From contig CAMZLN010000096.1 of NCBI GenBank assembly GCA_947311465.1, positions 1-37,351 on the forward strand: DNA of 37,351 bases, given 5' to 3'. Under the pieces are notes generated by a model, which saw nothing but the letters and a program-made list of their open reading frames with translations, ran no database searches and was not told the DNA's origin. A program made the translations under genes and the position numbers. The DNA is from an uncultured Saprospiraceae bacterium. GTDB lineage: Bacteria; Bacteroidota; Bacteroidia; Chitinophagales; Saprospiraceae. Shown in pieces: positions 1-37,351 of the stretch (within the stretch, counting starts at the first letter, position 1; every line of letters starts with the position of its first letter).

Positions 1-477
1 AATTAGTTAAAAATATACATTTATTTTTTTCACAGTTCCTTAGCTTAGGAATTTAAGAATATGTTAATTTACTATTGATTGTAATTTGTACTGAATTAAC
101 AAGTATGGAATTATAATTGAGTTTCATTTATAATGACATTTTTCTATTGGTATTTTCAAAGTTTTTACCAATTTATATTTTGCACTTCCCTAGTAATTGG
201 GATATAAAATCAAATTTAATTTGCATTTGTGCCGAAAAAGTTTTAAATTTGTTTATTAGATCCTATTTCTGGAGATAATCCCTGATATATTGAAGTGATT
301 CTTTTGAAACTATGAGTTAACTAACAGATTGCCAAACCGTTACATTTGGGGTTTTGTTAACGTATTAATTTATAGCTAAAAATTGTAAAGTGAGCAATTT
401 CACATTACACAAAAAAATTGACATTTATTTTTAATTCCCCTTAGGAGATGACTGGGAGCATAATATAATAATTGGAG

Positions 478-1491
478 ATGTTGACGACGTACAAAACAAT
501 AATTAAAGGTGAATTTGATTTTGGTAGCCCCAAAACCTTTGAAAAGGCTTTCAAGATGTTTAAACATCGGGAGGAACAAATGTATCAAAAGGTGCATGTT
601 CCATTTGATGAAGAAGCATTTGATAGTGAAACTTATATCTTGAATATAGGTAGGCTTATTACTCAAATCAATAAAAAATCATGGCAAGCATGTGTTGAAA
701 TCTTTCAATACTTGTCTCAGTTTGCAATAACTGGACAGATTTCTATGTGGTATATTGATGAGGGAAAGATTATGATTCAAAAGCTCATTGAGCCTACAAA
801 TGAGAAGACTGCTGTACAAGCTTTTTTGAAAGGAAGAGATTTGATACACGAAAGTGGTAAAGAAGATTTGGCTATTAATTCATTAAATAAAGCAATTTCT
901 AAATATGAAAAGCATGGTTTGGCATATGAAAGAAGGGGCTATATTAATTTGAAACTGGGCAATGAAAAAGATGCTTTGCATGATTTTTCTAAGAGTATTC
1001 TTTTTAATCCAAATATTCCTGAGCCACATTATGGTAGAGCAAAAATATTTATGGATCAAAAGGACTGGAAAAAATCAATGCCTGAATTAGAGTTAGGATT
1101 GAAGAAATCAATTCCTTTGCAACCAATATATTGGGGCTTGAGAAGATTGAAGGCTTTGGTTCACACCGAACTTGGTGAAATTGAGCAAGCAGCGCAAGAA
1201 TATAAATTCTTTACCGCTAGAAATTTTTCAGAAGACGATCCTAATTTGAAATTTAAAAAAGAAGCTTTGATATCTTATACCAAAATTCTTTTAGATTTAG
1301 AACGTTTTGCCGATGTTTTAAGCCTTTTAGGAAAAAGTGATAAAGAAGCTACTGAAAAAGCGGATTCAGATTATTTCTTATTCCGTGGTATTGCAAGACG
1401 TGGTGCTGGAAAGACTGGATTTAAAAAAGATTGGACAATAGCAGCTAAATTTGGAAATAAAGAAGCTACAAAATTATTAGCGAAAAGGTAA
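478..1491 (+). CDS. TPR-repeat protein, probable
   Basis: ORF 472-1491. The first codon of the track is TTG, and an ATG two codons later (478) is the more likely start. Helical TPR-like pattern (AINSLNKAISKYEKHGLAYERRGYINLKLGNEKDALHDFSKSILFNPNIPEPHYGRA). Confidence 0.8.
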   Translation: MLTTYKTIIKGEFDFGSPKTFEKAFKMFKHREEQMYQKVHVPFDEEAFDSETYILNIGRLITQINKKSWQACVEIFQYLSQFAITGQISMWYIDEGKIMIQKLIEPTNEKTAVQAFLKGRDLIHESGKEDLAINSLNKAISKYEKHGLAYERRGYINLKLGNEKDALHDFSKSILFNPNIPEPHYGRAKIFMDQKDWKKSMPELELGLKKSIPLQPIYWGLRRLKALVHTELGEIEQAAQEYKFFTARNFSEDDPNLKFKKEALISYTKILLDLERFADVLSLLGKSDKEATEKADSDYFLFRGIARRGAGKTGFKKDWTIAAKFGNKEATKLLAKR

Positions 1492-1516
1492 TAAGTTGGT
1501 AGTTTGATGTATAGAT

Positions 1517-1556
1517 AAAAAATGGGACACTAAAATTTTAGCGTCCCATTTTTTTT
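1517..1556. terminator. Bidirectional rho-independent terminator between convergent TPR gene and thiolase
   Basis: aaaaatGGGACaCTAAAATTTTAGcGTCCCattttttt: near-perfect palindrome flanked by A-run and T-run. Confidence 0.85.
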
Positions 1557-1573
1557 ATTCATATAGTAAGAAC

Positions 1574-2752
1574 TTATACCCGCTTAATAATCATCGCCGA
1601 AGCACCACCTCCACCATTGCAAATTGCAGCTAATCCATATTTTCCATTTTTATTATGGAGAACAGAATTTAATGTAGTGACAATCCTCGCTCCAGATGCT
1701 CCCAATGGATGCCCCATTGCAACTGCTCCTCCAAATACATTCATTTTGTCATAACTAATACCGAATTCCTTAGCAAAAACCATTGATACGACAGCAAATG
1801 CCTCATTTACTTCAAAGTAATCTATATCTGCAATATCCAATCCAGCCATAGCCAATGCTTTTTTTGCAGCCTTGGGTGGGGCTGTGGTAAACCATTCTGG
1901 CGCATGGGCAGCGTCCGCAAAAGCTACGATTTCGCCCACAGGTTTTAAATTATGTTTTTTTACAGCTTCTTCGCTTGCTAATACCAAAACGGATGCACCA
2001 TCATTAATTGTTGATGCATTGGCTGCTGTCACTGTACCGTCTTTTGTGAATACTGCTCGTAAAGAAGGAATCTTCTCAAATTTCACTTTTTTATATTCTT
2101 CATCTACGGTTACTACCAAATCATCTCCTCTTCTTTGTGGTACAGTAACTGCAATAATTTCATCGCTAAAATCTCCATTATCAGTCGCTGCTGCAACTCT
2201 TTTATACGAGTTGATACTAAACTCATCTTGCGCTTCTCGGCTTACATCAAATTTTGTAGCAGTTGCATCTGCACATACACCCATTGGCATTTTTCCATAA
2301 GCATCTGTCAATCCGTCTTTTGCTAATCCGTCAACCAATTTTGCATCACCATATTTTCTACCCCATCTTGCATCTGGACTGTAATAAGGAATATTGGTCA
2401 TGCTTTCCATTCCTCCTACAACAACGATATCTTTCAAGCCAAGCATGATACTTTGTGCGCCAAACATTGCCGCCTTCATTCCTGACGAACATACCTTGTT
2501 TACGGTTGTGCATGGTACGGTATTGCTAATCCCCGCAGCCAATGCCGCTTGTCTCGCAGGTGCTTGACCAAGATTGCCAGAAACAACGTTTCCCATGAAA
2601 ACTTCCTCCACATCATTTGGATTGACGTTTGCTTTTTTAAGTCCGCCCTTAATAGCAGCTGCTCCTAAATCTACAGCACTTAAAGTTTTAAATACACCAC
2701 CAAAACTTCCAAACGGTGTTCTTACTGCGGATACAATATATACTTTTTTCAT
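1574..2752 (-). CDS. Acetyl-CoA C-acyltransferase (thiolase)
   Basis: Thiolase motifs: VNKVCSSGMKA (active Cys), NEAFA, GGAVAMGHPLGASGARI, CNGGGGASAMI. Confidence 0.95.
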   Translation of the reverse strand: MKKVYIVSAVRTPFGSFGGVFKTLSAVDLGAAAIKGGLKKANVNPNDVEEVFMGNVVSGNLGQAPARQAALAAGISNTVPCTTVNKVCSSGMKAAMFGAQSIMLGLKDIVVVGGMESMTNIPYYSPDARWGRKYGDAKLVDGLAKDGLTDAYGKMPMGVCADATATKFDVSREAQDEFSINSYKRVAAATDNGDFSDEIIAVTVPQRRGDDLVVTVDEEYKKVKFEKIPSLRAVFTKDGTVTAANASTINDGASVLVLASEEAVKKHNLKPVGEIVAFADAAHAPEWFTTAPPKAAKKALAMAGLDIADIDYFEVNEAFAVVSMVFAKEFGISYDKMNVFGGAVAMGHPLGASGARIVTTLNSVLHNKNGKYGLAAICNGGGGASAMIIKRV

Positions 2753-2791
2753 TTAATAAATTTTATATGATTATGTTGAAATTACTACTTC

Positions 2792-2956
2792 TTAGGAATT
2801 GTGTACAAATAAATGTTCAGAATTTAAGTTTTTTATTTTATCCATAATTTGTAGTTTAAAATAGGAGTTTATCTAGATAAGTGCCGTTTTTAAAACTACA
2901 AAATATGGTAAAAGAATTAGTTAAAAATGAACATTTATTTTTTCACAGATCCTTAA
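2792..2956. repeat. MITE-like element with about 28-bp terminal inverted repeats (copy B)
   Basis: Left end TTAGGAATTGTGTACAAATAAATGTTCA (2792-2819) is nearly the reverse complement of right end TGAACATTTATTTTTTCACAGATCCTTAA (2928-2956). Internal arms (ttttatccataatttgtagttt / aaaactacaaaatatggtaaaa) are also inverted. Confidence 0.65.
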
Positions 2957-3596
2957 CTGTGCCTTTTAAAAAGGGAACAAATTTGAAATTACCAAAAACT
3001 TCTTCTTTATACTCATTTTCAGATAGACGAGTTACTTTTATCATTTGCTGAATTTCATTTCCTACAGGAATCACTAGAAATCCTCCAATCTTCAATTGAC
3101 TCAATAGTGCTTGTGGAATCTCTGTCGCTCCTGCAGTAACTAGTATCTTATCAAAAGGAGCAAATTCGGGTAAGCCCTTATAACCATCTTTCCAAAAAGT
3201 TCTTACTCCAAAATTGAGCTCTTTTATAATTGTTTTAGCTTTATCGTAAAGCATTTTTTGTCTTTCAATTGAATACACTCTTGCACCTAAGGCGGAAAGA
3301 ATGCAAGCTTGAAATCCAGAACCTGTTCCAATTTCTAGAATTTTATCTCTTTTTTTTACATCAAGTAAACTGGTTTGGTAAGCTACCGTAAAAGGCTGAG
3401 AAATGGTTTGATCATTTCCTATTGGAAAGGCACTATCATCGTACGCTTTCTCTTTAAAGCTACTCTCAAAGAAAAAATGCCTAGGTACTTTATTAAATGC
3501 TTCTAATACTTTATGGTCAGCAATACCCTTTGCTTCTAGTGTAGTTAGCAATTTTTTCCTAAGTCCTTTTTGTTGATAAGTATCTTGAAATTTCAT
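2943..3596 (-). CDS. pcm: Protein-L-isoaspartate O-methyltransferase
   Basis: PCMT motifs: RHFFFES, DDSAFPIGNDQTISQP, LEIGTGSGFQACILSALGARVYSIER, ILVTAGATEIPQALLSQLKIGGFLVIPVG. Confidence 0.95.
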   Translation of the reverse strand: MKFQDTYQQKGLRKKLLTTLEAKGIADHKVLEAFNKVPRHFFFESSFKEKAYDDSAFPIGNDQTISQPFTVAYQTSLLDVKKRDKILEIGTGSGFQACILSALGARVYSIERQKMLYDKAKTIIKELNFGVRTFWKDGYKGLPEFAPFDKILVTAGATEIPQALLSQLKIGGFLVIPVGNEIQQMIKVTRLSENEYKEEVFGNFKFVPFLKGTVKDL

Positions 3597-3597
3597 C

Positions 3598-3762
3598 TAA
3601 GGAATTGTGATTAAATAAATGTGGTTTCTTCGGTAGATTATTTTGGTTTCAGTTTTTGCTTTAAAGAAGGAATATTGTTGATACTATGACTGATTTAAAG
3701 TGAAAAATGAGATTAAAAGAAACAGCGAAGAATCTCTATTTATTTTGTCACAGTTCCTTTAG
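3598..3762. repeat. MITE-like element (copy C) between pcm and gldH
   Basis: Ends taaggaattgtgattaaataaatg... and ...ctatttattttgtcacagttcctttag are inverted. First ~110 bp reappears inverted at 21322-21431. Confidence 0.65.
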
Positions 3763-3775
3763 GGGAAGTCCTTTT

Positions 3776-4270
3776 TTATTGAATTTTGGATAAGTACAAA
3801 GAAACCGTCTTTACATCCAAGCTATCCATTCTCATATTCTGCTTAATCACAAATTCATAATTTCCAATTTCTTTAAAAAAAGTAGATTTTTGAATAGGCA
3901 TTATATAAGTACAGCCGTTTTGGTTACAATCACCAAACCATGTTCCTGCTTTGTTTGCCAAGTCAAAAGAACGCAGTTGCTGATCTATATGTCCATTAGG
4001 GAATTTGGCATTTATTTGTAGATAAATATTTTGATTGGGATATTCTAAACTATGTTGAATACCTAATAATAAGTCATAAACCTGAGTAGTATCCTTAATT
4101 TCAAAATTAAAAACTAAAGAATCCGAATAAGTCCATTTTCCATTATTGATTTGATATTCTTGTTGAAATTCATAATTTTTTCCACATGAAGACATTATGG
4201 AAATAAAAAGGACCGCCATAAATAAATTTACGGCAATCCCTTTTGAAATATTTTGCTTTATTAATCTCAT
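3776..4270 (-). CDS. gldH: Gliding motility lipoprotein GldH
   Basis: N-terminal signal with lipobox (ISIMSSC); GldH-like YEFQQEY..W.YSDSLVFNFEIKDTTQVYDLLLGIQHSLEYPNQNIYLQI; located immediately downstream of dnaJ. Confidence 0.85.
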   Translation of the reverse strand: MRLIKQNISKGIAVNLFMAVLFISIMSSCGKNYEFQQEYQINNGKWTYSDSLVFNFEIKDTTQVYDLLLGIQHSLEYPNQNIYLQINAKFPNGHIDQQLRSFDLANKAGTWFGDCNQNGCTYIMPIQKSTFFKEIGNYEFVIKQNMRMDSLDVKTVSLYLSKIQ

Positions 4271-4286
4271 ATTAGGGGTAAAAGAA

Positions 4287-5435
4287 TTAGTTAAAATAAT
4301 CTTTCATTTTATCAAAGAATCCTTTATCATTTTTACTCGGTTTTGGGTCGAAGTTTTTCATAGATTTTAATTTTTCCATGAGATCTTTTTCTTCACGAGT
4401 CAAAGATTTTGGTGTCCAAATATTGATATGAATCAATTGATCTCCAATTCCATAACCTTCCACAGATGGCAATCCTTTACCTTTCAATCTAAACATTTTA
4501 CCAGACTGCGTACCTGCGGGAACTTTAATTTTCACTTTACCATTGATGGTTGGCACTTCAATAGAAGTACCAAGCGCAGCATCAGCAAAATTGATATATA
4601 ATTCATGAATTAAATTAGATCCATCTCTAGTCAATTGATCATGTTCTTTTTCTTCAATTCTTATAAGTAAGTCACCTGCAGGACCACCTTGGGCTCCCGC
4701 ATTTCCTTTTCCACGTAAAGAGAGTTGCATCCCATCACTTACTCCTGCGGGAATTTTAACTTCAATCGTTTCTTCCCCATAATTTTTACCTTCCCCTTTA
4801 CAATCGCTACATGAAGCAGTGATTGTACTACCAGATCCGTTGCAACTTGGACAAGTTGTTGTAGTTTGCATCTGCCCTAAGAAAGTGGTTCTTATTTGCC
4901 TGACCTGCCCATGTCCTTGACAAGTAGAGCAAGTTTTTACCGAACTGCTGTCTTTTGCCCCACTTCCGTTACAAGTATTACATTTTACTTGTTTTTTGAC
5001 TTTTATTTTTTTAGTGACTCCATTCGCTATATCATTCAAGTCAAGGCTTATTTTCACACGTAGGTTTGTACCCCGTTGTCCTGTAGCTCTACGACCTCCA
5101 CCTCCTCTTCCTGAGAAAAAAGAATCAAAACCACCTCCACCAAAAATATCCCCGAATTGCGAGAAAATATCTTCCATGTTCATACCGCCAGCACCACCAA
5201 AACCTTGCTGCCCATTCACACCTGCATGACCAAATTGATCATAGCGTGATTTCTTTTGTTCATCAGAAAGTACATCGTATGCTTCCGCTGCTTCTTTAAA
5301 TTTTATTTCTGCGGATTTATCACCAGGATTTCTATCAGGATGATATTTCATAGCTAATTTTCGGTAAGCTTTTTTTATTTCCTTTTTGTCTGCCGACTTG
5401 GACACACCCAATATTTCATAATAATCTCTAGCCAT
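4287..5435 (-). CDS. dnaJ: Molecular chaperone DnaJ
   Basis: J domain with HPD ([10 protein letters not shown]), G/F-rich region, CxxCxGxG zinc-finger repeats. Confidence 0.98.
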
Positions 5436-5484
5436 TATTGTTTATTTTGATTGTTTCAAACAAATTGATTTTCAAATAATCATA

Positions 5485-6072
5485 TTATTTTCCCACAACC
5501 ACTTTTGCGAATCTAATAATTTTATCTTTTAATAAATATCCCTTTTCTAAGGTATCTATGACTTTTCCTTTCAAATCTTCTGTTGGTGCTGGAATTTCGG
5601 CTACTGCTTCATGGAACTCTGCATCAAAAGTTTCGCCCGTTGTTTCCATAGATTTCAAGCCTTTTTGCTCTAAGATTTGATGTAATTTATGATAAACCAA
5701 ATTAACACCTTCACTAAATTGTTCCGTACTATCCTTTTTATCGGCTTCAATTTTAGCTCTATCAAAATCATCAAGAACGGGTAAAAGAGATTGGATAATA
5801 TCTTTTCCTGCTTGATTCATCAATTCAAAACGTTCTTTGGTAACTCGTTTTTTATAATTATCAAAGTCAGCAAAAAGTCTGCGATAATTATCTTGTAATT
5901 CCGCTATTTCCTCTTTTGCTTCTTCCAGTTCTTTTTTGGTTTTATTTTTACCAAAAAGTTTCTCAGTAATTGATTCTTTCTCATCATTTACTGTTTCATT
6001 TTGAACTTCATCAACCACTTCGTTTTGAATATCTTCCAAAATTTCTGTTTCTTGTTTTTTCTTCTTTGCCAT
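5485..6072 (-). CDS. grpE: Nucleotide exchange factor GrpE
   Basis: LFADFDNYKKRVTKER, LLPVLDDFDRA, GETFDAEFHEAVAE, GYLLKDKIIRFAKVVVGK; upstream of dnaJ. Confidence 0.96.
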   Translation of the reverse strand: MAKKKKQETEILEDIQNEVVDEVQNETVNDEKESITEKLFGKNKTKKELEEAKEEIAELQDNYRRLFADFDNYKKRVTKERFELMNQAGKDIIQSLLPVLDDFDRAKIEADKKDSTEQFSEGVNLVYHKLHQILEQKGLKSMETTGETFDAEFHEAVAEIPAPTEDLKGKVIDTLEKGYLLKDKIIRFAKVVVGK

Positions 6073-6238
6073 ATATATATTTATTTTTCGTATTAAATAC
6101 GACTAAATGTCACTTAATTAAATTCTAATAGTAAAGCATCATTATCTGTGCCATTCCGAAAAACAAGCCGAATTGACATAAAGGACACAAAAATACTGCT
6201 ATTTTGTCAATTAATGATAAAAATGATGTCTTGATTAT

Positions 6239-6757
6239 TTAATTCTTAATTCTATGTTCTTCCAATAATTTCCTAACGGTTGACAAAGAACCATAAGACA
6301 TAATCTGACCTTTAGGATTTATTAAATATTTGGTAGGAACAGATTTTACGCCAAATGAAGAACTAATTGAGCCTTCACCAATAAAGTCGATGATATGTTT
6401 CATCCAATGGAGATCATTTTTTTCAACAAAATCTTTAAAACCATCAGGTTTTTTTTCAAGTGCAATACCAAGAACAACCAATTCTGATGCATTATCAAAT
6501 TTCACATTTTGAAAATCTTCGGCTACTTTTTTTAAAATGGGCATTTCTGCTTTACAACTAGGACACCACGTACCCCAAAAGTCTATTAAAACATATTTTC
6601 CTTTTTGGTCAGAAAGTTTGAAGTTATCACCAGACAAAAGTTCGCTAGAGAAATCTGGCGCATTTTCTCCATTGACGAATTTGGGTTTTTGCATATAATA
6701 TTGATATCCTAGGAAGGAAAGAATTACTACAAAAAAGATAATTATTTTATAATCCAT
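6239..6757 (-). CDS. TlpA/ResA-like membrane-anchored thioredoxin-family protein
   Basis: N-terminal TM; APDFSSELLSG, LIDFWGTWCPSCKAEMP (CxxC), GVKSVPTKYLINPKG (cis-Pro region). Confidence 0.9.
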   Translation of the reverse strand: MDYKIIIFFVVILSFLGYQYYMQKPKFVNGENAPDFSSELLSGDNFKLSDQKGKYVLIDFWGTWCPSCKAEMPILKKVAEDFQNVKFDNASELVVLGIALEKKPDGFKDFVEKNDLHWMKHIIDFIGEGSISSSFGVKSVPTKYLINPKGQIMSYGSLSTVRKLLEEHRIKN

Positions 6758-6814
6758 GATCCATGATTTTTATTTTTTTATTCGCCACAATATAGCTATT
6801 CGTCCAAATATATC

Positions 6815-6822
6815 TAACTTTG
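6815..6822 (+). promoter_or_regulatory. Bacteroidota -7 element TAnnTTTG upstream of flavin reductase
   Basis: TAACTTTG 16 nt before ATG at 6839; no clear -33 TTTG. Confidence 0.4.
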
Positions 6823-6838
6823 AATAAAAATAAATATT

Positions 6839-7723
6839 ATGATTACAATTGATCCGAAAACAACGCCTACTAGAGAATTACATCAATTTCTACTAGGCTC
6901 TATTGCGCCCCGTCCTATTGCATTTGTAAGCACAATTGACGAAAATGGTAATAATAATTTAGCTCCGTATAGCTTTTTTAATGCATTCAGCTCCAATCCA
7001 CCTATTTTGGTTTTTTCTTCCAATCGTAGAGTCGTTGACAATACTACCAAAGATACATTATACAACATTGAACAAAATAAAGAAGTTGTAATAAATGTAG
7101 TTAATTATGCTATCGTCCGTCAAATGACGATTGCAAGTATACAATTTGATAAAGAAATCAGCGAGTTTGAAAAATCGGGCTTAACTCCACTCAAATCCGA
7201 CTTGGTCGCACCCGCTAGGGTGAAGGAATCTCCCGTACAAATGGAGTGTAAAGTCAAGGAAATTGTAACTCTGGGAGCGCATGGTGGAGCTGGACATTTA
7301 ATCATTTGTGAAGTAGTAAAAATGCACATATCGGAAGATGTAGTGGATAATAATCGGATCAATCCACACAAAATAGATTTGATGGGTAGAATGGGACGCT
7401 CGTATTATGTACGGGCAAGCGGAGATGCGATAATGTCGATTTATCAACCCGTTACTAAAATAACGATAGGATTTGATAAGCTTCCAAAATCGATTAAAAA
7501 TAGTTCTATTTTGACGGGTAATAATCTTGGACAATTGGCTGGTATTGAAAAATTGCCATCAAATGCTGAGATAGACGATGTAAGAAATCATCCAGAAGTT
7601 GAAAAAATATTGACCTATGAAAATCCTGAAATAGCACTACATCATTTTGCAAAGAATGTTCTTGATAAAAATGATGATCGTGATTTGGCTATCAAGAGTT
7701 TGATGCTGGCAGATTTGTTGTAA
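6839..7723 (+). CDS. Flavin reductase family protein (FMN-binding split barrel)
   Basis: LGSIAPRPIAFVSTIDENGNNNLAPYSFFNAFSSNPPILVFS is the typical flavin reductase-like domain. Confidence 0.92.
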   Translation: MITIDPKTTPTRELHQFLLGSIAPRPIAFVSTIDENGNNNLAPYSFFNAFSSNPPILVFSSNRRVVDNTTKDTLYNIEQNKEVVINVVNYAIVRQMTIASIQFDKEISEFEKSGLTPLKSDLVAPARVKESPVQMECKVKEIVTLGAHGGAGHLIICEVVKMHISEDVVDNNRINPHKIDLMGRMGRSYYVRASGDAIMSIYQPVTKITIGFDKLPKSIKNSSILTGNNLGQLAGIEKLPSNAEIDDVRNHPEVEKILTYENPEIALHHFAKNVLDKNDDRDLAIKSLMLADLL

Positions 7724-7814
7724 TTAATTAGTTGAGATGATGAGACAGAATTGCCTTAGCAATTCTTAGTTGAGCGCAAGCTGATTAGAGCAAATACTTT
7801 TTCTTTTTGTAAAC

Positions 7815-8882
7815 TTATTTTTTTGCTCTATCAGCTACACGTTTACGAATCCAGTTTGGAATGATTAAGACTCCAATCAACAAGTAAGAGTAATAGGTCA
7901 TCACTCTCCAAATAATTGCAATGATTGATGAAACTGTATCATCTTTCAAGTAATCTGTCAAAAAACCTTTGAAGAGGACTTCTGCAACCCCTGCACTACC
8001 TGGAGTTGGGCTAAACGCCATAATTACATACATAGATTCTAATCTTGAATATAGTTTCAATTGAGAAAAGAAATCTAATGCCACGTCCGATTGCAATGCA
8101 ATAATCAACATACTCAAAAGTAAAAAACGAGTAGACCAAGCCGTAGCTGTTGCCAAAAAAGCTTTCAATTTATGGCTAAACGGTTTTGCTTTGAGTTCTT
8201 TAGACGCAATAATAATGTCATCCCCAAGTTTTATTGCTGCATCTCGACGCTTTCTAAAGAATCTATTTTTGGTAAGAAAAATTAAAAACTTCTTTATTTT
8301 TATTGGATTTATAAATAAACCATAATAAAAAATACTTCCATAAATTGCCATTGCAGCATACGCCAAATAAAAGGTAATACTCCATCCGCTAAGGTCAGTT
8401 TCTACACCAGGACGAATCATTTCAGTGCCAAATATTAGGTACAACAAAGGCAAAGTACCAATAAAGAAAAGCGTATCAAGAATAATTGTGAACAATACAA
8501 TTGTTGCTGTTTTTGCTACTGTTAATTTTTCTTGAGAGAGCACAAAAAAAGCAACTGCTGATCCACCCACGCTCGTAGGAGAAACAGCGGAACTAAATTC
8601 CCAAATAAAAACCAATTCAATAGCTTTTTTCCAAGAAAAGACCTTGTCTGAAAGCACTCTCAAGCGATATGCATACGCTAAATGCCTTAGCACCAATAAG
8701 GCAACAGAAATCCCAATCCAAAAGAAAGCGTGTGTTCCCCAAGTGATTTTATTAAATTCTTTGATATCAAATTGATTGAACATCAAATAGACAACCACCG
8801 CTACACCAATAAGCATAGGAAGAATTATTTTTGACATTTTGATGGATTGCAAAACATCATCTTGTTGTTCAATTTCTTTCAA
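7815..8882 (-). CDS. Lysylphosphatidylglycerol synthase TM region / UPF0104-type flippase-like integral membrane protein
   Basis: Multiple TM helices; SAVSPTSVGGSAVAFFVLSQE and SPTPGSAGVAEVLF motifs of the LPG_synthase_TM family. Confidence 0.88.
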   Translation of the reverse strand: MKEIEQQDDVLQSIKMSKIILPMLIGVAVVVYLMFNQFDIKEFNKITWGTHAFFWIGISVALLVLRHLAYAYRLRVLSDKVFSWKKAIELVFIWEFSSAVSPTSVGGSAVAFFVLSQEKLTVAKTATIVLFTIILDTLFFIGTLPLLYLIFGTEMIRPGVETDLSGWSITFYLAYAAMAIYGSIFYYGLFINPIKIKKFLIFLTKNRFFRKRRDAAIKLGDDIIIASKELKAKPFSHKLKAFLATATAWSTRFLLLSMLIIALQSDVALDFFSQLKLYSRLESMYVIMAFSPTPGSAGVAEVLFKGFLTDYLKDDTVSSIIAIIWRVMTYYSYLLIGVLIIPNWIRKRVADRAKK

Positions 8883-9062
8883 TTTGAATATTTTTGAATA
8901 TTTTTAATTTATCTAAAACTTTCAACAAATAAACGGTTTTTATGTTTTCAAGTATTGAAATAAATATATTTTTTTTAAAAAAGAATGAAGTTATGCTTAC
9001 ATTTCGTTTTTCAAAGGCAATTATTAAATTCAAAATCAATATCTTTGATAAAAAAATAAAAC

Positions 9063-9491
9063 ATGCGTTCATTAATTTTCCTTTCAATATTTTTTATATT
9101 CAGTTGTACGAATAACAGTACGACCCATAAAAAAGCATCCATTCCTAAATGTGCTGATATTAATAAAAATGAAATTCTTAAAAATAGCCCTTGGGATTCG
9201 AAAGAATATTTCAATGAAATGACCAATTTATTGTACAAAGAAAAAAATGTTCGATTTTACTATGATGGGAGAATCATGAAAAATGGAGCTACTTTTTTTA
9301 TAGTAAGATGTGTTGGCAAAGATTTTTGTGGAGATATATTTTTGTATTTAGGAGAAGGTGATTCCAATTCTGAAATTTTGTTATTGGATGACAGTGAGGG
9401 TGCAGAGCTTATCGGATTGCAGTATCACATGGAAGATTTGAAGTATAAATTGCATTTTATTTATGATTCAGTTGAAGAAATCAGAAAATAG
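9063..9491 (+). CDS. Hypothetical lipoprotein
   Basis: Signal peptide with lipobox (FFIFSC); no family recognised. Confidence 0.65.
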   Translation: MRSLIFLSIFFIFSCTNNSTTHKKASIPKCADINKNEILKNSPWDSKEYFNEMTNLLYKEKNVRFYYDGRIMKNGATFFIVRCVGKDFCGDIFLYLGEGDSNSEILLLDDSEGAELIGLQYHMEDLKYKLHFIYDSVEEIRK

Positions 9492-10364
9492 TTAGTTTTT
9501 CAATAATTGCGGAATATTACTTCCACTGATTCCTTGCATCATGATTGCATTTCTTCCTAGCTTGTAAGCAAAATCGATATCCCTTCCAGCTCCAAGTGCA
9601 TCATAGAATGCTACAGAAAATTTGATAGCGGCATCATCAGGCATGGCACGATTCATACCAATAACATTAGGAATAAATTTGACAATTGATTCAGCTTGCG
9701 TGGTTGAGTAGCAGGCATTCAATAATACACATTCTATAGAGTCTGCAAATAAAGAAAACAATTGAGCAATTGCATCGCCATCCACCAATTGTTGGTTTCC
9801 ATCTCCATTTTCAAAAACGAGCCCTTCATCCCCTTCTCCATGTCCAGAAAAATGCACAATGTGTGGAGATTCATCGAGAAGATATCGCCTTAAATCTTCG
9901 ACTCTCACCGCAAGTTTTGTAATCAATTTAAATTTATCTCTATGTTGAGAAAGTCTTAGTCCAGTTTCAATATTTCTTACTTCTTCATCAATTTTCAATT
10001 TCTGAGTCCCCTTGGGATTGACACCTAAAAAAAGAATAGTCTTAACATCTGAGTCATTTTTTGGAATAGGAGGAGTAGCGGCAACTGTCCCTGTAGAAGT
10101 GTCATTTGCAATCCAATTATCTTCAACATCATCCAATAAACTTAAAAGAGCATGAGCAATTCTATTCTGATTCATATTTGCATTAGCTTGAGCAATAATC
10201 CCCATATTTACTTCTCTTTCCAAAGCGTTAATTCGAGACATTTGGAGGATAAGCGTATTATGCAAATCATCGTCCTTATCTTTAGCTAAAGCCATAAAAT
10301 CTTTTGCTGCCTTTTTGAGTTTACCATTTATAATAAGGTCTTGAATAGATTTTTTATTAATCAT
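9492..10364 (-). CDS. CHAT-domain (caspase-like) protease with N-terminal EAD11-like effector-associated domain; bGSDM-activating protease candidate
   Basis: Track ORF starts at 10430, but the EAD-like domain begins at internal Met (MINKKSIQDLIINGKLKKAAKDF..., ATG at 10364). CHAT signatures: IVHFSGHGEGDEG (catalytic His) and CVLLNACYSTTQAE (catalytic Cys); VIGMNRAMPDDAAIKFSVAFYDALGAGRDIDFAYKLGRNAI. Confidence 0.92.
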   Translation of the reverse strand: MINKKSIQDLIINGKLKKAAKDFMALAKDKDDDLHNTLILQMSRINALEREVNMGIIAQANANMNQNRIAHALLSLLDDVEDNWIANDTSTGTVAATPPIPKNDSDVKTILFLGVNPKGTQKLKIDEEVRNIETGLRLSQHRDKFKLITKLAVRVEDLRRYLLDESPHIVHFSGHGEGDEGLVFENGDGNQQLVDGDAIAQLFSLFADSIECVLLNACYSTTQAESIVKFIPNVIGMNRAMPDDAAIKFSVAFYDALGAGRDIDFAYKLGRNAIMMQGISGSNIPQLLKN

Positions 10365-11148
10365 TATCACTAATTTGAATAAATTTGTCTTTAAGGAATT
10401 CGAATTGTGGTGCAGATGCAGATTCGCCACGAACTTTATTGATTTCTCCAGAACTCAAGGAAAAACTTAGTTCCTTCCAAGGAGTAAACCAAGATCTATT
10501 ATTTCGAATTTGTGCCGCTTTTATGCCGATAGCCAAATTGGTATCTCCTTCATAAATAATTTTAGCTTTATTTTCGGTAGATCTTTTCAAAGCAGCGTTT
10601 GCTTCGACTACTTTTTCAATTTCTGGACCATCAATTTTAAGGGATGCGTCATTTGAACCTAGCGCTTCAATACTAAATGATTTACTTTTCAGTACATCTG
10701 TCACAACATATATCTCGGAATCTTTCAATCTATCTTTATATCCTTGAGATTTTTCTTGAACATTAGCATCGTTTAGAAAAATATCCAATTGCAATAAATT
10801 AGTAGAATCCAATTGCGCATCCAAAAAAGAAAAGCTGATATTATTCGCGTTATTAAATGCAGATTCAAAACCAATTGATTTGGGCAAAAATCCTTTCAAA
10901 AGGCTCAAACTAAGCTTCATATCTACTTTTTTATCCAACAATCCACCTATTTCACTAGGAACGGGTTGATCTATTTTGTTTTCTGGAAGCTCTTCCGTTT
11001 TTTTAATAAACAAATCTGTGATATTGCCAACTGGGATTAAATGTCCTGTTTGATCTTTTGCAAATAAGTCGAGAATATGGATTGGACGAGGCATTTTTAC
11101 GAAATTGAAACCATGCTCACTGAGTAATTTTGATAATCTATCTGACAT
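10357..11148 (-). CDS. Bacterial gasdermin-like pore-forming protein (bGSDM)
   Basis: 263 aa. Matches remembered bGSDM architecture: LSKLLSEHGFNFVKMPRPIHILDLFAKDQTGHLIPVGNITDLF, SLSLLKGFLPKSIGFESAFNNANNISFSFLDAQLDSTNLLQLDIFLNDANV, EIYVVTDVLKSKSFSIEA, KIIYEGDTNLAIGIKAAQI, short C-terminal tail. Overlaps a downstream CHAT protease gene. Confidence 0.87.
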   Translation of the reverse strand: MSDRLSKLLSEHGFNFVKMPRPIHILDLFAKDQTGHLIPVGNITDLFIKKTEELPENKIDQPVPSEIGGLLDKKVDMKLSLSLLKGFLPKSIGFESAFNNANNISFSFLDAQLDSTNLLQLDIFLNDANVQEKSQGYKDRLKDSEIYVVTDVLKSKSFSIEALGSNDASLKIDGPEIEKVVEANAALKRSTENKAKIIYEGDTNLAIGIKAAQIRNNRSWFTPWKELSFSLSSGEINKVRGESASAPQFEFLKDKFIQISDND

Positions 11149-11525
11149 TTTCCTTGGTTTTAAGAGTTGGAAGATGACACAATATAAATATTTTTTTTAA
11201 TAATATTTAATAAGGGGATGAAATTGTGTGATTTGTCTTTAAGTGCGTTAATATTTTTTAGAAAAATATATCTTAAAAATAAAGGAGTAAAATCTTCCAA
11301 GGCTTACCTAAATATTCAAGAACATTCTTAAATTTGGATATTTTTTATCATCTTGAATAAAAATCAAAAATATAATAATTGTAAAGAAGTATTTTAAGGT
11401 GGTGGTCTAGCCCCCTATAAATCAGACAAAATATGATATTGCTATTTCTTTTTTCTCGCCCAGGCATATTTCTTTTTTAGGGCTTCATCTTTTATCACTT
11501 ACAAAAGAAAACTAGATCCCAATTA

Positions 11526-11906
11526 ATGATAGGTATGAAACGAACAGAAAAACGGGAAGATATCTTTTATGAGATACTAGAATATTTGTGGTACGGATTG
11601 ATAGAAGAAGCAAAGAAAAGTATTGAAAATATACCTAAGACGGAAGTGAAACACCAAAAAGCTTTAGACATACTAGTAGGGTATATTGAAAGACAAAAAG
11701 AGCTAATCCCTAATTATGGTCTAAGAAAACGTATGGGTGTAGAGAAAGAAAATGATAGATTAATAGCCCACAGACAAAAGAAAAATGGAATGAGTTGGTC
11801 TAAAAAAGGATCTAACGCTTTGGGAGTGTTGCAAATGCTAAAATTAAACAATCAAATTAAAAGCTTCCATAAAACAGGAATCTTCGATTTTAAATGGGTT
11901 GCATAA
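11526..11906 (+). pseudogene. Transposase C-terminal remnant
   Basis: 126-aa ORF resembling only the C-terminus of transposases: LWYGLIEEAKKSIENIP...YIERQKELIPNYGLRKRMGVEKENDRLIAHRQKKNGMSWSKKGSNALGVLQML. No DDE core upstream. Confidence 0.6.
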
Positions 11907-11931
11907 ACCACTTGCACAGGTGGAATTTATT

Positions 11932-12297
11932 CTATGAAAACGATCCAATTTTCACCCCCAAAAATACCACCAAAACCCCAACCACTAAACTCGTCAAAAC
12001 ATAAATCAGCGCAGAAGAAACATTTCCCAACTTCAATAACTCTAAAGATTCCGCTGAAAAAGTGGAAAAAGTGGAAAAGCCTCCACAAAATCCAGTCATT
12101 AATAGTAAATTGGTATTCTGAGAAAGCCCATTTTTAAGATTGACCCCTATAAGAATGCCTAAAATAAGACTAGCGATAATATTGGCAATAAATGTTCCTA
12201 TTGGAAAGGATGTAGTTGTAGAAGTAAAATACAAAGAAACACCATATCGAGCCATTGCTCCAATCCCACCACCTAAGAAGACTATCAAAAATTTCAT
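11932..12297 (-). CDS. crcB: Fluoride exporter CrcB/Fluc
   Basis: GGGIGAMARYGVS, FPIGTFIANIIASLILGIL, GFCGGFSTFSTFSAE. Confidence 0.96.
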   Translation of the reverse strand: MKFLIVFLGGGIGAMARYGVSLYFTSTTTSFPIGTFIANIIASLILGILIGVNLKNGLSQNTNLLLMTGFCGGFSTFSTFSAESLELLKLGNVSSALIYVLTSLVVGVLVVFLGVKIGSFS

Positions 12298-12325
12298 AAT
12301 TGCAGATTGAATGGGATTTTATAAA

Positions 12326-13411
12326 TCAGGATATTTGTCGTTGTTGAACCTTTTTTTGAGAAGCAATACTCAGTAAGCTAGACAAAGTTATAGCTAAGCC
12401 TAAAATTAAAACAATTAAAACAACTGGACTTAAAAATTGAAAATATATAGCCACTAAAATAAACAATATGTTCGTGATAATCAAAACAATTGTTGACTTA
12501 GTATGCGAAAATCCAAAATCTAGCAGCATGTGATGAATATGTGTTCGATCTGGACTGAAGGGTGATTTCCCTTTTATTGCTCTTTTTGTAAAAACTCTCA
12601 ACGTATCAAACAAAGGTAATACTAACACTCCAACAGCGATCGCAGGCCCAACTTTAAACGCATATTTACCATATTTTTCAAATGCTGAACTGTCTTGAAT
12701 AATGAAATCATTGACTTCTAAAAATTTAATAGCTAAAATAGATGCAATTAACCCCAATAATAGAGAGCCCGTATCTCCCATAAATATTTTCGCTGGAGTA
12801 TAATTGTATTTTAAAAAAGCAAGTGACGCACCTGCAAGACTATAGGCAACAATCGCAAGTTCAAGTCTATCTACAAAGAAAAACCATGTTCCAAAAGAAA
12901 TTGACATGATGATTGCGAGACTTCCCGATAGACCATTAATGCCATCAATAAGATTAAATGCATTGATAATCACCAAAATTGTAAAAATAGAAAGACCTAT
13001 ACTTATTGCATAAGGCAATTCGTGAATTCCTAGAAATCCATAAAAAGATGTCAGCTGAACATGGGAAAGAAAAACCAAAATTGCCGCAGCAAATAATTCT
13101 CCCATCAATTTTGTTTTCGGAGACATGGGTAAAATGTCATCTTTTGCACCAATCAGGAAAATGATAATAAAACTGCATAAAATATATTGCAAATCACTAA
13201 ACACATTGAAAGGAGTCCACATAATTATCGAAAAAATAACGCCAGAAAAAATGCCAATACCTCCAAGCGAAGGTGTTGCTTCTGTATGCGCACGTCGATC
13301 ATCATCAGGATTATCACACAAATGCTTTACCTTTGCGATATGGATGATCGAAGGTATGGCGAAATAGGTCAGCGTGAAAGCTGTAATAAAGCTTAAAATT
13401 ATATTGTACAC
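12326..13411 (-). CDS. MraY/WecA-family glycosyl-1-phosphate transferase
   Basis: DNPDDDRRAHTEATPSLGGIGIF, NAFNLIDGINGLSG, FMGDTGSLLLG, SPDRTHIHHMLLDFGFSH. Start codon is GTG. Confidence 0.93.
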   Translation of the reverse strand: MYNIILSFITAFTLTYFAIPSIIHIAKVKHLCDNPDDDRRAHTEATPSLGGIGIFSGVIFSIIMWTPFNVFSDLQYILCSFIIIFLIGAKDDILPMSPKTKLMGELFAAAILVFLSHVQLTSFYGFLGIHELPYAISIGLSIFTILVIINAFNLIDGINGLSGSLAIIMSISFGTWFFFVDRLELAIVAYSLAGASLAFLKYNYTPAKIFMGDTGSLLLGLIASILAIKFLEVNDFIIQDSSAFEKYGKYAFKVGPAIAVGVLVLPLFDTLRVFTKRAIKGKSPFSPDRTHIHHMLLDFGFSHTKSTIVLIITNILFILVAIYFQFLSPVVLIVLILGLAITLSSLLSIASQKKVQQRQIS

Positions 13412-13415
13412 AGTG

Positions 13416-13446
13416 CAAAGTTATGCAAACTATATTGCATTACAAA
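13416..13446 (-). promoter_or_regulatory. Bacteroidota sigma-ABfr-type promoter TTTG-N19-TAACTTTG
   Basis: Reverse strand: TTTG (13446-13443), 19 nt, TAACTTTG (13423-13416). Confidence 0.65.
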
Positions 13447-13570
13447 AAAGAGTAATATTTATATCGTGATTTTTATTCAAATAATGATAATTATTAGTAC
13501 GAATTGTTTAAATACATGTTTAATAATATGTAATTTTGTAAATATTATTAGAATTAAAAAATAAAGTCTT

Positions 13571-14053
13571 ATGAAAAATGTATTTTTAGTAGTGTTTGCT
13601 GTTTTGTTAATATCGTCGTGTACCAATAAGTATGAGAAAGCATGGGGTGGATCTATAGGTGTTTATGGCGAGAAATTTAAAGCAAAGAATGCTGTTCCTT
13701 ATTCAAGTTTAGTGGGTAAAATGAAATCTACAGATAAAGTTGACGCTGTTGTAACTGCTACTGTCGAGTCCGTATGTCAAAAGAAAGGATGTTGGATGAA
13801 TTTGGTTTCAGACAATCCAAATGACCCTCCTATGTTTGTGAAATTCAAGGATTATGGGTTTTTTATGCCAAAAGATTGCTCGGGAAAACATGTAATTATG
13901 AAAGGAGTTGCATCGAGAGAAGTAACTTCTGTAAGTGAATTGAAGCATTATGCGGAAGATGCAGGAAAAAGTAAAGAAGAGATAGATGCTATCACAGAAC
14001 CTAAGGAAGAATTAACTTTTTTGGCTTCAGGGGTTATTTTATTTAAAAAATAA
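13571..14053 (+). CDS. DUF4920-family lipoprotein
   Basis: Lipobox (LLISSC); QKKGCWMNLV..., FVKFKDYGFFMPKDCSGKHVIMKGVA. Confidence 0.85.
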   Translation: MKNVFLVVFAVLLISSCTNKYEKAWGGSIGVYGEKFKAKNAVPYSSLVGKMKSTDKVDAVVTATVESVCQKKGCWMNLVSDNPNDPPMFVKFKDYGFFMPKDCSGKHVIMKGVASREVTSVSELKHYAEDAGKSKEEIDAITEPKEELTFLASGVILFKK

Positions 14054-14150
14054 TCTGCTTCATATTTTATGAGTGCGTGGTAGGTTTTGATTTTGAATCA
14101 TTCCATTACCGCTATTCTTGAAGTAAGATACAAACTACGCTGCGTTGTTG

Positions 14151-14365
14151 GTCGAAATAAATTTCATTTGTCTTTTTAAAGTCCGATGAAATTTATTTCG
14201 TTATAGTACATATGAAAGCATCCGTGCATTCGTGGCACAGTCTGATGAAATTCATTTCGTCAAATATGTATGAAAAGCATCCGTGCATCCGTGGCATTTT
14301 ATATTACAAAGGACATTATTTTCAACAATAAATCTTATTTTTAACCGATGAAATTTATTTCGCCA
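14151..14365. repeat. Intergenic repeat cluster: four copies of ATGAAATTYATTTCG (one inverted) and two of AAGCATCCGTGCATYCGTGGCA
   Basis: CGAAATAAATTTCAT 14153-14167 (inverted), ATGAAATTTATTTCG about 14186-14200, ATGAAATTCATTTCG about 14245-14259, ATGAAATTTATTTCG about 14348-14362; aagcatccgtgcattcgtggca and aagcatccgtgcatccgtggca. Confidence 0.8.
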
Positions 14366-14556
14366 TAGTTTGATAAGTATACGTTGTTGCATTTTATTTT
14401 TTATTTTATCCATAATTTGCAGTTTGAAATAGGAGTTTATCTCGATTGTTTATGCGTTTATCGTATTGAATAGAAAAAACATCAGACATTATGCAATTAA
14501 TAAGATTTGCTTTCATTATAATTGTATTATTAAAGTATAATCAAATATAAAACGTT

Positions 14557-14814
14557 ATGGCTACCAAATACAAAACAACTCCTTTCTTTAGATTTCTTCT
14601 GGCAATGATTATCATTGTGCCGCTTGCATATTTCGGAGCTTCATTTTATAGAGGTGAAAATCCTGTAGAAAATATTAAAAAATCAATTGATCGACAACCA
14701 TCCAATAATGCTTCTCAAAATGATATCATCAGAGAACAAAACAAGTTAATCAAGCAATTGGAAGCCCAAATTAAAGATAAGGATAGAGAAATTTCAAAAT
14801 TAAAGGCTAGATAA
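14557..14814 (+). CDS. Small membrane protein with C-terminal coiled coil
   Basis: 85 aa; one TM (FFRFLLAMIIIVPLAYFGASFY) followed by Lys/Glu coiled-coil tail. Confidence 0.65.
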   Translation: MATKYKTTPFFRFLLAMIIIVPLAYFGASFYRGENPVENIKKSIDRQPSNNASQNDIIREQNKLIKQLEAQIKDKDREISKLKAR

Positions 14815-14895
14815 GATTGTTTAGGAATAGTTTTTGATTAAAAATGGATTTAATGTTGAAAAATGATTTAAATTTGTATTTTTCTAAATAACAGT

Positions 14896-15849
14896 ATGAT
14901 TATGATAAAGATTTTAGCAAATGATGGTATTCATCCAAAAGGACAAGAATTATTGGAAGCAAGTGGTTGCAAGGTAGATACAGTAAAAATCCCACAAGCT
15001 GATTTACCAAAAGAACTTCCAACCTATGATGTCATTATTGTGCGAAGCGCAACCAAAGTCAGAAAGGAATTGATTGATCAATGTCCTAATTTGAAGGTGA
15101 TTGCAAGAGCTGGTGTAGGACTTGACAATATTGATGTGGATTATGCTAAATCTAAAGGTATTGCTATTTATAATACACCAGGTGCTTCTTCAAATGCTGT
15201 GGCAGAATTGGTTTTTGGTCATTTCTTAACTTTAAGTCGTTTTCTTCAAGATGCCAATCGACAGATGCCAACTAATGGTGATAAAACTTTTAAAGATTTA
15301 AAAAAATCTTATTCAAAGGGTTCCGAATTGAAGGGCAAAACTCTAGGTATTATTGGTTTTGGGCAAATTGGAACTGAAACAGTTAAAAAAGGTCTTGGAT
15401 TAGGAATGAAAATTATTGCTTTCGATCCTTATGTGGAAACGAAAGATGTTGAACTTGAATTTTTCGATGGTTCTAAGAAAACATTCGAAATTAAAACAAG
15501 TACCATGGATGAAGTCCTAGAACAAAGTGATTTTATTTCTCTGCATGTTCCTTCTTTAGGACAACCGCTCATCAATAAAGAAGAATTTGATCAAATGAAG
15601 GATGGTGTTATTTTGGTTAATGCTTCTCGGGGTGGAATTATCAATGAAGTTGACTTGATTGATGCTCTAGATTCTGGAAAGGTAATGGGGTGTGGTTTAG
15701 ATGTGTTTATGAATGAACCAACTCCTAAACAAAGCCTTTTGCAACATGCTAAAATGTCGCTCACTCCTCATACGGGTGCTTCTACCAAAGAAGCTCAAAC
15801 TAATATTGGAGTTGAATTGGCTACTAAGATTTTAGCTCATTTTAAATAA
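14896..15849 (+). CDS. serA: D-3-phosphoglycerate dehydrogenase / D-2-hydroxyacid dehydrogenase
   Basis: IARAGVGLDNIDVDYAKSKGIAIYNTPGASSNAVAEL, LGIIGFGQIGTE, NASRGGIINEVDLIDAL, LTPHTGASTKEAQ. Confidence 0.88.
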   Translation: MIMIKILANDGIHPKGQELLEASGCKVDTVKIPQADLPKELPTYDVIIVRSATKVRKELIDQCPNLKVIARAGVGLDNIDVDYAKSKGIAIYNTPGASSNAVAELVFGHFLTLSRFLQDANRQMPTNGDKTFKDLKKSYSKGSELKGKTLGIIGFGQIGTETVKKGLGLGMKIIAFDPYVETKDVELEFFDGSKKTFEIKTSTMDEVLEQSDFISLHVPSLGQPLINKEEFDQMKDGVILVNASRGGIINEVDLIDALDSGKVMGCGLDVFMNEPTPKQSLLQHAKMSLTPHTGASTKEAQTNIGVELATKILAHFK

Positions 15850-15910
15850 AATACGCCAAAAACATTAAGCAATACATCTTATTGGAAATTCTTCATTAAA
15901 ATGTATTGCT

Positions 15911-16459
15911 ATGTTTAATAAAAAATCTCATCGTCCAGAATCGAGTGTGAATGCTGGTTCTATGGCGGATATCGCTTTTCTTTTATTGATTTTCTTCTTG
16001 GTTACTACTACTATTGATGTTGATAAAGGTATTTTGGTAAAACTTCCAATTTGGGATGCCAATCCAATTTCTATTCCTTTATCTAAAAAAAATGTCCTTT
16101 CTGTTAAAATTAATGCTCAAAACGAACTATTAATTGAAGGAGAAATAGCCAATATCTCTTCTCTTAAATCTACTGCAAAAACTTTCATTCTCAACCCGAA
16201 TCATGAGGACGACAAGCCTAATAATCCTAAAAAGGCAATTATCTCTCTGCAAAACGATCGTTCAACAAAATTTAAAATTTACTTGACTGTCTATAATGAA
16301 TTAAAAGCTGCTTACAATGAGATCTGGAATGATATCGCTCATTTACAATATGGGAAATCTTATGAAGAATTGGATAAAGTGACTTCTAAACTGATTCGAG
16401 ATGAAGTTCCATTGATTATATCGGAAGCCGAACCTACGGACTTTGCTGTGGTAAAATAA
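15911..16459 (+). CDS. ExbD/TolR-family biopolymer transporter
   Basis: SSVNAGSMADIAFLLLIFFLVTTTIDVDKGILVKLP. Confidence 0.9.
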   Translation: MFNKKSHRPESSVNAGSMADIAFLLLIFFLVTTTIDVDKGILVKLPIWDANPISIPLSKKNVLSVKINAQNELLIEGEIANISSLKSTAKTFILNPNHEDDKPNNPKKAIISLQNDRSTKFKIYLTVYNELKAAYNEIWNDIAHLQYGKSYEELDKVTSKLIRDEVPLIISEAEPTDFAVVK

Positions 16460-16469
16460 ATTGAATTAT

Positions 16470-16562
16470 TTATAAAATTCCAAATTTCACTTCTACTCGT
16501 CTATTCATTTTTTGATGTTCATCTGTATCATTATCAATCACTGGATAGCGACAACCAAACCC
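16470..16562 (-). pseudogene. Relic of an OmpA-like C-terminus
   Basis: Reverse strand reads GFGCRYPVIDNDTDEHQKMNRRVEVKFGIL* with an in-frame stop just upstream and no start; matches the conserved end of OmpA-like domains (NRRVEV). Confidence 0.6.
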
Positions 16563-16772
16563 TTTTTACAAATTGAAACGGCTTCATAAAATGGTCATAT
16601 GTCCCCATCATAAAGCTATTTATTGTCCACTTCAAAAAGCTATTTTCAAGAAAAAATATGCTTTTTTCTGAATTTTTCATTTTTTTTATAAAAAATTCAA
16701 AAAAGTGCCGAATTGTTAATGTTTTTTATACCTGTACTGCAAATCAATCATTTAAGCCCGAAATTATCCGAA

Positions 16773-16826
16773 TTTAAACGTTTATAAACGGATATAAACG
16801 TTTATAAGCGTTTAATAACGGATAAA
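16773..16826. repeat. AAACGTTTATAA-type short repeats upstream of ssb
   Basis: tttaaacgtttataaacggatataaacgtttataagcgtttaataacggata: repeated AAACGTTTATAARCG and AACGGATA units. Confidence 0.7.
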
Positions 16827-16931
16827 TAGTTGCAAGTCCCCTCATATTTGCACTGTCAAAACGAAATCAAAATTCGTCACGACTATTTACTTTTTATTAA
16901 TCATATTTATTAACTGTTAAAATTACTTATT

Positions 16932-17279
16932 ATGAACAACTTGAGAAACTCAGTACAACTAATCGGAAACTTAGGAAGCAATCCAGAATTGAAAATTTTG
17001 GAAGGTGGAAAAAAATTAACTACCGTCTCCATCGCTACAAAAGATATTTATCAAAATGCGAAAGGCGAAAAAATAGTTGAGACAACATGGCACAATATTG
17101 TAGCATGGGGAAAGCTTGCCGAAAACATGGAAGTGCTTCTTAGAAAAGGAAATGAAGTAGCTCTTAAAGGAAAATTGCAACACAATTCGTATGTCGATAA
17201 GGATGGACTTAAAAGATATACATCTCAAGTAGTTGTAAACGAATTCATGTTATTATCAAAATCAGAACCTAAAGTATAA
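16932..17279 (+). CDS. ssb: Single-stranded DNA-binding protein, copy 1
   Basis: MNNLRNSVQLIGNLGSNPELK...ATKDIYQNAKGEKIVETTWHNIVAWGKLAENMEVLLRKGNEVALKGKLQ: SSB OB-fold. Confidence 0.93.
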   Translation: MNNLRNSVQLIGNLGSNPELKILEGGKKLTTVSIATKDIYQNAKGEKIVETTWHNIVAWGKLAENMEVLLRKGNEVALKGKLQHNSYVDKDGLKRYTSQVVVNEFMLLSKSEPKV

Positions 17280-17378
17280 AATTATTATTTTTCGTTCTTT
17301 GGCAGTTCAAATTGAAAAATGAGATTTACTAAAGAACATTATTTTTAAAACTATTTATTAACGTTAAAACTATTTATT

Positions 17379-17732
17379 ATGAACAATTTAAGAAATTCAA
17401 TTCAATTAATCGGAAACTTAGGAAGCAATCCAGAAATTAAAGAAATCAATGGTGGTAGAAAATTGGCTAAGGTTGCCATCGCCACAAAAGATATTTATCA
17501 TAACGCAAATGGCGAAAAAGTGGTAGAAACATCTTGGCATAATATCGTTGCTTGGGGAAAGGTAGCTGAAAATATGGAAGTATTTTTAAGAAAAGGAAAT
17601 GAAGTGGCAATGAAAGGTAAATTGCAACACAGAAATTATATTGACAAGGATGGAAACAAAAGAAACATAACTGAAATATTGGTAAAAGAATTCATGCTTC
17701 TTTCAAAGTCACAGCCTAAAGCTGAAGCATAA
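17379..17732 (+). CDS. ssb: Single-stranded DNA-binding protein, copy 2
   Basis: Tandem paralogue closely similar to 16932-17279 along its length. Confidence 0.93.
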   Translation: MNNLRNSIQLIGNLGSNPEIKEINGGRKLAKVAIATKDIYHNANGEKVVETSWHNIVAWGKVAENMEVFLRKGNEVAMKGKLQHRNYIDKDGNKRNITEILVKEFMLLSKSQPKAEA

Positions 17733-17748
17733 ATTTTTCATTTATAGG

Positions 17749-17783
17749 TGCACTCCACTTGGATGTGCATCTATATTTTTATC
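17749..17783 (+). terminator. Probable terminator after ssb pair
   Basis: AGGTGCACtccacttggatGTGCATCT stem-loop followed by atatttttatc. Confidence 0.5.
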
Positions 17784-17805
17784 ACTTTATACGAATTTAT
17801 TAACA

Positions 17806-19095
17806 ATGAAAGAAGATTTCTTACACTATATTTGGAGATTTCAAAAATTTCAGACTTCTAATATGAAAACTTCTAGCGGTGAGGATATCCATATCATTTC
17901 GATTGGTCAATACAACACGCATGCAGGTCCTGATTTTTTGGATGCAAGAATAAAAATCGGAGATACTTTATGGGCAGGGCATGTAGAAATTCATATCAAT
18001 AGTTCTGATTGGATGTTGCACGGACATCAATCGGATAAAGATTATGACAATGTTATCCTTCATGTCGTTTTTGATGATGATCAAAAAATATTTCGATCTT
18101 CGGGGAGTCAAATTGCTGCGTTTTCTTTAAAAAATAGAATATTCCCCAAAATGGAAGCCCAATATTTGAAATTATTGAATAATAAATACTGGATTCCTTG
18201 TCAACATCAATTTCATAAAATATGTCAAATCAAAAAAAATATTTGGTATGATCGCCTTTTAATTGAAAGACTAGAAGAAAAAATTCAGACAATCAACTCA
18301 ACCTTAAAAATGAATAATGATGATTGGGAGAAAACATTTTTTCAAACATTGGCAGTGAACTTTGGTTTAAAAGTCAATAAACTTCCTTTTGATCTTCTCG
18401 CTAAATCTATTGACTTGAATATTATTGCTAAACACCGAGATAATGAATTTCAAATAGCTGCATTATTATTTGGGCAATCTGGATTATTGGATTCTGATTT
18501 TGATGACGAATATCCAAATAATCTTAAAAAGGAATATGCTTTTCTTAAACAAAAGTATCAACTTACTCCGATTAAAAAAGAAAGTTGGAAATTTCTTAGA
18601 CTGCGACCACAAAACTTCCCAACTATCCGTATTGCGCAATTTTCTAAATTGCTATTCCAAGAATCACATCTTTTTTCAAGAATGCTTTCTGCTAAATCGA
18701 TTTTTGAAATTGAAAATATTTTTAAAATAGAATTGCCAATTTATTGGAACAATCACTTCATATTTGATAAATCATCAATTCAACGTATAAAATTACTAGG
18801 AAAAAGTACAATTCACTTAATTGTAATTAATACAATTGTCCCATTTCTATTCCTTTATGGTAAATCAAAAGGAATTTCTGAATATCAAGACAAGGCGATT
18901 CATTTGCTAGAAACATTAAAAGGTGAATCAAATAGCATAATTGATAATTGGACGAAGTTAGGGGAAAACCCTAAAAGTGCTTATGATACACAAGCTCTTT
19001 TGCAATTAAAAAATGCTTATTGTAATCACAAAAAATGTTTGAATTGTAGTATTGGAAATGCTATTTTGCAAGAAAGTAGCCATGTTTTATCTTGA
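17806..19095 (+). CDS. DUF2851-family protein
   Basis: MKEDFLHYIWRFQKF..., GQYNTHAGPDFLDARIKIGDTLWAGHVEIHINSSDW..H, NVILHVVF; C-terminal CxxxCLNCSIG. Confidence 0.88.
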   Translation: MKEDFLHYIWRFQKFQTSNMKTSSGEDIHIISIGQYNTHAGPDFLDARIKIGDTLWAGHVEIHINSSDWMLHGHQSDKDYDNVILHVVFDDDQKIFRSSGSQIAAFSLKNRIFPKMEAQYLKLLNNKYWIPCQHQFHKICQIKKNIWYDRLLIERLEEKIQTINSTLKMNNDDWEKTFFQTLAVNFGLKVNKLPFDLLAKSIDLNIIAKHRDNEFQIAALLFGQSGLLDSDFDDEYPNNLKKEYAFLKQKYQLTPIKKESWKFLRLRPQNFPTIRIAQFSKLLFQESHLFSRMLSAKSIFEIENIFKIELPIYWNNHFIFDKSSIQRIKLLGKSTIHLIVINTIVPFLFLYGKSKGISEYQDKAIHLLETLKGESNSIIDNWTKLGENPKSAYDTQALLQLKNAYCNHKKCLNCSIGNAILQESSHVLS

Positions 19096-19156
19096 TATAG
19101 CTTGTAAATACAATTTATATCATTATTTTGCAGTTCAAATAAAAAAAACTTGAATT

Positions 19157-19588
19157 ATGATAAATCAAAAATCTATCTTAAGCCTTTTGGCTTTTATGTG
19201 CTTGACATTGATAATGAATGCACAATCTCTTATTGGAACTTGGAAAACCATAGATGATGAGTCTGGTGAGCCAAAGTCTCATATTACTATTTATGAAGAA
19301 AATGGAAAGTTTTATGGAAAAGTAATTAAGCTATTAGCCGCTGCTTCTTCTACTGTTTGTACTGAATGTCCAGGTGATAAAAAAGGACAACCAATTGAAG
19401 GTATGGTTATCCTTTGGGATTTGAAACCATATAAAGACTATTGGAGTTATGGGCAAATTATGGATCCTGCTACTGGTAAAATATATAAGGCAAGTGTCTG
19501 GATGGACGGAAATGATAAATTAAGTGTAAGAGGATATATTGGATTTTCATTACTCGGTAGAACTCAGACTTGGCATAAAATAAATTGA
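19157..19588 (+). CDS. DUF2147-family secreted protein
   Basis: Signal peptide; LIGTWKTIDDESGEPKSHITIYEENGKFYGKV, DPATGKIYKASVWM, GYIGFSLLGRTQTW. Confidence 0.88.
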   Translation: MINQKSILSLLAFMCLTLIMNAQSLIGTWKTIDDESGEPKSHITIYEENGKFYGKVIKLLAAASSTVCTECPGDKKGQPIEGMVILWDLKPYKDYWSYGQIMDPATGKIYKASVWMDGNDKLSVRGYIGFSLLGRTQTWHKIN

Positions 19589-19686
19589 GTCATAAAGAAA
19601 AATAAATAAATATTCAAATTTTATACAATAAAAATTTAATCTTTTTGGTTTAATATGCGAATCATTTAATCTTTTAATATTTATTT

Positions 19687-19914
19687 ATGAATGCAAACTT
19701 TACACTTAATCTAATTCGTTATATCTACAATGAGACCAGTATTTCTCAAAAGTTGAAAATTGAAGAAGAATTGAACAACAGCTATGAAAAGAGTTGTACA
19801 TACTTAAATGTAAAAATGGGGTATGATCAATTACCTAAAGTCGTTTTTACACCTTCAAAGAATATACTGAACAATATTTTAGAATATAGCCAAAGAAAAA
19901 CGGTAGAAGCTTAA
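19687..19914 (+). CDS. Small conserved hypothetical protein
   Basis: 75-aa ORF (LIRYIYNETS...PSKNILNNILEYSQ) followed by a strong terminator. Confidence 0.65.
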   Translation: MNANFTLNLIRYIYNETSISQKLKIEEELNNSYEKSCTYLNVKMGYDQLPKVVFTPSKNILNNILEYSQRKTVEA

Positions 19915-19931
19915 TTTTACCTTTTTCCAAT

Positions 19932-19970
19932 AAAAAGCCTTCATTGATACTTTCAATGAAGGCTTTTTTT
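19932..19970 (+). terminator. Rho-independent terminator
   Basis: AAAAAGCCTTCATTGAtactTTCAATGAAGGCTTTTTTT. Confidence 0.9.
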
Positions 19971-19986
19971 GTATTTTGCATATTAT

Positions 19987-20073
19987 ATAGTGTCTAGACG
20001 GAAACTTATCAAAATTAAAAATATCAAAAATAATTCATTTTGCAAAAATTGTGAGTTTCCATCCAATCACTAT
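19987..20073. repeat. Short inverted-repeat-bounded element upstream of recA
   Basis: ATAGTGtctagacGGAAACT ... AGTTTCCatccaatCACTAT. Confidence 0.5.
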
Positions 20074-20137
20074 TTAGTATGTTTACAACGGATACCACTT
20101 AAAACAAATTAATTTATAAAACTTTTTATTTGAAAAA

Positions 20138-20168
20138 TTTGTTTTATTAAATATTTTATTTATATTTG
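20138..20168 (+). promoter_or_regulatory. recA promoter, TTTG-N19-TATATTTG
   Basis: TTTG at 20138-20141, 19-nt spacer, TATATTTG at 20161-20168; about 30 nt before the ATG at 20199. Confidence 0.7.
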
Positions 20169-20198
20169 TATTATCAATTAAATAAACAACAGAATATC

Positions 20199-21260
20199 AT
20201 GTCAAAAGAAAAAGAAGAAAAATTAAAAGCACTAAAATCAACCGTCGATCGCTTAGAAAAATCCTATGGAAAAGGTATCGTAATGAGACTAGGTGATAAA
20301 ACCGTTTTGGATGTCGAAGCTATCCCTACTGGATCCCTTAGCTTGGATTTAGCTCTAGGTATCAATGGATTACCAAAGGGAAGAATCATTGAAATCTACG
20401 GACCTGAATCTTCTGGTAAAACAACTTTAGCTATTCACGCTATTGCCGAATGTCAAAAGCAAGGCGGTATTGCTGCTTTTATCGATGCTGAACATGCATT
20501 TGATAGAAATTATGCATCAGCTTTAGGCGTTGATGTAGACAACTTATTGATTTCTCAACCAGACAATGGTGAACAAGCACTTGAAATTACGGAACATTTA
20601 ATCCGTTCTGGTGCCATTGATATCATCGTAGTCGATTCTGTAGCTGCTTTAGTGCCGAAAGCAGAGATTGAAGGAGAAATGGGTGATTCTAAAATGGGCC
20701 TTCAAGCTCGACTTATGTCTCAAGCAATGAGAAAATTAACTGGAACTATCGGCAAAACGGGTAGTGCATGTATTTTTATCAATCAACTTAGAGAGAAAAT
20801 TGGTGTCATGTTCGGTAATCCCGAAACAACAACGGGTGGTAATGCATTGAAATTTTATGCATCTGTTCGTTTGGATATCAGAAAATCTGGCTCTGCTATA
20901 AAAGATAAGGAAGGAAATGTTGTTGGAAATCACGTTAGAGTAAAAGTGGTTAAAAATAAATTGGCTTCTCCTTTTAGAATTGCTGAATTTGATATAACCT
21001 TCGGTAAAGGAATTTCTAAAACAGGTGAAATTATCGATATTGGAGTAGATCAAGATATCATCAATAAAAGTGGATCATGGTATAGTTACAATGGGTCTAA
21101 AATCGCGCAAGGAAGAGAATCTGCAAAAAGATTTATGGATGACAATCCTGAATTGGCAAATGAAATTGAAGCATTAATTAAAGCTAAAATTAATGGAGAT
21201 GTTGAAGTTGTAGCTGAAACAAAAGAAACAAAAACTCCTGAAGCAGAAAATGCAAAATAA
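20199..21260 (+). CDS. recA: Recombinase RecA
   Basis: [14 protein letters not shown] Walker [43 protein letters not shown]. Start placed at MSKEKEEK; the longer track start lies inside the promoter. Confidence 0.98.
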
Positions 21261-21286
21261 AAACTATTTTGCACAGTACCTAAAAT

Positions 21287-21326
21287 AAAAATGGCTGTCC
21301 CAATTTGATTTGAGATAGCCATTTTT
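21287..21326. terminator. Bidirectional terminator after recA
   Basis: aaaaATGGCTgtcccaatttgatttgagatAGCCATttttc. Confidence 0.75.
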
Positions 21327-21431
21327 CACTTAAATCAGTCACAGTATCAATAATATTCCTTCTTTAAAGCAAAACTGAAACCAAAATAACCTACAGAAGA
21401 AACAACATTTATTTCTACACAATTCCTAAAT
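21322..21431. repeat. Inverted copy of the 3598-3710 intergenic repeat (copy D)
   Basis: Reverse complement (ttaggaattgtgtagaaataaatgttgtttcttctgtaggttattttggtttcagttttgctttaaagaaggaatattattgatactgtgactgatttaagtgaaaaatg) aligns to 3598-3710 with few mismatches. Confidence 0.85.
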
Positions 21432-21937
21432 TATTTCTTCATCATTTTACTCCATCCAAATCTGAACACAATCAACATACCAATAAATAGAAAAATTACA
21501 TTCTGAAATGGAACAACGGATATCACAAAAATTCTCGTCTTTTCCATAAACCACATCATCATCATTACCACTGTAATCATCATAATCATGCCAGACAACT
21601 TTCCAAAACCCGGTATATGATCTAAGTCAACATTCTTGCGAATAATTAAAAAAGTAATCATCATTGAAAGAATTGGTAATATCTGAGTGTAAACATCAGT
21701 ATCAAATATTGATTTCCGCTCGAATAAAAATAAATATATACTTAAAGTAACTGCAAATATACCAGGTACTGCCACTAAATAAATTAATGTAGAATATAAA
21801 AATTTCCAAGGTGATAGATGTCCTTCTCCTTTGCCCATTACATTTGACAAAATTGCAGTTAAAGGAATCATTGCAAAAAAAGCAAGAATATATCCTGGGT
21901 TTGCTGCGATTAAATCTAAAAATTCTCTTAACGTCAT
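21431..21937 (-). CDS. Hypothetical integral membrane protein
   Basis: 168 aa, about four TM segments; no family recognised. Confidence 0.7.
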   Translation of the reverse strand: MTLREFLDLIAANPGYILAFFAMIPLTAILSNVMGKGEGHLSPWKFLYSTLIYLVAVPGIFAVTLSIYLFLFERKSIFDTDVYTQILPILSMMITFLIIRKNVDLDHIPGFGKLSGMIMMITVVMMMMWFMEKTRIFVISVVPFQNVIFLFIGMLIVFRFGWSKMMKK

Positions 21938-21977
21938 TTTATCTAATTATTTAAACTTTCCAATACTAAAATAGATG

Positions 21978-23204
21978 CTACAAGTCTAACAATAAAGTAG
22001 TTGGATCTTCCAAAAGTTTCTTCACCTTCACTAAAAATGTTACAGATGTACTTCCATCAATAACTCTATGGTCGTATGATAACGCTAAATACATCATTGG
22101 ACGAATTTCAACCTGACCATTTACGGCAACAGGCCTTTGCTGTATTGTATGCATTCCTAATATTGCAGATTGTGGCTCATTAATAATGGGCGTACTCATC
22201 ATAGATCCAAATATCCCACCATTGGTAATCGTAAATGTTCCGCCTGACATTTCGTCTAAAGTCAACTTTCCATCTCTTGCTTTCTTTGCAAGTGCTTTTA
22301 TTGCCAATTCAATTTCTGAAAATGACATGGACTCAACATTTTTAACAGGCGGCACAACCAATCCAGTAGGAGTCGAAATCGCAATAGAAATATCAGCAAA
22401 GTCATGAAAAATTAATTCGTTGCCATTAATTTGGGCATTTACACTTGGCATTTCCATCAACGTTTTTGCACATGCCTTTGCAAACAAAGACATAAAACCT
22501 AATTTTACGCCGTATTTTTCAACAAATCGTTCTTGATATTTCTTCCTGAGTTTCATGATTTCAGACAAGTCGACTTCGTTAAAAGTAGTCAACATCGCAG
22601 TGTTATTTTTTGCAGAAACTAAGCGAGAAGCAATAGTTCTCCTCATTCTACTCATCTTTTCTCTTCTAGTTCCTCTTGAAAAATGCTCAACATTGGCAAG
22701 TACTTCCTTTTCTTTATCTTTTACTGGAGTCTTAGTTGGAGCAGGCTTTGTGATATTTACAACATCTCCTTTGGTAATTCTGCCGTCCTTTCCTGTACCA
22801 TTAATTGATGTGACATCAATTCCCTTTTCAGCAATAATTTTCTGAGCTGCTGGCGATGGAGTACCTTTTGCATAAGAATCATTATTTTTCACTGGAGCTT
22901 CACTCTTCGTAACTTCTTTTGTTGGATTCACTTTTTGTGGTGTAGGATCATCTGAACCCGCAGTTACACTGGTATCAATCTTTGCTACCAAAGCACCAAT
23001 TTCCAAATCATCATCTTCATTAGCGACATAAATTAATTTTCCTGCCGCTTCAGCAGGAAATTCTAAAGTTGCTTTGTCAGACTCAAACTCACATATGGGT
23101 TCATCAATCTTAACAAATGCTCCATCTTCAATTAACCATTGAGAAAGTGTTACTTCTGTAATTGATTCTCCAATTGTTGGAACTCTTAATTCGATAATTG
23201 CCAT
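21978..23204 (-). CDS. odhB: 2-oxoglutarate dehydrogenase E2 (dihydrolipoyl succinyltransferase)
   Basis: Lipoyl domain ([18 protein letters not shown]), E3-binding domain ([32 protein letters not shown]), catalytic [12 protein letters not shown]. Start at MAIIELRVP. Confidence 0.95.
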
Positions 23205-23402
23205 ATTTATTATTTTGTTCTTTTGCAAAAATGGTTCTTATATTTTTGAAATACAAGCACATTTACTTTTATTTTATAGGTTCTTTACCAAATTCCGTTT
23301 TTAGGAAAACAATAATTTCGAAACAATGTCGAAAAGAATCCTAATGTTTTTGATTTTTTATCATTCAGGAAAATTGTCAAAAAACAATTTTATCGATTGA
23401 CC

Positions 23403-24296
23403 CTATCTTGGATTATATCTAAACATAAATATTTTTGGAATGCCCCCTTTCCCCTCATTTGAAACAAATAAATTTCCTTCTTCATCAAAGAACATACCCT
23501 CTGGCTGTCTATGAATTACTTTATCCATTTTCTCCAAATGTATAATTTTACAGTTAGGATTTAATACCATTAACATCTTTCCACGACTAGATATAAGGTA
23601 AATGTTTTTTGTTTGGGGGTGTATTGCAATTGCTGATGGTGCAAATTTCAACTTCTTGGAATCTAGATAGGGACTAAACTTTTCTAAAAGGTGGTTATTT
23701 TTTGATTTGCGAATAAATGACTTAAAGTCATCTAAAGTTATTACAATCATTGGATCTGGAATCAATGATTTAGTTTCTAGATCAAAGCGATAAACCCCTC
23801 TTGCCAAATCATCTGTATATTGTGTATCAATATCGCCTTTACATGCTATCAACAATTGATTATGTTCTTTATCAAAACAAAGCCCTTCTAGATTATTTTG
23901 TTTATTCAACGGTGTTTTATATTTAATTCTTGCCAATGTGTCTGCCCCATCATCATATACTTCATATATAGATCCGTTACTTTTTAAAACAAATAAATGA
24001 TCCTCAACAAATGCTAAATCCTCATAATCACCCCTATGATGAAATCTCTTTTTTGAAATTAATGCTCCAGTAAATGTGTTAAAAGTATATAAATTACCAT
24101 TTTCATCTTCTACGGCTGTAATTTCATTGGGATTTTTACCAATAGCAATCCCAGATATCTCTTCCAATTCTGGAATTAAAAGTATAGAAGTATCTGGATT
24201 ATTAATATTATAGGGAAATCTATAATCTATATCTTGACCTACTATTCCAAAGGAATATAATTGTAAACCGAAAAATATTAAAAGAAATTTGTTCAT
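23403..24296 (-). CDS. Secreted SdiA-regulated-like beta-propeller protein
   Basis: Signal peptide; LEEISGIAI, YEDLAFV, NNLEGLCFDKEHNQLLIACKG, SAIAIHPQTKNIYLISSRGKMLMVL, QPEGMFFDEEGNLFVSNEG. Confidence 0.75.
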   Translation of the reverse strand: MNKFLLIFFGLQLYSFGIVGQDIDYRFPYNINNPDTSILLIPELEEISGIAIGKNPNEITAVEDENGNLYTFNTFTGALISKKRFHHRGDYEDLAFVEDHLFVLKSNGSIYEVYDDGADTLARIKYKTPLNKQNNLEGLCFDKEHNQLLIACKGDIDTQYTDDLARGVYRFDLETKSLIPDPMIVITLDDFKSFIRKSKNNHLLEKFSPYLDSKKLKFAPSAIAIHPQTKNIYLISSRGKMLMVLNPNCKIIHLEKMDKVIHRQPEGMFFDEEGNLFVSNEGKGGIPKIFMFRYNPR

Positions 24297-24579
24297 TTGT
24301 TTTTGCTTTTACTTTACTTGTGATATTAACGGATAAAAATATTGAATAGTTATACGAAATGGAACAAAAGTTGAAATCTGAATAGAAATTTTACTTCTTT
24401 TTTGGTGAAAGTGAATTTATTCTGGGCGTTTTCCTTAGGAGTTGGATTGTGTTTTATAATTTTTAATTGTAAAATTATTCCCAAGATATATGTAAAAATT
24501 TGTGCCAACCTACTCCGTATTATCCACAAATAAAACTACATTTGTTCATCTTTTTAAAACAACATAAACATAAGAGCAA

Positions 24580-25605
24580 ATGCTAGATTTTTCCTCCGTC
24601 GAAATCCAACAAATTATCAATCATTATGTAGGTAATCAAGTCAATGAAGAACCATTGAATTTATCTGAATCTACAATTACTATGGATGATAATACGACTA
24701 TGGAATTATTAGATTATCTTCTAAATCCATTTGTACCTGCTGACTTTCACAGTCTGGCTTATCCTGAAAATAATCGTATCTTTAATATGGTGGATTCTAT
24801 TTTTGAAGATCCCGCTGAATTTATTCCAAAATCTAGAATGATGGCAACATGGCTCGCAGATGTAATTCAAAGCCCGAAGGTAGCAGGTGGTGATATTACT
24901 GTAGCTCATTTCGTAAATGTTGGAATTGGTGATGATGTTGTTGATGCAATAGGAATTTTTAAGTCGGAACGAAAAATGGATTTTATCAATTTTAATATTT
25001 TAGAAAATCCTGTTTCAATTGATACTTCTTACGGATATGCACTAAAAGGTGTAGATATTGGGGTGATCATTTTTAATATTAATAAAGAAGATGGTTACAA
25101 TTTATTGACATTTGACAAAATCAATAGATTACCAAAATTACAGTATTGGAAAAATGAATTCCTTGATGTTAAACCCATCAATGATGATTATCAACAAACT
25201 GATCAAGTCTTAAAAATCACTAAAGATTTTGTTGTAAAAGAATGTAAAGGTGAAGTAAGTGCTACTGACCAAATTGACTTACTTAATCGTTCAGTTGATT
25301 ATTTTAAATCACATGACAATTTCGATCGTGAAGAATTTGAGCAAGAAGTTTTCACACAACCTAGTTTAATTGAAAATTTTAGAAGTTTTGATGAAAGCTA
25401 TAGAACTGAAAAGGAAATTGAAACAACTGATAATTTTGAAATATCAGAACGTGCCGTAAAAAAACAAGAGCGTGCATTTAAAAAAGTTTTAAAACTCGAT
25501 AAAAATTTCCATATCTATATCCATGGCAAAAAAGATTTGATTGAAAAAGGAATTGAGTCCGATGGGCGCAAATACTACAAAATCTATTATGAAGAAGAGA
25601 AATAG
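24580..25605 (+). CDS. Nucleoid-associated protein (NdpA/YejK-like family)
   Basis: IQQIINHYVGNQVNEEPLNLS, KSRMMATWLADVIQSPKVAGGDITVAHFVNV, LKITKDFVVKE. Confidence 0.85.
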   Translation: MLDFSSVEIQQIINHYVGNQVNEEPLNLSESTITMDDNTTMELLDYLLNPFVPADFHSLAYPENNRIFNMVDSIFEDPAEFIPKSRMMATWLADVIQSPKVAGGDITVAHFVNVGIGDDVVDAIGIFKSERKMDFINFNILENPVSIDTSYGYALKGVDIGVIIFNINKEDGYNLLTFDKINRLPKLQYWKNEFLDVKPINDDYQQTDQVLKITKDFVVKECKGEVSATDQIDLLNRSVDYFKSHDNFDREEFEQEVFTQPSLIENFRSFDESYRTEKEIETTDNFEISERAVKKQERAFKKVLKLDKNFHIYIHGKKDLIEKGIESDGRKYYKIYYEEEK

Positions 25606-25606
25606 A

Positions 25607-27889
25607 TTATTTGACAAATAAAATCTTCGTAACGATAGATTCTGGAGCGCTATTATCGGCATTAGTCCCAAAAACTAAATAGACTCCTGTTGAAGCAATT
25701 CGTCCGTTGTAATCTTTTCCATCCCAGATGGCTTGACCTCCTAAGGCTTTTGTTTCATAAAATAACTTGCCTGTTATATCAGTAATTTTTACATTGGAAT
25801 TTTCTGCTAAGCCTTTTATGGCAATCACTCCTGTATAATCTGGACGAACAGGGTTTGGAAAAACCGTTACATTTGTACTATGAAACTTTTTCGAGCCTGT
25901 CGCATCAGAACGATATACCACTAAACCCAAACGGGTACCAATATAAACTTCTCCACTATTGGGGTCTATCTCAATATCTCGTATGACATTATCGGGTAAC
26001 GGGCTATTCTTTGTATCAAAATGCGCCACTTGTTGTTGCCCACTTGGAGATAATACGAAAACTCCATTGTCCGTTCCAAACCACTTTCGGTTGGCTCCGT
26101 CAACAGCAATTGTATTTATATTCTCTCCAGAAAGTAAATATGCATTTTCATCATCAAATTCGTTGGAATCAATTATTCTTTTCGAACCTTTACAATCTCT
26201 ATCCATTATAGAACTTCCACATTCAAATACGACTGCTCCATCAAGTGTACCCACCCATACATCACCATTTAAGTCAAGCGCCATTCCATTTACATGGTTT
26301 TCGGGAAGATTATCGTTGATAGTAATAAATCTTTTTTCATCATCGGATTTGTCATCAAAAGTTCCATGTTCATTAAATACCAATATACCTTGCCCAAATA
26401 CAACAAACCATTTATTCCCATAGCTATCGATTATCATATCCCTTAAATCTGGACTGGTTGTCACATTAAAATTGGCCCAGGTTCCGTCCTCTTTCATAAC
26501 ACAAATTGGTTTTTGAGCACTACTATTTGCCATCCATAAATTTGCGTCATCATCAAAAGCAATACCTGCTACTCTTGTATTGTTGCCAAATTTTTGAAGT
26601 GCCGAATTCTCAGAATTATATACAACTAATTCTTCACCGTTTTTTTCAATTAATCCACCCCAAAAAGAAGAGATATATAACCGATTATCTTTTGGATGAA
26701 ATATTGCTTTATGATGCTCTCTAGCAGCATCCTTGTCTTTTAAGTATTTAATATTACTGCCATACCTTTTCCATAATCCTTCTTCTAAAGTAAAAAATCC
26801 AGCCTTATTATCAGGTGCTAAATGATTTTCATAGGCTGTAGCAATACATAGCACTCCGTTTTTTAATGCGACATCATTTACAGACGAAGTATATGGGGCA
26901 TTAATCGAATGATATTTGCAATCTGTAGCATTTTTACCCGAAATTTCTCTCAAATCATGCCATTTACTCCCTATCCAAAATGTTCCATTTTCATCTTCAA
27001 TGCCGTAGCCAACTGCTCCAGTGCACTTTGAAGGTAGCTCCGTAAGCTCTTTTTGTTCATCTAAATAATATAGTTTCCCTTCTGTATTAACCAATCCTAT
27101 CAAGATACCAGCACCTTCGGCAGTAATATACTTCACTCCATATTCTTCTTCTGAAACAATTTTTTCAATGCCATCATTCGTTTTTACAAATACGGTATCA
27201 TTTACATCAAAATAGATGGAGTTGAATTTATCACAAATCGCATTGGAAGAATAAACGGCAGGAAATCCATCCTCAATATCAAAATAACTCCATTGATTGA
27301 TATCTTGTAAATTAAGGTTGCCTGTCGTATTTCCATAAAAAATACCATCATCACTCGCTACATATAAGGTATCATGCAGTTTTGTAATTCCATTTACAGA
27401 AGTTTGAAAATCATACGTTTCTACAAACTCATATTCTTTTAAATCAAAAATTACAACGCCAAATTTACACGCAAAATGGGCCAATCCATTGCCATCAATA
27501 TAAATATCATTAATCGCTCTTGCAAGAAAATTCCCATCTGTTTGGATGGCTGAAAAAGATGTGATATTTCCATTTTCTGCTACTACATCAAACGAACTAT
27601 TGTTGTAAATAACGATTAATGATTTTGTGGTCTTATCATATTTTACAAAACTAACATTTGAATGCGTAAGTCCGTTTAATTTACTATGAGACCTTTGAGA
27701 TCCATCAGATTTATCCATCTCAATGTAAGACAAAGGGGTCGCAAGATATAAAGTTGTTTCACTTTGTGTTAGATAGTGAAATGATTTTTCGGATAAATAT
27801 CCTTTCCACTGTCCAATTGAAATATCAGTCTGACCAAACACAAAATTCGTAAAAAACAATAATACAGTAATAGTAAAAAAACGATTCAT
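25607..27889 (-). CDS. PorZ-like two-component-regulator-propeller protein with T9SS C-terminal sorting-like domain
   Basis: N-terminal signal and beta-propeller repeats; C-terminal VFPNPVRPDYTGVIAIKGLAENSNVKITDITGKLFYETKALGGQAIWDGKDYNGRIASTGVYLVF. Start at MNRFF. Confidence 0.82.
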   Translation of the reverse strand: MNRFFTITVLLFFTNFVFGQTDISIGQWKGYLSEKSFHYLTQSETTLYLATPLSYIEMDKSDGSQRSHSKLNGLTHSNVSFVKYDKTTKSLIVIYNNSSFDVVAENGNITSFSAIQTDGNFLARAINDIYIDGNGLAHFACKFGVVIFDLKEYEFVETYDFQTSVNGITKLHDTLYVASDDGIFYGNTTGNLNLQDINQWSYFDIEDGFPAVYSSNAICDKFNSIYFDVNDTVFVKTNDGIEKIVSEEEYGVKYITAEGAGILIGLVNTEGKLYYLDEQKELTELPSKCTGAVGYGIEDENGTFWIGSKWHDLREISGKNATDCKYHSINAPYTSSVNDVALKNGVLCIATAYENHLAPDNKAGFFTLEEGLWKRYGSNIKYLKDKDAAREHHKAIFHPKDNRLYISSFWGGLIEKNGEELVVYNSENSALQKFGNNTRVAGIAFDDDANLWMANSSAQKPICVMKEDGTWANFNVTTSPDLRDMIIDSYGNKWFVVFGQGILVFNEHGTFDDKSDDEKRFITINDNLPENHVNGMALDLNGDVWVGTLDGAVVFECGSSIMDRDCKGSKRIIDSNEFDDENAYLLSGENINTIAVDGANRKWFGTDNGVFVLSPSGQQQVAHFDTKNSPLPDNVIRDIEIDPNSGEVYIGTRLGLVVYRSDATGSKKFHSTNVTVFPNPVRPDYTGVIAIKGLAENSNVKITDITGKLFYETKALGGQAIWDGKDYNGRIASTGVYLVFGTNADNSAPESIVTKILFVK

Positions 27890-27976
27890 AAAACACAAGT
27901 TTGTCATGCAAAAATATAAATGTAAAACAAAAATGTAATAATATTATTGTTTAATAATTAGAAAATAACAGATTCC

Positions 27977-28549
27977 TTAATCTACCCAAACTACTTTTTC
28001 TAAAACAGATGTCCGTTTTTGTTCCCTAGCTGCATTATCTACATAGCCCATAAAGAAGAAACCCAAACATTTTTCTCCCTCCGCCATTTCAAATAATTCA
28101 TTCGCATTTTTTACAGCTTTGGGCGTCCCCCAGTAACAGCCTATGTTATGGGCGGTGCAGGTAAGCCACATGTTTTGAACAGCCATTGCAACTGCTGATA
28201 ATTCTTCCCATTCTTCCAGTCGTTCTTTCGGATCTCTTTGCATACAAATTGCAATTACTACCGCAGAATCTTGAGGCTTTTGAATGATTTTATGAAATTT
28301 GTTTTCGTTAAATTTATCCGCGGGGGAATTCGCCTTGTAAAAGTCGGCGATAAAATGTCCAACATCTGCTCGTTTTTCTCCTTGAATTACTTTAAATCTC
28401 CAAGGTTCCGTTTTTTTATAGGTTGGTGCATAATTTGCATTTTCCAAAATCTCAATAATAACTTCCTTAGGTATGGGCTTACTTAAATATTCGTGGGGGT
28501 AAATACTCCTTCTGCTCTTAATTATTTGTGATAATTCTTTTGATTTCAT
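27977..28549 (-). CDS. Nitroreductase family protein
   Basis: IIKSRRSIYPHEYLSKPIP, ILENANYAPTYKKTEPWRFKVI, AVAMAVQNMWLTCTAHNIGCYWGTP. Confidence 0.95.
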   Translation of the reverse strand: MKSKELSQIIKSRRSIYPHEYLSKPIPKEVIIEILENANYAPTYKKTEPWRFKVIQGEKRADVGHFIADFYKANSPADKFNENKFHKIIQKPQDSAVVIAICMQRDPKERLEEWEELSAVAMAVQNMWLTCTAHNIGCYWGTPKAVKNANELFEMAEGEKCLGFFFMGYVDNAAREQKRTSVLEKVVWVD

Positions 28550-28679
28550 TGTTCGATTATTTTTTATTTTTACAAAGTTAATTATTTTTTATTTAATGAA
28601 TTGTGCTATTTGTTACAGAACAAAATCAACTTATTAAAACGAAATTTATATATTTGAAGTAAATTTATAAAAACGATTC

Positions 28680-30149
28680 ATGAGAAAACTAAAACGACTT
28701 ATACTTCAATTCTTTTTATTATTATTGATTATCGGTATTGGGATGATTGTCTTCAATTTTGTAAATTTTAATAGTCGACAAATTTCAGGGATAAATCCAA
28801 TCGATGAAACTTACGTTGATGATCTAGCTTTGGAACGACTTTCTGATGCAATAAAAATAAATACTGCGTCTCTCCGTGAAAAAATTGATACACAACAGTT
28901 TTTATTATTGGATAGTTTAATGATGGCTAGTTTCCCAAATGTTTATAAAGAATTGAATGTAATTTCTGTTAATCAATTTAGTAAAGTTTTAAAATGGAAA
29001 GGACGAGATAGTCAGCTAAAACCTGTATTGCTTTTGGCGCATCTGGATGTTGTGCCTGTAGATACCAATGCAATGCTACATTGGCAACAAAATCCATTTA
29101 GTGGTGCAATAATTAACGATACTATTTGGGGTAGAGGAACTTTGGATGATAAAATTAGTGCTTTTGGAATTTTAGAAGCTTCAGAACAACTCCTAAAAGA
29201 AAATTATTTTCCTGAAAGAGATATTTATTTCGCTTTTGGACATGATGAAGAAATTAGTGGTTTGCGTGGAGCTAAGGAAATTGCGAAATTGTTTAAATCA
29301 AAAAATCTTGAATTTGAATATGTACTAGATGAAGGTACTTTGGTCCTCAATGATGCTATGCCGGGATTGTCCAAACCCTTGGCTCTTATCGGTATTGCAG
29401 AGAAAGGGTATGTAACTTTAAATTTAAACGTTGAATTGGACGAAGGTGGTCATTCATCCATGCCAGGAAAAGAAACGGCTATCGGTATCATAAGTAAAGC
29501 CATTAATAATCTTCAAGAAAATCCCTTTCCTGCAAGAATCGATGGGGCTTCCGCAGAATTATTTGCTCATGTTGGGCCTGAAATGAGCCCTTTGTTTAAA
29601 ACTTTATTCTCAAATATGTGGCTTTTTGAATCTGTTTTGATTAATCAATTGGGTAACATCTCAACAAGCAATGCAATGATTAGAACTACAACCGCTCCTA
29701 CTATTATCAGCGGCGGATTCAAAGAAAATGTACTACCCACCACAGTCAATGCTAAAGTTAATTTTAGAATTCTTCCTGGTGAAACGAAAGAATCTGTTGT
29801 GAATTATGTAAAAAACATCATTGATGACCAAAGAGTTTCTATCACGCAAATTCCTGGGGGCAGCGATCCAAGCAAGGTGTCATCTACTGAAAGTTTTGGT
29901 TATCGTGTACTAGAACGAAGTATTAAAGAAATTTTTCCAGAAACAATTATTTGTCCTTCTTTAGTCGTCGCAGGTACAGATAGTAGACATTATCAAGAAG
30001 TTTCAGAAAATATCCTTCGGTTTCTACCTATTCAACTTGAAAAATCAGACTTGACAAGAATACACGGATATAATGAATGTATTCCTATTTCTGGATATAA
30101 AAAAGCGATTCGTTTTTATTATCAATTGATTAAAAATAGTAGCAAATAA
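28680..30149 (+). CDS. M20-family metallopeptidase (carboxypeptidase PM20D1/CPS1-like)
   Basis: LLLAHLDVVPVD, IWGRGTLDDKISAFGILEA, FGHDEEISGLRGAKEIA, VAGTDSRHYQEVS. Confidence 0.93.
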   Translation: MRKLKRLILQFFLLLLIIGIGMIVFNFVNFNSRQISGINPIDETYVDDLALERLSDAIKINTASLREKIDTQQFLLLDSLMMASFPNVYKELNVISVNQFSKVLKWKGRDSQLKPVLLLAHLDVVPVDTNAMLHWQQNPFSGAIINDTIWGRGTLDDKISAFGILEASEQLLKENYFPERDIYFAFGHDEEISGLRGAKEIAKLFKSKNLEFEYVLDEGTLVLNDAMPGLSKPLALIGIAEKGYVTLNLNVELDEGGHSSMPGKETAIGIISKAINNLQENPFPARIDGASAELFAHVGPEMSPLFKTLFSNMWLFESVLINQLGNISTSNAMIRTTTAPTIISGGFKENVLPTTVNAKVNFRILPGETKESVVNYVKNIIDDQRVSITQIPGGSDPSKVSSTESFGYRVLERSIKEIFPETIICPSLVVAGTDSRHYQEVSENILRFLPIQLEKSDLTRIHGYNECIPISGYKKAIRFYYQLIKNSSK

Positions 30150-30281
30150 GACTATTTAACATCTACAACTCAATACCGCAGCCCCAAAATGCAGTTTTTT
30201 TTACTCAACAGCGTAGCGCTCAACTAATCATCAACGAAGTTGAATGATGGCTCAACTCCTCACTAAAAAATGTAACTATTA

Positions 30282-30881
30282 TTACTCATTTACAACTTTC
30301 AAATCCATGATATTTCCCATATTGTAACATGTACGACAACGAGCCTCATACGTATCCGTCTCCCCCAACATCACTTGACTTTGATCCGCAGATAAACGAT
30401 ACGAATGCGTTGCCAAATTTCCGCAATGGTGACATATTGCATGTACCTTTGTAATATATTCTGCCGAAGCTAATAAATTGGGCATTGGTCCAAATGGCTT
30501 CCCTTTGAAATCCATATCCAAGCCTGCAACAATAACTCTAATTCCTTTTAATGCTAGAGCTTCACAGGTTGGAGTCAATTTAGCATCAAAAAATTGCGCC
30601 TCATCAATTCCTACTACATTGACATCATTATCTACCAACTTTAGGATATCAGTTGAACTGCTTACAGGTAAAGAATCCACTGCATTATCATCATGTGAAA
30701 CCACCTTCATTTCGTCATATCTAGTATCGACCTTAGGCTTGAAAATCATGATTTTTTGATTCGCAATCTTCGCTCGTTTGATCCGTCGAATTAGCTCTTC
30801 AGTCTTTCCTGAAAACATGGAGCCACAAATGACTTCAATCCATCCGCTTCTTTGACCTTTAAAGTGTGGTTCTAAAAACAT
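30282..30881 (-). CDS. tdk: Thymidine kinase
   Basis: [40 protein letters not shown], CxxC zinc site. Confidence 0.96.
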
Positions 30882-31102
30882 GTAAGAATTTATGTAAGTG
30901 AATAATCATAGTAGTCACACAAAATTAATTTTTTCTAGCTTAGTTCAATAATTTTTTACCAACTTGTTTATAAAAATATTATTATTTGCTGATATTTACA
31001 TGAAAAAGTAAAAAAATGCTTAAAATTGATATTTTTTAGAAACTAATTTATGTTATCTCTGTATAATTTTTTATTTCCCTACCACAAACTAAATTATTTA
31101 TA

Positions 31103-31879
31103 ATGAATTTAAAGGAGTCCAAAATCATCCTCAGTAAAATTAATCTACTTTTTGAAAATCTGCTAGTGGATAATAAAGTTTCAAGTATTGAAAGAGATCT
31201 AATGTTAAGTTATGTTCGTCAGTTTTATGATGAAATTTTAAATGACAATGTGACGTCAACTGTCTCAAACATCGTTCAGGTTGATGATGAAATCGAAGAA
31301 GAAGAAATTACAACTTTCGTCCCACCTGTTGTTGAAAAAGTTGAACCTGTTCAAGAAAAAGTGACTTACAAGAAGCCTGTGATTATTAAAATTCCAGATT
31401 CATTGAAAGATTATACTTCAAATCCAGAAACAAACAATCAGTATCAAGCTCCAACACCGCCACCGCCACCTGCGCCTGAGCCTGTAGTTGTACCAGAACC
31501 CGTTTACACACAACCAACAGCGACCCAAGAAGCAACCAATGTAAATAATGCTGTTCATGTAAATATAGATCCGAAATTCGCTGAATTATTTGAATTTAAT
31601 AACTCAAATGATGTGTCTGACAAATTAAGTGCAATGCCTATTGATGATCTAAAGAAGTCCATCGGCTTAAATGAAAAAATATTAACTATCAATGATTTGT
31701 ATGATGGCGACCATAGATTATTTGATAAAAGTTTAGATATCTTAAACTCCTTTTCTACTTTTAATGAAGCAAAAGTATATATTGCAGAAAATTTAGCCGC
31801 TAAATTCGATTGGACAAGTCCAATGAAAGTTAAAAAAGCTAAAATTTTCATAAAACTGATTAAAAGAAGATATAATTAA
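31103..31879 (+). CDS. Conserved hypothetical protein with Pro-rich linker
   Basis: Pro-rich linker (TPPPPPAPEPVVVPEPV) and C-terminal IGLNEKILTINDLYDGDHRLFDKSLDILNSFSTFNEAKVYIAENLAAKFDW. Confidence 0.8.
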   Translation: MNLKESKIILSKINLLFENLLVDNKVSSIERDLMLSYVRQFYDEILNDNVTSTVSNIVQVDDEIEEEEITTFVPPVVEKVEPVQEKVTYKKPVIIKIPDSLKDYTSNPETNNQYQAPTPPPPPAPEPVVVPEPVYTQPTATQEATNVNNAVHVNIDPKFAELFEFNNSNDVSDKLSAMPIDDLKKSIGLNEKILTINDLYDGDHRLFDKSLDILNSFSTFNEAKVYIAENLAAKFDWTSPMKVKKAKIFIKLIKRRYN

Positions 31880-31883
31880 ATAA

Positions 31884-32852
31884 ATGAAGAAAATTGGAGT
31901 TTTTACGTCTGGAGGAGATTCGCCTGGTATGAATGCTTGTATTAGAGCGGTTGTTCGTACTGGTATTTATTATGGATTAGAAGTTGTTGGTATTAAAAGA
32001 GGATTTCAAGGGCTGATCGATAAGGAATTTATCCCTTTGTATAGTCATTCCGTGAGTAGAATCATTAAACAAGGTGGTACAATGCTCCATTCTGCAAGAA
32101 GTAAAGCTTTCAGAACCAAAGAAGGACGGGAAAAAGCTTATCAAAATTTACTCGATGAAAATATTGATGCGATAGTAGTCATCGGGGGAGATGGCTCTTT
32201 TACTGGCGCTCATATCTTCGCCCAAGAATATGATTTTCCGATTATCGGATGTCCTGGTACAATTGATAATGACCTTTATGGAACTGATTTTACTATCGGA
32301 TATGACACTGCTATCAATACCGCAATGGAAGCTATTGATAAAATTAAAGATACCGCAAATGCTCATGATCGATTATTTTTTATTGAAGTAATGGGACGTG
32401 ATGCTGGGTTCATTGCACTTTCGGCAGGAGTAGCGGTGGGGGCAGAGGCGGTTTTGATTCCTGAAAGCCCTACAGATATAAATACTTTGGTTGCTTTACT
32501 CAAAGAAAATTATAATAAAAAGAAAACATCAAATATTGTTGTTGTTGCTGAAGGCGATGATGCTGGTGGTGCTTTTAAAATCGCAGAAGCTGTTAAAGAA
32601 CGATTTGACCAAGTGGATATGAGAGTTACCGTTTTAGGACATATTCAAAGGGGCGGAAAACCAACGGCAATGGAGCGTGTAAGAGCAAGTCGCATGGGAA
32701 TGGAAGCAGTAAAAGCTTTGATGGCAGGACAGAGAGGAGAAATGGTTGGAATTGTAAACAATGATGTTGTTTTTACTTCTTTTAAACAAGCCATTAAATA
32801 CAATAATGAAATCAATCCTGTTATGCTTGAAATGGTGAAAATTTTAAGCTAA
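31884..32852 (+). CDS. pfkA: ATP-dependent 6-phosphofructokinase
   Basis: GVFTSGGDSPGMNACIRAVVR, IGGDGSFTGAHIF, CPGTIDNDLYGTDFTIGYDTA, EVMGRDAGFIAL, LGHIQRGGKPTAMERV. Confidence 0.98.
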   Translation: MKKIGVFTSGGDSPGMNACIRAVVRTGIYYGLEVVGIKRGFQGLIDKEFIPLYSHSVSRIIKQGGTMLHSARSKAFRTKEGREKAYQNLLDENIDAIVVIGGDGSFTGAHIFAQEYDFPIIGCPGTIDNDLYGTDFTIGYDTAINTAMEAIDKIKDTANAHDRLFFIEVMGRDAGFIALSAGVAVGAEAVLIPESPTDINTLVALLKENYNKKKTSNIVVVAEGDDAGGAFKIAEAVKERFDQVDMRVTVLGHIQRGGKPTAMERVRASRMGMEAVKALMAGQRGEMVGIVNNDVVFTSFKQAIKYNNEINPVMLEMVKILS

Positions 32853-32884
32853 TCTAAAATAAATCTATTCATCAATAAATTTAC

Positions 32885-32892
32885 TATCTTTG
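32885..32892 (+). promoter_or_regulatory. TAnnTTTG -7 element upstream of fni
   Basis: TATCTTTG about 27 nt before the start at 32919; -33 not evident. Confidence 0.4.
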
Positions 32893-32918
32893 TGTATTAT
32901 AGTACACCATAATCATTG

Positions 32919-33947
32919 ATGAATAAACTAGAAAAAAATATTTCTGATGATCTTTCTACTAGAAAGAAAGACCATATCAAAATGGCTTTTGAAGCTCAAG
33001 TGTCCAGTTTACAACAAGATACTAGATTCTTGTATGAACCTATGCTTTCTGAACACAAATCTTCTTTACAGCCTTTTTCTTTTTTAGGAAAACAAATTCA
33101 AACTCCAATTTGGATATCTAGTATGACGGGCGGGACTCAATTGGCTAATCAAATTAATTTTAATCTTGCTAAAGTTGCAAATGCATTTGGAATGAGCATG
33201 GGATTGGGGTCTTGTAGACCCATTTTGTATAGCGATGACCAGTTGTCAGATTTCGATGTTAGAAAAACTTTGGGTTATGAAAATTTACTATTTGCAAATT
33301 TGGGGATAGCTCAGATTGAAGAACTATTTGATAATAATGAAATTCATAAATTGATTGAATTAATTGCAAAATTGCAAGCTGATGGTCTTATTATTCATGT
33401 AAATCCCCTGCAAGAGTGGCTGCAACCTGAAGGTGATCGTTTTAAATATGCTCCAATTGACACCATTAAAAGGGTGTTGGATAAGGTGAAATTTCCAATT
33501 ATTATCAAGGAAGTAGGACAAGGTATTGGATATCATAGTTTAAAAGAATTGATAAAACTTCCTTTAGCTGCAATTGATTTTGCCGCTCATGGTGGAACAA
33601 ATTTTTCAAAACTTGAATTGATTCGAAGTTCACAAAAGGAAAAAGATTACTTTCAATCTATACAATCCATTGGGCATTCTGCAATCGAAATGATAGATTT
33701 TACAAATGATATTCTCAACGAATTGGGGGATAAAGCAATTTGCAAATCCTTTATTATTTCTGGAGGAATCAAAGATTTTGTAGATGGATATTATTTAATG
33801 AATAAACTCAATAGTCCTTCTGTCTACGGACAAGCATCTACTTTACTTAAATATGCATTGGAATCTTACGATTCTCTTCATAATTATATAGATGCACAAG
33901 TCAAGGGGTTAATCTTGGCAAATTCTTATTTTCAATTACGACAATAA
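32919..33947 (+). CDS. fni: Type 2 isopentenyl-diphosphate delta-isomerase (FMN-dependent)
   Basis: RKKDHIKMAFE, PIWISSMTGGTQLANQIN, MGLGSCRP, HVNPLQEWLQPEGD, IIKEVGQGIGY, DFAAHGGTNFSKLE, IISGGI. Confidence 0.94.
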   Translation: MNKLEKNISDDLSTRKKDHIKMAFEAQVSSLQQDTRFLYEPMLSEHKSSLQPFSFLGKQIQTPIWISSMTGGTQLANQINFNLAKVANAFGMSMGLGSCRPILYSDDQLSDFDVRKTLGYENLLFANLGIAQIEELFDNNEIHKLIELIAKLQADGLIIHVNPLQEWLQPEGDRFKYAPIDTIKRVLDKVKFPIIIKEVGQGIGYHSLKELIKLPLAAIDFAAHGGTNFSKLELIRSSQKEKDYFQSIQSIGHSAIEMIDFTNDILNELGDKAICKSFIISGGIKDFVDGYYLMNKLNSPSVYGQASTLLKYALESYDSLHNYIDAQVKGLILANSYFQLRQ

Positions 33948-33968
33948 AATATCTTTTAGGGAAATTAT

Positions 33969-35327
33969 ATGCAAGAAGATAAAAAAATTATCTCTGGCTT
34001 TTCAAAGTTGGGGAAACGGGGTAAACTAAAATGGATCGTTGAAAACTTTTTCAAAGATCCTGAAGCAGTTACAAAAGAACTAATTAGTTATTGGCATGGA
34101 AATGCTGAACAACAAGATGTGCTAGATGGATTTAGTGAAAATACAATTAGCAATTTCCCAATGCCTTTTGGTGTAGCACCCAATTTTATTATCAATGGAA
34201 AAACTTATTGTATTCCAATGGTGATAGAAGAAAGTTCCGTTGTTGCAGCAGCTTCAGCAGCCGCAAAATATTGGATGAAAAGGGGCGGATTCAAAGCAGA
34301 AATACTTGGAAAAACCAAAATTGGTCAGATTCATTTTGAATGGAAAGGTGATTTTGAAAAACTCAATCGGGTTTTTCATAAAAATAAACCCCATTTATTA
34401 GAAAATGTCCAACATATTATTACCAATATGGAAAAACGTGGCGGTGGTATAAAAGATATGGAATTGATAGATATGACGGACAAAGAACCGAATTATTATC
34501 AACTTAAAGTGAAATTTGAAACCTGTGATTCTATGGGGGCCAACTTTATCAACTCTGTACTTGAAACTTTTGCTTCTCTTTTTCCTTCTCTTTTTGAGAA
34601 AGAAAAAGAATTTTCCGCAGAAGAAAAGAATGTAAATGTCATCATGGCGATTCTTTCAAACTATACTCCAAATAATATTGTGAGAGCCTACGTTGAATGT
34701 CCAATCGACAATTTAGGAATGTTTGATAAAAATATGGATGCCGAAACTTTTGCTTACAAATTTCATAAAGCTATAAGAATTGCAACAATTGATCCTTCAA
34801 GAGCTACTACTCATAATAAAGGAATCTTTAATGGAGTTGATGCGGTGGTTATTGCAACTGGAAATGACTTTAGAGCAGTAGAAGCTTGCGGTCATACTTA
34901 TGCGAGTCGAGATGGTCAATATCGTAGCTTAAGTTCTTGTACTATTGAAAATGGTATTTTTAAATTTTGGCTAGACTTACCTTTTGCTGTTGGTACAGTT
35001 GGTGGATTGACGAAGTTGCACCCAATAGCGAAAAGGTCAATTGAATTATTGGGAAATCCATCCGCAGAAGAACTGATGATGGTAATTGGTGTAGCGGGTC
35101 TTGCTCAAAATTTTGCAGCTTTAAGGTCTTTAGTTACTAGTGGAATTCAAAAAGGACACATGAAAATGCATTTACACAATATGTTAATCACACTCAAAGC
35201 TAATAATGAAGAAATTCAGAAAGCTACTTCTTTTTTCACTGAAAAAGCTGTCAGTTTTAATGCTGTGAGAGATTTTTTAGATTCGGAACGTGGTATTGCT
35301 TCAAAAATTTCTTTATCTGATCGATAA
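33969..35327 (+). CDS. Hydroxymethylglutaryl-CoA reductase
   Basis: ENTISNFPMPFGVAPNFIINGKTYCIPMVIEESSVVAAASAAAKYW, CDSMGANFINSV, LPFAVGTVGGLTKLHPIA, GIQKGHMKMHLHN. Confidence 0.95.
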   Translation: MQEDKKIISGFSKLGKRGKLKWIVENFFKDPEAVTKELISYWHGNAEQQDVLDGFSENTISNFPMPFGVAPNFIINGKTYCIPMVIEESSVVAAASAAAKYWMKRGGFKAEILGKTKIGQIHFEWKGDFEKLNRVFHKNKPHLLENVQHIITNMEKRGGGIKDMELIDMTDKEPNYYQLKVKFETCDSMGANFINSVLETFASLFPSLFEKEKEFSAEEKNVNVIMAILSNYTPNNIVRAYVECPIDNLGMFDKNMDAETFAYKFHKAIRIATIDPSRATTHNKGIFNGVDAVVIATGNDFRAVEACGHTYASRDGQYRSLSSCTIENGIFKFWLDLPFAVGTVGGLTKLHPIAKRSIELLGNPSAEELMMVIGVAGLAQNFAALRSLVTSGIQKGHMKMHLHNMLITLKANNEEIQKATSFFTEKAVSFNAVRDFLDSERGIASKISLSDR

Positions 35328-35331
35328 AAAT

Positions 35332-36240
35332 ATGCAAACTTATTACGCAAATGGTAAATTGTTAATTACTGGAGAGTATGCCGTTTTGGATGGTGCACTT
35401 GCCCTAGCTATTCCTTGCAAATATGGTCAAAAATTAGAAATTGAGTCTAATGATATGGGAATTATCCATTGGAAAAGCTTGGATCATGAAATGCAAACTT
35501 GGTTTGAAGCGAAATTTGATCTAAATTTTGTGATTTTTGAATCTTCAGATCAAAAAATGGCGGAAAGACTTCAAACTATCTTAAAGGAATGTAAATTTAA
35601 AAATCAAAATTTCCTTCTCCAAGGAGCTAATTTTACTACTTCATTGGATTTTCCAAGAGAATGGGGTTTAGGGACAAGCTCTACCTTAGTGTCCTTGCTC
35701 GCGCAATACGCAAATATTAATCCTTTCGATTTATATTTTAAAACTTTTGGTGGATCTGGGTATGATATTGCTTGTGCCACCATTAATACCCCAATCTTAT
35801 ATCAATTAAAAAATAAAAAACCTCTAGTCGAAAAAGTACACTTCGCTCCTGATTTTATTGATAACTTATATTTTGTCTATCTCGATAAAAAACAAAATTC
35901 TAGAGATGGAATTAATCATTACAAAAAGAAAAATACAAATAATCAACAACTTATTACCAGTGTTTCTACTCTAACTAGACAGTTATTAGTGTCACAAAAC
36001 CTAAAAGTTTTTTCAAAAATACTAGATGAACATGAATCAATTCTTGGTGATTTTTTGAATTTCCCTTTAGTAAAAACATTTTATTTTGATGATTTCAATG
36101 GCAGTATCAAATCTTTGGGCGCATGGGGCGGTGATTTTATTTTAGCAATTTCTTTTGAATCCAGAAAGAAAACCTTTGCTTATTTTGAGAAAAAAGGTTT
36201 TAATACCATAATCCCTTACTCTGATATGGTAAAATCATAG
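35332..36240 (+). CDS. GHMP kinase (mevalonate-pathway kinase candidate)
   Basis: YYANGKLLITGEYAVLDGALALAIP; WGLGTSSTLVSLLAQYA (Gly-rich ATP motif); FGGSGYDIACA. Start moved to ATG after the HMGR stop. Confidence 0.9.
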   Translation: MQTYYANGKLLITGEYAVLDGALALAIPCKYGQKLEIESNDMGIIHWKSLDHEMQTWFEAKFDLNFVIFESSDQKMAERLQTILKECKFKNQNFLLQGANFTTSLDFPREWGLGTSSTLVSLLAQYANINPFDLYFKTFGGSGYDIACATINTPILYQLKNKKPLVEKVHFAPDFIDNLYFVYLDKKQNSRDGINHYKKKNTNNQQLITSVSTLTRQLLVSQNLKVFSKILDEHESILGDFLNFPLVKTFYFDDFNGSIKSLGAWGGDFILAISFESRKKTFAYFEKKGFNTIIPYSDMVKS

Positions 36241-36382
36241 CCATATTATCTATTATTTACATGTGTTTCAAAAAAATGTCACAAAACTCACATTTGAGTA
36301 AAAATTAATATGTGGCTTTAGTGTAGATTTATATTTGTTAAGATAGCGAGTTGCTCCTATTGTTTTTTTCAAAGTTTAACTT

Positions 36383-37171
36383 ATGGATAAGTTTAGATAT
36401 TTTTTTCATTTTTCATTTATTACATTATTGCTGTTTCCAGTAATTATGCAGAATACCTTTATGGTAAATGATAATGATAAAGAAATTCCAAAAAATCTAG
36501 AACGAAAATTTAAAAGGGATGCTGCTAGATTAGCGCTTAGAATGCAAGCTTCTTTTGACCAATTGAACACTTTGGATGTTTCAATACCAGAAATCGATAT
36601 TGATTCAATGTATCATCTGTTGAAAACAATTTACACAACCAATGAAACCGCTAAAACAATTGCAAAATGTAAAATTCATACATTTCCTAATCCCGCAATT
36701 GATCATTTTAAATTGATTTTCAAAAATGATGTCGATTGGGCTTCATCTCTACATGAAGATATTTCTGATATTTCAGACGAATTGCTAAGTGAACTTTTGG
36801 ATGACTACGATCTCTTTATTGATAGACATGAAAAATGGACTACTGATGAAGATGTATTGATTATTCGGTCATTGCGACCACTTAATATGGCTGCCTTGGC
36901 TCAAAAGTTTCTTGAAGTGGATGGCGTAGAATCCGTAGATTTTGGAATCCCTGAAATCAAAGGAAATGATATCACTGTGGAAAGAGAAGGAAATGCATGG
37001 ATATTCTCATACATTCTTGCGGTAAGTGGTGCTTTCGGTCAGGAAACTACTAACCATATTTGGACTTTTAGGGCTTCTGACAATGGCAATATCAATCTGT
37101 TGGAAGAAACAGGACCACCAATTCCTGAATGGCTAAAATGCGATTCTTCAACTTTTCCTTTCCGTTTCTAA
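36383..37171 (+). CDS. Hypothetical secreted protein
   Basis: N-terminal hydrophobic signal; no family recognised. Confidence 0.65.
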   Translation: MDKFRYFFHFSFITLLLFPVIMQNTFMVNDNDKEIPKNLERKFKRDAARLALRMQASFDQLNTLDVSIPEIDIDSMYHLLKTIYTTNETAKTIAKCKIHTFPNPAIDHFKLIFKNDVDWASSLHEDISDISDELLSELLDDYDLFIDRHEKWTTDEDVLIIRSLRPLNMAALAQKFLEVDGVESVDFGIPEIKGNDITVEREGNAWIFSYILAVSGAFGQETTNHIWTFRASDNGNINLLEETGPPIPEWLKCDSSTFPFRF

Positions 37172-37270
37172 TTCTCTTTATTCTTTTCATAAATCCCGTT
37201 TTAAAAAATCGTTTTATGGCGATAAAATAGCTTGCTATTTTTTATTCAATTAGTTATACGAATTTGAAGT

Positions 37271-37351
37271 TAAAATGTCGCATTAAAAGCTTCTAAATAA
37301 TGATGATTGCTAGTAATCGACTTGATACTATCAGGTGTCATTTCTACAACA
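37271..37351 (-). CDS. Partial CDS, C-terminus only (runs off the window)
   Basis: Reverse strand open from window edge to stop: ...VEMTPDSIKSITSSNHHYLEAFNATF*. Confidence 0.35.

Follow-up and report, generated by a model that had tools for sequence, protein, structure and literature searches.

In the window, that is, the whole 37,351-nucleotide stretch of DNA analysed here, two overlapping genes lie on the minus strand, as the original prediction had claimed, and they encode a bacterial gasdermin (bGSDM) and a CHAT-type, caspase-like protease that carries an EAD11 domain at its N-terminus (Table 1). The end of the gasdermin gene, with its stop codon, and the beginning of the protease gene share 8 bp, ATGATTAA, and the ATG that produces this overlap is most likely the translation start of the 290-aa protease, being preferred over an upstream GTG at 10430. 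On either side of the pair the adjacent gene is in the opposite orientation, and the one at 9063-9491 resembles a small lipoprotein. The surroundings had been described as a housekeeping region, and the flanking genes tested are indeed housekeeping or unknown (GrpE, thioredoxin-like, flavin reductase, LPG-synthase-like membrane protein, CrcB, glycosyltransferase 4 and DUF4920), with no PADLOC match among the other window genes tested. One other genome keeps the flavin reductase-flippase pair without the module, and a clean insertion site for the module was considered and set aside because the genes beyond this conserved pair differ. No Bacteroidota-type promoter motif was located at the operon, such motifs showed no excess above chance in the window, and a terminator search found none.

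Table 1. Coordinates of the gene pair, its features and neighbours, and of two sets of related loci
Feature	Position	Strand	Description
bGSDM gene	10357..11148	minus	263 aa, without cysteine; PADLOC and PDB sequence matches
EAD11-CHAT protease gene	9492..10364	minus	290 aa; most likely start ATG at 10364
EAD11 domain (PF19964) of the protease	10122..10358	minus	approximately residues 3-81, four predicted helices
CHAT (caspase-like) protease domain	9495..10052	minus	approximately residues 105-290, His175 and Cys218
Predicted autoinhibitory C-terminal peptide of the gasdermin	10357..10428	minus	residues 241-263 plus stop
Immediate neighbours	9063-9491 and 11526-11906	plus	no Pfam or PADLOC match
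EAD11-iSTAND genes flanking the bGSDM/EAD11-trypsin pair	L014:2396-3496; L015:73-1176		
EAD11 locus of G249	L094, contig C264, 1-10986		EAD11-264 aa, NB-ARC/TPR, TPR-CHAT, EAD11-S24, EAD11-CHAT

Judged by its sequence matches, the first gene product is a bacterial gasdermin, homologous to the N-terminal pore-forming domain, in line with the bGSDM-like character predicted for it. It matches the PADLOC bGSDM profile over residues 2-226 (2.8e-46) and, in phmmer comparisons over residues 7-215, the solved bacterial gasdermins 7n51 (1.5e-19) and 8sl0 (~1e-19), and the E-values of these matches rule out chance; the Runella gasdermin 7n52 is matched at 7.8e-06, and a Pfam search of the 263-aa protein gave no match. 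A comparison of both proteins with known structures had been proposed, and for the gasdermin it came out positive through the sequence matches to 7n51 and 8sl0, the structure predicted from the single sequence being unusable (pLDDT 31). Genome and viral contigs scanned with peptide patterns yielded no relative of the gasdermin, the viral contigs likewise none of the protease, and plasmids and phages gave no gasdermin match; a six-row bGSDM alignment was rejected as a basis for the pattern scan, its rows being too diverse.

The gasdermin contains no cysteine, a feature that the original prediction had not mentioned. In 21 of 26 aligned gasdermins of the same bacterial family a cysteine occurs at residues 4-13, and Cys3 of the Bradyrhizobium bGSDM is palmitoylated, a residue conserved in most bGSDMs (PMC9079055). 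Therefore, the window gasdermin is without the usual palmitoylation site, and this counts against its reading as part of a death module. The missing cysteine does not exclude membership of the bGSDMs, since the feature is common but not universal: the window protein groups with the gasdermins of L020, L021, L025 and L028, all of which are without the N-terminal cysteine, and those of L021, L025 and L028 likewise have no cysteine at all.

The second gene product was identified as a CHAT protease by Pfam (PF12770, 2.4e-11), and the His (HFSGHG) and Cys (LNACYS) motifs that had been read in it are both present, His175 and Cys218 being invariant across a 31-row alignment with the CHAT domains of other bacteria. 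The EAD11 domain, on which the original prediction was silent, matches PF19964 at 1e-16 in Pfam and at 3.7e-17 in the assembly-wide search; for both domains the E-values are again too low for a chance match. A model built on the 31-row alignment (mean pLDDT 82) comprises a four-helix EAD11, a disordered linker (residues 85-104) and then the protease domain, and Foldseek ranks SAVED-CHAT 8tl0 (1e-11) first, the C11 protease 6n9j second and then caspases, which bears out the structural part of the prediction for this protein as well; thus the protease has a CHAT fold with a His-Cys dyad, predicted to be caspase-like. SAVED-CHAT, the nearest solved structure to the window CHAT domain, differs from it in being activated via SAVED, not via an EAD, and in its substrate. 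SAVED is a sensor of CRISPR type III signalling. Among the 80 genome loci listed, the nearest CHAT sequences are almost all from filamentous cyanobacteria, with at most 59% identity over the CHAT part, and no gasdermin was found near them; therefore, the CHAT type of the window protease also serves other systems, which weighs against the death-module reading.

A candidate cut site was located by alignment, as Arg240-Gly241 of the gasdermin falls exactly on Leu247-Gly248 of the Runella protein in the phmmer alignment. Leu247 is the mapped Runella cleavage site, with a Gly at P1′ that matters for cleavage (PMC9079055), and a review (PMC9612521) of Johnson et al. (2022) describes bGSDMs as having Leu or Arg before the cut, which lies some 20 aa ahead of the C-terminus. 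Arg240 lies 23 residues from the C-terminus, so that the alignment gives the protein a short C-terminal peptide behind a predicted protease site about 20 aa from its end, as is characteristic of bGSDMs. A basic residue occupies this position in each of the seven family gasdermins compared that adjoin CHAT-type proteases and can be aligned here, the triplets being VRG in the window and G114, ARG in G005, VRS in G207 and G785, MRS in G045 and LKD in G270. We infer that cleavage would occur between Arg240 and Gly241 and would free the 23-residue C-terminal peptide. Homology, together with the aligned cut site and its conservation, gives good support to the logic assumed from the outset, in which the protease frees the pore former, and taken as a whole the pair is, with a probability of roughly 0.8, a bacterial gasdermin-protease cell-death module.

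In the same bacterial family, bGSDMs occur in 28 of 298 genomes, and in a phylum-wide sample of 396 genomes a CHAT-group profile matches the genome of the window and one other only. An anti-phage role of the pair would follow by analogy with the gasdermin family, in which a four-gene bGSDM operon protects against phage (PMC9079055). A different programme, such as developmental lysis or the release of cell contents, has in its favour that a CARD-NLR system akin to gasdermin systems governs the release of gene-transfer agents by lysis in Caulobacter (PMC13236601) and that the locus lies outside any defence island; however, we consider it very improbable in view of the phage protection by that operon and of the patchy distribution of bGSDMs, which is more readily explained for an accessory defence gene than for a gene of development.

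EAD11 was found joined to two unrelated protease classes, CHAT and trypsin, beside gasdermins. An EAD11-CHAT protein adjoins the gasdermin in the window and in G207, where a second CHAT protein is present besides it, while the gasdermin neighbour is a TIR-like-EAD11-CHAT protein in G114 and an LRR-Roc-COR-EAD11-CHAT protein in G270; EAD11-trypsin adjoins the gasdermin in G029 and G132. Other gasdermin-adjacent proteases are a TIR-like-CHAT protein (G005), a ROCO protein with a CHAT-like C-terminus and no EAD11 match (G045), CHAT-iSTAND (L003), CHAT (L009) and trypsin (L019), the CHAT parts of the G270 and G045 proteases having been assigned by phmmer. EAD11 is present in 24 of the 28 bGSDM genomes vs 115 of the 270 others (Fisher p = 1.2e-5, with genome size and relatedness ignored). 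Near the bGSDM/EAD11-trypsin pair of both G029 and G132 lies an EAD11-iSTAND gene for a sensor-like protein, whose EAD11 is under the Pfam cut-off and clear with a local profile, and in L003 iSTAND is fused straight to the gasdermin-linked CHAT. It is mainly because iSTAND alternates in this way between cis (L003) and trans (G029, G132) that we propose EAD11 as the dock for a sensor.

Based on these comparisons, the gasdermin module of the window is probably not self-contained, and by analogy its EAD11 likely docks a sensor encoded at an unlinked site; that this EAD11 needs a partner in trans is, in our estimate, moderately probable. The pair had been called a complete two-gene module, and of this the gasdermin and its CHAT protease stand, while the completeness is doubtful, since EAD11 is an adaptor and related loci supply a fused or separate sensor, whereas the window has no sensor gene. 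The EAD11-CHAT protein could instead sense the trigger itself or self-associate through EAD11, with no third protein involved, as would suit an overlapping unit of two genes only, flanking genes that face the opposite way without Pfam or PADLOC matches, and the known two-component bGSDM-protease pairs, some of them autoactive (PMC9612521). We regard this as rather unlikely, because no sensor domain can be recognised in the 290-aa protein and the related bGSDM proteases have a sensor either fused to them (LRR-Roc-COR, TIR-like, iSTAND) or adjacent as EAD11-iSTAND.

With a separately encoded sensor as the preferred reading, we propose that the gasdermin would be made inactive and restrained by its own C-terminal peptide, and that the co-translated EAD11-CHAT protease would stay idle until its EAD11 is engaged, and so clustered, by an EAD11-bearing sensor encoded elsewhere. 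Upon such contact, putatively triggered by phage, the activated protease could cut the gasdermin after Arg240, removing about 23 residues, and the N-terminal part could assemble into large pores in the inner membrane. The cell would then die or arrest, most plausibly stopping the spread of the phage. The coupling principle is that of the EADs, namely adaptor-mediated homotypic coupling (PMC8195603).

No EAD11 partner is encoded within the window, and the assembly (3.04 Mb, 83.5% complete) holds two EAD11 domains, that of the window protease and that of one further gene (L093:12319-12963, own genome, contig C264), which encodes a 214-aa protein made of EAD11 and a LexA-like S24 peptidase. A search of the same incomplete assembly for iSTAND gave no match. 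In the fusion protein EAD11 stands in place of a DNA-binding domain. Such EAD11-S24 fusions are rare, with two further cases, G192 and G249, in the 298 family genomes. As partner of the window protease the EAD11-S24 protein is a weak lead, and a gasdermin that answers DNA damage or phage-induced SOS through it is improbable. In its favour, it carries one of the only two EAD11 domains found in the assembly, its S24 domain (6e-16) comes with the conserved Ser136, Lys175 and Ala98-Gly99 site, the EAD11-S24 gene of G192 adjoins another EAD11 gene, and in G249 one 11-kb contig encodes EAD11-S24 together with EAD11-CHAT and carries all three EAD11 domains above the cut-off. However, the two EAD11 domains of the window's genome resemble each other at background level (score 65), bGSDM matches are absent from both G192 and G249, and another partner may be missing from the incomplete assembly. 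Bolder still, EAD11 could be an interchangeable plug that connects two protease classes to distant sensors, the sensor here being EAD11-S24, so that DNA damage or SOS would directly fire the gasdermin, which we consider a long shot.

The gasdermin-protease pair is of a known kind, and what is new is the EAD11 wiring, which occurs with two classes of protease. With the Runella bGSDM and its caspase-like protease, as summarised from Johnson et al. (2022; 7n52), the pair shares the short C-terminal peptide, the adjacent caspase-like protease and the aligned P1-P1′ positions, but it has Arg instead of Leu at P1, a cysteine-free gasdermin and a small EAD11-CHAT protease. With the Lysobacter CARD-NLR gasdermin system (Wein et al., 2025), as outlined in PMC13236601, it shares an adaptor on the protease that activates the death effector, whereas it has EAD11 in place of CARD and CHAT in place of trypsin, and, compared with that outline, its locus is without an NLR ATPase and a second protease. 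The combination of a CARD on a trypsin-like protease with an operon NLR-like ATPase, which characterises the CARD-NLR systems, was not found here, the window having no adjacent NLR-type gene. EAD11 likely docks an unlinked sensor in the way that the CARDs of these systems do. The EAD-coupled conflict systems (Kaur et al., 2020, 2021) share the fusion of EAD11 to a caspase-like peptidase, and their EAD partners may sit elsewhere in the genome, as proposed here, while the effector in the window is a gasdermin. The mark of these systems, an EAD joined to a protease or other effector, is present (EAD11, 1e-16), and the only candidate for a matching EAD elsewhere in the 83.5%-complete assembly is EAD11-S24, at background similarity. 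In the part of the literature covered, no paper was found that joins the terms effector-associated domain and gasdermin, and an earlier mention is possible.

The EAD11 pairs bear on the question of what triggers bacterial gasdermins, and they make the activation step directly testable. The EAD11 wiring resembles the inflammasomes driven by CARDs, with another helical domain in the place of the CARD, and its recurrence suggests how cell-suicide modules plug into separate infection sensors.

Two further arrangements were observed in the family. In G207 (L098:4148-6557), the EAD11-CHAT gene and a gene for a 205-aa CHAT-only protein, matched by phmmer and not in Pfam, precede the gasdermin gene, and a similar arrangement occurs in L186 and G785, the EAD11-CHAT member being seen in G207 only; two CHAT genes in this position suggest either a cascade of two proteases or a regulator pair. 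In G030 (L096:1395-5357), an EAD11-CHAT gene is followed by a caspase (C14)-GDSL lipase-like fusion in the place of the gasdermin.
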